Shown: positions 1-64,000 of the stretch, piece by piece | Layout: every line of letters starts with the position of its first letter | How positions within the stretch are numbered: the first letter of the stretch is position 1 | Assembly (NCBI GenBank): GCA_030652475.1 | Contig: JAUSAO010000105.1 | Location: 26,527 to 90,526, forward strand | Source: Gallionella sp. | Lineage (GTDB): Bacteria > Pseudomonadota > Gammaproteobacteria > Burkholderiales > Gallionellaceae | DNA length: 64,000 bases | Direction of reading: 5' to 3' | Program-made: the position numbers and the translations under genes | The notes under the pieces: generated by a model | What the model was told of the DNA's origin: nothing | Databases searched by the model: none | What the model saw: the letters and a program-made list of their open reading frames with translations, nothing else

Positions 1-1
1 T

Positions 2-400
2 TTGCCGGAATTGCAGCACATCGCAGGATGGCGGGTAATGATTTTTCGTGGCGATGGCGGTCGCGAACTGTTGGCTGATACGCTCAAGTCGCGGGGTGCA
101 ACGGTGGAGTATGTGACTTGCTACCGGCGCAGCCAGGTACAACAGCCGGTCAGCGAGTTGTTGCGTGCGCAGCCGGATGCCATTACTGTGACCAGCAGCG
201 AGGCGCTGGGTTATTTGTGGCAGATGCTGGATGTGCAGGCACGCCTGGCCTTGTGTAAGATGCCGTTATTTGTGCCACATCAACGCATCGCCGAATTGGC
301 GCACCGCCAGGGTTGGGGGCAAGTGCATCTGACGGGTGCCGGGGATGAGGGTTTGTTGTCTGCGTTGCTGGTCTGGGCAGAAAGGAAAGCCATCTCATGA
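2..400 (+). CDS. hemD: Uroporphyrinogen-III synthase, C-terminal part (5' truncated by window edge)
   Basis: HemD-like C-terminal sequence (VTSSEALGYLW...); overlaps hemX-like gene. Confidence 0.8.
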   Translation: MPELQHIAGWRVMIFRGDGGRELLADTLKSRGATVEYVTCYRRSQVQQPVSELLRAQPDAITVTSSEALGYLWQMLDVQARLALCKMPLFVPHQRIAELAHRQGWGQVHLTGAGDEGLLSALLVWAERKAIS

Positions 401-1521
401 GCGAGAACACTACACGCGAGCCGCATCAGCCGGATACCGGGGCTGTGACAGCGCCGCGCCTGACGCATAAAACGTCAATGTCCGATCTGTTTGCGCGCAT
501 CAGCATCACTCAGCTGACACTCATCGTGCTGGTGGTTATTTTTATCTGGCAATGGCTGGAAGGGCAAAGCGCGATCAGTGACATGCGGCAGGAATTGGCG
601 CAGAAGATTGCCGAGATGGATGGCGGGAGCAAGGCGAATGCGATCCTGATTGCAAAAAATCAGGATGAAGTGCGTGCGATGGCGGTCAAAGTAGCCGCCC
701 TTGAGGCTTACCATGCAGAGGCCCAGAATCAGCGCGTTGCGCTGGAAACCTTGTATAACAGCCTGTCGATTAGTCGCGATGAAACCGCCATGGCAGATGT
801 CGAACAATTGTTGCTGATTGCGGGCCAGCAGCTGCAATTGTCGGGCAATGTGAAGGCGGCGCTGATTGCCATGGAGAACGCCGATGCCCGTTTGCAGCGT
901 ATGGAGCGGCTCGCTTTCAACGGCTTGCGCAACTCTATTGGTCAGGATATAGATAAGCTGCGCGCACTGCCCAAAGTGGATGTGGCCGGAATTAATCTGC
1001 AGATCAACAGGTTGTTGTCAGCCGTGGATGCATTGCCGTTGGTTGACCGGCATCGCCCTTCTGAAAACCGGGTTGCAAAAAAGGAGACGCCCATCGTGGA
1101 TGAGGCAGTCTGGCAAAAGCTGTTGCGCACCATCTGGCTGGAAGTCAAACAACTGGTACGGATAGAGAATACCGGCCTGGCGCAAATTTCGCTGTTGCCG
1201 CCCAAACAGGAGTTTTTCCTGCGTGAAAATCTGAAGATGCGCCTGATGCTGGCGCGTCTGGCGTTGTTGTCACGCGATCAGGACAGCTACAGACAAGAGC
1301 TGAAAACCGCGCAGCTTTGGACGAAGCAATTTTTCGACGTCAATTCGCCGGAAGGATCGCGCTTGCTGGATGAGCTCAACAAACTGGCCACCGCCAGTAT
1401 CAACATCGAATTGCCGGATATCAGCGCCAGCCTGCAAGCCGTGCGAAATTATCGCCTGAGCCATGAAAACGCGGCGGACATCGGAACGCAGCGCGCTATT
1501 CCGCAGAAGGCGGCGAGATGA
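397..1521 (+). CDS. hemX: HemX-like protein (uroporphyrinogen-III C-methyltransferase family)
   Basis: N-terminal TM then coiled/helical HemX-type sequence; position between hemD and hemY. Confidence 0.85.
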   Translation: MSENTTREPHQPDTGAVTAPRLTHKTSMSDLFARISITQLTLIVLVVIFIWQWLEGQSAISDMRQELAQKIAEMDGGSKANAILIAKNQDEVRAMAVKVAALEAYHAEAQNQRVALETLYNSLSISRDETAMADVEQLLLIAGQQLQLSGNVKAALIAMENADARLQRMERLAFNGLRNSIGQDIDKLRALPKVDVAGINLQINRLLSAVDALPLVDRHRPSENRVAKKETPIVDEAVWQKLLRTIWLEVKQLVRIENTGLAQISLLPPKQEFFLRENLKMRLMLARLALLSRDQDSYRQELKTAQLWTKQFFDVNSPEGSRLLDELNKLATASINIELPDISASLQAVRNYRLSHENAADIGTQRAIPQKAAR

Positions 1522-2237
1522 AGCACCTGGTTTCAATTCTGCTGCTGTTTGCGGCGGCAGTGGCGCTGGGCACGATCCTGCAAAACACTGCTTACGTGCT
1601 GCTGGTCTACCCGCCTTATCGCATTGAGTTATCGCTTAAACTCTTTGTTCTCCTGTTGCTGTCTGTCTTTGTGCTCGGATACTGGCTGATCCATTTGCTG
1701 GCGGCCACCACGCAATTGCCGGCCATCGTGCAGAAGTTGCGGCTTGATCGTGCGCAGAAAAAAGCACGCAAACTGCTCGATATCGCGTTGAGCGCTTTTT
1801 TTGAAGGTCGCTATATGGAAGCGGAAAAAATTGCAGCCAGGGCCATTAAACTGGGAGAAAGCTCCGCCTTGTATCCCATTATCGCGGCGCGTTCAGCGCA
1901 CGAACTCGAGGCGACGGACAGGCGGGATGCGTATTTGTCTATCGTCGGCAGCAAATCGCCGGGCGATACGACGATGCGTTTTATGGCAACGGCGAAGTTC
2001 AAGCTGGATCAGCATGATCAGCAGGGCGCGTTAAATGCCTTGCAGGAATTGCGCGATAGCGGGGCAAGGGTTAATGTCGGCGTGTTGGCTTTGGAGCTCA
2101 AAGCGCAGCAACAGTCGGGCAATTGGGACGAAGTGCTGCGTGTGCTGGAACAGATGGAAAAGCGCAAGGGTATTGATGCCGTGCAGGCCGAGCAGGTGCG
2201 TCAACAAGCTCTGCAGGGAAGAGATCGTCAACAATAA
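1518..2237 (+). CDS. hemY: HemY-like TPR membrane protein of heme biosynthesis locus, probably short form
   Basis: Two N-terminal TMs, HemY_N-like sequence; 4-nt overlap with hemX. Confidence 0.8.
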   Translation: MKHLVSILLLFAAAVALGTILQNTAYVLLVYPPYRIELSLKLFVLLLLSVFVLGYWLIHLLAATTQLPAIVQKLRLDRAQKKARKLLDIALSAFFEGRYMEAEKIAARAIKLGESSALYPIIAARSAHELEATDRRDAYLSIVGSKSPGDTTMRFMATAKFKLDQHDQQGALNALQELRDSGARVNVGVLALELKAQQQSGNWDEVLRVLEQMEKRKGIDAVQAEQVRQQALQGRDRQQ

Positions 2238-2285
2238 TCTCTAAACGGCTGACCACATCCAGCAAAATTTCCATCGCGCGCCCCT

Positions 2286-2645
2286 TCATTGCAGCGGAGC
2301 GATAATCCAGTCAGCCAAACGTTGACGCAACCGCATCAACATGTCGTCTTTGATGTTGCCAATGCTGCCAACCAACATCGCGCCATCCAGCACGGCCAGT
2401 CTTGATAAGCGCAATACGCTGGCAGCTTTCAATCCAGTGGCAGCAAAATCGGTATCATTCTGGGTAAGGACTTCATCGAGGCCAGTCTCGGCCTGTTGTA
2501 CTTGCGAAGAAACCATGCACACCAGCCAATCGTCGAAATGGTTGGACGCTGGTCGCAACAGCAGCACAGGACGGAGTTTGGTTCCCGACAAATCGGTGTA
2601 AGGAAAAGGCGTGAGGACGATCTGCCCAGCCCGCTTCATTGCCAA
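2286..2645 (-). CDS. PemK/MazF-family toxin
   Basis: MKRAGQIVLTPFPYTDLSGTKLRPVLLL motif typical of MazF/PemK; downstream of antitoxin-like ORF. Confidence 0.85.
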   Translation of the reverse strand: MAMKRAGQIVLTPFPYTDLSGTKLRPVLLLRPASNHFDDWLVCMVSSQVQQAETGLDEVLTQNDTDFAATGLKAASVLRLSRLAVLDGAMLVGSIGNIKDDMLMRLRQRLADWIIAPLQ

Positions 2646-2875
2646 CGTTCCTTGATGTCATCGCGCGTATAGCTCACAGCCTCATCTTCCATGCCGCGCA
2701 ATGCCTGACGCATGGCTAATTGGGCAAACTCGCCGTCCGTCCATTCTTCAGGTTCTTGTCGCTTGCTACTTACTATCCCTGATTTTGTGGCAAGAAACTC
2801 AACGAAGTCGAATACTTCTGCGCGCTTGTCTTGTGGCAGGTTTTGCAGTGTTTCGATCAGTTCCGCATATCCCAT
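2636..2875 (-). CDS. Antitoxin-like small protein (DUF2281-like)
   Basis: ELIETLQNLPQDKRAEVFDFVEFL; overlaps toxin ORF by 10 nt. Confidence 0.7.
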   Translation of the reverse strand: MGYAELIETLQNLPQDKRAEVFDFVEFLATKSGIVSSKRQEPEEWTDGEFAQLAMRQALRGMEDEAVSYTRDDIKERWQ

Positions 2876-3073
2876 TTATTCCTCCATTGGGGTTATATCA
2901 ACTCGATAACCGTGGTCTGTCCCCTGATTCCAGTCCCCTGATTCCAGAAATCGATTTCAGAAAAATATGTCATTTAATAAATTAAATTCAGTGAGTTACC
3001 CTGTGCATAACTTCGAATCTCCGGACAGTAGTGAGCCAAAATAATTTTCTTCATTTCAGTCCCCTTAATTGTT

Positions 3074-3298
3074 TTAGGGCGTTGTTTGCCAAGAAATATC
3101 AATTTTTCTATGGCTTGACACACAGTCTCGCAGATAAAGATTTATAAGGCTCTGATACGGTACACCCTTTTCGTCAGCCATTTGTTTGAAATAGCCAATA
3201 ACATCTTCGCTCAACCGCATCGTGACAGATTTTTTGAGCTTAGCCGCATAAGGATTTTTGCGGGATTTCATTTTTGACAGATCGTATTCAGTTTTCAT
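3074..3298 (-). CDS. brnA: BrnA-family antitoxin
   Basis: VTMRLSEDVIGYFKQMADEKGVPYQSLINLYLRDC; 4-nt overlap with BrnT-like gene. Confidence 0.85.
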   Translation of the reverse strand: MKTEYDLSKMKSRKNPYAAKLKKSVTMRLSEDVIGYFKQMADEKGVPYQSLINLYLRDCVSSHRKIDISWQTTP

Positions 3299-3582
3299 GG
3301 CTTAACCCCTTGATAATAGTTACTCTCGTTTTTCGTGGCTTTTCTTGCCGAGATGATCCGAACAATGTTGCCTTGGTCGCGTTCGCAATGGCAGACAATC
3401 AGGAGGCGAGCTTCATCACTGAAGCCAAGCATCAGAAATCTGTCTTCTGACACGGAATTATCTTCATCAAAGAATTGCACAGCGAACTCGTCGTAGAAGA
3501 CAGATTGAGCCTCCTCAAACGAAACGCCATGCTTCTTCTTGTTTGAGGCCGCTTTAGCTGTATCCCACTCGAATGCAATCAT
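3295..3582 (-). CDS. brnT: BrnT-family toxin
   Basis: FEWDTAKAASNKKKHGVSFEEAQSVFYDE ... RIISARKATKNE. Confidence 0.9.
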   Translation of the reverse strand: MIAFEWDTAKAASNKKKHGVSFEEAQSVFYDEFAVQFFDEDNSVSEDRFLMLGFSDEARLLIVCHCERDQGNIVRIISARKATKNESNYYQGVKP

Positions 3583-3588
3583 GAATAC

Positions 3589-3616
3589 ATTGTATGTACG
3601 CTGGATAAATTGTCAA
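3589..3616 (-). promoter_or_regulatory. Predicted sigma70 promoter of brnTA (TTGACA-N16-TACAAT on minus strand)
   Basis: tgtcaa 3611-3616 (-35) and attgta 3589-3594 (-10), just upstream of brnT start. Confidence 0.6.
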
Positions 3617-3620
3617 GAAG

Positions 3621-3680
3621 CCCTAACGAGCTAAGGGGCTGCGCGCTTTTGCGCAGTCCTTCTTGAACGCAAGGTTAGGC
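3621..3680 (-). other. Integron attC-like site (60 bp)
   Basis: Minus strand: GCCTAAC ... TTCAAG.. hairpin ..CTTAGC ... GTTAGGG; R boxes plus internal stem CTGCGC/GCGCAG. Confidence 0.65.
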
Positions 3681-3705
3681 CAGAACCATGCAACCCATGG
3701 TTTGT

Positions 3706-4608
3706 TCACGGTTGTACTCTCTCAACTGGTAAAGTAGTACATCGGAACGAGCCAGGTAGTTTTGTCACCTCCGAATAGTCAATCAGAATAGTCTCAACAC
3801 CTTTGGATTCTAGCAATGTAGCCAAGCGTTCGCTCCGTTCACGCATAACCACTTTTCGGGGTGAAAGGGCAAATGTGTTGATTTCAAGGTTTGCTGTTTC
3901 CTCATCTGTGGCCTCTATCAAGTCAAAATGATTTTCGAGCCATTTCAGGCTTTCTGGCTTGAAACTCTTGGTGTGAATAAACCCGATCCCTTTGGCGGGA
4001 ATATTAAACTTCGTGTCCAAGTGAATTATTCCTCTATGCGTAAACTCTATCGTAACTATTTCGCGGTCTATTCCTGATTCTTTCAGTTTTCTTCTCAAGC
4101 AATCAACACCCTCTTTGTTGGTTTCCTCACCCAGTCCGACGATGACATACTGTTCATCTACGATTACGTCGCCGCCCTCAATTGATCCCTTTTCAATGTG
4201 AGCAACTTTGGAAAAGCGAGGGAGTAGATTTTCTAGTCCTTCAAGCTCTCGTTTCCTGTAATAGCGCCTCGGATTCGCGCAGAAAAAGGTATCATCAATT
4301 GCGAACCCTATATCCCTTGTGTAATGTTGTGTAGCACAACCAGATACTTGATCCGCTAATAACACTTCAACTCCGTTAGCCTTCATGATTTCCATGAACG
4401 TTTGTTGCTGCCTGCGCACTTTTTCACAGTTAAAAAACGGATTGAATTTGTTATACCAAAGCTGATAAAGGAGGGCTGCGTCAATTCCTCCGTACCGTAG
4501 AACCGAACTGACAGAGACGGGATTAGCGAAACACATCACCACTGTTTTCAGCGTTGCTGTTTCAGATGGAAGATTGATTGAGATGAGGTCGGTTTTATTT
4601 TGATTCAT
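3706..4608 (-). CDS. Dimethylarginine dimethylaminohydrolase / amidinotransferase-family protein
   Basis: Catalytic-type motifs: SIEGGD, H..IIHLDTKF, C-terminal PGSFRCTTLPV. Confidence 0.85.
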   Translation of the reverse strand: MNQNKTDLISINLPSETATLKTVVMCFANPVSVSSVLRYGGIDAALLYQLWYNKFNPFFNCEKVRRQQQTFMEIMKANGVEVLLADQVSGCATQHYTRDIGFAIDDTFFCANPRRYYRKRELEGLENLLPRFSKVAHIEKGSIEGGDVIVDEQYVIVGLGEETNKEGVDCLRRKLKESGIDREIVTIEFTHRGIIHLDTKFNIPAKGIGFIHTKSFKPESLKWLENHFDLIEATDEETANLEINTFALSPRKVVMRERSERLATLLESKGVETILIDYSEVTKLPGSFRCTTLPVERVQP

Positions 4609-4665
4609 AACTCGTGGATAGCTTTTCGATTGCGTTCATGGATAAGGTTCCCTCGTCAACAAGTG

Positions 4666-4730
4666 GCCTAACGTAGAGCTAAGCGGGCGGCGCGGCTTTT
4701 TGCGCAGCTCCGCTTGAGCGCCGGTTAGGT
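4666..4730 (-). other. Integron attC-like site (65 bp)
   Basis: Minus strand: ACCTAAC ... GCTCAAGCGG ... CCGCTTAGC ... GTTAGGC; L'' carries the extra C (extrahelical base) relative to L'. Confidence 0.75.
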
Positions 4731-4789
4731 CTCTTCGCCATGAATGATACCCCTCGCCGAAACTTCGATTTGCGATAGAACATTTAAAT

Positions 4790-4814
4790 GGTGGGCAGAT
4801 AAAACCTGCCCACC
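4790..4814. terminator. Hairpin downstream of pgm (possible terminator/repeat)
   Basis: GGTGGGCAG ataaaac CTGCCCACC inverted repeat. Confidence 0.5.
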
Positions 4815-4849
4815 CTACGGGAATCTATTGATTCCGCCCCATTTTTACA

Positions 4850-6556
<1,707 letters not shown>

Positions 6557-6754
6557 TTACCATTAGTAGGGAAAATTCAGGCTAGGCGAACACCTGGCAA
6601 CATTATTTGATAGTCAGGGGGGTTGACCCGTTGCTTCGTCAGTTGTCTCTGGCATCAATCACATTTACGTCAGGATTGAACCGATGACTTTCCCCAAAGT
6701 CGCATTTTCCTGCAATAATTACGCAACCAATGATATTGAAAGTGAGCAGGCAAA

Positions 6755-7417
6755 ATGATGAGTCAAGACGATTTGAAACGTGCGGTGGCACTCGCTGCGA
6801 TTGAATATGTTCCGCTGGATTGCATCGTGGGTGTGGGAACGGGTTCAACCGCCAATTTCTTTATTGATGAATTAGCCAAGATCAAACACAAAATACGCGG
6901 TGCGGTGGCCAGCTCTGAAGCTTCGGCCATTCGTTTGCGCGGGCACGGTATTGAGGTGCTGTCACTGAACGAGGCGGGTGATTTGCCTGTGTACGTGGAT
7001 GGCGCGGATGAAATAACCCGTCACATGCACATGGTGAAGGGCGGCGGCGGGGCGCTGACGCGCGAAAAGATTGTCGCTGGTGCGAGCAAAAAATTTATTT
7101 GTCTGTGCGATGCCAGCAAGCTGGTCGGTGTGCTGGGCAAGTTCCCGTTGCCAATCGAAGTGATTCCTATGGCGCGCAGTTCTGTTGCGCGGCAGCTGGT
7201 TGCGCTGGGCGGGCAACCCAAGTTGCGCGAGGGCTTCACCACCGATAATGGTAACGTCATTCTCGATGTGCACGGCATGAGCATCATGAATCCGGTTGAG
7301 CTGGAATCGACGCTGGATCATATCGCCGGCGTGGTGACCAATGGTCTGTTTGCGCGCCGTGGAGCAGATGTGCTGCTGCTGGGCACGCCGGAAGGCGTGA
7401 AGACGATGACGGTCTGA
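6755..7417 (+). CDS. rpiA: Ribose-5-phosphate isomerase A
   Basis: [32 protein letters not shown] motifs. Confidence 0.95.
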
Positions 7418-7514
7418 GCCATGCTGCCGGCGAGTGCGTGCAGTGCTGCTGTCACAAATTTTTCACACTGAGCTTATATACTGCAATATTTTATCCATCC
7501 AATTGAGGAACCCC

Positions 7515-8222
7515 ATGAACAGTACTGATCACACCTCCAAGCAATTCGATGTCGAGCTTGAAGCCATACGTGCCTACGTGTTGCAGATGGGAGGGCTGGT
7601 AGAAAGTCAGATCAAGAGTGCCGTCATCTCGCTGGTGGACGGTGATGTTGAACTGATGAATCGGGTGATTGATGATGATCATCGTGTCAATGCCATGGAG
7701 GTCAAGATAGACGACGTCTGTAGTCAGGTGATCGCGCGCCGCCAGCCGACTGCCAGCGATTTGCGTCTGGTAATGATGGTCGTCAAAACGATCACCGATC
7801 TTGAGCGTATCGGTGATGAAGCCGAAAAAATCGCCCGCATGGCCAAGATGCTGTCGCAAAAACACGGGCTGGCCATCCCGCGTTATCACGAAATTAAACA
7901 TGCTGCGGAAATTGCGGTGGATATGTTGCGCAAATCGCTGGATGCGTTTGCGCGTCTGGATGTGGTCATGGCCGCCGAAGTGGTTCGTCAGGATGATCAG
8001 GTAGACGAAGAATTCCGCTCCATCATGCGCTATCTCATCACCTTCATGATGGAAGATCCGCGCACCATTTCCACTTCGCTGGAAATATTATTCGTGGCGA
8101 AGGCGATTGAGCGTATCGGCGACCACGCCAAGAATATCTCCGAATACGTCATCTATATGGTCAAGGGGCGTGATGTGCGTCATGTTTCCCTCGATGAAAT
8201 CGAACGCGAAGTTCTCAAGTAA
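7515..8222 (+). CDS. phoU: Phosphate transport system regulator PhoU (start chosen after GAGGA RBS)
   Basis: PhoU repeats; ORF track opens at 7434 but ATG at 7515 has an RBS. Confidence 0.93.
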   Translation: MNSTDHTSKQFDVELEAIRAYVLQMGGLVESQIKSAVISLVDGDVELMNRVIDDDHRVNAMEVKIDDVCSQVIARRQPTASDLRLVMMVVKTITDLERIGDEAEKIARMAKMLSQKHGLAIPRYHEIKHAAEIAVDMLRKSLDAFARLDVVMAAEVVRQDDQVDEEFRSIMRYLITFMMEDPRTISTSLEILFVAKAIERIGDHAKNISEYVIYMVKGRDVRHVSLDEIEREVLK

Positions 8223-9724
8223 TGGAACAGCAACCCATACTTGCTGCTGTTGATATGGGGTCGAACAGCTTTCGGCTCCAGGTGGCAAGGGTGGAAGGCG
8301 AGCAACTTTACATGCTGGACGGACTGCGCGAACCGGTGCGTCTGGCCGCCGGCCTCACGGCAGACAATTATCTGGATGAAGCGGCGCAACAGCGCGCACT
8401 TGAAGCGCTGGGGCGTTTTGCCGAACGACTGCGTGACCTGCCGCCAGGCGCAGTGCGTGCAGTGGGTACCAACTCACTGCGCGTGGCTGAAAATGCCGCA
8501 GAATTTATCGCAAAAGCAGAAAAAGTCTTGGGTTTCCCGATAGAAGTCATTGCCGGGCACGAAGAAGCACGGCTGATTTATATGGGCGTGGCGCATGGTC
8601 TGCCTCAGACGGATGACAATCTGCTGGTGATGGATATAGGCGGTGGCTCCACCGAATTCATTATTGGCCACGGTATGACACCGCTCAAGCTGGAGAGCCT
8701 GTATATGGGCTGTGTCAGTTTTAGCAGCCGGTTTTTTCCGGACGGGAAAATCAGCAAGCGCAGCATGGAAAAGGCAGAGATTGCCGCCCGCAGTGAATTG
8801 CAGGCCATCATCGTAGACTATCGCGATCACTGGCAGAAAGCGCTCGGCTCATCGGGTACCGCCAAGGCGATCGCCGAAATACTGGAAATGAACGGCTACA
8901 GCAAGAACGGCATCACCCGTGATGGCCTGGAAAAACTGCGTGCGGAACTGCTCAAGGCGGGGGATATTAAAAAGCTGAATCTGCAAGGCTTGCGCGAGGA
9001 CAGATTGCCTTCGTTGCCGGGCGGCTTCGCGATCATGTATGCCGCGTTTTGCGAATTGGGCATCACCGATATGCAAGTTGCGCTCAGTGCTCTGCGTGAA
9101 GGGGTGTTATATGATTTGTGGGGACGCTTCCACAATAATGATATGCGTGATGTCACCGTGCAGCATTTCATGCATCGTTATCATGTGGTTCCGGCACAGG
9201 CCGCGCGCGTATCCAGACTGGCCCTTGAACTGGCACGGCAATTCTTCGCTAACGATACGAGCGGTTCACAGCGCACGCTCCAGGCTAACGAGTCGGCTCT
9301 GCAAGTGCTGGGCTGGGTCGCCAATCTGCATGCCATCGGCATCCGCGTGGCACACAGTGGTTACCATAAACATACCGCCTATATTCTCGCCAATGCTGAT
9401 ATGCCGGGTTTTTCGAAGAAGGAGCAGGCAAGACTGAGCTTGCTTGCGCTGGCGCATCGCCGCAGCATGAAAAAATTGCAGGGTTTGTTGACGGATGAAG
9501 AGGATTGCGTGCTGGCGATGAGTTTGCGCCTGGCGGCCTTGTTTTACCGTAATCGCAGCGATGTCGCCTTGCCCGAGATGCATGCCAGTTTCAGCGGAAA
9601 AAAGTATTCTCTTGCCATGAACGCGGGCTGGCTGGAACAAAGCCCGCTGACAGAAGCGGCTTTGCAGGAAGAAGTGAAGCAATGGAAGACGCTGGGCGTC
9701 ACCATGCAGATTATCAAAAAATAA
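8222..9724 (+). CDS. ppx: Exopolyphosphatase (Ppx/GppA family)
   Basis: AAVDMGSNSFRLQVAR, MDIGGGSTEFI motifs; adjacent to phoU. Confidence 0.93.
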   Translation: MEQQPILAAVDMGSNSFRLQVARVEGEQLYMLDGLREPVRLAAGLTADNYLDEAAQQRALEALGRFAERLRDLPPGAVRAVGTNSLRVAENAAEFIAKAEKVLGFPIEVIAGHEEARLIYMGVAHGLPQTDDNLLVMDIGGGSTEFIIGHGMTPLKLESLYMGCVSFSSRFFPDGKISKRSMEKAEIAARSELQAIIVDYRDHWQKALGSSGTAKAIAEILEMNGYSKNGITRDGLEKLRAELLKAGDIKKLNLQGLREDRLPSLPGGFAIMYAAFCELGITDMQVALSALREGVLYDLWGRFHNNDMRDVTVQHFMHRYHVVPAQAARVSRLALELARQFFANDTSGSQRTLQANESALQVLGWVANLHAIGIRVAHSGYHKHTAYILANADMPGFSKKEQARLSLLALAHRRSMKKLQGLLTDEEDCVLAMSLRLAALFYRNRSDVALPEMHASFSGKKYSLAMNAGWLEQSPLTEAALQEEVKQWKTLGVTMQIIKK

Positions 9725-9757
9725 CCTCCGTTCTCCTTCAGTGGTAAACTCCGCGCC

Positions 9758-10160
9758 GAAGCTGGCCAGACAGTCGCCGCGCACGCAAGTGGAATTCGGG
9801 GAAATCCGAATTCACCTTCGGCGGGGAGGAAAGTCCGGGCTCCATAGAGCAGAATGCCGGTTAATGGCCGGACACCGTGAGGTGATGGAAAGTGCCACAG
9901 AAAATAAACCGCCGATGGCCGGACTTTTTTACCCGCAAGGGTGGTCAAGTCGGGATCAGGTAAGGGCGAAACGGTGCGGTAAGAGCGCACCGCACTCACG
10001 GTAACGGGAGTGGCAGGGCAAACCCCATTCGGAGCAAGATCAAATAGGCTGACTATGGCGTGGCTCGCGTCGTCAGCGGGTAGATTGCTTGAGCGTAAGG
10101 TAACGAAACGCCTAGAGGAATGACTGTCCACGACAGAACCCGGCTTATCGGCCAGCTTCA
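9758..10160 (+). ncRNA. rnpB: RNase P RNA (bacterial class A)
   Basis: GAAGCTGGCC...GGCCAGCTTC closing helix; GAGGAAAGTCCGGGCTCCATAG and AGAACCCGGCTTATC conserved blocks. Confidence 0.95.
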
Positions 10161-10234
10161 CCTTCTTTTGCCTTTGTGCGCCAACCCCGGTATCAATTCC
10201 TGATGCAGTAGAGGACGTTAAAGGATCAGGTTTT

Positions 10235-12694
10235 ATGACGCTACACGTCTTTATGTTCATATCGGCAATCAGGGCGTGGCGCCGCCATGTCGTGCGTTTC
10301 AAGCTGCCTGTCTTGCTGTTTGCTGTCAGCGTATTCTGGCCGCTATCCGGCAATGCGGACGAACAGCAAGCTAAACCGGTTTATCGGGTAGCGATCGACC
10401 GGGAATATGCACCGTTCGAATTTGTGGATATGCACGGGAAAGTGCAAGGTTACACGCCTTCCCTGTTGCGCGCACTGGGTGATGAGGCCGGGGTGCAGTT
10501 TGAATTCATAGCGATGAACTGGCCCGATGCGCTGGCATCACTCAAGGCGGGCAAGGTGGACATCGTTAACATGATCGTCACGCCAGAACGTGCCGCAGAA
10601 TTTCAATTTTCCGCTCCTCACAGTCGCATTGCGCAAGCCCTGTTTCGTAATGAAAAAAAGAAAAATATCGTTGACCTGGACTCTCTGGCGGGTCATGTCG
10701 TCGCTCTGCAGAAAGGCGATATTTCGCTGGACAGGCTCGCGGATCGGGCCGATTTTACGCGCCACATCGTAGACAGCAAGATAGAAGGTTTGCTGCATTT
10801 GAATCTGGGCAAAGCGGATGCGTTTCTCTGTGCCCAGCAATCCTGTGTGCGTGCCATTTCCGAATACGGTCTTCTCAACGTGGAACTGGCGGCGGGTGAC
10901 CTTTTTTCACAGGATTATGCTTTTGCCACACGCCAGGGAAATCAGCCGCTGATCGAGTTGCTGAATCGGCAGCTTGCCCGCATCAAGGCATCCGGACAAC
11001 TGCAGGAATTGGAGGCAGAATGGCTGCACGGGCAGCTTATTCAACCGAGCTGGCTGTATCAGAACAGGGTAGTCCTGTCCTTGCTGGCATGTACTCTGCT
11101 GGCGGGCATGGTGCTGTTGTGGAATGTCAGCTTGCGCAGGCTGGTCCATGCCAGGACGAAGAGCCTGCAAAAAAATAAACGGTACTTGATGCAATCGCAG
11201 CGAATTGCGCATATCGGCAGCTGGACTTACGACATGGAGCACAATATAACGTGGTCTGATGAAATGCATCGGATTTTCGGCGTCTCTCCTGATACCTTTA
11301 CGCTCAATGCGGAAACTTTTGTTAATTTGATACATACGGATGATCAGGCTGCCATGCAGTCCTGGGTCGCGTGCTGTATGTCGGGGGGGAAGCCGCCAGC
11401 ACTGGTGTTCCGTTGCGTGTGGCCGGATGGCGCGGTTCATTATATCGAGGGCCAGGGCGAGTTGTTGCTGAATGACAACGGCACACCTTTCATTATGTCA
11501 GGAACGGGTCAGGACATTACAGAACGTAAGGAAACTGAAAAGCGGCTCAGCGATTCCATGCGCCAGCTTGAAAGCAAAGAGCTGGCTAAAACACGTTTCC
11601 TGGCATCGGCCGGGCACGATTTGCGCCAACCACTGGCCGCAGCCAATATGTTTTTGTTCGCACTCAGATCGACTGCAACCAGCCCTCAGCAAGCGGAGAT
11701 CATCCAGCAGATGACGCACTCAATGGATGCGTTCAAAAGCCTGCTTGATGCCTTGCTGAAAGTGTCCAAGCTGGATTCCGGGATGATCAAACCGGAATGC
11801 CAGGAAATCAATGTGAATGAGATTCTCATCTGGCTGGAACAGAATTTTGCGGTCATGGCCACTGAGAAGCGACTCGGTTTCAGGCTGTACTTTCCAATGA
11901 AGGAGGCGCTTTTCGTACGCAGCGATATGGGCTTGCTCAAATCCGTGCTGAGTAACCTGGTTTCAAATGCAGTCAAATTTACGGACAGGGGCGCGATCAT
12001 GATCAGCGCCAGAGCGCGCGGGGGTGACGTGTTGTTTCAGGTGTGGGATACCGGCATGGGTATTCCTGGCGAACATCTGGAACACATCTTCGATGAATTT
12101 TATCAACTGGACAATCCGCAGCGTGACAGGACCAGCGGGTTGGGGCTGGGCCTGGCTATCGTCAAACGCACGCTGGCGCTGCTGGGCGGAGAAGTCAGTT
12201 GCCTGTCACGTCCTGGTCGCGGAACGGTTTTTGCGTTTTGCTTGCCCCGGGCAGTGTCATCAACGGTTGTTTCGCGTGCGCCTGCGGCATTGCCAGAATG
12301 CGAGTTAAGTGATGTGTTTGCGCAAGGCAGGACATTTGTGGTGCTGGAAGATGATCCGCTGGTCGCCAGCGCCACGACTACCGTGCTCGAAGGAATGGGT
12401 GGCAAAGTAAAATGCTTTTCCAGTGCCGAAGATGCCCTGCTGCACACGGATATTGAGCAGGCCGATTATTACATCGTTGATTTCATGCTCGGGGGTGCGC
12501 TGAATGGCATTCAGTTCCTGAAAACGCTGCGTCAAAAATCGGGGCCGCCCATCAAGGCAGTGCTGGTGACAGGCGACACGTCGAGCAGTTTTATTCATGA
12601 ATCGGCGGGCCTTGATTGGCCCGTGCAATACAAGCCGGTCGATGTGAAGGAGCTGTTCGCCAGTCTCAGCGCGCAGGGTGATTGGCCGACGTAG
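10235..12694 (+). CDS. Hybrid sensor histidine kinase: periplasmic solute-binding (SBP_bac_3-like) domain, TM, PAS, HisKA, HATPase, C-terminal REC
   Basis: FASAGHDLRQPLAAAN (H box), DTGMGIPGEHLEHIFDEF, GLGLGLAIVK, REC VLEDDPLVA..YYIVDFMLGG. Confidence 0.9.
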   Translation: MTLHVFMFISAIRAWRRHVVRFKLPVLLFAVSVFWPLSGNADEQQAKPVYRVAIDREYAPFEFVDMHGKVQGYTPSLLRALGDEAGVQFEFIAMNWPDALASLKAGKVDIVNMIVTPERAAEFQFSAPHSRIAQALFRNEKKKNIVDLDSLAGHVVALQKGDISLDRLADRADFTRHIVDSKIEGLLHLNLGKADAFLCAQQSCVRAISEYGLLNVELAAGDLFSQDYAFATRQGNQPLIELLNRQLARIKASGQLQELEAEWLHGQLIQPSWLYQNRVVLSLLACTLLAGMVLLWNVSLRRLVHARTKSLQKNKRYLMQSQRIAHIGSWTYDMEHNITWSDEMHRIFGVSPDTFTLNAETFVNLIHTDDQAAMQSWVACCMSGGKPPALVFRCVWPDGAVHYIEGQGELLLNDNGTPFIMSGTGQDITERKETEKRLSDSMRQLESKELAKTRFLASAGHDLRQPLAAANMFLFALRSTATSPQQAEIIQQMTHSMDAFKSLLDALLKVSKLDSGMIKPECQEINVNEILIWLEQNFAVMATEKRLGFRLYFPMKEALFVRSDMGLLKSVLSNLVSNAVKFTDRGAIMISARARGGDVLFQVWDTGMGIPGEHLEHIFDEFYQLDNPQRDRTSGLGLGLAIVKRTLALLGGEVSCLSRPGRGTVFAFCLPRAVSSTVVSRAPAALPECELSDVFAQGRTFVVLEDDPLVASATTTVLEGMGGKVKCFSSAEDALLHTDIEQADYYIVDFMLGGALNGIQFLKTLRQKSGPPIKAVLVTGDTSSSFIHESAGLDWPVQYKPVDVKELFASLSAQGDWPT

Positions 12695-12736
12695 TGCAAT
12701 CAAATTTGAGTGTCGGCTTAACCCGTATTTTCGTCT

Positions 12737-12792
12737 GCGATTCTATTTGGGGAAATCTGCGATTGCGATTCTATTTGGGGAAATCTGCGATT
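12737..12792. repeat. Perfect tandem duplication, 2 x 28 bp (GCGATTCTATTTGGGGAAATCTGCGATT)
   Basis: Copy 1 12737-12764, copy 2 12765-12792; spans the cbbR stop codon. Confidence 0.97.
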
Positions 12793-13709
12793 CCCAGCAA
12801 ATATTTTTCACTCAGCAGCTTGCTTTCCGCATGCATAAATTCGAGAAAGGCGAGTGCTACCACCGACAGTTGCTTATCCTTGGGATAGACCAGATACCAG
12901 TGGCGGCGAATCGGGAAACCCGTTACATCGAGAATAGCCAGTTCATCAATGTTGCGCTCCAGCGCGAGCGTGTGCACGGACAGTACGGCGAGGCCCAGTC
13001 CACCCGCCACCGCCTGCTTGATCGCCTCGTTGCTGCCCAATTCCATCCTGACTTTGAGTTTTAATCCGCGCTCGGCAAAAAATTCCTCGGTGGCCAGACG
13101 AATGCCGGAACCGGGCTCACGCATTAAAAACTGCTCTTCCGTCAGGCGTTGCGGCGAAATATTTTTTTTGCCCGCAAGCGGATGGTTTCCGGGCGCCAGC
13201 ACCACCAGCGGGTTCTCCAGAAATGGCTCAAATTCCACATCCATTTGCTCGGGTGGTTGCCCGAGCACGTACAGGTCGTCCTGATTATCGGCCATACGCT
13301 GCAACACACGCTCGCGATTGGTCACTTTGAGCGTAACGTCGATGCCGGGATAGCGCTGGCAAAAAACCCCGAGCAGGCGCGGCACGAAATACTTGGCGGT
13401 GGTGATGACGGCCAGGCGCAGCTTGCCCGCCTTCACCCCTTTCATGTCCGACATCAACATCTCGAAGCGATCCAGACTCTCGAAAATATCACGGCACACT
13501 CTGAGTAATTCGCGCCCGGCATCCGTCAGGAAGATGCGCTTGCCGATCTGTTCCAGCAGTGGCTGTCCGACGATGTCGGACAACTGTTTTATTTGAATAG
13601 AGACAGTGGGCTGGGTCAGATATAACTCCTCGGCGGCGCGGGTAAAGCTGAGATTGCGTGCTACGGCCTCGAATACTTTTAGCTGGCGCAAGGTCGCATT
13701 TTTCATCAT
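12771..13709 (-). CDS. cbbR: LysR-type regulator of RuBisCO operon
   Basis: LysR HTH (ATLRQLKVFEAVARNLSFTRAAEELYLTQPTVS), divergent to cbbL. Confidence 0.93.
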   Translation of the reverse strand: MMKNATLRQLKVFEAVARNLSFTRAAEELYLTQPTVSIQIKQLSDIVGQPLLEQIGKRIFLTDAGRELLRVCRDIFESLDRFEMLMSDMKGVKAGKLRLAVITTAKYFVPRLLGVFCQRYPGIDVTLKVTNRERVLQRMADNQDDLYVLGQPPEQMDVEFEPFLENPLVVLAPGNHPLAGKKNISPQRLTEEQFLMREPGSGIRLATEEFFAERGLKLKVRMELGSNEAIKQAVAGGLGLAVLSVHTLALERNIDELAILDVTGFPIRRHWYLVYPKDKQLSVVALAFLEFMHAESKLLSEKYLLGIADFPK

Positions 13710-13733
13710 GGCTGTGCATCCTGAGAGATCATA

Positions 13734-13753
13734 GATAACAGTCTATCGTTATC
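13734..13753. promoter_or_regulatory. Candidate CbbR box (GATAAC-N8-GTTATC, contains T-N11-A)
   Basis: Perfect inverted repeat in the cbbR/cbbL intergenic region. Confidence 0.55.
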
Positions 13754-13872
13754 ATCGAAAACTACAATTGTTATTTATGGTTGTTCGTCGCTATAGTGCC
13801 AACACGCTCAACCGAGCCACAGATCTTTCATAGTGAAAGGCCTCTGTTTAATCTGAGAACAAGGAGCTTGCA

Positions 13873-15294
13873 ATGGCAGTCAAGACCTACAACGCCGGTG
13901 TAAAAGAGTACCGGCAAACTTACTGGACGCCGGAATACACGCCGCTGGATACCGACATCCTTGCCTGTTTCAAAATCACGCCGCAGCCCGGCGTACCCCG
14001 TGAAGAAGTCGCCGCAGCGGTTGCTGCCGAATCTTCAACCGGCACCTGGACCACGGTGTGGACCGACCTGTTGACCGACCTGGATTACTACAAGGGCCGC
14101 GCCTATCGCATCGAGGATGTACCTGGCGATGATACCTGCTTCTACGCTTTCGTGGCCTACCCGATCGATCTGTTCGAAGAAGGGTCTGTTGTTAACGTGC
14201 TGACTTCGCTGGTGGGTAACGTGTTCGGCTTCAAGGCGCTGCGCGCTCTGCGTCTGGAAGACATCCGCTTCCCGATCGCTTACGTCAAGACTTGTGGCGG
14301 TCCGCCTCAGGGTATCCAGGTCGAGCGCGACAAGATGAATAAGTATGGCCGTCCGATGCTGGGCTGCACTATCAAGCCTAAGCTGGGTCTGTCTGCCAAG
14401 AACTACGGCCGTGCCGTTTACGAGTGTCTGCGCGGCGGTCTGGACTTTACCAAGGACGACGAGAACGTCAACAGCCAGCCATTCATGCGTTGGCGCGACC
14501 GTTTCGAATTCGTACACGAAGCCACCATGAAAGCGCAGCGCGAAACTGGCGAACGCAAGGGCCACTACCTGAACGTCACCGCGCCGACACCGGAAATGAT
14601 GTACGAGCGTGCCGAGTTTGCCAAGGAAATCGGCGCGCCGATCATCATGCACGACTACCTGACCGGTGGCCTGACAGCCAACACGGGGCTGGCTAACTGG
14701 TGCCGTAAAAACGGCATGCTGTTGCACATCCACCGTGCCATGCACGCCGTGCTCGACCGCAACCCGCACCACGGCATTCACTTCCGCGTGCTGACTAAAG
14801 TGCTGCGTCTGTCCGGTGGTGACCACCTGCACTCCGGTACTGTTGTGGGCAAACTGGAAGGCGACCGTGAAGCGACGCTGGGCTGGATCGATATTATGCG
14901 CGACAGCTTCATCAAGGAAGACCGCAGTCGCGGCATCTTCTTCGATCAGGACTGGGGTTCCATGCCCGGCGTGATCCCGGTGGCGTCCGGCGGTATCCAT
15001 GTGTGGCACATGCCCGCACTGGTGAATATCTTCGGTGATGATTCGGTGTTGCAGTTTGGCGGCGGTACGCTGGGTCACCCCTGGGGTAACGCAGCGGGTG
15101 CGGCGGCCAACCGTGTCGCACTGGAAGCCAGCGTGGCAGCGCGTAATCAGGGTCGCGATATCGAAAAAGAAGGCAAGGATATTCTGACCAAGGCAGCGGC
15201 CAGCAGCCCGGAACTGAAGATCGCCATGGAAACCTGGAAAGAGATCAAGTTCGAGTTCGATACGGTCGACAAACTGGACGTGGCTCACAAGTAA
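13873..15294 (+). CDS. cbbL: RuBisCO large subunit, form I
   Basis: Full-length form I sequence, [23 protein letters not shown] active-site region. Confidence 0.98.
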
Positions 15295-15301
15295 TGCAGT
15301 C

Positions 15302-15331
15302 ATCCCGGACGCGCTTTACGCGATCCGGGAT
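15302..15331. promoter_or_regulatory. Hairpin in cbbL-cbbS intergenic region
   Basis: ATCCCGGA-CGCG...CGCG-TCCGGGAT inverted repeat, no T tract. Confidence 0.6.
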
Positions 15332-15355
15332 CCAAAACCCAAATTTAAGGAGTAA

Positions 15356-15715
15356 ATGATGAGCGAAGTAATGGATTACAAATCGCGTATGTCCGATCCG
15401 GCCAGCCGCAAGTTCGAGACCTTCTCCTATTTGCCACCGATGACTGCGGCTGAAATCAAGACGCAGGTGGAATATCTGGTTTCCAAAGGCTGGAACCCGG
15501 CCATCGAGCACGTCGAGCCGGAATACCTGATGGATTCCTACTGGTACATGTGGAAACTGCCGATGTTCGGTGAAACCGACGTCGACAAGGTGCTGGCCGA
15601 AGCGGAAGCCTGTCACAAAGCCAACCCCAACAATCACGTGCGTTTGATTGGTTACAACAATTTCAATCAGTCGCAGGGCGCGGCGATGGTGATTTTCCGC
15701 GGTAAAACGGTTTAA
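15356..15715 (+). CDS. cbbS: RuBisCO small subunit
   Basis: [48 protein letters not shown]. Confidence 0.97.
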
Positions 15716-15725
15716 TGCTGTATTT

Positions 15726-15762
15726 CCCCGCCGCGATCCTCTCTATAGCGGCGGGGTTTTTT
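15726..15762 (+). terminator. Rho-independent terminator/attenuator after cbbS
   Basis: CCCCGCCGC ... GCGGCGGGG TTTTTT. Confidence 0.85.
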
Positions 15763-15844
15763 GAAGGAGTTCCGTTCAGGAACGCAAGCGGCTGCAGATG
15801 TCGGCCGTTTCCGCCCCTGTGTTGACAGATAGATGGAGACCACC

Positions 15845-16648
15845 ATGAACGATATCATCAAGCAGTACCGCATCGAAAAAGAGCCTTACTACCGCCCCGT
15901 CTCTGACGAGGTGGAGCTGTTTGACGCCGCCTACAGCGTACGCATGCCGATGATGCTCAAAGGCCCGACCGGCTGTGGCAAGACGCGTTTCGTCGAGCAC
16001 ATGGCCTGGAAGCTGGGCAAGCCGCTGATTACCGTGGCCTGCAATGAGGACATGACCGCCTCTGACCTGGTTGGACGCTTCCTGCTGGATGCCCAGGGTA
16101 CCCGCTGGCAGGATGGCCCGCTGGCCCTCGGCGCGCGTTTCGGCGCCATCGTCTATCTGGACGAAGTGGTGGAGGCGCGCCAGGATACCACTGTGGTGAT
16201 CCACCCGCTGACTGACAACCGCCGCGTGCTGCCGCTGGAAAAGAAGGGCGAGCTGGTACATGCCCATCCTGACTTCCAGTTGGTGATTTCCTACAATCCC
16301 GGCTACCAGAGTCTGATGAAGGATTTGAAGCAATCCACCAAGCAGCGTTTCGGCGGCCTCGACTTCAACTATCCCGAACACGCCGTCGAAACCGAGATCG
16401 TCGCCCATGAAACCGGCGTCAATGCGGAAGTGGCTGGCAAACTGGTTTCCATCGCCGAACGTGCCCGTAATCTCAAAGGGCATGGCCTGGATGAAGGCAT
16501 CTCGACGCGTATGCTGATTTATGCCGGCAGCCTGATCGCTACGGGTGTCGATCCGGTCAAAGCCTGCCGCGTGGCGCTGGTACGTCCGATCACCGACGAT
16601 CCCGACATGCGCGATGCGCTGGATGCGGCGGTAACCACGTTCTTTTGA
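15845..16648 (+). CDS. cbbQ: CbbQ AAA+ RuBisCO activase subunit (MoxR family)
   Basis: [15 protein letters not shown] Walker A, downstream of cbbLS; ATG at 15845 preferred over 15833. Confidence 0.95.
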
Positions 16649-16708
16649 TAGGCCGGGTGGCTAGCCGCCCGGCCTATCTCCATGCACCGAGTCGTAGTTG
16701 GAGTAACC

Positions 16709-19240
16709 ATGGCTATCAATCTGGAAGACTATCAGGAACTGATCGAATCGCTTTCCCCGGAATTGCAGGAAAGCCTGCATTCCGCGTGGCATGACGCGAC
16801 CAAGGTATTCAGCGCGCGCGGCCTGGATAATTATCTCAAGGGCGCAGCCGCACTGAAAACCCTAGGCAAGGGAGATGATTTGATCGTCGCCTGGATCAAT
16901 CATGCGCCGCTGGTGGCCAAGGAAATCGGCGAGGATGTCGTGCCTGATCTGATACAGACCGCGCTGGAGCTGGCTTCCAAGACTTCGGGTGCGGTGATCG
17001 AACTGGTTCTCAGCACTGCGCCCACGGCGGCCAGCCGCCTCGGCGACGAGATTCTGTTTCGCGCCTATTTGCAATTTCTCAATACCCTGCTGTCGCAGGC
17101 GCCGCGCGGCGTGCGCCCGATGCTGGAAAATCTGGAAAAACTGTTCAGCCAGCTTACCCTGGGCGGCTTGCGTCGTTGGGCGTTGTGGGGCGCGCATGCC
17201 CACCGCACCAACTACCCGGAGCAGGGAAGCTATTTCAGCCTGCAATCCAAGGAATCGCAGGCGATGCTCCAGAAGGAACGCAAGGGCACGCTGTTCATCG
17301 ATGTGCAACGTCGTATTAACATGTATCTGCGCGCCCTGTGGGCGCGGGACTTCTTCATGAAACCGACTTCCGGCGACTTCGAGACGAGGGAAGGCCACCG
17401 TCCCTTCGTAGAAGGCTACTTCATTCACCTGCCCGACGCCTACGATGATTTTATTCTCCCTGCGCGCCCCCTCCAACCCATCCAGCCCCTCGCTGCGCTC
17501 TCCCCAACCCTCCCCTTGCACCCGCAAGGGGTAGGCTGGGGTTGTAAAGCCGCTGAAGCGGCAACAACCACGCACAAGGGGAGGGAGCAATCACTCCTTC
17601 CCCCTCAGGGGGAAGGTTGGGATGGGGGTGGGGCACGAGCTGGTTCGGGTGAAGGAACGCGCATCTCCGGTCTGTCGATGTACCGCGCCGCCGCCGCTCA
17701 TAGCGCCGCTCATATTGTCTACACTCGCGACCCGATTTCGGCCGAGTCGCTCAATCCCTGGCAGATGGCCGTGATCAGCGTGATCGAGGATGCGCGGGTG
17801 GAAACGCTGGCGGTGCGCAAGTTCCCCGGCCTGAAACAACGCTGGTCGGCCTTGCATACGATAGAGCCTGCGCAGGACAGCTCGGCAGGTGACTATCTAA
17901 ACCGCCTGGCACGCGCCCTGCTGGATGAGATTTATCAGGACAACGATCCGTGGATTGCACAGGGGCGGGTATTGTTTAAGCAAGCCGCAGAGAACCTCGA
18001 TACCAACCAGGTTTCCTGGGATATCGGTGTGCAACTGGCGCACGAATTCATGGCCAAGCGCATCCCCTTTAATCCGCGCACCGATCTGCTTATTGCGCCG
18101 TACCGCGACGATAACCGCTATTTCTGGGAGTTCGAGGAATTTGATTTCGATAAGGCCATGGCGGCCGGATACGACGCACCCAAGCAGGTGCGCAAGCATG
18201 TCAGCCTGATGGAATTCGCCAACGAAATTGACGTTGAAAACGCCGGCGACGACGCGGAAGAAATCTGGGTGCTGGGCACGGAACTGTTCCCCTATGAAGA
18301 CATGGGCAAGTCCTACAACGAACTGGAGGGCAGGGAGCCTGTTTCCGAGCCCTATCATTATTCGGAGTGGGATTACCAGATACAGCTCGAACGTCCGGCC
18401 TGGGCTACTGTGCTGGAGAAGCGCTCCAAGGCGGGAGATCTGCAACTCATAGACGACATCACCTCCCAGCACAAGCGCACCATCGGCCGGCTGAAATTCC
18501 TGCTCGATGCCCTGCAACCTCAGGGGGTGACGCGCATCCGCAAGCTGGAAGACGGCGACGAGGTGGACGTCAACGCCGCCATCCGCGCCATGATCGACAT
18601 TCGCATGGGGCAGCAGCCCGACCCGCGCATCATGATGCGTTCGGTGCGCAAAGTGCGCGATATTTCGGTGATGGTGCTGCTGGACCTGTCAGAATCCACC
18701 AATGAGAAAGTCAGCGGGCAGGACTATAGCGTGCTGGATTTGCAGCGCCAGGCTACGGTGCTGCTGGCGGACGCGATTAATAAAATCGGCGACCCGTTCG
18801 CGATACACGGCTTTTGCTCGGACGGGCGACACAATGTCGAATATTCCCGCTTCAAGGATTTTGATCAGCCCTACAATGATCTGCCGAAGTCACGACTGGC
18901 GGGCATGAGCGGCCAGCTCTCCACACGCATGGGCGCGGCCATTCGCCATGCCGGGCATTATTTGAAGCAGCAGAAATCAGCCAAAAAACTGCTGCTGGTC
19001 ATTACCGATGGCGAACCGGCCGACGTCGATGTGCGTGATCCGCAGTATTTGCGTTACGATACCAAAAAAGCAGTGGAGGAAATGGCGCGCTGCGGCGTGA
19101 CCACTTTCTGTATGTCACTTGATCCGAGAGCGGATCAATATGTGTCCCGGATTTTCGGGGCCAGAAACTACATGGTCGTGGATCATGTAGAACGTCTTCC
19201 GGAGAAATTGCCGGTACTTTATGCAGGGCTTACACGATGA
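16709..19240 (+). CDS. cbbO: CbbO RuBisCO activase subunit (VWA domain), carrying an in-frame repeat insertion
   Basis: VMVLLDLSESTNEKV VWA/MIDAS; follows cbbQ; start after GGAG RBS. Confidence 0.93.
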   Translation: MAINLEDYQELIESLSPELQESLHSAWHDATKVFSARGLDNYLKGAAALKTLGKGDDLIVAWINHAPLVAKEIGEDVVPDLIQTALELASKTSGAVIELVLSTAPTAASRLGDEILFRAYLQFLNTLLSQAPRGVRPMLENLEKLFSQLTLGGLRRWALWGAHAHRTNYPEQGSYFSLQSKESQAMLQKERKGTLFIDVQRRINMYLRALWARDFFMKPTSGDFETREGHRPFVEGYFIHLPDAYDDFILPARPLQPIQPLAALSPTLPLHPQGVGWGCKAAEAATTTHKGREQSLLPPQGEGWDGGGARAGSGEGTRISGLSMYRAAAAHSAAHIVYTRDPISAESLNPWQMAVISVIEDARVETLAVRKFPGLKQRWSALHTIEPAQDSSAGDYLNRLARALLDEIYQDNDPWIAQGRVLFKQAAENLDTNQVSWDIGVQLAHEFMAKRIPFNPRTDLLIAPYRDDNRYFWEFEEFDFDKAMAAGYDAPKQVRKHVSLMEFANEIDVENAGDDAEEIWVLGTELFPYEDMGKSYNELEGREPVSEPYHYSEWDYQIQLERPAWATVLEKRSKAGDLQLIDDITSQHKRTIGRLKFLLDALQPQGVTRIRKLEDGDEVDVNAAIRAMIDIRMGQQPDPRIMMRSVRKVRDISVMVLLDLSESTNEKVSGQDYSVLDLQRQATVLLADAINKIGDPFAIHGFCSDGRHNVEYSRFKDFDQPYNDLPKSRLAGMSGQLSTRMGAAIRHAGHYLKQQKSAKKLLLVITDGEPADVDVRDPQYLRYDTKKAVEEMARCGVTTFCMSLDPRADQYVSRIFGARNYMVVDHVERLPEKLPVLYAGLTR
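17455..17655. repeat. In-frame hairpin-rich repeat element inside cbbO
   Basis: CCCTCCCCTTG/CAAGGGGAGGG and CCTTCCCCC/GGGGGAAGG inverted repeats; core 17517-17573 is homologous to 22379-22435. Confidence 0.8.
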
Positions 19241-19539
19241 CACAACAAACTTATGCCGGTATCGAGCAGGATACCAACGCGGGCCTGACCCATCTTGGGC
19301 GCATAGTACGCGATGCCTGGGTATTCGACATTCTGCCCGAAACGGAAACCTGCGCAGGCTGGGATGCCGCGCGCATGCAGAATCTTTACGAACAAGTCTA
19401 TGCCGCGTGGGAACCTTATGCACACCTGCCCAGTCGTTTGCCGGAAGCGTTGCGCGAGCGGCATGCAAAATTCTATGCACTGGCTATCACGACTGCCCGC
19501 GACAGAGGCTGGGATGCAGAACTGGGCGAGGACGAATAA
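19237..19539 (+). CDS. Small conserved-looking protein translationally coupled to cbbO
   Basis: ATGA overlap with cbbO stop; 100 aa acidic ORF. Confidence 0.7.
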   Translation: MTQQTYAGIEQDTNAGLTHLGRIVRDAWVFDILPETETCAGWDAARMQNLYEQVYAAWEPYAHLPSRLPEALRERHAKFYALAITTARDRGWDAELGEDE

Positions 19540-19696
19540 ATATACTGAAGCAGCTTGACCGGGTTGGTCTGTGATTTCAGCGAAGCGGGCAAGCGCTACG
19601 GTGAATTGTTCCTGCTGACTGGTTGCCCATCCGGAAAAGTGCGATGCGCTAGCGACGCATCATCGCCGCCGAAATTTAAACCAAGGAGAAGTTTGC

Positions 19697-20242
19697 ATGA
19701 AAAAATCAGATGACAGCAAGAAAGCCGCCGGCAAGGGCGCACCAAAAATAATGGTCGGTATTCTCACCGGCAGCCCCAATGATTTGCCCACTGTGGTGAA
19801 GGTGCGCGATACCCTGAGCGATCTGGGTATTGCCAGCGAAATCGTGGTGGCCTCGGCGCATCGCACGCCGGATAAAGTGCTGGCTTATCTTGACCGTGCC
19901 CACAAGGAAGACGTGCAGGTGCTGATTGGTTGCGCTGGTGTGGCGGCCCATCTGGCAGGCGTGATTGCGGGACATACCCGCTTACCGGTTATCGGGTTGC
20001 CGCTTTCGGGCGGTGTCATGTCCGGCCTCGACGCGCTGCTCTCCACGGTGCAGATGCCGCCGGGGGTGCCTGTTGCTACGGTTGCGGTGGATGGTGCCAA
20101 GAACGCCGCCATGCTGGCTGCGCGCATATTGGCGCTGAAATTTCCGGAAATCAATGACGCTTTGGATAAGGCGGCGAAAAAGGAACGCGCACGCTACGAT
20201 CAGACTGCGGATGAAGCCTTGGCAAGGCTGACTGCGAAATAG
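19697..20242 (+). CDS. PurE-like (AIR carboxylase/N5-CAIR mutase family) protein, divergent
   Basis: [68 protein letters not shown]. Confidence 0.85.
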
Positions 20243-20252
20243 CGCCTTTCAC

Positions 20253-21431
20253 ATGCCACTCGTTCATCTTTCCGACATGATTAACCATGCCTACCGCCAC
20301 AATTACGCAGTTGGTGCGTTTGGCGTGGCCAACCTGCATTTTCTGGAAGGCATCATGCAGGCTGCGGAAAATTGTCGCGCACCCGTGGTACTGAATCTGA
20401 TCGAATCACATTTCGAGAGCTATGATTTCGAACTTCTGATGCCGGCGGTCACGGCGGCGGCACGGCGTGCCGCCGTGCCGGTGGCAATCAATTTTGATCA
20501 TGGCAGCAGTCGCATGTCTGCCGAGCGGGCCATACGCGCGGGTTGCAACGGAGTGATGGTGGATACCTCGGCGCTCACGTTTTCAGAAAATATGTGGCAA
20601 ACACGCGACATCGTAACCATGGCCCATGCCTGTGGCATCACGGTTGAGGGCGAATTGGGCTATGTGCCAGGTGTCGAGGGAGAAAACGCCAAAAACCACC
20701 CGGGCGAGCTTGCTTATACTTCAGCTGCCGAAGCTGCGGGGTATGTCGAACGCACGGGGGTGGATTGCCTGGCGGTTTCGGTGGGCACCGTGCATGGCCG
20801 GATGAAAGGTACGCCAAAACTGGATTACAGCAGGTTGGCGAAAATCCGGGAGGCGACCGCTATACCGTTGGTGATACACGGTGGTACAGGGCTGTCAGAC
20901 GAGCAATTCCGACGGCTTATCGCCAACGGCGTGGCCAAGATTAATTACTACACTGCTCTTGCAGATGTGGCAGACCGCAGCATCAGGGAATACGTCGCAG
21001 CCAACCGCAAGGGTGGGCACAGTTCACTGCTGACGGGGGTGCGTGATGCGGTGCGTGAGGAAACCGAACGTTGTCTGGGTCTCTGGGGGTGCGGCGGGCG
21101 GGCAGCGGAAGTTTTGGCGCAATGCCGTCCCTGGCAGGAGGTGGAACAGATCACGCTCTATAACGTTCCGTCAACATTATCGGAAATCGAACTTGCCGCT
21201 ATCATGCGCGAAGGCAGGCAATTAATAGCGGCTATCCCCGGTGTGCGCAGCATCCGCACCAGTCAGACTATCCAGCCTGATGGCAAGTACCACCATGGTC
21301 TGTCAGTCACACTGGCCAGTCAAAGCGCGCTGGCGTCTTATCGCAATCACCCGGCACAATTGCGTTTTTCCCATAAGGTCTTACGGCCTGTCCTTACTGA
21401 CCCTATCACGCTGGATATGGAGGAGCGTTAA
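20253..21431 (+). CDS. Class II ketose-bisphosphate aldolase-like protein with C-terminal Dabb-like domain
   Basis: N-term aldolase (INFDHGSS, EGELGYVPGVEGE, VIHGGTGL); C-term EQITLYNVPSTLSEIELAAI..IPGVRSI..SYRNHPAQLRFSHKVLRPVLTD. Confidence 0.8.
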   Translation: MPLVHLSDMINHAYRHNYAVGAFGVANLHFLEGIMQAAENCRAPVVLNLIESHFESYDFELLMPAVTAAARRAAVPVAINFDHGSSRMSAERAIRAGCNGVMVDTSALTFSENMWQTRDIVTMAHACGITVEGELGYVPGVEGENAKNHPGELAYTSAAEAAGYVERTGVDCLAVSVGTVHGRMKGTPKLDYSRLAKIREATAIPLVIHGGTGLSDEQFRRLIANGVAKINYYTALADVADRSIREYVAANRKGGHSSLLTGVRDAVREETERCLGLWGCGGRAAEVLAQCRPWQEVEQITLYNVPSTLSEIELAAIMREGRQLIAAIPGVRSIRTSQTIQPDGKYHHGLSVTLASQSALASYRNHPAQLRFSHKVLRPVLTDPITLDMEER

Positions 21432-21603
21432 TATTTATAGTCGCATCAGGCGGTCTGCCAAGATCGGCAACAATTCACCCACTGAACAGGCCAAAATTAT
21501 TTTTAAGATGTTGCCCGACTTTCCCATCCACAGTTTCGGGTCTCGCTCATGCCTTGCTCGTATGGGGCATCGGCCAGTTCCGCAGCAGGGGGCTGAGTGT
21601 CTG

Positions 21604-21985
21604 CTAGACGCGGTGCGTATTCAGTGCCAGGCATAGCGAATTAATCATCGCTTCCTCGTCAGCCGGGATGACCAGCACCGGTTTGAAATCGCAACGTCCG
21701 ATCTTGATCGCACTGGCCTGATTAGCTGAGTTATTGAGCGAAAAACCCAAAAATTCCAGTTTTGAACAAATGTCAGCGCGTATCGAGGGGGCGTGCTCGC
21801 CGATACCGCCGGTAAACACCAGTGCATCCAATCCCCCTTCTTTGGCGGCGAGGCTGCCGATCACACCGCTCACCTGCCGACAGAAATAGTCCACTGCAAA
21901 ACGTGCGGCTGCACTGTGACTGCCAAGCAGTTCGCCCATGTCGCTGGATTCCCCGCCGGATACCTGCTCTGCACGCTCGGTGATC
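21604..21985 (-). pseudogene. ackA: Acetate kinase C-terminal remnant
   Basis: VSGGESSDMGELLGSHSAAARFAVDYF...GGLDALVFTGGIGEHAPSIRADIC without N-terminal three quarters. Confidence 0.85.
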
Positions 21986-22235
21986 AGTTATTCGTAGAGC
22001 CTCAGCCGAACGCGCTGCCCGACAAGTTTGAACTCGATCGTCCGATTCAGGTGAGTACGGATGAGATCGTAGTCGCTCGTCCGCACATTGGGGTTTGGCT
22101 GGCATTACATCTCTAAGCAAAGGTACCAGGGTTAACGTGAAACTCGCGCAGCGACGAACCGTACCCCTCGCCCTTTGGGATAACCAGACACTTGTCAGCT
22201 CTTGTACCCTTTAGGGTGTGCTGGCTTAGTTCAGG

Positions 22236-22352
22236 CTAGGGAAGCGCTGATTTATTCGGTTTTGTCGTTCCCGCGTAGGCGGGAACCCAGTTAGATAAAG
22301 GCACTGGATCCCCGCTTTCGCGGGGATGACGAATAAATCAGCATCTCCCTAG
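22236..22352. mobile_element. MITE-like element, 117 bp, 23-bp imperfect terminal inverted repeats
   Basis: CTAGGGAAGCGCTGATTTATTCG (22236-22258) / CGAATAAATCAGCATCTCCCTAG (22330-22352), 20/23 match; internal TTCCCGC hairpins. Confidence 0.8.
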
Positions 22353-22378
22353 TAGTTCCATCAGAGGGGGAACGGGGG

Positions 22379-22435
22379 TGCACCCGCAAGGGGCAGGCCG
22401 TGGTTGTATAGCCGACAAGTCGGCAACAACCACGC
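22379..22435. repeat. Second copy of the cbbO hairpin repeat core (57 bp)
   Basis: 48/57 identical by hand alignment to 17517-17573; CGTGGTTGT...GCCGAC AA GTCGGC...ACAACCACG hairpin. Confidence 0.85.
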
Positions 22436-22594
22436 TCAGGGAACGGGCATGGCGGGTTTCATTATCAGGGGTGGTCACTTTTCCATGCCCGTTAGGTAGT
22501 AACAAAGCTAAAATAAGATCGACTCCGGCACCTTTGATTTTATTGTTTTCTGCACTAGACTCGGCAATATGCAGCATATTTACATCAGGTGCGG

Positions 22595-22755
22595 TATAAT
22601 TAAGCAGTTGATTTAATTTGTTTAATTGATTGCAGCCTCATTGGTGGCTTAGAAGTACGACCGTTGATTTGCAGGTCGTAGATGCTAAGCCTGCTCTGGG
22701 AGTCAGACATAGCAAGCAATCAGGCCATCCTTAGAGGTGGCCTTTTGTTTTTTCG
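22595..22755 (+). ncRNA. Candidate structured RNA with intrinsic terminator
   Basis: TATAAT 22595-22600; TGATTGC/GCAATCA closing helix; GGCTTAG/CTAAGCC and TACGACC/GGTCGTA nested stems; GGCCATCC-TTAG-AGGTGGCC-TTTTGTTTTTT terminator. Confidence 0.5.
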
Positions 22756-22917
22756 AGCGGATCAGTCCCTGGCCGCCAGCGACGACGAATTCAAGAACGA
22801 GTCGGGCGCAAGACATGATCGCTGCCAAGCTGTTTTGGCAGTCCAGGAGTCCAGCGGGTGATCCCTTCAGCGAGGAGTGATCCCAGTGGGTTTCAACAAA
22901 TGTAAGGAGCAATACCA

Positions 22918-23454
22918 GTGACCAACGCACAACGCAAAGCACTCAGCCGCATGGCTGAAATAAATTCATCAAGTAACGACAGCAAGCCTGAACCAACGCT
23001 CAGCAGCGCGTTCTGCCCGCATGGGGCAGGCGCGCATTACCTTGCGACGGTGGAGACTGTCGGCAAGATCATCAATCTATTCGCCAAGGAAATCGAACCG
23101 CCCGTTTACACCTACACCATCACCACCATTCATTTTGAACAGGATCCCGGTACCGGAAAATGGATATGGTTCGATGGTAAGGAAAAGCTATCCCCGCGCA
23201 AAAACCAGGATGGCTGGCGTCTTGGCAGCAAGAAGTTATATGACACACGCGAAGGCGCAGAGGCCGAGCTTCAGCTCGTGATGGTCAAAAACGGTGACCG
23301 GGTGACCAAGGTGCATGACCTGCCGGACGATATGACTAAACTGAGAAAGATCCGTAGCGCCCATCATCCAGACCGCAATAACCCCGATTCCGACCATGAC
23401 CTCTATCAGGCTGTTATCGAGAAAATTGACAGGATGCGTGCGGTGAGTGTGTGA
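22918..23454 (+). CDS. Uncharacterised protein with C-terminal J-domain-like tail (HPD)
   Basis: GTG start after AAGGAG; LRKIRSAHHPDRNNPDSDHDLYQAVIEKID. Confidence 0.6.
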   Translation: MTNAQRKALSRMAEINSSSNDSKPEPTLSSAFCPHGAGAHYLATVETVGKIINLFAKEIEPPVYTYTITTIHFEQDPGTGKWIWFDGKEKLSPRKNQDGWRLGSKKLYDTREGAEAELQLVMVKNGDRVTKVHDLPDDMTKLRKIRSAHHPDRNNPDSDHDLYQAVIEKIDRMRAVSV

Positions 23455-23574
23455 ACCATGCTTTTTTGCAATAATTCTCGGTTGCTTGGGAGCATAGTCT
23501 GTCGAGCCAAACATTACGAACGGCAGCTTAATGATGAGAAACCAGTCATTGAAGATGCTCCTCGTGATTAGGCC

Positions 23575-23696
23575 GGTTTGTCTCGAATCCGGAACTAGAC
23601 GAAGTTCCGGTAACTGGCAGCCAAATTTTTGAGCGGAACATAAATTTTCGCTGCTCCAAAGCGGATGTTCGTCACAGGCGGCTTGCGAGACAAACC
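23575..23696. other. Candidate structured RNA/ssDNA element
   Basis: Closing stem GGTTTGTCTCG/CGAGACAAACC; hairpin CCGGAACT-AGACGA-AGTTCCGG; hairpin GAACAT..CGCT..AGCG..ATGTTC. Confidence 0.45.
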
Positions 23697-23778
23697 CGTC
23701 CGTGACGACTGGCAGCTTTCTGGCAGGCAATTCAGCCAGACCATCATAGCCAAACGATATGAAAATGTTCTGGATGAG

Positions 23779-24297
23779 TTAGCTACCGCCCTTGCGGCAA
23801 TAACAATATACAAATTGCTGATCGGTTCCGAACGGGGTGTGATGTAACTTATTCTCATGCGTGACCAGCATGAAAGCATCACCAAATTCCGCGTGCAGGC
23901 TTTCTGGCTGGTAACGCATCACGGGTAGGCCACTGCATTTTTCCGGACCATCTGTAGCAAAGGTGGCAACAATCACATGACCACCCAGGCGGACTGCATG
24001 CATGACCCGCTCGACATAAGCATGGCGATCAGCCGGGTCGGTCAAAAAGTGGAACACTGCACGGTCATGCCAAATATCGAAGCAGTGTTCAGGAAATTCT
24101 GCACGGGTAATATCATCATCCATCAAAGCCACGTCGGCGGTCTCGATAGCAGTGTCGGTTCCGGCGGCAACCATGGCGAAGCCGATAGATACCTTGGACA
24201 ATGCCGGCGCGTCGTTAATGCCATCACCCACCATGTCGACCTGACCATGGCGGCGGATCAGCTCGGTCATGACCACCAGCGTGTCCTCGGGCAGCAT
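23779..24297 (-). pseudogene. Chimeric ORF: P-type ATPase fragment fused in frame to the C-terminal part of a class I SAM methyltransferase
   Basis: VDMVGDGINDAPALSKVSIGFAM..ETADVALMDDD then ITRAEFPEHCFDIWHDRAVFHFLTDPADR..LGGHVIVATFATDGPEKCSGLPVMRY. Confidence 0.8.
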
Positions 24298-24373
24298 GTC
24301 GACGGCACATAGCTTGATTGATGTTGAACTACGAAAAATGAATTACTCATGAACGCCAGAAAATTGATTGCCG

Positions 24374-25030
24374 TCACCGTGCGTGGTTTTCAGTAAGAGC
24401 CTCCTCGACCAACGTTTTCAACTGATCAAAACCAAAACTCGGCAGCGGCTTACCGTTGACGAAAAATTCTGGCGTCATGGTGACGTTCAGAGTCTTCGCA
24501 TCAGCAAGGTCTTGTGCTATCACATTGTCAATCTCGGGCGAGGTTATATCGAAGGCCATCTGCTCCATGTTCAAACCGATTGCACCGAGCAACCTCCATG
24601 CTTCCCCCACGTTGGCAGCGTGGTGCTGCGTCCAACTAGCTTGATTTTCCAGCAAAGCTTCGAGCGCTACCCAAAACTTACCCTGCCGACGTGCTGCTTC
24701 GAGCATGGCAACCACTTTGTCCGAACCGGTATGGAACGGGGCATAGCGCAGCACGATGCGAATCTTGTCCGGGTTGTCGGCCATCATCTGCTTGACCATC
24801 GGATAAAACTTCCGGCATGTTTCGCAGGCCGGATCAAGAAACTCAACGATGACGACAGGCGCATCGGTCTTGCCTATGGTTGGTGAGTGCATGCGAATCA
24901 GCGCAGCGCGATTGGTTTCGGCAAGAAGACTAGCTGTCTCTTCCTTCTGGCCTGTATAAAACAGGATGCCCGCGACGAACGCCAACAGCAGAGCAATCGC
25001 GGAAGCAGCGAAGATGATTTTCTGTTTCAT
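24374..25030 (-). CDS. DsbA-family thiol:disulfide oxidoreductase (membrane-anchored)
   Basis: FLDPACETCRKFYPMVKQMM (CETC active site); start at 25030 gives ATGA overlap with the dsbB-like gene. Confidence 0.88.
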   Translation of the reverse strand: MKQKIIFAASAIALLLAFVAGILFYTGQKEETASLLAETNRAALIRMHSPTIGKTDAPVVIVEFLDPACETCRKFYPMVKQMMADNPDKIRIVLRYAPFHTGSDKVVAMLEAARRQGKFWVALEALLENQASWTQHHAANVGEAWRLLGAIGLNMEQMAFDITSPEIDNVIAQDLADAKTLNVTMTPEFFVNGKPLPSFGFDQLKTLVEEALTENHAR

Positions 25031-25491
25031 TTGGAACCTTTGAAATGTGTTGTGAGGAGTAACGCTACAACAAGTGAGAACGAAAGTACGGACAAGAGCG
25101 GAATGGTCACGAAGCCGAACCATACCACCGTGACGTTGGAACACGGCACGCCCTGCTGGCAGGGTTTGATGCTATCAGGTATCCATCCGGCGATGAGCGC
25201 AAGGTGAAACAGCGCCAATCCCAAGCCCGCGAGTGCCAACGGCAAGGCATAGCGCACGACACGCGGATCGAATGGAAATAGTCCGGCAGCGAGCACAAGC
25301 GCCAGCGGGAACATGGTGATCCGCTGATACCAGCAAAGTACGCAGGGCGTGTAGCCCATCACTTCGCCAAGAAACAAAGCACCAAGTGTAGAAACAGTGG
25401 CGATCAGCCAGGCGCTGAAAATCAGTGACCATCCAATGGGGGCAGTGTTGGGCATGGCATCAATTCGTTCAGTGGCTCTTGTAAAATTCAT
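25027..25491 (-). CDS. dsbB: DsbB-family disulfide bond formation protein
   Basis: TPCVLCWYQR motif, four TMs; ATGA overlaps on both sides. Confidence 0.88.
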   Translation of the reverse strand: MNFTRATERIDAMPNTAPIGWSLIFSAWLIATVSTLGALFLGEVMGYTPCVLCWYQRITMFPLALVLAAGLFPFDPRVVRYALPLALAGLGLALFHLALIAGWIPDSIKPCQQGVPCSNVTVVWFGFVTIPLLSVLSFSLVVALLLTTHFKGSK

Positions 25492-27620
25492 TTGTTAGTA
25501 GCCCCCGTAACTTTGAGCAACCGCATGCCGTTGAACACCACGATCAGGCTGGCTCCCATATCGGCGAAGACCGCCATCCAAAGCGTGGCTTTTCCCGCGA
25601 GCGCTAGGACGAAAAATATCGCCTTAATACCGATGGCCAGTGTGATGTTTTGCCGCAGCACGCGGGAAGTGTCGCAGCTTAGTTGAATGAAGTGTGGCAG
25701 TTTGCGCAAATCGTCATCCATCAAGGCTACATCGGCAGTCTCGATGGCAGTATCTGTTCCGGCTGTACCCATAGCGAAGCCGATAGATGCCTTGGCCAAC
25801 GCCGGTGCGTCGTTAATACCATCGCCCACCATACCGACCTTGCCGTAGCGGCGGATCAAATCATCAATGACCGCCAGTTTTTCCTCGGGCAGTAGGTTGC
25901 CACGCGCATCATCAATGCCCACTTGGGCAGCGATGGCACTGGCCGTAGTCTGGTTGTCGCCGGTCAACATCACCGATACCACGCCGAGTGCGTGAAGCTG
26001 TCGGATTGCCTCGGCGCTGTGTTCGCGCACGGTATCGGCAACACCAATGACGCACAGCGGCACATTTTTAGTGGACAGCACCACGGCCGTTTTGCCTTCT
26101 TCTTCCAGCCGCATCAGCACCTCTTCAACATGCAGCCCACAGATGCCCAGTTCTTCGACCTGCCGGTGGTTGCTTACATAGTAAAGTTGCCCATCAATAA
26201 CCGCTTTCGCACCACGACCTGTGAGGGACTCGAACGAAGTGATTGGCAGCAGCAAACGCGGACTCCCATCGGCAGATGTCTGCCAAGCCGAGGTGATAGC
26301 GGCCGCGACGGGATGCTCGGAGTGTGCATCCACACTAGCGGCGAGTTGGAGCAAAGCGTCCGTTGCTTGCTCAACGAGCGGAATCACATCGGTCACGACA
26401 GGCTTGCCGTGGGTGAGCGTGCCGGTCTTGTCCAAGGCCACAACCTTGATCAGCCGCCCATTTTCCAGATGCACGCCGCCTTTCACCAGAATGCCCAGCC
26501 TTGCTGCAGCGGCAAGGCCGCTGACCACGGTGACTGGCGTGGAGATTACCAGCGCACAGGGGCAGGCGATCACCAGCATGATCAGCGCCTTGTAGAACCA
26601 TGGCTCGAACGCAGCGCCGAACAACAGCGGCGGCACGGCTGCCACCAGAACCGCGAACACCACGACGGCAGGCGTGTAATAGCGCGCGAATTGATCGACA
26701 AAGCGCTGCGTCGGCGCGCGCTGGCCTTGCGCTTCCTGAACCGAGCGGATAATGCGGGCAAGCGTGGTGTTGCCCTTGTTTGCGGTGACGCGAAACTCCA
26801 ACATGCCACGCTCATTCAGTGTGCCTGCAAAAACCGGATCGCCCGCGACCTTCGCCACAGGAATACTTTCCCCGGTAATCGGCGCCTGGTTCACCGAACT
26901 GCTGCCCACCGTAACTACACCATCCAGCGGAATACGTTCGCCCGGCTTGACGCGAACAGTTTGCCCCACCTGCACATCGGATGCAGCCACCTCGTGCCAC
27001 TCGCCGCTGTCGAGGCGCACAGTGGCGGTCTCCGGAGTCATCGCCATGAGACCCCGGATCGCATTCTTGGCGCGTTCCAAGGAAAGCGTTTCGATCAACT
27101 CGGCCAGCGCGAACAGGAAAATCACCACCGCAGCTTCCGGCCATTCACCGATGGCGACCGCGCCAATCACCGCCACACACATCAGAAAATTTATGTTGAG
27201 GGTAAAAGTCTTGAGCGCGATCCAACCCTTTTTGAGGGTACTGGAACCAACGGTAGCAATTGAGAATAGGGCGAGAGCAATGACGGCAGGCGAGTTTTCC
27301 GCTGTCCCTGTCCACGCGAGGATTTCCGCAGACAGAGCGGCGACACCTGCCACTGCCATCATCACCCACATCTTTCGTGACACCGCTGGCGTATCCGCCT
27401 CGCAATTGGAACCGCCTTCCGGCTGCGACTTCATGCCTATTTCACGCAAGGCGTCGTGGATGGGTTGCTCATCGTCCAGCGTGTGCGCAACGGTAAGGCG
27501 GCGATCAATAAGATTGAACGCTAGATCGCCGATGCCCTGCACGGCTCCAAGACGCTTGCGGATCAGCGCCTCCTCGGTCGGGCAATCCATGTTGCTGATG
27601 ATGAATGTCGAATGTTTCAT
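25488..27620 (-). CDS. Heavy-metal P1B-type ATPase (Zn/Cd/Pb type)
   Basis: N-terminal HMA domain; IACPCALVIS CPC motif; DKTGTLTHGK; MVGDGINDAPAL. Confidence 0.95.
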   Translation of the reverse strand: MKHSTFIISNMDCPTEEALIRKRLGAVQGIGDLAFNLIDRRLTVAHTLDDEQPIHDALREIGMKSQPEGGSNCEADTPAVSRKMWVMMAVAGVAALSAEILAWTGTAENSPAVIALALFSIATVGSSTLKKGWIALKTFTLNINFLMCVAVIGAVAIGEWPEAAVVIFLFALAELIETLSLERAKNAIRGLMAMTPETATVRLDSGEWHEVAASDVQVGQTVRVKPGERIPLDGVVTVGSSSVNQAPITGESIPVAKVAGDPVFAGTLNERGMLEFRVTANKGNTTLARIIRSVQEAQGQRAPTQRFVDQFARYYTPAVVVFAVLVAAVPPLLFGAAFEPWFYKALIMLVIACPCALVISTPVTVVSGLAAAARLGILVKGGVHLENGRLIKVVALDKTGTLTHGKPVVTDVIPLVEQATDALLQLAASVDAHSEHPVAAAITSAWQTSADGSPRLLLPITSFESLTGRGAKAVIDGQLYYVSNHRQVEELGICGLHVEEVLMRLEEEGKTAVVLSTKNVPLCVIGVADTVREHSAEAIRQLHALGVVSVMLTGDNQTTASAIAAQVGIDDARGNLLPEEKLAVIDDLIRRYGKVGMVGDGINDAPALAKASIGFAMGTAGTDTAIETADVALMDDDLRKLPHFIQLSCDTSRVLRQNITLAIGIKAIFFVLALAGKATLWMAVFADMGASLIVVFNGMRLLKVTGATNK

Positions 27621-27705
27621 TGTCTTGATCCCTTTCTGTTGAACGCATTTTACTTCCTCGATTCTTCTGTGAAGTCCGCGCCCGTGCTGGACGCGGACAG
27701 GATGC

Positions 27706-28170
27706 TTATTTCGGCATTGGCATGGATTCCTGCTGATTCTGGTGTTCCATCATTTGGTCCATCATCATCTGCATCATTTCCATGTGTTTTTCCATCATGT
27801 CGCCACCCTTCATTCCACTTTTCATGTCGCCGCCCATCATGCCGCCGCTCCCCTTCATGTCGTCACACATACCGCGCATCATCTTCATACTTTCGCGCAT
27901 GCTTGCCATATGCTGCTGCATGAGTTTCCGGCGTTCCTTGGGGTCCGTGGTTTTGCGGATTTCTTCCATCTGTGCCTGCATTTTTTTCATCTGCTCCTGC
28001 ATCTGGCCCATTTGCCTATCGGTTTGTTTGTCTGCGGTACCCGCGGTCTTGCTTGATTTGGCTGGCGCGGCTTTTTTGTCCTGCTCCGGGTGGTGCGCCT
28101 CATCGGCAAATGCAAGAGGTGCGGATAGCGCAACTGCGGTGAGTGCGGCAAATAAAATTGATTTTTTCAT
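27706..28170 (-). CDS. Secreted Met-rich, probably metal-binding protein
   Basis: Signal peptide MKKSILFAALTAVALSAPLAFA; C-terminal MMEKHMEMMQMMMDQMMEHQ. Confidence 0.7.
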   Translation of the reverse strand: MKKSILFAALTAVALSAPLAFADEAHHPEQDKKAAPAKSSKTAGTADKQTDRQMGQMQEQMKKMQAQMEEIRKTTDPKERRKLMQQHMASMRESMKMMRGMCDDMKGSGGMMGGDMKSGMKGGDMMEKHMEMMQMMMDQMMEHQNQQESMPMPK

Positions 28171-28226
28171 GACGTATTTCCTTAAGTTAATGTGAAAAAA
28201 TGACTACTGTTTTCAGCGATTACTCT

Positions 28227-28472
28227 TTACTTCTTTTGCAAGTCGTCGCGTTTCTGCAAGTACTCTTCGCGTTCAATTTCTCCCCGAGCATATCGTTCCT
28301 CCAGGACGGCCAGCGCCTCGGGCTTTCTTTCACCGTCCGGGGTATTCGAGCGGCGACCACCCATCAGGTACTTCACCGTCGCCAGCACCAGCAGTATCGG
28401 AATCAGCCAGAAAAACGCCATGCCTAGCCACCCTAACCAATGCCAGCCCATGCTGTAGCCTTCATAATTCAT
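28227..28472 (-). CDS. SHOCT-domain small membrane protein
   Basis: One TM plus ALAVLEERYARGEIEREEYLQKRDDL. Confidence 0.8.
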   Translation of the reverse strand: MNYEGYSMGWHWLGWLGMAFFWLIPILLVLATVKYLMGGRRSNTPDGERKPEALAVLEERYARGEIEREEYLQKRDDLQKK

Positions 28473-28536
28473 CCACTTACCGATCTTCTTCGTTGAAAAC
28501 CGCCCCTTGGAGCGCCTGCATCACCCGCTCTGGCCG

Positions 28537-29070
28537 CTACCCCTTGGATATTTCCAAACCAGCAATTAATTTAACCGGATTTTGTAAAGTAAAAACAACC
28601 GGACATCTTTGCAGCGCAAGCGCTTCCGCTTCCTTTATTTTTTCTTCCGGCGCATCACTTTCAACATGAAGAATTACACGCACTTCTTCCATGACAGGGT
28701 TGTCGCCCAACCCAAACACACGTGTAAAATCAACATCAGCTTCAACACGTGTGGTAAGTTTTTTTATTTGAATCCCAAGCATGGAAGCCATAGTTGCAAA
28801 TGTTCCGGTATAGCAGGATGCAAGGCCATAAAGACAATAATGCATCGGGCCTGGAAACTTGCCTCCGCCGCCCATGAACGTGGGATTGTCCACTTTAAAA
28901 ACAGTTTCTCCCCCTTCATATTTGATAATGGATTGGAACTGAACATCACCTTCTTCGATAATCCATTCACCCTCGATCACCTGGGTTTTTTTGGCGGCGG
29001 AAGGATCGTTTTTTATTTTAGATTCAAACGATTGAACCTTTTGTACATCAACATTATTTACACGTGTCAT
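28537..29070 (-). CDS. OsmC-family protein
   Basis: HYCLYGLASCYTGTFATMASMLGIQIKKLTTRVEADVD; C-terminal ..LQRCPVVFTLQNPVKL. Confidence 0.8.
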   Translation of the reverse strand: MTRVNNVDVQKVQSFESKIKNDPSAAKKTQVIEGEWIIEEGDVQFQSIIKYEGGETVFKVDNPTFMGGGGKFPGPMHYCLYGLASCYTGTFATMASMLGIQIKKLTTRVEADVDFTRVFGLGDNPVMEEVRVILHVESDAPEEKIKEAEALALQRCPVVFTLQNPVKLIAGLEISKG

Positions 29071-29245
29071 TTTTAACTCCTCAATTTCAATTGCGGCAAA
29101 GAAGGCGATGCCGCGACGCCAAGTTCCAATTCCAGGTTAACCAGCCGACAGAGAAGTACCACATTGCCGACAAAAGCGCGCCCTCTCATTCGCACCGCCA
29201 CACCAAGGGTAAAAGCCGGGGGTGGCGCTTGATGTGAAGCCGCGC

Positions 29246-29587
29246 CTATTCATGCACTGCCCCGACAGGAATCGCCTTGACAATGTCGGTCACATAAATC
29301 CACCCCGCCTCGGCCTGGCCGGTGCGGGCGGCGCGCTCGATGATGCCCACCAACTCGTCCATCTGGTGATCCTCGCAAACCAGTTCCAGCTTCGATTCGT
29401 TGATGACTGCTTCGGCCAGTTCTATGGAATAGCGCTGTTCCTTGGCATCCATCGCCTTGAGCAGAATTTTTACCGGAACAACGGCAAGATTACGGCAGCC
29501 GTTCGTGTTGCACAGCCCCGACTCCTTCACGGCGTGAATCACATCGGCGATGCTGTTGTTGTGAATATAAGCCTTGATTTCTTTCAT
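29246..29587 (-). CDS. PII-like protein of metal efflux locus
   Basis: MKEIKAYIHNNSIADVIHAVKESGL...GWIYVTDIVKAIPVG. Confidence 0.8.
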   Translation of the reverse strand: MKEIKAYIHNNSIADVIHAVKESGLCNTNGCRNLAVVPVKILLKAMDAKEQRYSIELAEAVINESKLELVCEDHQMDELVGIIERAARTGQAEAGWIYVTDIVKAIPVGAVHE

Positions 29588-29640
29588 GCGGATTCTCCTG
29601 TTGGGTAATTACGTGCGGCCCGGTCAGGCCGCACGTTGGT

Positions 29641-32600
29641 TTACTTCTCTGGTTTGCGTTCGCGGCGGTTCTCCACCCACTCGTACATTAGCGGCAACAA
29701 CAGCAAGGTCAGCGCAGTCGAGGTGAACAGTCCGCCCACTACTACTGTTGCCAGCGGCCGCTGGGTTTCTGCCCCGACACCGCTGGAGAGCAGCATCGGC
29801 ACCAGGCCGAAGATGGCGATGGAGGCAGTCATCAATACCGGACGCAGGCGCAATGCGGCACCTTGCTTGACCGACTCTCTGACCGACAGCCCATGCCGCC
29901 GCTGATCGTTGAGGAAGGACACCAGCACAATGCCGTTCAGCATCGCCACCCCGAACACGGCGATGAAACCGATGGCCGACGGCACCGAGAGATATTGCCC
30001 TGTGACGAACAGCCCAATTACCCCGCCGATGGTCGCGAACGGCACATTGGCGATGATCAGTGTCGCGTAGGTGAGCGAATTGAACGCGGTATAAAGCAGG
30101 ATAAAGATCAGCCCGATGGTGAGCGGCACGATCAGCGCCAACTTCGTCATGGCACGCTGCTGGTTTTCAAACGCGCCGCCCCATTCGATCCAGTAGCCGG
30201 TTGGAATCTTCACTTCGCGGTTGATTTTTGCTGCTGCCTCCTTCACGAAACTGTCCACATCGCGCCCTTTCACATCCATTTGAATCACAGCGTAACGCTG
30301 CAGCTGTTCACGTCGAATGAAGGAATAGCCTTCCTCCAGTTCCACCTTGGCGACCCTGGAGAGCGGCACCAGTGCGCCGCTCTGGGTACGAATCGGGATG
30401 TTGTTGATGGCTTCCACGCTGTTGCGAAATTCGGGTGCGAGCCACACCTGGATATTGAAGCGCTTGACCCCGTCGATCAGCGTACTCACCCCCTTACCGC
30501 CGATACCGGCCTGCACCACCTCCAGAATTTCGTCGGCGTTGATCCCGTAGCGCGCCGCCTCATCGCGGTTCACTTTGATCACCATCTGCGGCTTGCCTTT
30601 GTTCGCTTCCAGCGACAGATCCGCGACGCCCGGCACTGTCTCCAGGGCGGACTTAAGCTCACCGGACAGGCGGTCAAGGGTAGTCAAGTCTTCGCCGTAG
30701 AGTTTGAGCGCGAGCGTGGCACGCACCCCGGAAATCAATTCCTCGACGCGCATCTGAATCGGCTGGGTAGCCGAAATCACCGAGGTCGGCACGACCTGTT
30801 CCAACTTGTCCTGCATTTCCTGTGAGAGATCAGGGAAAGAAATGGCTTTGGGCCACTGGTCGCGTGGCTTGAGATTCACCAGAATTTCCATGTAGTTCAC
30901 GTCTGAAGTTTCACCCTTTTCCGCGCGCCCGATCATGGCTATGGACGAAGACGTTTGTGGGAAGGTTTTCAGCGCGTCTTCGATGCGCTCGGAGATGCGG
31001 ATGGATTCGTCTAGCGAAGTGGAAGGAATACTGGTCACCCGGAACATGATGCCGCCCTCCTGCAAAGTGGGCATGAACTCCTTGCCGAGGAAGGGAATCA
31101 ACGCGAAAGACGCCACCAGCAGCACCAACGCACCGGAAAATACTTTTTTCTTATTCTCCAGCGCCCAATCAAGCAACGGCAGATAAAGTTTTTTCGCCCA
31201 CCTGACGATGAAGGTATCTTTCTCCTCCTTCGGCTTCAGGATCAGCGCCGACATGACCGGCACCAGCGTCAGGGTCAGCAACAGGGAGCCCACCATCGCG
31301 AAGGTGATAGTAAGTGCCATCGGCTTGAACAGCTTGCCTTCCAGTCCGGTGAGGGAAAACAGCGGCAGGAATACCACAATGATGATCAAAATCGCAAACG
31401 CGGTAGGATTAATCACTTCCCGCGCCGCTTCCAGGATAACGTGCGTCTTGTTCACGGCCTTGCCGGTCTGGTGCGAGAGCAAGCGGAAGCCGTTCTCCAC
31501 CATCACCACGGCGCCGTCCACCATCATCCCGATTCCTACTGCCAAGCCCGCCAGCGACATCAGGTTGGCCGACAAACCCCACTGCCGCATCAAAATGAAG
31601 CTGATCAGCATGGCCAGCGGCAGGGCGATGATGACCACCACCGCAGAGCGGATTTCACCCAGGAACAAAAACAGGATGATAACCACTAGGATGGAACCCT
31701 CGATCAGTGCATCTTCTGCGGTTTTGACAGCCTTATCTACCAGTTCCGTACGATCGTAGACCGTATTGATGGCGATGCCGGCCGACAGCGACTGCTGTAC
31801 GGTTTTAAGCTTCTCCTTCACGGCGTCCACTACGTTCTTGGCGTTCTCGCCGATACGCTGCAACGCCATGCCTAGCACGACTTCCTTGCCGTCCTTGGTC
31901 ACCGCGCCGGAGCGCAGGGCTGGTGCCTCCTTGACTTCAGCCACGTCGCGCACATAAATAGGTGTCCCCTCACGGGTGGCCAACACCACGTTGCCGATGT
32001 CCTGCACGTTACCAACCAGGCCAAGGCCGCGCACCAGATACTGCTCCTGCCCGATGTCGAGATATTGTCCGCCAACCTGATGGTTGTTAGCGGTGAGGGT
32101 CTCCATCACTGTCTTGAAGCTCAGCCCGTACTTGATTAGTTTTTGCGGATTAATTAACACCTGATATTGCTTTTCCTGTCCGCCCCATGACATCACGTCG
32201 TCAACACCCCGTGCAGTTCTCAGCACCAGGCGAACGTTCCAGTCCTGCAAGGTGCGCAGATCCATTTCGGATAACTTCTTGTCGGCAGTTTCAATGGTGT
32301 ACCAGAACACTTGCCCCAATCCCGAACTATTGGCACCGAGCACAGGCTCCCCATAACCTTGCGGAATACGGCTCTTGACCTCCTGTAGCTTCTCACCCAC
32401 CAAGCGGCGGGCAAAATAGATGTCCACATCGTCCTTGAAATAAACGCTGACGTAAGACAGCCCAAACAACGAAACCGAGCGTATTTCCTCCACTCCAGGC
32501 AAGCCGGCCATGACACCTTCCACTGGAAAGGTCAGTAGCTTTTCCACATCCTCGGCGGCCAGCCCTGACGCTTCGGTATAGATGCTCACCTGTACAGGCG

Positions 32601-32727
32601 TCACGTCGGGAAATGCATCAACTGGTACTTCGCGCCAGGCTTTCACGCCCAGCAACACAACCAGCAGGAACGCCACTAGCACCAGCACTTTGTAGCGCAA
32701 TGAGAGGTCAACAATATGATTTAACAT
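29641..32727 (-). CDS. HME-RND heavy-metal efflux pump (CzcA/CusA family)
   Basis: 1028 aa RND; MMVDGAVVMVEN TM4 motif; downstream of MFP and OMF genes. Confidence 0.95.
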   Translation of the reverse strand: MLNHIVDLSLRYKVLVLVAFLLVVLLGVKAWREVPVDAFPDVTPVQVSIYTEASGLAAEDVEKLLTFPVEGVMAGLPGVEEIRSVSLFGLSYVSVYFKDDVDIYFARRLVGEKLQEVKSRIPQGYGEPVLGANSSGLGQVFWYTIETADKKLSEMDLRTLQDWNVRLVLRTARGVDDVMSWGGQEKQYQVLINPQKLIKYGLSFKTVMETLTANNHQVGGQYLDIGQEQYLVRGLGLVGNVQDIGNVVLATREGTPIYVRDVAEVKEAPALRSGAVTKDGKEVVLGMALQRIGENAKNVVDAVKEKLKTVQQSLSAGIAINTVYDRTELVDKAVKTAEDALIEGSILVVIILFLFLGEIRSAVVVIIALPLAMLISFILMRQWGLSANLMSLAGLAVGIGMMVDGAVVMVENGFRLLSHQTGKAVNKTHVILEAAREVINPTAFAILIIIVVFLPLFSLTGLEGKLFKPMALTITFAMVGSLLLTLTLVPVMSALILKPKEEKDTFIVRWAKKLYLPLLDWALENKKKVFSGALVLLVASFALIPFLGKEFMPTLQEGGIMFRVTSIPSTSLDESIRISERIEDALKTFPQTSSSIAMIGRAEKGETSDVNYMEILVNLKPRDQWPKAISFPDLSQEMQDKLEQVVPTSVISATQPIQMRVEELISGVRATLALKLYGEDLTTLDRLSGELKSALETVPGVADLSLEANKGKPQMVIKVNRDEAARYGINADEILEVVQAGIGGKGVSTLIDGVKRFNIQVWLAPEFRNSVEAINNIPIRTQSGALVPLSRVAKVELEEGYSFIRREQLQRYAVIQMDVKGRDVDSFVKEAAAKINREVKIPTGYWIEWGGAFENQQRAMTKLALIVPLTIGLIFILLYTAFNSLTYATLIIANVPFATIGGVIGLFVTGQYLSVPSAIGFIAVFGVAMLNGIVLVSFLNDQRRHGLSVRESVKQGAALRLRPVLMTASIAIFGLVPMLLSSGVGAETQRPLATVVVGGLFTSTALTLLLLPLMYEWVENRRERKPEK

Positions 32728-32736
32728 GGCTGTCCC

Positions 32737-33972
32737 CTATTCCGCGCTGATTTGAGATTTGAGCAGCCGCGCTTTGAGCGCGTAGGCACCGCTCACCACC
32801 ACGCTCTCGCCCGCCGCCACGCCGGATTTCAGGACGGCATATCCCTGTGCACGTTCACCCACTTCGACGGCGCGCGGCTTGAATCCACCGCTTTCGGCAA
32901 CAAATACCGTCGGTTGCCCCTGCAACAGCAACACGGTGTCTTCCGGCACAATCAGCGCTTTTGCGCTCGCCCCGGTGGTGTTTATCGCGGCAGTGGCAAA
33001 CATTTCCGGTTTCAATCTGCCATCCAGATTCGGCACTTCCACTCGTGCCTTGATCGTGCGGGTTTCCTTGTTCACCGTGTTGCTGATGTAGGTAAGCCGT
33101 CCCTTGAATACTTCACCTGGGTAGGCGGAAATGATGACTGTGGCCTGCGCGCCTACTTTGACCTTGCCAAGGTCTTTCTCGAATAGATCAGTTTCGATCC
33201 ACAAGACGGACAGATCGGCCACGGTGAAGAGTAATTTATCCGGCGTGGCGAGTTCCCCAAGCACCGCTTTCTTCTCAATAATTGTGCCGGCGAAGGGCGC
33301 AACAAGCTGGAATACAGAACCAGACTGTTTTTCAGGATCAACGCCCAACATGCGTAATTTTTCACTTGCTGCACGTAAGCCCGCACGGGCTTTTTCATGA
33401 TCGGCGCGAGCACGCAAGTAGTCCTTCTCGGGAATGATGTTGTCGGCATTCAGCCGCTGGGCACGTTCGAAACTGGCTTGGGTTACTCCCGCCTCACTCG
33501 ATGCTTGCAGATAGTTTGAACGCGCCTCACCCAGCTCAATGCTATCGAGCATTGCCAGTGTCTGTCCTGGTTTTACCCTGTCGCCCAGGTTGGCATTCAC
33601 CTTGACGACGCGCCCCGGCACGCGTGGGCCTACGTGAGCCAATTTATCCTGGTTGGCCTGAATGGTCGCCGTGACCACGAGCTGTTCAGCTTTTTCCTGC
33701 AATGCCAATTTTTGCACTTTGATGCCTGCCTTCTGGGCTTCTTCAGTGCTCAGGGTAAGCAACTTCGCGGCGCCATTTTCTTCCTGCTTTTCCTGTATGG
33801 GTGTTGTCGAGCCTTTGCTTGCAGATTCCATTTTTTCGAACCGCTTTACGTCTTTTTCCGGTACCGATTTGTCGCCACACCCGGCAAGAAGGGTTACAGA
33901 CAAGCCCCCGGCCAGGAGCAGTGTGGCCAGCCGTTTCAGGCCACATATTTGTGGATTGTGTGAATTTTTCAT
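32737..33972 (-). CDS. Efflux RND periplasmic adaptor (CzcB/CusB family)
   Basis: Lipoprotein signal (LLAGC), HlyD-like barrel/hairpin. Confidence 0.93.
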   Translation of the reverse strand: MKNSHNPQICGLKRLATLLLAGGLSVTLLAGCGDKSVPEKDVKRFEKMESASKGSTTPIQEKQEENGAAKLLTLSTEEAQKAGIKVQKLALQEKAEQLVVTATIQANQDKLAHVGPRVPGRVVKVNANLGDRVKPGQTLAMLDSIELGEARSNYLQASSEAGVTQASFERAQRLNADNIIPEKDYLRARADHEKARAGLRAASEKLRMLGVDPEKQSGSVFQLVAPFAGTIIEKKAVLGELATPDKLLFTVADLSVLWIETDLFEKDLGKVKVGAQATVIISAYPGEVFKGRLTYISNTVNKETRTIKARVEVPNLDGRLKPEMFATAAINTTGASAKALIVPEDTVLLLQGQPTVFVAESGGFKPRAVEVGERAQGYAVLKSGVAAGESVVVSGAYALKARLLKSQISAE

Positions 33973-34002
33973 GTCATGAATTCCTTGTTTTAAATTATTT
34001 GT

Positions 34003-35310
34003 TCAATGGTTATCGTGTGCAGGCTGATAGCCCGCCGCCGCTTCCAAATTCACTTGGGTCGTGCGCAGCTCAGTCCGTGCGTCGAGCAGGTCGCGCTGGC
34101 CGTCCAGCACTTGGCGGTTCACCATCAATAATTGCAGCAATCCAATCTCGCCGACGCGAAAGGAAACTGAGGACAGGTGCTGATTTTCTTCCAGACTCGG
34201 TAGCACCGATTCACTCAGCCGCCTGACTCGCGCTTTCAAATTCACCCAGCGCTCCCACAGTGCCTGCACTTGAGCGCGTGCATCGCGTTGCACGGCCTGT
34301 TGCTGCACCTGCACCTGGGTCAGTTCAGTCATTGCGCGCCCGATTCCGGTCTTGTTGCGGCGAAACAGCGGCAGCGGCAGGGATACGCTCACAGCTGTGA
34401 CATTCAATCCGGAATTGTCAGGGGTTCCTCGCCCTGTCCCCAAACCTAGCGTCACATCTGGATAAACAGCCGCGCGCTCTAGATCGAGCCGACTTCTGGC
34501 AGCTTTTTCCCTATGGACGAATGCGCGTAACAGCGGGCGGTTGGCAGCCGAATCCAGCAGCTCTTCCAGCCCATACGAAGCAGGTGGCGGATCCAGCAAT
34601 GCGGCAACCACCGGCAAACTGTCAGCAGGCAGTTGCAACAAAACTGACAAATCGGATCGTGCCTGAATCAGTTGCTCACGCAACAGCGACACTTGGTTTT
34701 GGGCGCGTTCCGCTTCCACCTTGGCGAGATTGCCGTCAAGACGACTGTCCTCACCAGCCGCAACGCGTTTGCCGACCGCCGTCGCCGCTTCCTCAATGAG
34801 ATGGAGTGCCCGCTCCTCAATTTGAATACGCAGTTGCAGGCTAAGCACCCGCACGAATTGTTGCTCCACCTCTGCGCGCAGTTGACGCCTAGTTTCCGCG
34901 ATTATCTCCTGCGTCGCGGCAAGAGATTGTTCCGCCGCACTGCGGCGTTTGCCCTGCTGTCCTGCTATTTCAAAAGTCTGCACCAGTCCAATCATCTGCC
35001 CGCGATTACTCCGTGTGGGGTTGGCCGTTTGCGGAAGAGTACCCTTGCTCCATTCAGTAGAGATTTGTGGATTGTTCCACAGCAGCGCATTGGCATCGGT
35101 GAGTTCGCCCTGCGCCGCTGCAAGATTCGCTTGGGTAGCACGCAGTACCGGGTTGGCTTGTTCAGCCTGCTCCCAAGCATGCTCCAATGTGAGCGGAACT
35201 GACAAAGCTGGAAATGAATAAAGAGATGCAAACAAAATTGGCAGAATAATATAGCGGCGCGTTAGCCGCATCCCGACACTCAGGTTGAAAAGAATAGTGA
35301 CCATTTGCAC
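34003..35310 (-). CDS. TolC-family outer membrane factor (CzcC-like)
   Basis: OEP repeats; gene order C-B-A. Confidence 0.9.
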   Translation of the reverse strand: MQMVTILFNLSVGMRLTRRYIILPILFASLYSFPALSVPLTLEHAWEQAEQANPVLRATQANLAAAQGELTDANALLWNNPQISTEWSKGTLPQTANPTRSNRGQMIGLVQTFEIAGQQGKRRSAAEQSLAATQEIIAETRRQLRAEVEQQFVRVLSLQLRIQIEERALHLIEEAATAVGKRVAAGEDSRLDGNLAKVEAERAQNQVSLLREQLIQARSDLSVLLQLPADSLPVVAALLDPPPASYGLEELLDSAANRPLLRAFVHREKAARSRLDLERAAVYPDVTLGLGTGRGTPDNSGLNVTAVSVSLPLPLFRRNKTGIGRAMTELTQVQVQQQAVQRDARAQVQALWERWVNLKARVRRLSESVLPSLEENQHLSSVSFRVGEIGLLQLLMVNRQVLDGQRDLLDARTELRTTQVNLEAAAGYQPAHDNH

Positions 35311-35396
35311 GAAAACTCCTTCAGATATGCGTGCGCCAACTCACTTGAGGCGAGCGCGCACTCAAAACAAAATTAAATACTAATTTGAATCGAATC

Positions 35397-35747
35397 TTAG
35401 GAAAGGAGTCGTGGTGGCCTGAAAAGGCCGTCAGGGGAAGAAAACTGGATGACGTTAGGCTGTTGGATAGAATATTCGTTTACGAATTCAGGCATCACAG
35501 GTGTGGACTGACTGAGCAATCCCATTAAATGCACTGCGGCGTGACACCAGTGATTGCAGGGGCTTTTTGCTGAAACAGCTTTGAGGTCTTCGTGTCCAAT
35601 TGAAGGGTGTCCATCGTCCACGGCTAGGCTACGCTGCTCGTCGAACCACACGTCAGCTACAGCCTCTTTGTTAAACGTCCAGCCGCCAGCGTTGATCACG
35701 AGCGTAATCATGAGAAAGTAAACAGTTTGGCGGATGAGTCTACACAT
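35397..35747 (-). CDS. CzcI-like small protein at head of efflux operon
   Basis: Signal peptide; C-terminal SSPDGLFRPPRLL; first ORF of the operon. Confidence 0.6.
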   Translation of the reverse strand: MCRLIRQTVYFLMITLVINAGGWTFNKEAVADVWFDEQRSLAVDDGHPSIGHEDLKAVSAKSPCNHWCHAAVHLMGLLSQSTPVMPEFVNEYSIQQPNVIQFSSPDGLFRPPRLLS

Positions 35748-35987
35748 ATTTTGGATACTAAAGGATTTTGTAGTTTAAGTACAATTTTGAGCGGCCGCGA
35801 ACAGCGTCACGCTCAAGCCAACCTCGTCACTACTGAACGAGCTTGCTCGTAAAACACCGAAAAACTAATCGCACGCGTCCGGTCATATACGCGGCACTCA
35901 CAATGGTTCAGTCAGTACAAGGCGCAAACCTTTGAGGGGAAACGATGTTGATACACGTCGGCCCAACACTCAAAAAGCCGTCATATC

Positions 35988-36357
35988 ATGAAAGATTTAT
36001 TGCTGGCTTTCGTGCTGTGTACCTTCCTGCCCGGAACGGCACTCTGCCCCGTCGGACTACGTCTACACCTCCTCTGCCCACCACGTCGAACGGGAGATTG
36101 ATATTAAAATTGGTGCAGCATCGCCACCGACCGGAAGCAGCCTGCAAGAAGCCAGCATCGATTTCGGCTATGTTGTTAGAGAAAACTGGTTCACCGAGGT
36201 CTACCTAAAACAGGAGCGCAACGAAAATGCAGATGTCATGCTGGCCGAATGGGAGAACAAATTCCAGCTCACTGAGACCGGGAAATATGCAAGCGGCAGT
36301 TATCAACATGCCTGCCGCTTGTATTGGCAATCCCCACTAGACCTCCGTCTGTTCTGA
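35988..36357 (+). pseudogene. Frameshifted/truncated gene for a metal-locus associated periplasmic/OM protein
   Basis: MKDLLLAFVLCTFLPGTALC then +1 frame SDYVYTSSAHHVEREIDIKIG..WFTEVYLKQER..EWENKFQLTETGKY. Confidence 0.6.
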
Positions 36358-36992
36358 GATAACAAGGGCATCATCCACCTCAATTCCCAAATATCTCACA
36401 GTGCTTTCCAGTTTGAGATGGCCAAGCAGCAATTGAACCGCCCGAATATTTTTGTGCGCCGATAGATCAACGTGGCCTTGGTGCGCCGCATGGTGTGCGT
36501 GCCATAGGCATTGTGGTCGAGGCCGATGGATGTCACCCACTGATCGACGATCTTCGCGTACTGTCGCGCCGAAATATGTGGTGATGCATGTATCCGACTT
36601 GGGAACAGGAATTGTTCAGGCTTGAGTTGCGCCCGTGCGATCCACGCGGCGACAGTTTCCCGCGTTTGCTCAGTGATTTCAAACTGTACGGGTCGGTGTG
36701 TCTTGCGCTGCATCACGATAGCGCGTTGTAAAACCTGACCGCCGTGTGCAATATCACGCACTTGCAGTTCAACCAAATCACATCCGCGCAATTTACTGTC
36801 AATGGCCAGATTGAATAGGGCAAGCTCTCGTACCTGATGTGCTAACTGAAGCCGGATGCGTATCGCCCATATTTCCTTCAGCTTCAGCGGCATCTTCTGG
36901 CCAACCAGTTTGCCTTTGTTCCACGGAATCTTGTGGGTTTGGATAGTGGTATCGGTGTTCATGACGTTCTCCTTGTGTTGAAAGGAAAACAA
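36337..36992 (-). pseudogene. Tyrosine recombinase/phage integrase, frameshifted near C-terminus
   Basis: Frame 1 HTMRRTKATLIYRRTK; frame 2 NIRAVQLLLGHLKLESTVRYLGIEV; shift at an A5 run. Confidence 0.85.
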
Positions 36993-37082
36993 TTGTCACC
37001 GTTTTGAATGCTTCAGGCAGTGGTTTGTTATGTCGGACAAACGACTGAGTTTGACCATCTATGTTATTGCGTCATGCTCCAA

Positions 37083-37412
37083 TCAAGCCTGATGAACAAT
37101 CCGCGTCTCTATGGTTACGTTCAGCACCTTTCTGATTACTGAAAAAACTACCGACAAACTTTCCATAGTCGGATTGCCGCGAGCAGACAACATCCGATGC
37201 ACGCTCTTGCTCGGGCGGTTGGTTGCCAGAGCGATTTGCTCAAACCCGACAGTTGCATTCACCACATCGCGTAGCAATAAACGCGATGCTTCTGCCTCGC
37301 CATTTAAAAACATATCGGTCGCTTCTCTCAGCAAAGCTTCGGCAAACGCTGGATCTGCCTTGATTCTGGTTTGTAATGTTGTACTGGAATCTACTGTGAG
37401 CTGTCCCATCAT
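37083..37412 (-). CDS. HigA-like antitoxin / addiction-module regulator
   Basis: FEQIALATNRPSKSVHRMLSARGNPTMESLSVVFSVI; paired with RelE/HigB-like ORF. Confidence 0.8.
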   Translation of the reverse strand: MMGQLTVDSSTTLQTRIKADPAFAEALLREATDMFLNGEAEASRLLLRDVVNATVGFEQIALATNRPSKSVHRMLSARGNPTMESLSVVFSVIRKVLNVTIETRIVHQA

Positions 37413-37760
37413 TTATCCTTTCTGACTTTTCTTTAACATGGCTTTGCGTGCAAAGTACTCATCACGCAATTTCTTCGCCTGCCTGATATCGGCAGACTGG
37501 CCATTCTTCGTTCCACCGCCAAGCAGTACGATGAACACCTCACCATCCTGAATAAGGTAAATCCGGATTCCCGGCCCCCAATCAATCCGATATTCCTTAA
37601 GCGCTCCATCTATGGGTTTTACGTTCCCAAAACTGCCGACCATCATGCGCGCCCGAGCAGCGGCCACCTTGGCGGCATATTCAACCGACAAATCATTGAA
37701 CCACTCAGCATAGTAGTTCTTCTGTTCGCCTGTTATGTATTCTTCAATCTTGATGGGCAT
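37413..37760 (-). CDS. RelE/HigB-like addiction module killer protein
   Basis: GALKEYRIDWGPGIRIYLIQDGEVFIVLLGGGTKNGQSADIRQAKKL. Confidence 0.88.
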   Translation of the reverse strand: MPIKIEEYITGEQKNYYAEWFNDLSVEYAAKVAAARARMMVGSFGNVKPIDGALKEYRIDWGPGIRIYLIQDGEVFIVLLGGGTKNGQSADIRQAKKLRDEYFARKAMLKKSQKG

Positions 37761-38148
37761 GCTGCAAATAGTAACCTAAGAGTTACTTTTAAGCAAGGAA
37801 AGTGATGCGTGGCAGCCGTAAAGACGCCCTCTATGAAGTGCCGGTTTCGGGCGTGCAATTCCTGCTCTTGATGGACTGTTAATGGCACATTGTACTCGGT
37901 CAGCATCTCGAATTGCCTGCTCCGAAGCGGTCGCTCAAAATTAATTGAGCAAAGACGGGCGTGACCGTCAGCATTGGCCGAAAAACAGAAGATCTGCACA
38001 ATAACTTTTGTCGATGCCATCTTGGCGGTGGCATGTTCCATATTGCGATCCAAGCCCGCAGTCTGTTCGGATTAAAACCCACCACTCTTAGCTATACCAA
38101 AGGCGCTACCCATTCCAATCGGCAACACGCTATTGGAATACTTGACTT

Positions 38149-38183
38149 CCGACAGACTTTATTCTCACCCGACAGACTTTATT
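38149..38183. repeat. Short direct repeat CCGACAGACTTTATT, 20-bp period, 2 copies
   Basis: 38149-38163 and 38169-38183. Confidence 0.9.
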
Positions 38184-38344
38184 ACTCGTCATCATCATTA
38201 GTTCGGGGTATTTGGCAGTAGGCCGTTCCCGTTACAAACAACTTTAGCTTAATTGCGCAATTCATTGCTTTTTAAGCATATTTATATTTCCTTAGCTTTC
38301 CGCGCTAACTCCTTGTCTTTTAAAGAAAAAACCTGTTTTTTCAC

Positions 38345-38373
38345 TTGACCGCCTGATATATTTTCAATATAGT
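38345..38373 (+). promoter_or_regulatory. Predicted Pmra promoter: TTGACC-N17-TATAGT
   Basis: -35 38345-38350, -10 38368-38373. Confidence 0.75.
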
Positions 38374-38407
38374 GGGATTAAGTGGTGAATAGTGGGTAAT
38401 TGTGGGG
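38373..38407 (+). promoter_or_regulatory. MraZ operator: four TGGKN boxes at exact 10-bp spacing
   Basis: TGGGA 38373, TGGTG 38383, TGGGT 38393, TGGGG 38403. Confidence 0.85.
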
Positions 38408-38414
38408 GTGGGGA

Positions 38415-38861
38415 ATGTTTCAGGGGGCGGCGCAACTCAATCTGGATGGCAAGGGCAGGCTCGCAATACCGGCACGGTATCGCGATGTACTGCTGAGTGC
38501 TTGCGCCGGTAATTTGGTGCTGACGGCTGACGCCGACGGTTGCCTGCTGGTTTACCCTGAGCCGGAATGGCTGCCGATACGTGACAAGCTGAACAAACTC
38601 TCTTCCTTTAATCCCAGAAGTCGTGCCTTGCAGCGCCTGTTGGTCGGACATGCGGAAAATGTGGTGATGGATGGCGCAGGCCGGGTGTTGATCTCTCCCG
38701 TCTTGCGCAGTTATGCCGCGCTGGATAAAAGCGTGATGCTGATCGGTCAGGGCAATAAATTTGAATTGTGGGATGAAGCAAAATGGCAGGCACAGCAACA
38801 GGCCTCGCTGCTGCTGATGAATAGCGAATTGCCGCCCGAGCTGGAAGGTTTCTCATTGTGA
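38415..38861 (+). CDS. mraZ: Transcriptional regulator MraZ
   Basis: [31 protein letters not shown]. Confidence 0.95.
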
Positions 38862-39793
38862 GTGATGAGCTGACTCATGCCACCGTTCTGTTACACGAGG
38901 CGGTTGATGCGCTCGCCATCAAACCAGAAGGTATTTACGTGGATTGCACCTTTGGCCGGGGCGGACACAGCGCACAAATATTGCAGCAACTGGGTGCGAA
39001 TGGCCGACTGATCGTGCTGGACAAGGACATGACAGCGGTGGCGCATGGCCGGCTGTGGCGTGATGCGCGTTTTCATATTGTGCATAGTGGTTTTACGCGG
39101 CTGGCGGATGTGCTGGGCGAATTGGGCGTTGAGCGAGTTGACGGCATTTTGCTGGATTTGGGTGTGTCATCCCCTCAGCTGGATGAAGCGGAGCGGGGAT
39201 TCAGTTTCAGGTTCGATGCGCCGCTGGATATGCGCATGGATACGAGTAGCGGGTTAACGGCGGCACAATGGTTAGAAACGGTGGACGAGGGTCTGCTGAC
39301 GGAGGTTATACGTGATTACGGCGAAGAACGGTTTGCTAAGCAGATTGCAAGAGCGCTTGTTGCTGCGCGTGCGATTCAACCCATCGAAACCACGCGGCAG
39401 CTCGTCGAGCTGGTTAGCACGGCGGTACGTACCCGTGAAGCCGGTAAAAATCCGGCGACACGCACCTTTCAGGCTATACGGATTTATCTCAACCAGGAGC
39501 TCGAAGAGCTAGAGCATGTTCTGCCGGAGTGTGTCGCGCACCTGAAAACGGGCGGACGTCTGGTGGTGATCAGTTTTCATTCGCTGGAAGATCGTATGGT
39601 CAAACACTTTATGCGCGCTATGCATGATGCGGACAAATTGCCGCGCAATGTGCCGATACGCGCCAGCGAAGTGCCGCAGGGAAAACTGAGGCGGGTGGGC
39701 AAGGCGGTGCGCGCGGGTGAGGCGGAGTTGCAGGCCAATCCGCGTGCGCGCAGCGCGACGATGCGTGTGGCAGAGCGCAGCGATGTGGCGTAG
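38858..39793 (+). CDS. rsmH: 16S rRNA m4C1402 methyltransferase
   Basis: [38 protein letters not shown]. Confidence 0.97.
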
Positions 39794-40076
39794 TGGTGCG
39801 GCGGGTGGGTTGTTGCTGGTTCTGGTGGTGCTGGGCGCGTTGAGCGTAATCACTTCACAGCACAAGGCGCGCAAGTTGTTCGTTGCATTGCAGCAGGAAA
39901 AAGAGCGCGCTCACAAAATGGAAGTTGAGTGGGGGCAGTTGCAATTGGAGCAAAGCACCCTGGCAACACCGGCGCGGGTGGAAAGAATTGCGTCGCGGCA
40001 GTTGCAAATGCAATTGCCGAAGCAGGTCAGATTTATACGCGTCAGTCCTAATGGCGGAGCAAACGGACAACCATGA
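39783..40076 (+). CDS. ftsL: Cell division protein FtsL
   Basis: Short bitopic protein between rsmH and ftsI. Confidence 0.85.
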
Positions 40077-41827
40077 ATTATGCAGCCAGCACAAAAGACA
40101 CCATCACGGCAAAGCTGCCGGGATGGCGTGCGACTGTATTATTTGTGGCGCTGTTGTTGGGGCTGGCTGCTTTGCTGGGACGCGCCGTCTATCTGCAGGG
40201 GATACACGATGATTTCTTGCAGGAAAAAGGCAAGCAGCGCTACAGCCGGGTGGTTGAAGTAAGTGCACATCGCGGCATGATGACGGATCGGAATGGCGAG
40301 CCGCTGGCCGTCAGCACTCCCGTGGAATCGGTATGGGCAAGCCCGTCGGATATCAGGATCAATGATGCCGGTGAAGCCAGAATGGATGAACAGCAGCTCA
40401 AACAGTTGGCGCAAGCACTGGGTATGCGCGTGAGTGAGGTGCGGGAACGTCTCGCGGATAGCTCACGCGATTTTGTCTATTTAAAGCGGCAACTGCCGCC
40501 TGAGCAGGCGGGGAATGTGATCAGGCTGAATCTGCCGGGTGTTTCCCTGCAACGCGAATATCGGCGCTATTACCCGGCGGGTGAGGAATTTGCACAGACG
40601 CTGGGATTTACCGGTCAGGACGATAACGGGCAGGAAGGGCTGGAACTGGTTTTACAGGAGCAGCTGGCCGGAAAGCTGGGCAGCCAGCGTGTGATCAAGG
40701 ACAGGCGCGGACATATTGTTGAGGATGCCGGCAGCTTGCGTCCTCCCAAGCCGGGCAGCGATATTGCGCTCAGTCTGGATGGCAATGTGCAGCACTCGGC
40801 CTATCGCGAATTGAAACTGGCTGTTCAACAGCATCAAGCCAAGGCGGGAGCCATTGTGGTGCTGGATGCGCGCAGCGGCGAAGTGCTGGCGCTGGCAAAC
40901 TATCCCAGCTACAACCCGAACAACCGTACCAGGATCAGCGCGCAGGCTATGCGCAATCGCGCCGTGGCGGACGTGTTCGAGCCGGGTTCAACAATGAAGC
41001 CGTTTACCATCGCGGCAGCCCTGGAGGCAGGCAATATCAGACCCGATACGCTGATTAACACGGAAAACGGCGTCTTTTCGGTGGGCAATAAAAAGATACA
41101 TGATACTCATCCGGAACCGAGTTTAACCGTGGCACAAGTTATCCAAAAGTCCAGCAATGTCGGCTCCGCAAAAATTGCCCTGTCGCTGGATTCCAGCGTG
41201 CTGTGGCAGACTTTTTCAACGTCCGGATTCGGCGAGCATACCGGCAGCAATTTTCCGGGTGAAGCCGTCGGCATGCTGCGCAATGCCAACAATTGGCGAC
41301 CGATAGAACAGGCTACCATGTCCTACGGGCACGGCATCTCGGTAAACCTGCTGCAACTGGCGCGCGCCTACACCGTGTTCGCCAATGACGGTGAATTGAA
41401 GCCCGTCTCACTGCTCAAGCTGGATCAGCCTGCTGTCGGCAAAAAGGTTTTTTCCGCCAAAACCGCATCTGAGCTGCGCACCATGCTGGAATCGGTCGTG
41501 TTGCCGGGCGGTACGGCACCGCTGGCGCAAGTGGCCGGTTATCGCGTGGCAGGAAAAACAGGCACAGCGCATAAGCTGGACGGCCGTCACTATACCAATC
41601 GCTATATTGCCTCGTTTGTCGGGTTCGCGCCGGTATCTGCGCCGCGCGTAATCGTTGCAGTGATGATAGATGAGCCAAACAACGGACAATATTACGGCGG
41701 ACTGGTGGCGGCGCCGGTGTTCAGCAAGGTGGTCGCAGCGACATTGCATCTGCTCAATGTGCCGAATGACGCGCCGCTGGATAATGTGATTGCGCCACCC
41801 GTTGAAATCGTCAGGGAGGAAATCTGA
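40073..41827 (+). CDS. ftsI: Peptidoglycan transpeptidase FtsI (PBP3)
   Basis: FEPGSTMKPFT, SSN, KTGTAHK motifs. Confidence 0.96.
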   Translation: MNYAASTKDTITAKLPGWRATVLFVALLLGLAALLGRAVYLQGIHDDFLQEKGKQRYSRVVEVSAHRGMMTDRNGEPLAVSTPVESVWASPSDIRINDAGEARMDEQQLKQLAQALGMRVSEVRERLADSSRDFVYLKRQLPPEQAGNVIRLNLPGVSLQREYRRYYPAGEEFAQTLGFTGQDDNGQEGLELVLQEQLAGKLGSQRVIKDRRGHIVEDAGSLRPPKPGSDIALSLDGNVQHSAYRELKLAVQQHQAKAGAIVVLDARSGEVLALANYPSYNPNNRTRISAQAMRNRAVADVFEPGSTMKPFTIAAALEAGNIRPDTLINTENGVFSVGNKKIHDTHPEPSLTVAQVIQKSSNVGSAKIALSLDSSVLWQTFSTSGFGEHTGSNFPGEAVGMLRNANNWRPIEQATMSYGHGISVNLLQLARAYTVFANDGELKPVSLLKLDQPAVGKKVFSAKTASELRTMLESVVLPGGTAPLAQVAGYRVAGKTGTAHKLDGRHYTNRYIASFVGFAPVSAPRVIVAVMIDEPNNGQYYGGLVAAPVFSKVVAATLHLLNVPNDAPLDNVIAPPVEIVREEI

Positions 41828-43383
41828 TGATCAAGATGGCCAAGGGAGAAGTGCAAGATGCCGGGATGCTTGCGAGCCTGACCATTAAAAGGCTGGTGAC
41901 GGATAGTCGCGCAGTGCTGCCTGGCGATACCTTCGTCGCCTATCCGGGCGAAAAGTCGGATGGGCGTCAATTCATTGCGCAGGCTATAGCGCAGGGCGCG
42001 AATGGGGTGATCTACGAAGAAACTTTGTCTGGTCATGCCCGTGAAGAGCGAAATTTTGAATGGGATCCGCAGTGGAATGTGCCCAATATGGCCGTGCAGG
42101 ATTTGCGGCACAAGGCGGGCGAGCTGGCGGATGCGGTGTACGGTACGCCATCGGAAAAATTGTGGATGGTGGGCGTCACCGGAACCAATGGCAAGACCTC
42201 GTGCAGCCACTGGATTGCGCAGGCATTAAATGATTGCGGCAAAAAATGTGCGTTGATTGGCACGCTGGGCAATGGATTTGCAGGTGCGTTACAGGCTACG
42301 GCCAATACCACGCCGGATGCGATCAGCGTGCATGGCCTGTTGGCCGATTACCTGAGCGTGGGCGCTCAGTCCGTGGCAATGGAAGTGTCTTCGCATGCGC
42401 TGGCACAGGGGCGGGTTAACGGTGTGCGCTTCGATGTGGCGCTGCTGACCAACCTGACCCGTGATCATCTGGATTATCACGGGGATATGGAAAGTTACGC
42501 AACGGCGAAGCGGCGCTTGTTTGACTGGAAGGCGCTGAAGTATGCGGTAGTGAACCTGGATGATGCATTCGGTGCGGAATTGGCCTCGCAGTTGCGGGAC
42601 CAGGAGGTGGAAATCATCGGCTATGGTCTGACCGAGGCTGCGCTGCAATTGGCCGAACGCTATGGCATGCGCATGGTGTATGGGCATTTGCAGCAAATGA
42701 ATCTGCAAGGTTTGCAGTTGGCGCTACGTTCGAGCTGGGGGGCAGCGGAACTGCATAGTGGGTTGCTGGGCCGGTTTAATGCGGCCAACTTGCTGGGTGC
42801 GCTGGCGGTGTTGCTGGTGAGCGATGTCAGCCTGGAAGACGGCGTGCGCACATTGGGCGCGGTGCAATCGGTCGCGGGACGGATGCAGGGCATGTCTGGC
42901 GCAGGACAGCCCGCTGTCATTGTGGACTACGCGCACACGCCGGATGCATTGGAAAAAGTTTTGCTGGCGCTACGCGAAATCAGCATGGGGAAGGGTGAAA
43001 CGTCGGGCAGGCTGATTTGTGTATTCGGGTGTGGCGGTGATCGTGATAAGGGCAAACGCGCCATGATGGGACGGGTAGCAGAGAAGTTTTCAGATGTATG
43101 CATCGTGACCAGCGATAACCCGCGTAGCGAGGATCCTCGTCGGATCATAGCCGAGGTGGTGAGCGCCATGGAGGCAGGCAAGCACGAAATCATCGTTGAG
43201 CGCGCAGCGGCCATAGAGCGTGCCGTTCTGCTTGCGCAAAGCGGCGATACCGTCTTGCTGGCAGGCAAGGGACATGAAGCGTATCAGGAAATTAACGGCG
43301 TGAAACAGCCATTCAGCGACGTGACTATGGCGATTCAGGCCTTGAAAAAGTGGTCCGCGCGGCAGTCCGGAGGTGTTCAATGA
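41827..43383 (+). CDS. murE: UDP-MurNAc-Ala-Glu-diaminopimelate ligase
   Basis: VTGTNGKTSCSHWIAQ; SDNPRSEDP. Confidence 0.96.
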   Translation: MIKMAKGEVQDAGMLASLTIKRLVTDSRAVLPGDTFVAYPGEKSDGRQFIAQAIAQGANGVIYEETLSGHAREERNFEWDPQWNVPNMAVQDLRHKAGELADAVYGTPSEKLWMVGVTGTNGKTSCSHWIAQALNDCGKKCALIGTLGNGFAGALQATANTTPDAISVHGLLADYLSVGAQSVAMEVSSHALAQGRVNGVRFDVALLTNLTRDHLDYHGDMESYATAKRRLFDWKALKYAVVNLDDAFGAELASQLRDQEVEIIGYGLTEAALQLAERYGMRMVYGHLQQMNLQGLQLALRSSWGAAELHSGLLGRFNAANLLGALAVLLVSDVSLEDGVRTLGAVQSVAGRMQGMSGAGQPAVIVDYAHTPDALEKVLLALREISMGKGETSGRLICVFGCGGDRDKGKRAMMGRVAEKFSDVCIVTSDNPRSEDPRRIIAEVVSAMEAGKHEIIVERAAAIERAVLLAQSGDTVLLAGKGHEAYQEINGVKQPFSDVTMAIQALKKWSARQSGGVQ

Positions 43384-44813
43384 TGATGCTTTCGCAAGCT
43401 GCCAGGGTATTGAATGCGCGTTTGATTGCAGATGGTCAGGATGTGCAATTTAGCGCCGTTTCGACTGACACACGCGATCTGAAACCGGGTGATTTGTACA
43501 TCGCGTTGCGCGGTGAGCATTTCGACGGCGCAAATTTTGTGGCGCAAGCCGTAGCGAGCGGCGCGGTGGCGGCGTTGGTCAATGCGGACAGCTACCATGG
43601 AGAAGCATGCACCTGTCCGCTGATTCTGGTGGAAGACACTCGGATTGCATTAGGGCAGCTGGCCGCATACTGGCGCAGCCAGTTTGATATTCCACTGGTT
43701 GCGATTACCGGCAGCAATGGCAAGACCACGGTCAAGGAAATGCTGGCCGCTATTTTGCGTGTGGCGTCCGGCGGTGATGATGCGGTTCTGGCGACCAAGG
43801 GTAATTTGAATAACGATATCGGCATGCCGCTCACCCTCCTGAAGCTCAACGCGCAGCACCGCTATGCCGTGATTGAAATGGGCATGAACCATCCGGGCGA
43901 GATTGATTACCTGACGCGAATTGCCAGTCCGCAAGTGGCGCTGATTAACAACGCCAGCGGTGCGCATCTTGAAGGCATGGGTTCCGTGGAAGCAGTGGCG
44001 CATGCCAAGGGGGAAATCTTCGCCGGTTTGCAGCATGAAGGCAGCGCGATCATCAACGCCGACGACGCCTATGCGCCGTTGTGGCGCAGTCTGGCCAGCG
44101 TGCATTCGCTGCTGGAGTTTGGTTTGAATGGCGAGGCCGATGTGTCCGGGGTATGGCATCCACGCGCAACGGGATTGCGTTTGATCGCGCAGACGCCGTC
44201 GGGTGATTTTACGGCTGATTTGCAAGTGCCCGGAGAACATAACGCACGCAATGCCTTGGCGGCAACAGCGGCGGCGATTGCACTGAATTTGCCGCTGGAG
44301 AGCATCGTCGCAGGACTGGAAAAATTTGGCGGAGTGGCAGGACGCTTGCAGCGCAAAGCGGCGCGCAATGGCGCGGTGGTGATCGATGATACCTACAACG
44401 CGAATCCGGCCTCACTTCAGGCCGCGATTGCGGTGCTGGCTCAGGCCGAAGGTCGTCGTGTGCTGGTGCTGGGCGATATGGGCGAGCTGGGAGAAAACGC
44501 CGCCGAGTTTCATGCCGGGATAGGTGCTGTGGCACGCCAGTCCGGCATTGAGAAGCTGTATGCGCTGGGCGAATTAAGTCGCAATGCAGTACGCGAATTT
44601 GGTGACGAAGCACAACATTTTGACTGTGTTGAAGACTTGCTAAATGCGCTGGAAATAGAAATGGAGGCTGGCACGACCGTGCTGGTGAAGGGTTCGCGCT
44701 TCATGAAAATGGAACGCGTGGTCAAGTATCTGGTGAGTAGTGAGTCGGAAGTGGTGAGTGGAATTAGCGCATCACACTCGCCACTTACCACTGCCCACCT
44801 ACCAAAGGAATAA
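43380..44813 (+). CDS. murF: UDP-MurNAc-tripeptide D-Ala-D-Ala ligase, with heptad-array-encoded C-terminal tail
   Basis: [23 protein letters not shown]. Confidence 0.96.
44736..44803. repeat. Inverted 4+4 heptad array in the 3' end of murF
   Basis: AGTAGTG AGTCGGA AGTGGTG AGTGGAA / ACTCGCC ACTTACC ACTGCCC ACCTACC. Confidence 0.85.
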
Positions 44814-44815
44814 AA

Positions 44816-45901
44816 ATGTTATTAGCACTCACGCAATGGCTGGCTGAAGATATACGTTTTTTCAGCGTATTCAATTACATCACGCTGCGCACGGTGCTGG
44901 CAGCCATGACGGCGCTGGGGATTTCATTCATGGTCGGCCCGATGATGATACGCAAGCTGACCGATTACAAAATCGGTCAATCCGTGCGTACGGACGGACC
45001 GCAGACGCATCTGATCAAGGCGGGGACGCCCACTATGGGCGGGGCGCTAATCCTGACATCCATTGCCATTACCACCTTGTTGTGGGGGGATTTGCATAAT
45101 CACTACGTATGGGTGGTGTTGTTTACCACGATGGGTTTCGGTGTGGTCGGATGGGTTGATGATTACCGCAAGGTGGTGCATCGCAATCCCAAGGGTTTGT
45201 CGGCCAAAGCCAAAATGTTCTGGCAGTCCATCATCGCGCTGATTGTTGCGGTTTACCTGTGGGAAACATCGACGCTCCCGGCGCAAACCGAATTGATTGT
45301 GCCGTTCATGAAGTTCTTTGTGTTTCCACTCGGCGCCTTCGCATTCATCGTGCTCACCTATCTGGTGATCGTCGGAACCAGTAATGCGGTGAATCTGACC
45401 GACGGGCTGGACGGGCTGGCGATCATGCCTACCGTGATGGTGGCAAGCGCCCTGGCGTTGTTCGCCTATGTCGCCGGCAATGTGGTGTTTGCAAAATATC
45501 TGGGCATACCCTACATCCCGGGCGCGAGCGAACTGGCGGTATTTTGTGGCGGAATCGCGGGTGCGGGGCTGGCTTTTCTGTGGTTCAACGCCTACCCGGC
45601 CGAAGTGTTCATGGGGGATGTCGGGGCGCTGGCGCTGGGGGCTGCCCTCGGTGTGGTCGCGGTGATCGTGCGTCAGGAATTGGTGTTGTTCATCATGGGC
45701 GGCGTGTTCGTAATGGAAGCCGTGTCGGTGATGATACAGGTGATTTCGTTCAAATTGACGGGCAAGCGCGTGTTCCGCATGGCGCCGCTGCACCATCATT
45801 ACGAACTCAAGGGATGGAAAGAAACGCAGGTTGTGGTGCGTTTCTGGATCATCACCATGTTGCTGGTGTTGCTGGGTTTGGCGACGTTGAAGTTGAGGTA
45901 G
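44816..45901 (+). CDS. mraY: Phospho-MurNAc-pentapeptide transferase
   Basis: [39 protein letters not shown]. Confidence 0.97.
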
Positions 45902-45981
45902 TTGCTAGACGCTAGTCGTTAGTTAAAACAAGACCGCGCAGCGGACAACGCCAACTAATTACTAGCTACTAACGACTAATG
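45900..45981. repeat. Inverted 4+4 heptad array between mraY and murD
   Basis: AGTTGCT AGACGCT AGTCGTT AGTTAAA / ACTAATT ACTAGCT ACTAACG ACTAATG; 10-bp perfect stem TAGTCGTTAG/CTAACGACTA. Confidence 0.9.
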
Positions 45982-46001
45982 TCTATTTTTAAGGAAATGC
46001 A

Positions 46002-47393
46002 TTGAAAAGCGGGTCAACAAAATCTGTCCTGATACTCGGTCTCGGTGAGACGGGGTTATCTATGGTGCGCTGGTTAACGACGCAGGGTGCAAAGCTGCGC
46101 GTTGCGGATAGCCGGACTGCGCCTGCGGGACTGGAGGTGGTTGGCCAATTTGTTGAGAAAAATCAGATAATTTGCGGTGAATTCACAGACGCACTGTTTG
46201 ACGGCATTGATCTGATCGCCATCAGCCCCGGTGTGCCGCTGAGTGACCCCCATGTCGCCCGTGCCGTCGCGCGCGGTATCCCCGTAGTCGGGGATATAGA
46301 ACTCTTCACGCAACAACTAGCGACTAACGACTTACGACTTACGACTAAGGTTTTAGCCATAACCGGTTCGAACGGCAAAACCACCGTGACCAGCATGGTG
46401 GAGCACTTGTGCAAGGCGGCAGGGTGCGACGCGGTGGCGGCGGGTAATATCTCGCCAGCCGTGCTGGACGTGGTGATGCAGCGCGGCGAAAACCAGCCCG
46501 AAGTGTGGGTGCTGGAGCTATCCAGCTTTCAGCTGGAAACCACGACGGGTTTGAATGCAGATGCCGCCACGGTATTGAATGTATGTGAAGATCATCTGGA
46601 TCGTTACGAGGGTATGGATGGCTACGCGGCAGCCAAGGAAAGAATCCTCGATGGATGCGGCGTACAGGTATTGAACCGTGATGATGCGCGTTGCATGGCG
46701 ATGAAAAATTCCGTAAGCGAGTGTGTCAGCTTCGGGCTGAATGCGCCGGAATGTGAAACGGATTTCGGTATTGAGCGCGAGGGGAGCGACATCTGGCTGG
46801 TGCAGGGCAATCAGCGGCTAATCAGGGCCGGCGAACTGCAACTCGCAGGGTTGCACAATGTTGCCAACGCGCTGGCCGCGCTGGCGCTGTGTCGTGCAAT
46901 TGATTTGCCCATGCCTGTCCTGCTGGATGCACTGCGCAGCTTCAAAGGCTTGCCGCATCGTGTGGAACGCATTACCAGCCTGCACGAGGTCACTTATTAC
47001 GATGACTCCAAGGGAACCAATGTCGGCGCGACGGTTGCCGCGTTGGAAGGTCTGGGTTGCAAGGCGGTGCTGATCGCGGGCGGCGTGGGTAAAGAACAGG
47101 ATTTCTCCCCCTTGAACGCTGTCGTCAAACAATATGCACGCGCAGTCGTGCTGATCGGGCGCGATGCGCCATTGATTGAAGTCGCGTTGCAGGGCTGCGA
47201 TGTCCCGCTGTGCCGCGCCATAGATATGCGTGATGCGGTGTCGCAGGCAGCACAGTTCGCGCGTCCGGGCGATGCAGTGCTGCTTTCTCCGGCTTGCGCC
47301 AGTTTTGACATGTATCGCAATTATGCTCATCGCGCCGAAGCATTCGTCAATGCGGTGCGGGATATGGCTAAGGAGGGCGCATGGTCTCATTAG
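46002..47393 (+). CDS. murD: UDP-MurNAc-L-Ala-D-Glu ligase (TTG start in the ORF track)
   Basis: [39 protein letters not shown]. Confidence 0.95.
46316..46350. repeat. Heptad array inside murD CDS
   Basis: ACTAGCG ACTAACG ACTTACG ACTTACG ACTAAGG. Confidence 0.9.
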
Positions 47394-48544
47394 TCAAGAC
47401 GCATACTCCGCCGCCGCAAGCGCAGTTCGATGATCTGTTGATCTGGGTGTTTATCGCCCTGTTGTCTATCGGCCTGGTGATGGTGTATTCCTCTTCCATC
47501 GCGACCGCTGAGGGCAGCAAATTCACCGGGCATCAGGCCAGCTATTATTTGATGCGCCACAGTCTGTTCATCGTGGTCGGATTGCTGGCCGGACTGTTCG
47601 CATTTCAGGTTCCCGTACAGATGTGGCAGACCTGGTCACCTTATCTGTTCATGGCTGGAACGGTGTTGCTGGTGTTGGTATTGATCCCGCATATCGGTCG
47701 TGAAGTGAATGGCAGCCGTCGCTGGCTGTCGCTTTTTGTGTTTAATTTGCAGCCGTCAGAACTGATGAAATTATTTGCGGTGATGTATGCAGCTGATTAC
47801 ACGGTGCGCAAAGGTAAGATTAAGCATTTGTTTATGAAAGCTTTTTTGCCGATGTTTGCGGTGATGGTGATGGTCGGCACGCTATTGCTGCTTGAGCCGG
47901 ACATGGGTGCATTCGTGGTGATCCTGTCTATTGCCATATGCACACTCTGGCTGGGCGGTTTTAACGTCAAAGTATTCGGCGCCTTGGTAGTGGCGCTGCC
48001 GCTGGCCTTCGCCGCACTGATATTTTCCTCGCCGTACCGCATGCAGCGCGTCATCGGCTTCATGGACCCGTGGGCTGATCCCTATGGCAAGGGATACCAG
48101 CTCAGCCATGCGCTTATCGCCTTCGGGCGGGGAGAATGGTTGGGCGTGGGTCTGGGCGCCAGTGTGGAAAAATTATTCTATCTGCCGGAAGCGCATACCG
48201 ATTTTTTGATGGCCGTGATCGCCGAAGAGCTGGGGCTGGCAGGCGTGGCCTGCGTCATCGTATTGTTTGCGCTGGTAGTGATACGTTCATTTCAGATCGG
48301 TCGTCATGCGGCATTTCTGGAACGTAATTTTTCCGCGCTGGTGGCGCAGGGTATCGGTGTGTGGATAGGTGTGCAGGCGATGATCAACATCGGCGTGAAT
48401 ATGGGCGTGTTGCCCACCAAGGGTTTGACACTGCCTTTCCTCAGCTTTGGCGGCAGTGGCGTGGTGGTGAATTGCATCGCCGCCGCCGTGCTGCTGCGCG
48501 TGGATTATGAAAACAGAAGAATAGCGCGGGGGTTGCCGGTATGA
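47381..48544 (+). CDS. ftsW: Lipid II polymerase/division protein FtsW
   Basis: SEDS family; [12 protein letters not shown]. Confidence 0.96.
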
Positions 48545-48653
48545 GCGCGGGCTATTTATCTGTTTCGGCGGAGGCCAGACAACAACATGTCGAATATCAA
48601 TATTCTGGCCGTAGCCAAAACTCTCAAATAGCGCGGGGGTTGCCGGTATGAGC
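48520..48653. repeat. 27-bp direct repeat, 107-bp period, at ftsW-murG junction
   Basis: AATAGCGCGGGGGTTGCCGGTATGAGC at 48520-48546 and 48627-48653. Confidence 0.97.
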
Positions 48654-49766
48654 ACCCGCAAGGAGTACGTCGGTGTGTGCCCGGAGGCTTCGCCTCCACC
48701 CTTCCGCTGCCGCTCGATACTTATTATGGCAGGCGGGACGGGCGGGCATATTTTTCCTGCGTTGGCGGTAGCCGATATCCTGCGTGGGCAAGGCTGGCAA
48801 GTCACCTGGCTGGGCGCACCGGACAGCATGGAAGCGGATCTGGTGCCCAAACATGGCTACGAGATGGCGATGGTGCGGTTTTCGGGACTGCGCGGCAAGG
48901 GCTTGCTGCGCAAGTTGATGCTGCCGCTGAATCTGGTAGTCGCGCTATGGCAAAGCGCCGTGGCGATATTCAGCCGCAGGCCGGACGTGGTGCTGGGTAT
49001 GGGCGGCTATATTACTTTCCCGGGCGGGTTGATGTCGGTCTTGTTGCGTCGCCCGCTGGTGATACACGAACAGAATTCCGTCGCCGGACTGAGCAATAAA
49101 GTATTGGCGCGCGTCGCGACCCGTGTGCTGAGCGGCTTTCCCGATGTGTTGCCGAAGGCGGTATGGTGCGGGAATCCGGTACGCGGTGCAATCGCAGATC
49201 TGCCTGAGCCGCAACAGCGTTATGCCGGGCGCACGGGGCCGCTGAATGTACTGGTGGTAGGCGGCAGTCTGGGTGCAAAGGCAATCAATGAGGCGATGCC
49301 GCAGGCGCTCGCCGGTATGGCGGAAACGGACAGACCGCAGGTGTTGCACCAGACCGGCAAGCAACATTACGCCGCCGTACAGGATTTATACCGGCAGGCG
49401 GGTGTGCAAGCGGACATACGTCCCTTCATAGACGACATGGCGGCAAGTTATGCGCATGCAGACCTGGTGATTTGCCGTTCGGGCGCGCTGACCGTAGCCG
49501 AGCTGGCAGCAGCGGGGGTGGCGAGTCTGCTGATTCCCTTCCCGTATGCGGTGGACGACCATCAGACGCATAACGCACGTTTTCTGAGTGAACGCGGTGC
49601 GGCCGTGTTACTGCCGCAGACCGGGCTGGATGCGAAGCGTCTGGCGCAGCTGTTGCGCGAACTGGATAGGGAAAAATTGATGGCGATGGCACAACAGGCA
49701 CGCGCGTTAAGTCGTGCCGATGCGGCCGAAGCCGTGGCCAATGTATGCAGGGAGTTAGCGGAATGA
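48648..49766 (+). CDS. murG: UDP-GlcNAc:lipid I transferase with extended N-terminus
   Basis: [32 protein letters not shown]. Confidence 0.95.
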
Positions 49767-51163
49767 AACACAAAATCAAGCATATACATTTTATCGGCAT
49801 AGGCGGATCGGGCATGAATGGCATCGCCGAGGTATTGCTCAATTTGGGCTTTCAGGTAAGCGGCTCGGATTTGGCAGAAAACGTGGCGACCAGGCGGCTC
49901 AGCGAGCTGGGTGCGACCGTGTCCATAGGTCACGCCGAGCAGAATCTGACCGACGCCGATGCAGTGGTGGTCTCCACCGCAGTAGGCCAGGATAATCCGG
50001 AAGTGCTGGCCGCGCGGGAACGCCATATTCCGGTCGTGCCGCGCGCGATGATGCTCGCGGAATTGATGCGCTTGCGCCAGGGTATCGCGGTGGCGGGTAC
50101 GCATGGCAAGACCACGACGACATCGCTGACAGCCAGTGTGCTGGCTCGCGGCGGGTTCGATCCCACTTTTGTGATCGGTGGCAAGCTCAACAGCAGCGGT
50201 ACCAACGCCAAGCTGGGTACAGGTGAATTCATCGTCGTGGAAGCGGATGAATCGGATGCTTCTTTCCTGTATCTGCAACCGATACTCGCGGTGGTGACCA
50301 ATATCGATGCCGACCACATGGAGACATATGGCCATGATTTTGCGCGTCTCAAGCAGGCTTTCGTGGACTTTGTCGAACATCTGCCGTTCTATGGCCGCGC
50401 CATGCTGTGCATAGACGATGTCAACGTGCGCGAGATATTGCCGCGTATCACCAAACCGGTGACCACTTACGGCTTCAGTGAAGAAGCGCAAATTCGCGCG
50501 GTCGATGTACGTCCCCTGGGTGGGCAGATGCGCTTTACCGCGCAATGCCGTCAGAACGGCACGCCCAAGGACCTCGATATCACCCTGAATCTGGCCGGAC
50601 GGCACAATGTGCTGAATGCACTGGCCGCGATTGCGATTGCGCTGGAGGTAGGTGTGGCGGATGAGGCCATTGTTGCCGCGCTGGCTGAATTTGAAGGCGT
50701 AGGCAGACGTTTGCAGCGTTATGGCGAAATAGCGCTACCAGCTGGCGGTACATTTACGCTGGTAGATGATTACGGTCACCATCCGGTCGAGATGGCGGCA
50801 ACGTTGGAGGCGGTGCGCGGCGCGTTTCCCGGCAGGCGGCTGGTGCTGGCCTTTCAACCGCATCGCTATACGCGCACCCGCGATTTGTTCGAGGATTTCG
50901 TAAAGATACTCTGTGGCGTGGATGTGCTGGTATTGGCCGAGGTGTATGCCGCGGGCGAGATGCCGCTGGTCGCGGCAGACGGCCGCGCAATGATGCACGC
51001 GCTGCGCCTGGCGGGGCAGAGTGAAGCTGTTTTTGTGGAAGAAATTACCGATATGCCGCAGGCCATTCTGCAGTTGGTGCACGCTGGGGACGTGGTGCTG
51101 ACGATGGGTGCGGGCACGATAGGCAATGTACCGGGCGCCGTCATGCAGACGGCACAGATATGA
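49763..51163 (+). CDS. murC: UDP-MurNAc-L-alanine ligase
   Basis: [26 protein letters not shown]. Confidence 0.96.
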
Positions 51164-52146
51164 ACATGAGCGAACCGACGCAGTTCAGCGCAACAGGGTT
51201 AAGAGGCGAATTGCGCTTCGATGAGCCCATGCGCAGACACACCAGTTGGCGTGCGGGCGGCGCGGCGCAGCGTGTTTATCAGGCAGCGGATATGGATGAT
51301 TTGCAGCACTTTCTGCATAGTCTGCCTGTGGATGAGCCGCTGATTGCGCTGGGACTGGGCAGCAATCTGCTGGTGCGCGATGGCGGAGTGCGCGGGACGG
51401 TATTGCTGATGCATGGCGCATTGGGCGAGTTGAGCCTGCAGGAAGACGGCAGCATTTATGCGCAGGCGGGTGTGCCGGGCGCGAAGCTGGCTAGATTTGC
51501 CGCCCTCCACGGGTGTCGCGGCGCCGAGTTTTTTGCCGGAATTCCCGGAACAATGGGCGGCATGCTGGCGATGAATGCGGGCTGCTACGGCGGGGAAACC
51601 TGGCAACACGTAAGCAGGGTGCAAGTGGTGACGCGTAGGGGCGAACTGCTGGAGCGCACGCCGCAGGAATACGAGATCGGCTACCGGAGCGTGATATTAC
51701 GCAGTAAGTGGAAAGTGGAAAGTGGAAAGCGGGAAAGCAGTGACTCCCCACTCCCTACTCTCCACTCTTTAGAAGAGTTTTTCGTCGGTGCCTGGTTGCG
51801 ATTCGAGGCGGGTGACGGCGGGGTGGCGCGGCAGGAGATCAAGTCTTTGCTGTCCAGGCGCATCAGCAGCCAGCCGCTGAATCTGCCTAACGCAGGCTCG
51901 GTCTTTCGCAATCCGCCGGGAGATTTCGCAGCACGGCTGATAGAGCAGTGCGGCTTGAAGGGCAGGCAAATCGGCGGCGCACAAGTATCTGAAAAGCATG
52001 CAAATTTTATTGTAAATATCGGCGATGCCACGGCAGCCGATATTGAAAATCTGATTAACGAAGTGCGCGCAACCGTCGCCGCACAAACCGGGGTGGACTT
52101 GCACCCCGAAGTAAAAATTATGGGTGAGTACGCAAAACATGAATAA
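51160..52146 (+). CDS. murB: UDP-N-acetylenolpyruvoylglucosamine reductase with in-frame heptad insertion
   Basis: [32 protein letters not shown]. Confidence 0.95.
51707..51770. repeat. Inverted 4+4 heptad array inside murB CDS
   Basis: AGTGGAA x3 AGCGGGA / ACTCCCC ACTCCCT ACTCTCC ACTCTTT. Confidence 0.9.
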
Positions 52147-53137
52147 ACAAATCCTCGATCCTCGCTCAAAACAACGAGCGCAAAGCGCGACTATGTTTTT
52201 AGGCGAAGACCCTCGCGGTCTTAACCCTTCACAATTCGGCAAAGTAGCAGTGCTATTTGGCGGGCGTTCCGCCGAGCGCGAAGTGTCGCTGAAAAGCGGT
52301 GCGGCTGTGTTGGCAGCGTTGCAGCGTAGCGGTGTGGATGCACAGGCATTCGACCCGGCCACGCGGAATTTGCAGGCGCTGGTGGATGAAGGGTTCAAGC
52401 GCGCTTTTATCGCGCTGCACGGACGTTTTGGCGAAGACGGCACGGTGCAGGGCGCGCTGGAGTTGCTGGGTATCCCATACACAGGCAGCGGGGTGTTGGC
52501 GTCGGCGCTGGGCATGGACAAGTGGCGCAGCAAGCTGGTCTGGCAGGCGGGAAATTTGCCTATCCCCGATTTTTTGATAATCGATGAGGAGTGCGACCGA
52601 GCTGAAGTGGTGCGGAAACTGGGTTTGCCTTTGTTCGTGAAGCCGGCCAATGAAGGTTCGAGTGTAGGCATCAGTAAAGTTAAATCCGAGGGCGAATTGC
52701 ATAAGGCCTATCAGGATGCCGCCAAGCATGACAAGTTGGTGATAGCGGAAAGTTTTATAGGCGGTGGCGAATACACCGTGGCGATACTGGGCGATCAGGC
52801 GCTGCCGGTAATCAGGATCGTGCCTGCCAATGAGTTTTATGATTATGAAGCGAAATATTTGCGCGACGATACGCGCTATCTGTGCCCGAGCGGATTGAGT
52901 GCGGAGCGGGAAGAAGAGATGCAGCGGCTGGCAATACGGGCCTTCGCATTGATAGGCGGCCAGGGCTGGGGGCGCGTGGATTTTCTGATGAGTGAGTCCG
53001 GCAAGCCTTACGTGCTGGAAGCGAATACCTCGCCGGGTATGACCGATCACAGTCTGGTGCCGATGGCGGCGCGTCAGGCCGGGATAACTTTTGAACAGCT
53101 GGTGCTGCGCGTTCTGGGGTTGGCGCATGTGGGATAA
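52139..53137 (+). CDS. ddlB: D-alanine--D-alanine ligase with atypical N-terminal extension
   Basis: [36 protein letters not shown]. Confidence 0.95.
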
Positions 53138-53852
53138 CGCGCCATTGTTGCGTGGCATTACAGCCGCACTGATATTTTTCAGTGTCGTGGCGGTGTTGTA
53201 TGGAATGGTGCATTACGTGGTGCATCTGCCGCAATTGCTGCCGATACAGAGCGTGCGCCTGAGTGCGGCGCCAGAACGGGTAGTGGCAGAGGATGTGTTG
53301 AAGGTGGTGCGTCAGGAAGTGCAGGGCAATTTCTTTACGGTGGATATTGAACGGTTAAGACGGTCTCTGGAAACCGTACCCTGGGTACGTAAGGTCAGCA
53401 TACGCCGTGAGTTTCCCGATCGGCTGGCAGTGCAGTTTGAAGAACATCAGCCATTGGCGCATTGGAATGAGGCGGCGCTGGTGAATCAACAGGGTGAGGT
53501 GTTTGTTGCGGAAACGGCACAGGAGTTGCCGGTATTTGCCGGGTATGAAGGCAGTTCGGCGGAAATGTCACAGCAATACCAGAAATTCAGCCAACAACTG
53601 GCGGGATTGAATTTGCAGCTGACGCAATTGGTATTGTCGCCTCGTCATGCCTGGCAGCTGCACTTGAGTAACGACATGGTGGTGGAGCTGGGACGGGATG
53701 CGATGCAGCAGCGGCTGGCCAGATTTGTGGCGATTTATCCCTACAGTCTGGGGGTGGCGCTGCAAGAAGGCACAGAGGCTGAGCGGGTGAAGTGGGTGGA
53801 TATGCGCTATCGCAACGGGTTTGCAGTACGGATGCGACAGGGTAACGCATAG
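53127..53852 (+). CDS. ftsQ: Cell division protein FtsQ
   Basis: POTRA-like region after a single TM; between ddlB and ftsA. Confidence 0.92.
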
Positions 53853-53909
53853 GTTTGATTGAGGCAGCGCGCACATGAAAAAACGGAAAATGGCAGTGGA
53901 GATCAAACG

Positions 53910-55145
53910 ATGAGCAGAAATAAGGAAGCAAAAAATCTAGTGGTCGGCCTGGATATTGGCACGTCCAAGATTGTGGCCATCGTCGGAGAAGTCAGGCCGG
54001 ATGGCAGGCTGGAAGTGATCGGCATGGGTATGCATGAATCATCCGGCATGAAAAAGGGCATGGTGGTCAACATCGAGGCGACCGTGGGTGCAATACAGCG
54101 TGCGCTTGAAGAAGCCGAGTTGATGGCGGATTGCAAAATCAGCGAGGTGTACACCGGCATTGCCGGTAGCCATATACGCAGCACGAATTCGCGCGGCATG
54201 GTGAAAATCAAGGAAAAGGAAGTCACTCAGGCCGATATCGACCGTGTGCTTGAAACAGCCAGTTCCATCAGCTTGCCGGGCGATCAGCAGATTCTGCATA
54301 TTCTTGAGCAGGAATTTAGCATAGACGGACAGGATGGTATCAAGAAGCCGCTGGGCATGAGCGGGATGCGTCTGGATGTCGAAGTGCATATCGTCACCGG
54401 CGCGGTGGCGGCGGTGCAGAACATCATGAAGTGTATTCATCGTTGTGGTCTGGAAGTTAATGAGTTGATTCTGCAACCGCTGGCCTCCAGCCGTGCGGTG
54501 CTCGCGGACGACGAGATGGAATTGGGCGTGTGTTTGGTGGATATCGGCGGCGGCACGACGGATATCGCGGTGTTTACCGGCGGTTCGATACGTCACACCG
54601 CCGTGATTCCGATTGCCGGCGATCAGATCACTAACGACATCGCGATGGCGTTGCGCACGCCGACGCAGGATGCAGAGGATATCAAGATACGCCACGGTTG
54701 TGCCTTGCGCCAGTTGGCAGATGACGGTGTCATCGAAGTGCCGGGCGTGGGTGATCGCGGTCCGCGCATGTTGTCACGACAGACGTTGTCGGAAGTAATT
54801 GAACCGCGGGTGGAAGAGTTGTATTCGCTGGTGCAGGCGGAGTTGCGCCGCAGTGGCTTCGAGGATTTGTTGTCTTCGGGCATTGTGATTAGCGGGGGCA
54901 GTAGTGCGATGCAGGGCATGGTCGAACTGGGCGAAGAAATTTTTCATCTGCCGGTGAGATTGGGTATACCGAAGTATGTCGGCGGCTTGTCGGATGTGGT
55001 CAAAACGCCACGTATGGCGACGGGGGTGGGGTTGTTGTTGTATGGCCTGGAGTATCACAAGAACAATGAAGAAACGCGTAAGCAGTCGAATTCATTTGGG
55101 GATGTATTGGCAAGGATGAAGGCGTGGTTCCAGGGCAATTTCTAG
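53910..55145 (+). CDS. ftsA: Cell division protein FtsA
   Basis: VGLDIGTSKIVAIVGEV; VDIGGGTTDIAVF. Confidence 0.97.
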   Translation: MSRNKEAKNLVVGLDIGTSKIVAIVGEVRPDGRLEVIGMGMHESSGMKKGMVVNIEATVGAIQRALEEAELMADCKISEVYTGIAGSHIRSTNSRGMVKIKEKEVTQADIDRVLETASSISLPGDQQILHILEQEFSIDGQDGIKKPLGMSGMRLDVEVHIVTGAVAAVQNIMKCIHRCGLEVNELILQPLASSRAVLADDEMELGVCLVDIGGGTTDIAVFTGGSIRHTAVIPIAGDQITNDIAMALRTPTQDAEDIKIRHGCALRQLADDGVIEVPGVGDRGPRMLSRQTLSEVIEPRVEELYSLVQAELRRSGFEDLLSSGIVISGGSSAMQGMVELGEEIFHLPVRLGIPKYVGGLSDVVKTPRMATGVGLLLYGLEYHKNNEETRKQSNSFGDVLARMKAWFQGNF

Positions 55146-55201
55146 TTTGGTAGCGGTTAATTTTATCAGTTTAATTTTTTCGTATTTTTAAGGAGGCGGC
55201 G

Positions 55202-56368
55202 ATGTTTGAAATCATGGAAGTGCAATCTCAGGACGCAGTAATCAAGGTGATAGGCGTGGGTGGTTGTGGTGGCAATGCGGTAGATCACATGATAGAGCAG
55301 GGCGTGCAGGGCGTTGAGTTCATCGCCATCAACACCGATGCGCAGGCGCTGAACCGCAGTCGCGCGCGCACCCAGTTGCAAATCGGCGCCACAATTACCA
55401 AAGGCCTGGGCGCAGGTGCAAAACCCTCGGTTGGTAAGGCAGCCGCTGAAGAAGACCGCGAACGCATCAAGGAGATGATATCCGGAGCGAACATGGTGTT
55501 TATTACCGCTGGCATGGGTGGCGGTACCGGAACGGGTGCTGCGCCCATCGTCGCGCAAATCGCGCGTGAGATGGGAATTTTGACGGTAGCGGTGGTAACC
55601 AAGCCGTTTATATACGAAGGCAATCGCATGCGTCACGCCGCTGAAGGCATCAAGGCATTGCATGAGCATGTGGATTCGCTGATTATCGTGCCGAATGCCA
55701 AACTGATGGAAGTGCTGGGCAATGATGTCACCGTGCCGGAAGCCTTTAAAGCTGCCAACGGCGTGCTGCAGGGTGCGGTGGCGGGTATTGCCGAAGTCAT
55801 CAATGTGCCCGGTCTGATCAACGTGGACTTTGCCGACGTCTGCACCGTCATGTCGGAAAATGGCATGGCCATGATGGGTTCCGCCGTGGCTTCCGGCCCT
55901 GATCGTGCAAGGGTCGCTGCCGAGCGTGCCATCGCCAGCCCGTTGCTGGAAGATGTGGATATGACCGGTGCGCGCGGTGTGCTGGTTAATATCACCTCGA
56001 CCAGCTCCCTGAAAGTCAGGGAAATGGAAGAGGTAATGGCCTGCGTGCAGTTCGCCGCCGAAGAGGCGACAGTTATCCTGGGGTCGGTATTCGACGAAAC
56101 GATGGGTGATGAATTGCGCGTGACTGTGGTCGCTACGGGTCTGGGTGCGCCGTTGAATCGTAAAATGGCCAAGCCGGAGATCGTCTATCAAAATCAGGAT
56201 TATCAAAGAACCGGCACGCACGACCATCCGGTCAGCAATGTTAACTATGTGGAACTGGATACACCAACCATCATGCGCAGCGGGCGTCGTGCGGCAGTAG
56301 ATGCAATGGAGAAATCAGGTGTGGATACCTATGACATTCCATCGTTCCTGCGCAAACAGGCAGACTGA
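55202..56368 (+). CDS. ftsZ: Cell division protein FtsZ
   Basis: GGGTGTGAAP tubulin signature; C-terminal YDIPSFLRKQAD. Confidence 0.98.
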   Translation: MFEIMEVQSQDAVIKVIGVGGCGGNAVDHMIEQGVQGVEFIAINTDAQALNRSRARTQLQIGATITKGLGAGAKPSVGKAAAEEDRERIKEMISGANMVFITAGMGGGTGTGAAPIVAQIAREMGILTVAVVTKPFIYEGNRMRHAAEGIKALHEHVDSLIIVPNAKLMEVLGNDVTVPEAFKAANGVLQGAVAGIAEVINVPGLINVDFADVCTVMSENGMAMMGSAVASGPDRARVAAERAIASPLLEDVDMTGARGVLVNITSTSSLKVREMEEVMACVQFAAEEATVILGSVFDETMGDELRVTVVATGLGAPLNRKMAKPEIVYQNQDYQRTGTHDHPVSNVNYVELDTPTIMRSGRRAAVDAMEKSGVDTYDIPSFLRKQAD

Positions 56369-56425
56369 TCGCGAGGGCCGGTAGCTTGTGGCGCGGGCAG
56401 CATGCCGCCATGTTAGAATCGTTAC

Positions 56426-57361
56426 ATGAAACTTGCCCTTAAAACGCCGATGGTTAAGCAGCGCACCCTGAAAACTTCCGTCAGCGTGACGGGTGTCGGC
56501 TTGCATAGCGGCGAAAAAGTCACGCTGTCTTTGTGCCCGGCACCGGTAAACAGCGGTATCGTATTTCGCCGCGTGGATGTAAAGCCGGTGGAGGAAATTC
56601 AGGCGCGGGCGCATTGCGTGCATGACACACGCCTGTCCACTTGTATGGAGCAGAATGGGGTGCGCGTTGCCACCATCGAACATCTGATGTCTGCGCTGGC
56701 AGGATTGGGAATAGACAACGCCTTTGTCGAAATGGATGGCGCGGAAGTGCCTATCATGGATGGCAGTGCCGGCACGTTTATTTTTTTGCTGCAATCGGCG
56801 GGTATCGTCGAGCAATCAGCGGCTAAAAGATTTATCCGCATCAAAAAAACAGTTGAGGTTAAGCAGGGCGATAAGTGGGTCAGGTTTGAGCCCTATAACG
56901 GCTATAAACTGACCTTTACCATCAACTTCGCTCACCCTGTCTTTGCAAATTCCAAGCAGCATGTCATGGTCGATCTGGGCGAGCATTCCTATATTCGCGA
57001 CATCAGTCGCGCACGCACATTCGGTTTCATGCAGGACGTCGAAAATATGCGTGCCCAGGGTCTGGCGCTGGGCGGCAGTCTGGATAATGCCATCGTCATG
57101 GATGAATACCGTGTGCTCAATGCTGACGGCTTGCGTTTTGAGGATGAATTCGTCAAACACAAAGTGCTGGATGCAATCGGTGACTTATATCTGCTGGGTC
57201 ATGCCGTGATCGGTGCGTTTTCCGGATTCAAGTCGGGCCACGCGCTGAATAACGCCTTGCTGCGTGAACTGCTCGCCGATGAACAGGCGTGGGAGTTTGT
57301 CACGTTTGACAACGTGGCGGATGCGCCGGAATTTTTGCGCCTGCAATTGCAGACGGCATAA
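56426..57361 (+). CDS. lpxC: UDP-3-O-acyl-GlcNAc deacetylase
   Basis: [28 protein letters not shown]. Confidence 0.97.
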
Positions 57362-57382
57362 CCTCTTGAATAGAGCGGACGG

Positions 57383-57589
57383 TTGCCTATGTTGATTCTG
57401 CGTCTGATCCTGGTTGTGGTCACGCTGATGCTGGTGGTCAGTGGCGGAATGTACGTCTTGACACGTAATCGGCGTTATCTGAAATTTGCCTGGCAAACAG
57501 TGCGCTTTACTGTGCTGTTGCTGGTGATGTTCGGCTTGCTGTTTGTGCTGGAGCGTTATGTGCTGGTCGCATGGCGCGTACTCCTCTGA
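57383..57589 (+). CDS. Small two-TM membrane protein
   Basis: 68 aa, hydrophobic, downstream of lpxC. Confidence 0.6.
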   Translation: MPMLILRLILVVVTLMLVVSGGMYVLTRNRRYLKFAWQTVRFTVLLLVMFGLLFVLERYVLVAWRVLL

Positions 57590-57670
57590 CGAAATTTCGT
57601 AATCTTATTTTGCCAATCAATTGATTACTACGATATTGCAATTAAACCCAAATAATCCATTAGCTTTGTC

Positions 57671-57690
57671 ATTCCCGCGAAGGCGGGAAT
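57671..57690. repeat. Palindromic repeat ATTCCCGC-GAAG-GCGGGAAT
   Basis: Perfect 8-bp stem; similar to hairpins inside the 22236-22352 element. Confidence 0.75.
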
Positions 57691-57779
57691 CCAGCAGGAA
57701 AAAGCGCCAGCGAAGCTGACAAAACGAGCTTGTAACCCATTACGGCGAGTTTCGAGGAACGGCCAAACCATGATGTTGA

Positions 57780-57801
57780 CCCGCTTTGCGGGGGATTTTT
57801 C
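57780..57801 (+). terminator. Rho-independent terminator at end of dcw cluster
   Basis: CCCGC TTT GCGGG GGATTTTT. Confidence 0.7.
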
Positions 57802-57878
57802 TATCATCTAGTTGTCTTATCAATGACGGGTTTTGTTCTAATGAACTATCCGGGTTAAATCGAAATGCGATATTTTTG

Positions 57879-57906
57879 ACTTGCGACTTGCGACTTGCGA
57901 CTAGCT
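57879..57906. repeat. One-sided heptad array abutting dciA-like stop codon
   Basis: ACTTGCG x3 ACTAGCT. Confidence 0.9.
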
Positions 57907-58323
57907 CGTTTTCCGTGAAAATTTTTCCAGCGCCTGTTTGAGTGGGGTATCGCCCAGGATCAGGCTGAGTTCGTGCAACTGCTGTTGTGCTGTATGGGTC
58001 AGGATGCGCGGTTCATGTCGGGGCGGTGGGGTGGCGTAGGTGACTTGCACCTTGACTCTGATTACGCTAACCTCGCAACCCCTGTTTTGCAGCTTGGTGA
58101 CAATATCCGGTGCAAGTTGGCGCAGTTTTGCGGCCAGCGTGCCGTTGGCCGTGGCAATGCTGAGTGTGCCGTGGCGTAGTCCCAGAACCTGGCTGAATTG
58201 TGCGAAATGCGGCGGCACAACATGGGAGAAATGTTGTTGTATCGCCGTCAGCGTTTGCACGGTGTCGAGTAAAGTGCGCAATTCCTGATTGTCGCTCATC
58301 AGATGCTTTAGGCGTTGGGGCAC
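57901..58323 (-). CDS. DciA-family (DUF721) protein
   Basis: LRHGTLSIATANGTLAAKLRQLAPDIVTKL; convergent with lpxC and divergent to the peptidase upstream of secA. Confidence 0.75.
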   Translation of the reverse strand: MPQRLKHLMSDNQELRTLLDTVQTLTAIQQHFSHVVPPHFAQFSQVLGLRHGTLSIATANGTLAAKLRQLAPDIVTKLQNRGCEVSVIRVKVQVTYATPPPRHEPRILTHTAQQQLHELSLILGDTPLKQALEKFSRKTS

Positions 58324-58353
58324 AGGGCTATGATCACATAAGAAAGATGAAGT

Positions 58354-59259
58354 ATGGATATTATTCTAGTTTCTGATCGATGGGCAAAGTCGCGCAGTAT
58401 TAATTTTGGCCTCAAGCAGGCTGTCTGGTTAATTTTGCTGCTGTTTGCGGGGGTGATTGCGGCGGCTATTGTCTTGCAGATGACATTGATGCGCTTTGCA
58501 CCGGAAGGCCTGGGGCAGGTATCGCTGGTTCAGAGCGATGAGCAACAGGATCGAAGGGCTTACCAGCGTAGTAGTCTGGATACGCTGTCGGTAAAGTTGG
58601 GCGAAATCCAGGCGCGCGTGCAGCGCCTGGATGCATTGGGCGGGCGCCTGGTGAAGCTGACAGGTATGAAACCTGCGGAATTCCAGTTCGACCAGCCTCC
58701 TGCGCAGGGCGGGCCGTTGCTGCTTCTGAACAATCGGCAGATGACGGAAGCCGGTCTGGCAAAACAACTCGAATCCTTGACGCGGTTGGTCGATGACAGA
58801 GCCGATAAGCTGATGGCACTGGAGACGCTGCTGATGCAGAACCAGTTAAGCAAGGGATTGTTGCCCTCATCCACGCCGGTCAATGAAGGATTTTATACTT
58901 CCAATTTCGGCTGGCGCGTTGATCCCTTTACCGGCAAGACTGCCATGCATGAGGGTGTCGATTTCATGGCAGAGGCGGGTACGACCATACATGCTTCAGC
59001 TGGAGGAGTGGTAGTGTATGCGGATACCCATTCCCAGTATGGTAATATGATAGAGGTGGATCACGGCAATGATATCGTGACGCGTTATGCGCATGCATCG
59101 CGGCTATGGGTCAAGGTGGGGCAGGTCGTGCGGCGCGGTGACAAGATTGCCGAGGTTGGCAGTACCGGGCGTTCCACCGGAAATCATTTGCATTTTGAAG
59201 TTCGCTATAAGGGTATTGCACAGAATCCTGAGCGCTTCTTGAAAAACGCAGCCAGTTAG
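58354..59259 (+). CDS. M23-family metallopeptidase
   Basis: FGWRVDPFTGKTAMHEGVDFMA; GNHLHFEVRYKG. Confidence 0.93.
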   Translation: MDIILVSDRWAKSRSINFGLKQAVWLILLLFAGVIAAAIVLQMTLMRFAPEGLGQVSLVQSDEQQDRRAYQRSSLDTLSVKLGEIQARVQRLDALGGRLVKLTGMKPAEFQFDQPPAQGGPLLLLNNRQMTEAGLAKQLESLTRLVDDRADKLMALETLLMQNQLSKGLLPSSTPVNEGFYTSNFGWRVDPFTGKTAMHEGVDFMAEAGTTIHASAGGVVVYADTHSQYGNMIEVDHGNDIVTRYAHASRLWVKVGQVVRRGDKIAEVGSTGRSTGNHLHFEVRYKGIAQNPERFLKNAAS

Positions 59260-59335
59260 TCGATTAAATATTTGTAATTTATAAGGGCGAGTTGGTTTAT
59301 AGCCACCTCGTCCTGTGGTTGAGAAAACAAAAAAT

Positions 59336-62053
59336 ATGATTTCAAAAGCGCTAAAAAATATTTTCGGTAGTCGTAATGATCGTTTGCTCAAGCAATACCG
59401 TGCAACAGTTAAGACGATTAACAGTTTTGAGGCAGATATCGCCAGGCTCAGCGACGAGCAGTTGCGCGAAAAAACCGAGCTGTTTAAGCAACGTCTTGCC
59501 AAGGGTGAAACGCTGGAAGCATTATTGCCCGAGGCGTTTGCTGTCGTTCGCGAGGCCAGTGTCCGCGTGCTGGGGATGCGTCACTATGATGTGCAGCTAA
59601 TAGGCGGGATGGTGCTGCACTACGGCAAGATTGCAGAAATGCGTACTGGCGAGGGTAAAACCCTGATGGCCACCTTGCCGGTTTATCTGAATGCGATTAG
59701 CGGACTCGGCGTGCATGTGGTCACGGTCAACGATTACCTCGCGGCCCGCGATGCCGGTTGGATGGGCAGGCTCTACAAGTTTCTGGGTATGTCTATCGGC
59801 GTAATTGTGTCGCAGATGCCCTCTGAAGAGAAACAGGCTGCCTATGCGGCAGACATTGTTTACGGCACAAATAATGAATTTGGTTTCGATTATCTGCGCG
59901 ACAATATGGCGAGCCAGATTGGTGAACGCTTTCAGCGCAAATTAAATTACGCCATTGTGGACGAAGTGGATTCCATCCTGATTGATGAGGCGCGTACGCC
60001 TTTGATCATCTCCGGGCAGGCCGAAGGCGATGCCAATGTCTATGTGAGAATCAACGAATTGGTGCAGAAATTGGTGCGTCAAACCGAAGAAGATGGCGCG
60101 GGCGATTTCTCCGTGGACGAGAAAAACCATCAGATATTACTGACCGAAATCGGTCACGAACATGCTGAAGATATTCTGACCGAAGCAGGGTTGTTGCCGC
60201 AAAATGGCAGCTTGTACGACGCCGCGAATATTTCACTGATACACCATGTCTATGCCGCATTGCGGGCACATTCCCTGTATCACAGAGACCAGAATTATGT
60301 GGTGCAGGACGGCGAAGTGGTTATTGTGGACGAGCATACCGGCCGCCTGATGTCCGGGCGACGCTGGTCGGACGGCTTGCATCAGGCCGTCGAAGCGAAA
60401 GAAGGTGTGGAGATCAAGAAGGAAAATCAGACACTGGCCTCGATTACCTTCCAGAATTTTTTCCGCATGTACAGCAAGCTGGCCGGCATGACGGGAACGG
60501 CTGATACCGAAGCCTACGAATTCCAGCAAATCTATAATCTGGAAACGGTCATCATTCCACCCAACCGTCCGACGATCCGTAATGACATGATGGACAAGGT
60601 CTATCTTACCGCGATGGAAAAATATCGTGCGGTGATTGCCGATGTCCAGGATTGCCACGAGCGCGGCCAGCCGGTGCTGGTGGGGACGACTTCTATCGAA
60701 AATTCGGAACTACTGTCCCATCTGATGGATGAAGCCAAGCTGCCGCATCAGGTGCTCAACGCCAAACAACATGCGCGCGAGGCGGAAATTATCGCCCAAG
60801 CAGGACAATCCGGTATGGTTACCATCGCCACCAACATGGCAGGTCGCGGTACGGATATTGTGCTGGGCGGCAGTATCGAGAAGCAAATCGAACTGGTGCG
60901 TGCTGACGAAAATCTGGATGATGGCGCACGCGATGCGCGCATCGCGCAACTGAAAGACGAGTGGAAGATATTGCATGAGCAAGTGCTGAAAAGCGGCGGC
61001 CTGCACATTATTGGCACTGAACGCCATGAGTCGCGACGCGTGGATAACCAATTGCGTGGTCGTTCCGGTCGTCAGGGCGACCCGGGATCGAGCCGTTTTT
61101 ATCTGTCGCTGGAAGACCCGCTGTTGCGTATTTTTGCCTCGGATCGCGTGGCTGCGATCATGAACAAGTTCAAGATGCCGGAGGGTGAGGCGATAGAACA
61201 CACCTGGGTGACGCGTGCTATCGAAAATGCGCAGCGCAAGGTAGAGGCGCGCAACTTTGATATGCGCAAACAGATTCTGGAATACGACGACGTAGCAAAT
61301 GATCAGCGCAAGGTCATCTACCAGCAACGCACCGAGTTGCTGGAAAGCGACGATATATCCGAAACCGTTCAGGCGATGCGCGACAGTGTTCTGGACGACA
61401 CTGTCAGCCTGTATATCACGCCGCATAGCATGGAAGAGCAATGGGATATTCCGGGTCTTGAAAAAGCACTGGCGGCAGATTACCTGCTGGAATTGCCGTT
61501 GGCGCAGTGGCTGGAAGAAGATAAACAGTTTAATGAAGAGAGTTTGCGTGTACGCGTATCCGAATATGCACGGGATGCGTATCAGGCCAAGGTGGGCGCG
61601 GTAGGGGCTGAAATAATGCATCACTACGAGCGTGCCATCATGCTGCAAAGCGTCGACGTACACTGGCGCGAGCATCTGTCTGCGCTTGACCACCTGCGTC
61701 AGGGTATTCATTTACGCGGCTATGCGCAGAAGAATCCCAAGCAGGAATACAAACGCGAGGCTTTCGAATTGTTTTCGACCATGCTGGACGTAATCAAACG
61801 CGAAGTCACGCAGGTGCTGATGACGGTTCAGGTGCGCAGCGAAGCGGAAGTTGATTCGGTAGAAACGGCACCGGCCGCAGAAAATGTACAGTATCATCAC
61901 GCCAATTATGAAGAGGCGCTGTCCGGTGAAAGCCGCTCAGAGGGTGAGGAAGCTCATCCGTTTGTGCGCGACGGCAAGAAGATCGGGCGCAATGATGTTT
62001 GCCCATGTGGTTCGGGTAAGAAATACAAGCAGTGCCATGGAAAATTAAGCTGA
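59336..62053 (+). CDS. secA: Preprotein translocase ATPase SecA
   Basis: [17 protein letters not shown]-terminal [14 protein letters not shown] Zn motif. Confidence 0.98.
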
Positions 62054-62070
62054 GATAAAAGGAGAAGGCA

Positions 62071-62556
62071 ATGTCATTAGTGATTGATACGCTGCGCACC
62101 TCACCGGTGACCGAGGAGTTGAGCGACGCTGAAGTGGAAATTCTGGCTGAATTGTTTCAGGTTCAGGAATACAAAGCAGGTGATGTCATTGTTAAGCCGG
62201 GTGATGAGCAACCCGATAATTTATACATCCTTGCGCATGGCGATATTGAAGTGAAAATCGAAAGCGGTAATGAGGAAACCACTGTCCATGTGCTCAAGCC
62301 GGGTGATTTGGCGGGCATGATCACCTTCGCGGGCGGGGCGGCAACACAAATCAGCGCGACACTTTATGCGGTGGGCCCAACCAAAGTCCTGACCATGGGG
62401 CGAGCCCGCTTTGAAACACTGCTCAACTCGCATCCCAAGCTGGTGTACCGTGTCATGCGCGGTATTATCCGCAATATGCACGGCATCGTGCGGCGCGTGA
62501 ATATAGAATCAGCAGAATTGACCAATTACATATATAAGAGCGGCGGCCGTTACTAG
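62071..62556 (+). CDS. Cyclic nucleotide-binding domain protein
   Basis: EYKAGDVIVKPGDEQPDNLYILAHGDIEV; ATLYAVGPTKVLTMGRARFE. Confidence 0.85.
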   Translation: MSLVIDTLRTSPVTEELSDAEVEILAELFQVQEYKAGDVIVKPGDEQPDNLYILAHGDIEVKIESGNEETTVHVLKPGDLAGMITFAGGAATQISATLYAVGPTKVLTMGRARFETLLNSHPKLVYRVMRGIIRNMHGIVRRVNIESAELTNYIYKSGGRY

Positions 62557-62571
62557 CCAGGAGAGAGTTTG

Positions 62572-63801
62572 ATGCCGGTAAATCTTAACCCGCCCGTGGC
62601 GGCACAACTGCTGCCCGTTGCGGGTGTTTTTTTGGGTATTGCGCAAGCCAATATCAAGCGTGAAAACCGCAAGGATTTACTGGTCATCCAGTTGTGTGAC
62701 GGTGCGCGGGTCGCCGGTGTATTCACCAAAAATCGTTTTTGCGCCGCCCCGGTGATCGTCGCCAAGGCGCATCTGGCGCAAGACGACGGCATACGTGCGC
62801 TGGTGGTCAACACCGGCAACGCCAATGCCGGAACAGGCGAGCAGGGCTTGCAGGATGCGCGTGATACCTGCGCGGCACTGGCTGGTCTGCTGGCTTGCAA
62901 GACTACGCAGATATTGCCCTTCTCCACGGGCGTGATCATGGAGCCGCTGCCTGTGGGAAAAATCGCCGCAGGCCTGCCCGCTGCCGTGACCAACATGGCT
63001 GCGGATAACTGGTTCGATGCCGCAGAGGCGATCATGACCACCGACATCGTTGCCAAGGCGATTTCAAAACAGCTCGTCATCGATGGCATCACCCTCACCA
63101 TTACCGGTATCGCCAAAGGTTCCGGCATGATCCATCCGAACATGGCGACCATGCTGGGTTATATCGCCACTGATGCGGGTATCGCCCAGCCGTTATTGCA
63201 GTCATTGGTGCGCGAGGCTGCGAACCGTTCATTCAACTGCATTACCGTGGACGGCGATACCTCCACCAACGACGCGCTGATGCTGATAGCCACCGGAAAA
63301 TCCGCGCTGCCAGAAGTCACGTCGTCTGAAAGCGATGCTTATAACGCCTTGCTGGAAGCGATTACTGAAGTGGCGATCTATCTGGCACAGGCTATCGTGC
63401 GTGACGGCGAAGGTGCGACCAAATTCATCACAGTCCAGGTTGAGTCCGGTCGTGATGAGGATGAGTGCAAAAAAATTGCTTATGCCATCGCGCATTCGCC
63501 ACTGGTCAAAACGGCGTTTTTTGCCTCTGATCCCAACCTCGGACGCATCCTCGCCGCGATTGGCTATGCAGGCGTTGACGACCTGAATGTGGATGTGTTG
63601 CAGCTCTACCTGGATGACGTGCTGGTTGCCGAGAACGGCGGCCGCGCGGCCAGTTACCAGGAAGCAGACGGCCAGCGCGTGATGCAGCAGTCCGACATTA
63701 CCATCCGCGTGGTACTGAATCGCGGCGCGGTGAATGCCACGCTGTGGACCTGCGATTTTTCTTACGACTACGTCAAGATCAACGCCAGCTACCGCAGCTA
63801 A
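62572..63801 (+). CDS. argJ: Bifunctional ornithine acetyltransferase/N-acetylglutamate synthase
   Basis: [17 protein letters not shown] autoproteolysis region; NTGNANAGTG. Confidence 0.96.
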
Positions 63802-63929
63802 ATATTTTCCTCATACGGAGTCGCGGATAACCAGACACTTGGCAACCGTCTTCTGGCTGCTTAGGGATTTGGAAAATACTAAAATACCACTTATAATATT
63901 TGCATACTGCAAAAACGGAGGTGCTGCGT

Positions 63930-64000
63930 ATGAAGACAACGACCTTGGCACAAAATGGTGTGTCGGTGGAAATGGTGGGCTTGATTTCGCATTTGGTTGA
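63930..64000 (+). CDS. Start of an unidentified ORF truncated by window edge (MKTTTLAQNGVSVEMVGLISHLV...)
   Basis: GGAGGTG RBS-like sequence upstream of ATG. Confidence 0.4.
   Translation, partial: MKTTTLAQNGVSVEMVGLISHLV

Follow-up and report, generated by a model that had tools for sequence, protein, structure and literature searches.

The 64-kb stretch of DNA analyzed here (the window) contains a block of genes at positions 2238–4849, between the stop codons of hemY and pgm. The hemY gene (1518–2237, plus strand) encodes a protein of approximately 239 amino acids and is on the strand opposite to all the others. On the minus strand, the order is pgm (4850–6517), an attC site (attC2), a DDAH-like coding sequence, a second attC site (attC1), brnT, brnA, and a DUF2281/PemK pair, pgm being next to the attC2 side of the block. 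The preliminary description of this DNA stated that the block interrupts hemY and pgm, but the block lies between both genes, and neither is interrupted.

The two attC sites were evaluated with R1, a structure model usable for attC of this bacterial group. R1 was trained on 19 aligned attC-like sites from related genomes, with all sites of this genome left out, and the covariation in its training structure is well above that of the shuffled and slid controls. The covariance model search of the 64-kb window gives exactly two matches, the pair already proposed, and both share the minus-strand orientation of the gene that they enclose. One is attC1 (3621–3680; R'' GCCTAAC, R' GTTAGGG) with a score of 66.0 bits (E 8.1e-16), and the other is attC2 (4666–4730; R'' ACCTAAC, R' GTTAGGC) with a score of 49.9 bits (E 2.4e-11), both far above background. 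The R1 alignments place inverse R''/R' core sites with G^TT in both sites, and the R1 structure, comprising an L''/L' helix and a hairpin whose extrahelical bases lie on one side, fits both of them. The extra base on the minus strand (CTCAAG versus CTTAG) is on the same side in both sites, and the minus-strand orientation agrees with that of the enclosed coding sequence, as had been claimed. In the Rfam search, RNase P is the only match, and no attC-type family is matched.

Chance palindromes or terminator hairpins should be considered as an alternative identity of the two sites, since the R boxes alone are uninformative: the pattern TAACN{35,65}GTTRRRY has six matches in the window and 6.0 in shuffles. 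In the fold check that had been proposed, the single-strand folding energies of the sites are better than those of the shuffles, but only moderately so. However, the E values above come from an independent model of the full structure, and in relatives the same sites bound cassettes adjoining intI, leaving a negligible probability for a chance origin. Both attC types are found in arrays of relatives that adjoin intI (attC2-like sites in G109 and G139), and the attC family of the window is abundant across the taxonomic family. We conclude that both sites are true attC.

In integrons, the systems by which bacteria capture genes, the integrase cleaves at the G^TT crossover point. The attC positions combined with this cut give a complete cassette of 1,045 bp at 3627–4671 (minus strand), from the G^TT of attC2 to that of attC1, in agreement with the integron-like DDAH/amidinotransferase cassette that had been proposed between the two sites. 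attC1 (3680–3621 on the minus strand) is located just downstream of the end of the DDAH-like coding sequence (3706) in the same orientation and is the attC of this cassette. attC2 forms the upstream boundary; it has no cassette gene of its own, and its upstream neighbor is pgm. The cassette content of the window is therefore one complete unit, a second whose end is broken, as described below, and attC2 minus its own gene. In a comparison with brnTA homologs of two related genomes, G104 and G138, the cassette boundaries coincide base for base.

The DDAH-like coding sequence (3706–4608, minus strand) encodes 300 amino acids with matches to PF02274 (E 5.7e-23) and PF19420 (E 1.8e-9). The motifs IEGGDV and HLDT and a C-terminal Cys align with solved arginine deiminases, and the protein is far below the cut-off of every NCBIfam equivalog. 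Judging from its sequence, the protein is a member of the arginine deiminase / DDAH superfamily, and its substrate is probably arginine or a related guanidino compound. For this gene, a dedicated promoter is not obvious. A DNA search of the family genomes with this gene gives no match outside this genome. A homolog with 88% identity (87% at the DNA level) is found in an MAG titled Gammaproteobacteria, and just 3' of it is a decayed attC-like site (L025, 5920–5978; 18.4 bits, E 0.008 in 37 kb). Close relatives are present in 4 of the 369 sampled genomes of the class, this genome counted. This distribution fits horizontal spread as a cassette, though it is not proof of it.

The next unit on the minus strand consists of brnT (3295–3582; 95 amino acids, PF04365, E 2.4e-29) and brnA (3074–3298; 74 amino acids, PF14384 and PF12441), the toxin and the antitoxin, respectively. 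As the preliminary description noted, the pair has a promoter-like site of its own, TTGACA-N16-TACAAT at 3616–3589 on the minus strand, which agrees with the consensus at 11 of 12 positions and is also conserved in the corresponding cassette of G104. The pair is probably transcribed from this promoter. The brnTA cassette begins at the R' box of attC1, and its homologs in G104 and G138 start likewise. In these two genomes, brnTA lies between attC sites and brnA stops inside the R'' box of the attC that belongs to it (CCCTAACCC...). Alignment of the window with these cassette ends reveals a stub of this attC at 3074–3080 (GCCCTAA on the minus strand, the R'' box with the brnA stop codon inside): the brnA end keeps CCCTAA, and the remainder of the site is lost or decayed. 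Sequences 80–93% identical to brnTA are found in many family genomes, and copies with approximately 90% identity are in attC arrays of relatives, several of which adjoin an intact intI. Arrays adjoining intI that contain brnTA are those of G014, G138, and G159, the copy in the G014 integron being 91% identical to that in the window. These comparisons support brnTA as the next cassette after the DDAH-like one.

The second toxin–antitoxin pair (2286–2875, minus strand) is inside the block, between brnTA and hemY. It consists of a DUF2281/VapB-like antitoxin (2636–2875; PF10047) and a PemK-like toxin (2286–2645; PF02452). Its relatives show 70–84% DNA identity, and no attC was found in the flanks examined. 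The pair was therefore rejected as a third cassette.

In the closely related genome G014, hemY and pgm are separated by 65 bp with a hairpin and no cassettes, and the flanking DNA is 90% identical to that of the window. This spacing without cassettes points to the block being an insertion, though the empty site is shown by this one genome only. Insertion rather than loss is likely, because cassettes are mobile and G014 has brnTA in its own integron. The preliminary description had raised the possibility that the same spacers occur between hemY and pgm in relatives lacking the genes; the 65-bp spacer of G014 is different and has no attC. The sequence of the empty site is too different from the window flanks for the junction to be placed. 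In G014 and G003, the two closest relatives, hemY stops at nearly the same point. The protein is of about the same length in both, similarly short frames are observed in G013 and G001, and hemY is about 390–460 amino acids long in most of the genus. Truncation of hemY by the insertion was rejected, since the closest relatives carry an equally short gene; the short hemY is a natural C-terminal shortening of one subclade.

The preliminary description was correct that the window lacks intI, and a TIGR02249 profile search of all 146 contigs of this draft assembly (estimated completeness 99.5%) found no intact intI either. The wider search that it had suggested, for intI and further attC sites, gives three separate intI 5' stubs, each cut within the first ~30–60 codons and none of full length, and extra attC sites on contigs C109, C142, and C143. 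One stub is at C33:1091–1348 (L209). Another, at C124:61619–61885 (L168, about 3119–3386), is at the usp-hemH locus and has an internal TGA followed by a deletion. The last, at C142:1890–2021 (L181), faces an attC array. Several short N-terminal intI matches are also found in G103, G022, and other genomes of the genus. Tyrosine recombinases on C25 and C138 were rejected as intI because they are below the TIGR02249 cut-off, the C25 fragments having just 36–51% identity to IntI. TIGR02249 matches above the cut-off are present in 83 of 158 family genomes, G014 and G003 included; the 14 control genomes have none. In G014, an intact intI and adjoining cassettes lie between usp and hemH. The syntenic locus is fully assembled on C124 in this genome, with intI cut short. 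The G014 integron also holds a second brnT-type pair, a homolog of which is on C109 of this genome.

The further R1 matches across the genome are at C109:11542–11604, C142:132–194 and 580–649, and C143:424–483 and 955–1039, together with two weak ones. On C142, the array toward which the intI stub points has at least two modeled attC cassettes, the classic integron layout. The arrays on C142 (L181, 1–1790) and C143 (L182, 1–1430) reach the contig ends and contain genes for a DUF1232 protein, BrnA, HicAB, and others. The open reading frames next to them look like rnf (C142) and nth (C143), which points to a single array split by the assembly. On C109, a cassette-bearing insertion (L117, about 5560–7292) is bracketed by direct copies, 31 bp long, from the 3' end of purU, a duplication not expected from IntI. 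The same purU 3'-end repeat surrounds different cassettes in G014 (L207 on C69, about 1205–3845), and a single copy without an insertion is found in G003 (L208 on C171). The purU 3' end looks like a gene-end integration hotspot rather than a product of IntI chemistry, and a non-IntI route is therefore possible in this genus.

Read along the minus strand, the block runs from attC2 through the DDAH-like gene and attC1 to brnTA and a cut-short attC. It has two attC sites and no intI nearby, as in a CALIN, and lacks the functional intI that, together with attI and a promoter, lies beside the array in a complete integron. Of the two descriptions offered previously, a CALIN-type remnant or the tail of an array, the former is borne out, and the block is very probably a two-attC CALIN left from an inactivated chromosomal integron system of this lineage. 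The presence of only a single complete cassette and the missing upstream gene of attC2 count against this reading. An integron integrase would once have been active in the lineage, cutting the folded attC of cassettes at G^TT. The cassettes may have arrived between hemY and pgm through IntI acting at a secondary site or through a later rearrangement, the weakest step of the scheme. Every detected intI copy would then have lost its catalytic part, which would have fixed the cassettes in place. IntI supplied in trans could still mobilize them, and brnTA may stabilize the block, a role proposed for TA cassettes in other integrons.

An intact intI could, however, be missing from the assembly, with an active integron persisting and the block being a satellite within its reach. 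The arrays on C142 and C143 stop at contig ends in an assembly of many contigs, and it is known that assemblies broken at attC arrays yield too many CALINs (PMC9024848). Contrarily, no full intI appears at the high estimated completeness, the assembly covers the C142 array at its intI end, where the gene is a stub, and the locus syntenic with the G014 integron is assembled throughout with intI cut short, all of which makes a persisting active integron improbable. How the cassettes reached the locus is more evenly balanced. The chance is slightly below even that the cassettes are real but that homologous recombination, an IS, or an island integrase brought the block, and not IntI at this site. 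The non-cassette TA DNA in the same insertion and the direct repeat flanking the purU cassette group favor such a process, whereas no direct repeat was found at the ends of the hemY-pgm block and no transposase gene was noticed in its list of open reading frames. Beyond the CALIN itself, we tentatively suggest, with rather more doubt than confidence, that every detectable intI copy is a 5' stub while the cassettes persist at scattered loci (hemY-pgm, the purU 3' end, and the ends of C142 and C143), some of them relocated by recombination that did not involve IntI. If so, the genome would be a natural record of integron cargo turning into ordinary chromosome.

The block is a clear instance of something already known, and not an extraordinary one. 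It differs from the closest known system in its minimal size, in a third attC reduced to a stub, and in the non-cassette TA pair within the same insertion. In an attG-type insertion, a single crossover would join a cassette to a GWT-type target in the chromosome. Cassettes are reportedly inserted into bacterial genomes at attG sites (Loot et al. 2024, Nat Microbiol 9:228-240, as cited in PMC11023631), and the block resembles such insertions in having cassettes at an ordinary chromosomal site. It differs in having attC2 on the upstream side, which one insertion alone would not produce, and the original junction cannot be read. In Xanthomonas, the integron platform is widespread, intI is lost or truncated in some lineages, and CALINs are found at other chromosomal loci (PMC12444791). 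The present case is similar in that the platform is common in the group, intI is inactivated, and a CALIN lies away from the main locus, but it involves three intI stubs in one genome, another bacterial group, and one CALIN at hemY-pgm. The brnTA unit is like known BrnT/BrnA type II TA cassettes in carrying a TA pair with its own promoter, the sole difference being that it has lost its attC. A search for integron papers under the presumed genus name returned none. Here cassettes outlive their integrase in a family in which integrons are common, and the intact G014 and the dead system of this genome offer a comparison for how integron cargo gets fixed in a chromosome. The cargo may also represent an arginine-modifying enzyme cassette common to several bacterial groups.

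Short repeats are also observed in the block. The stretches 2947–3041 and 4789–4822 recur elsewhere in related genomes and are possibly dispersed intergenic repeats inside the insertion; 2982–3035 recurs on C25 of this genome, and 4789–4822 is 97% identical to a stretch on C28 of G014. Another intergenic repeat of ~60–75 bp (L116, about 5357–5431) has many copies across relatives, this genome and G003 included.
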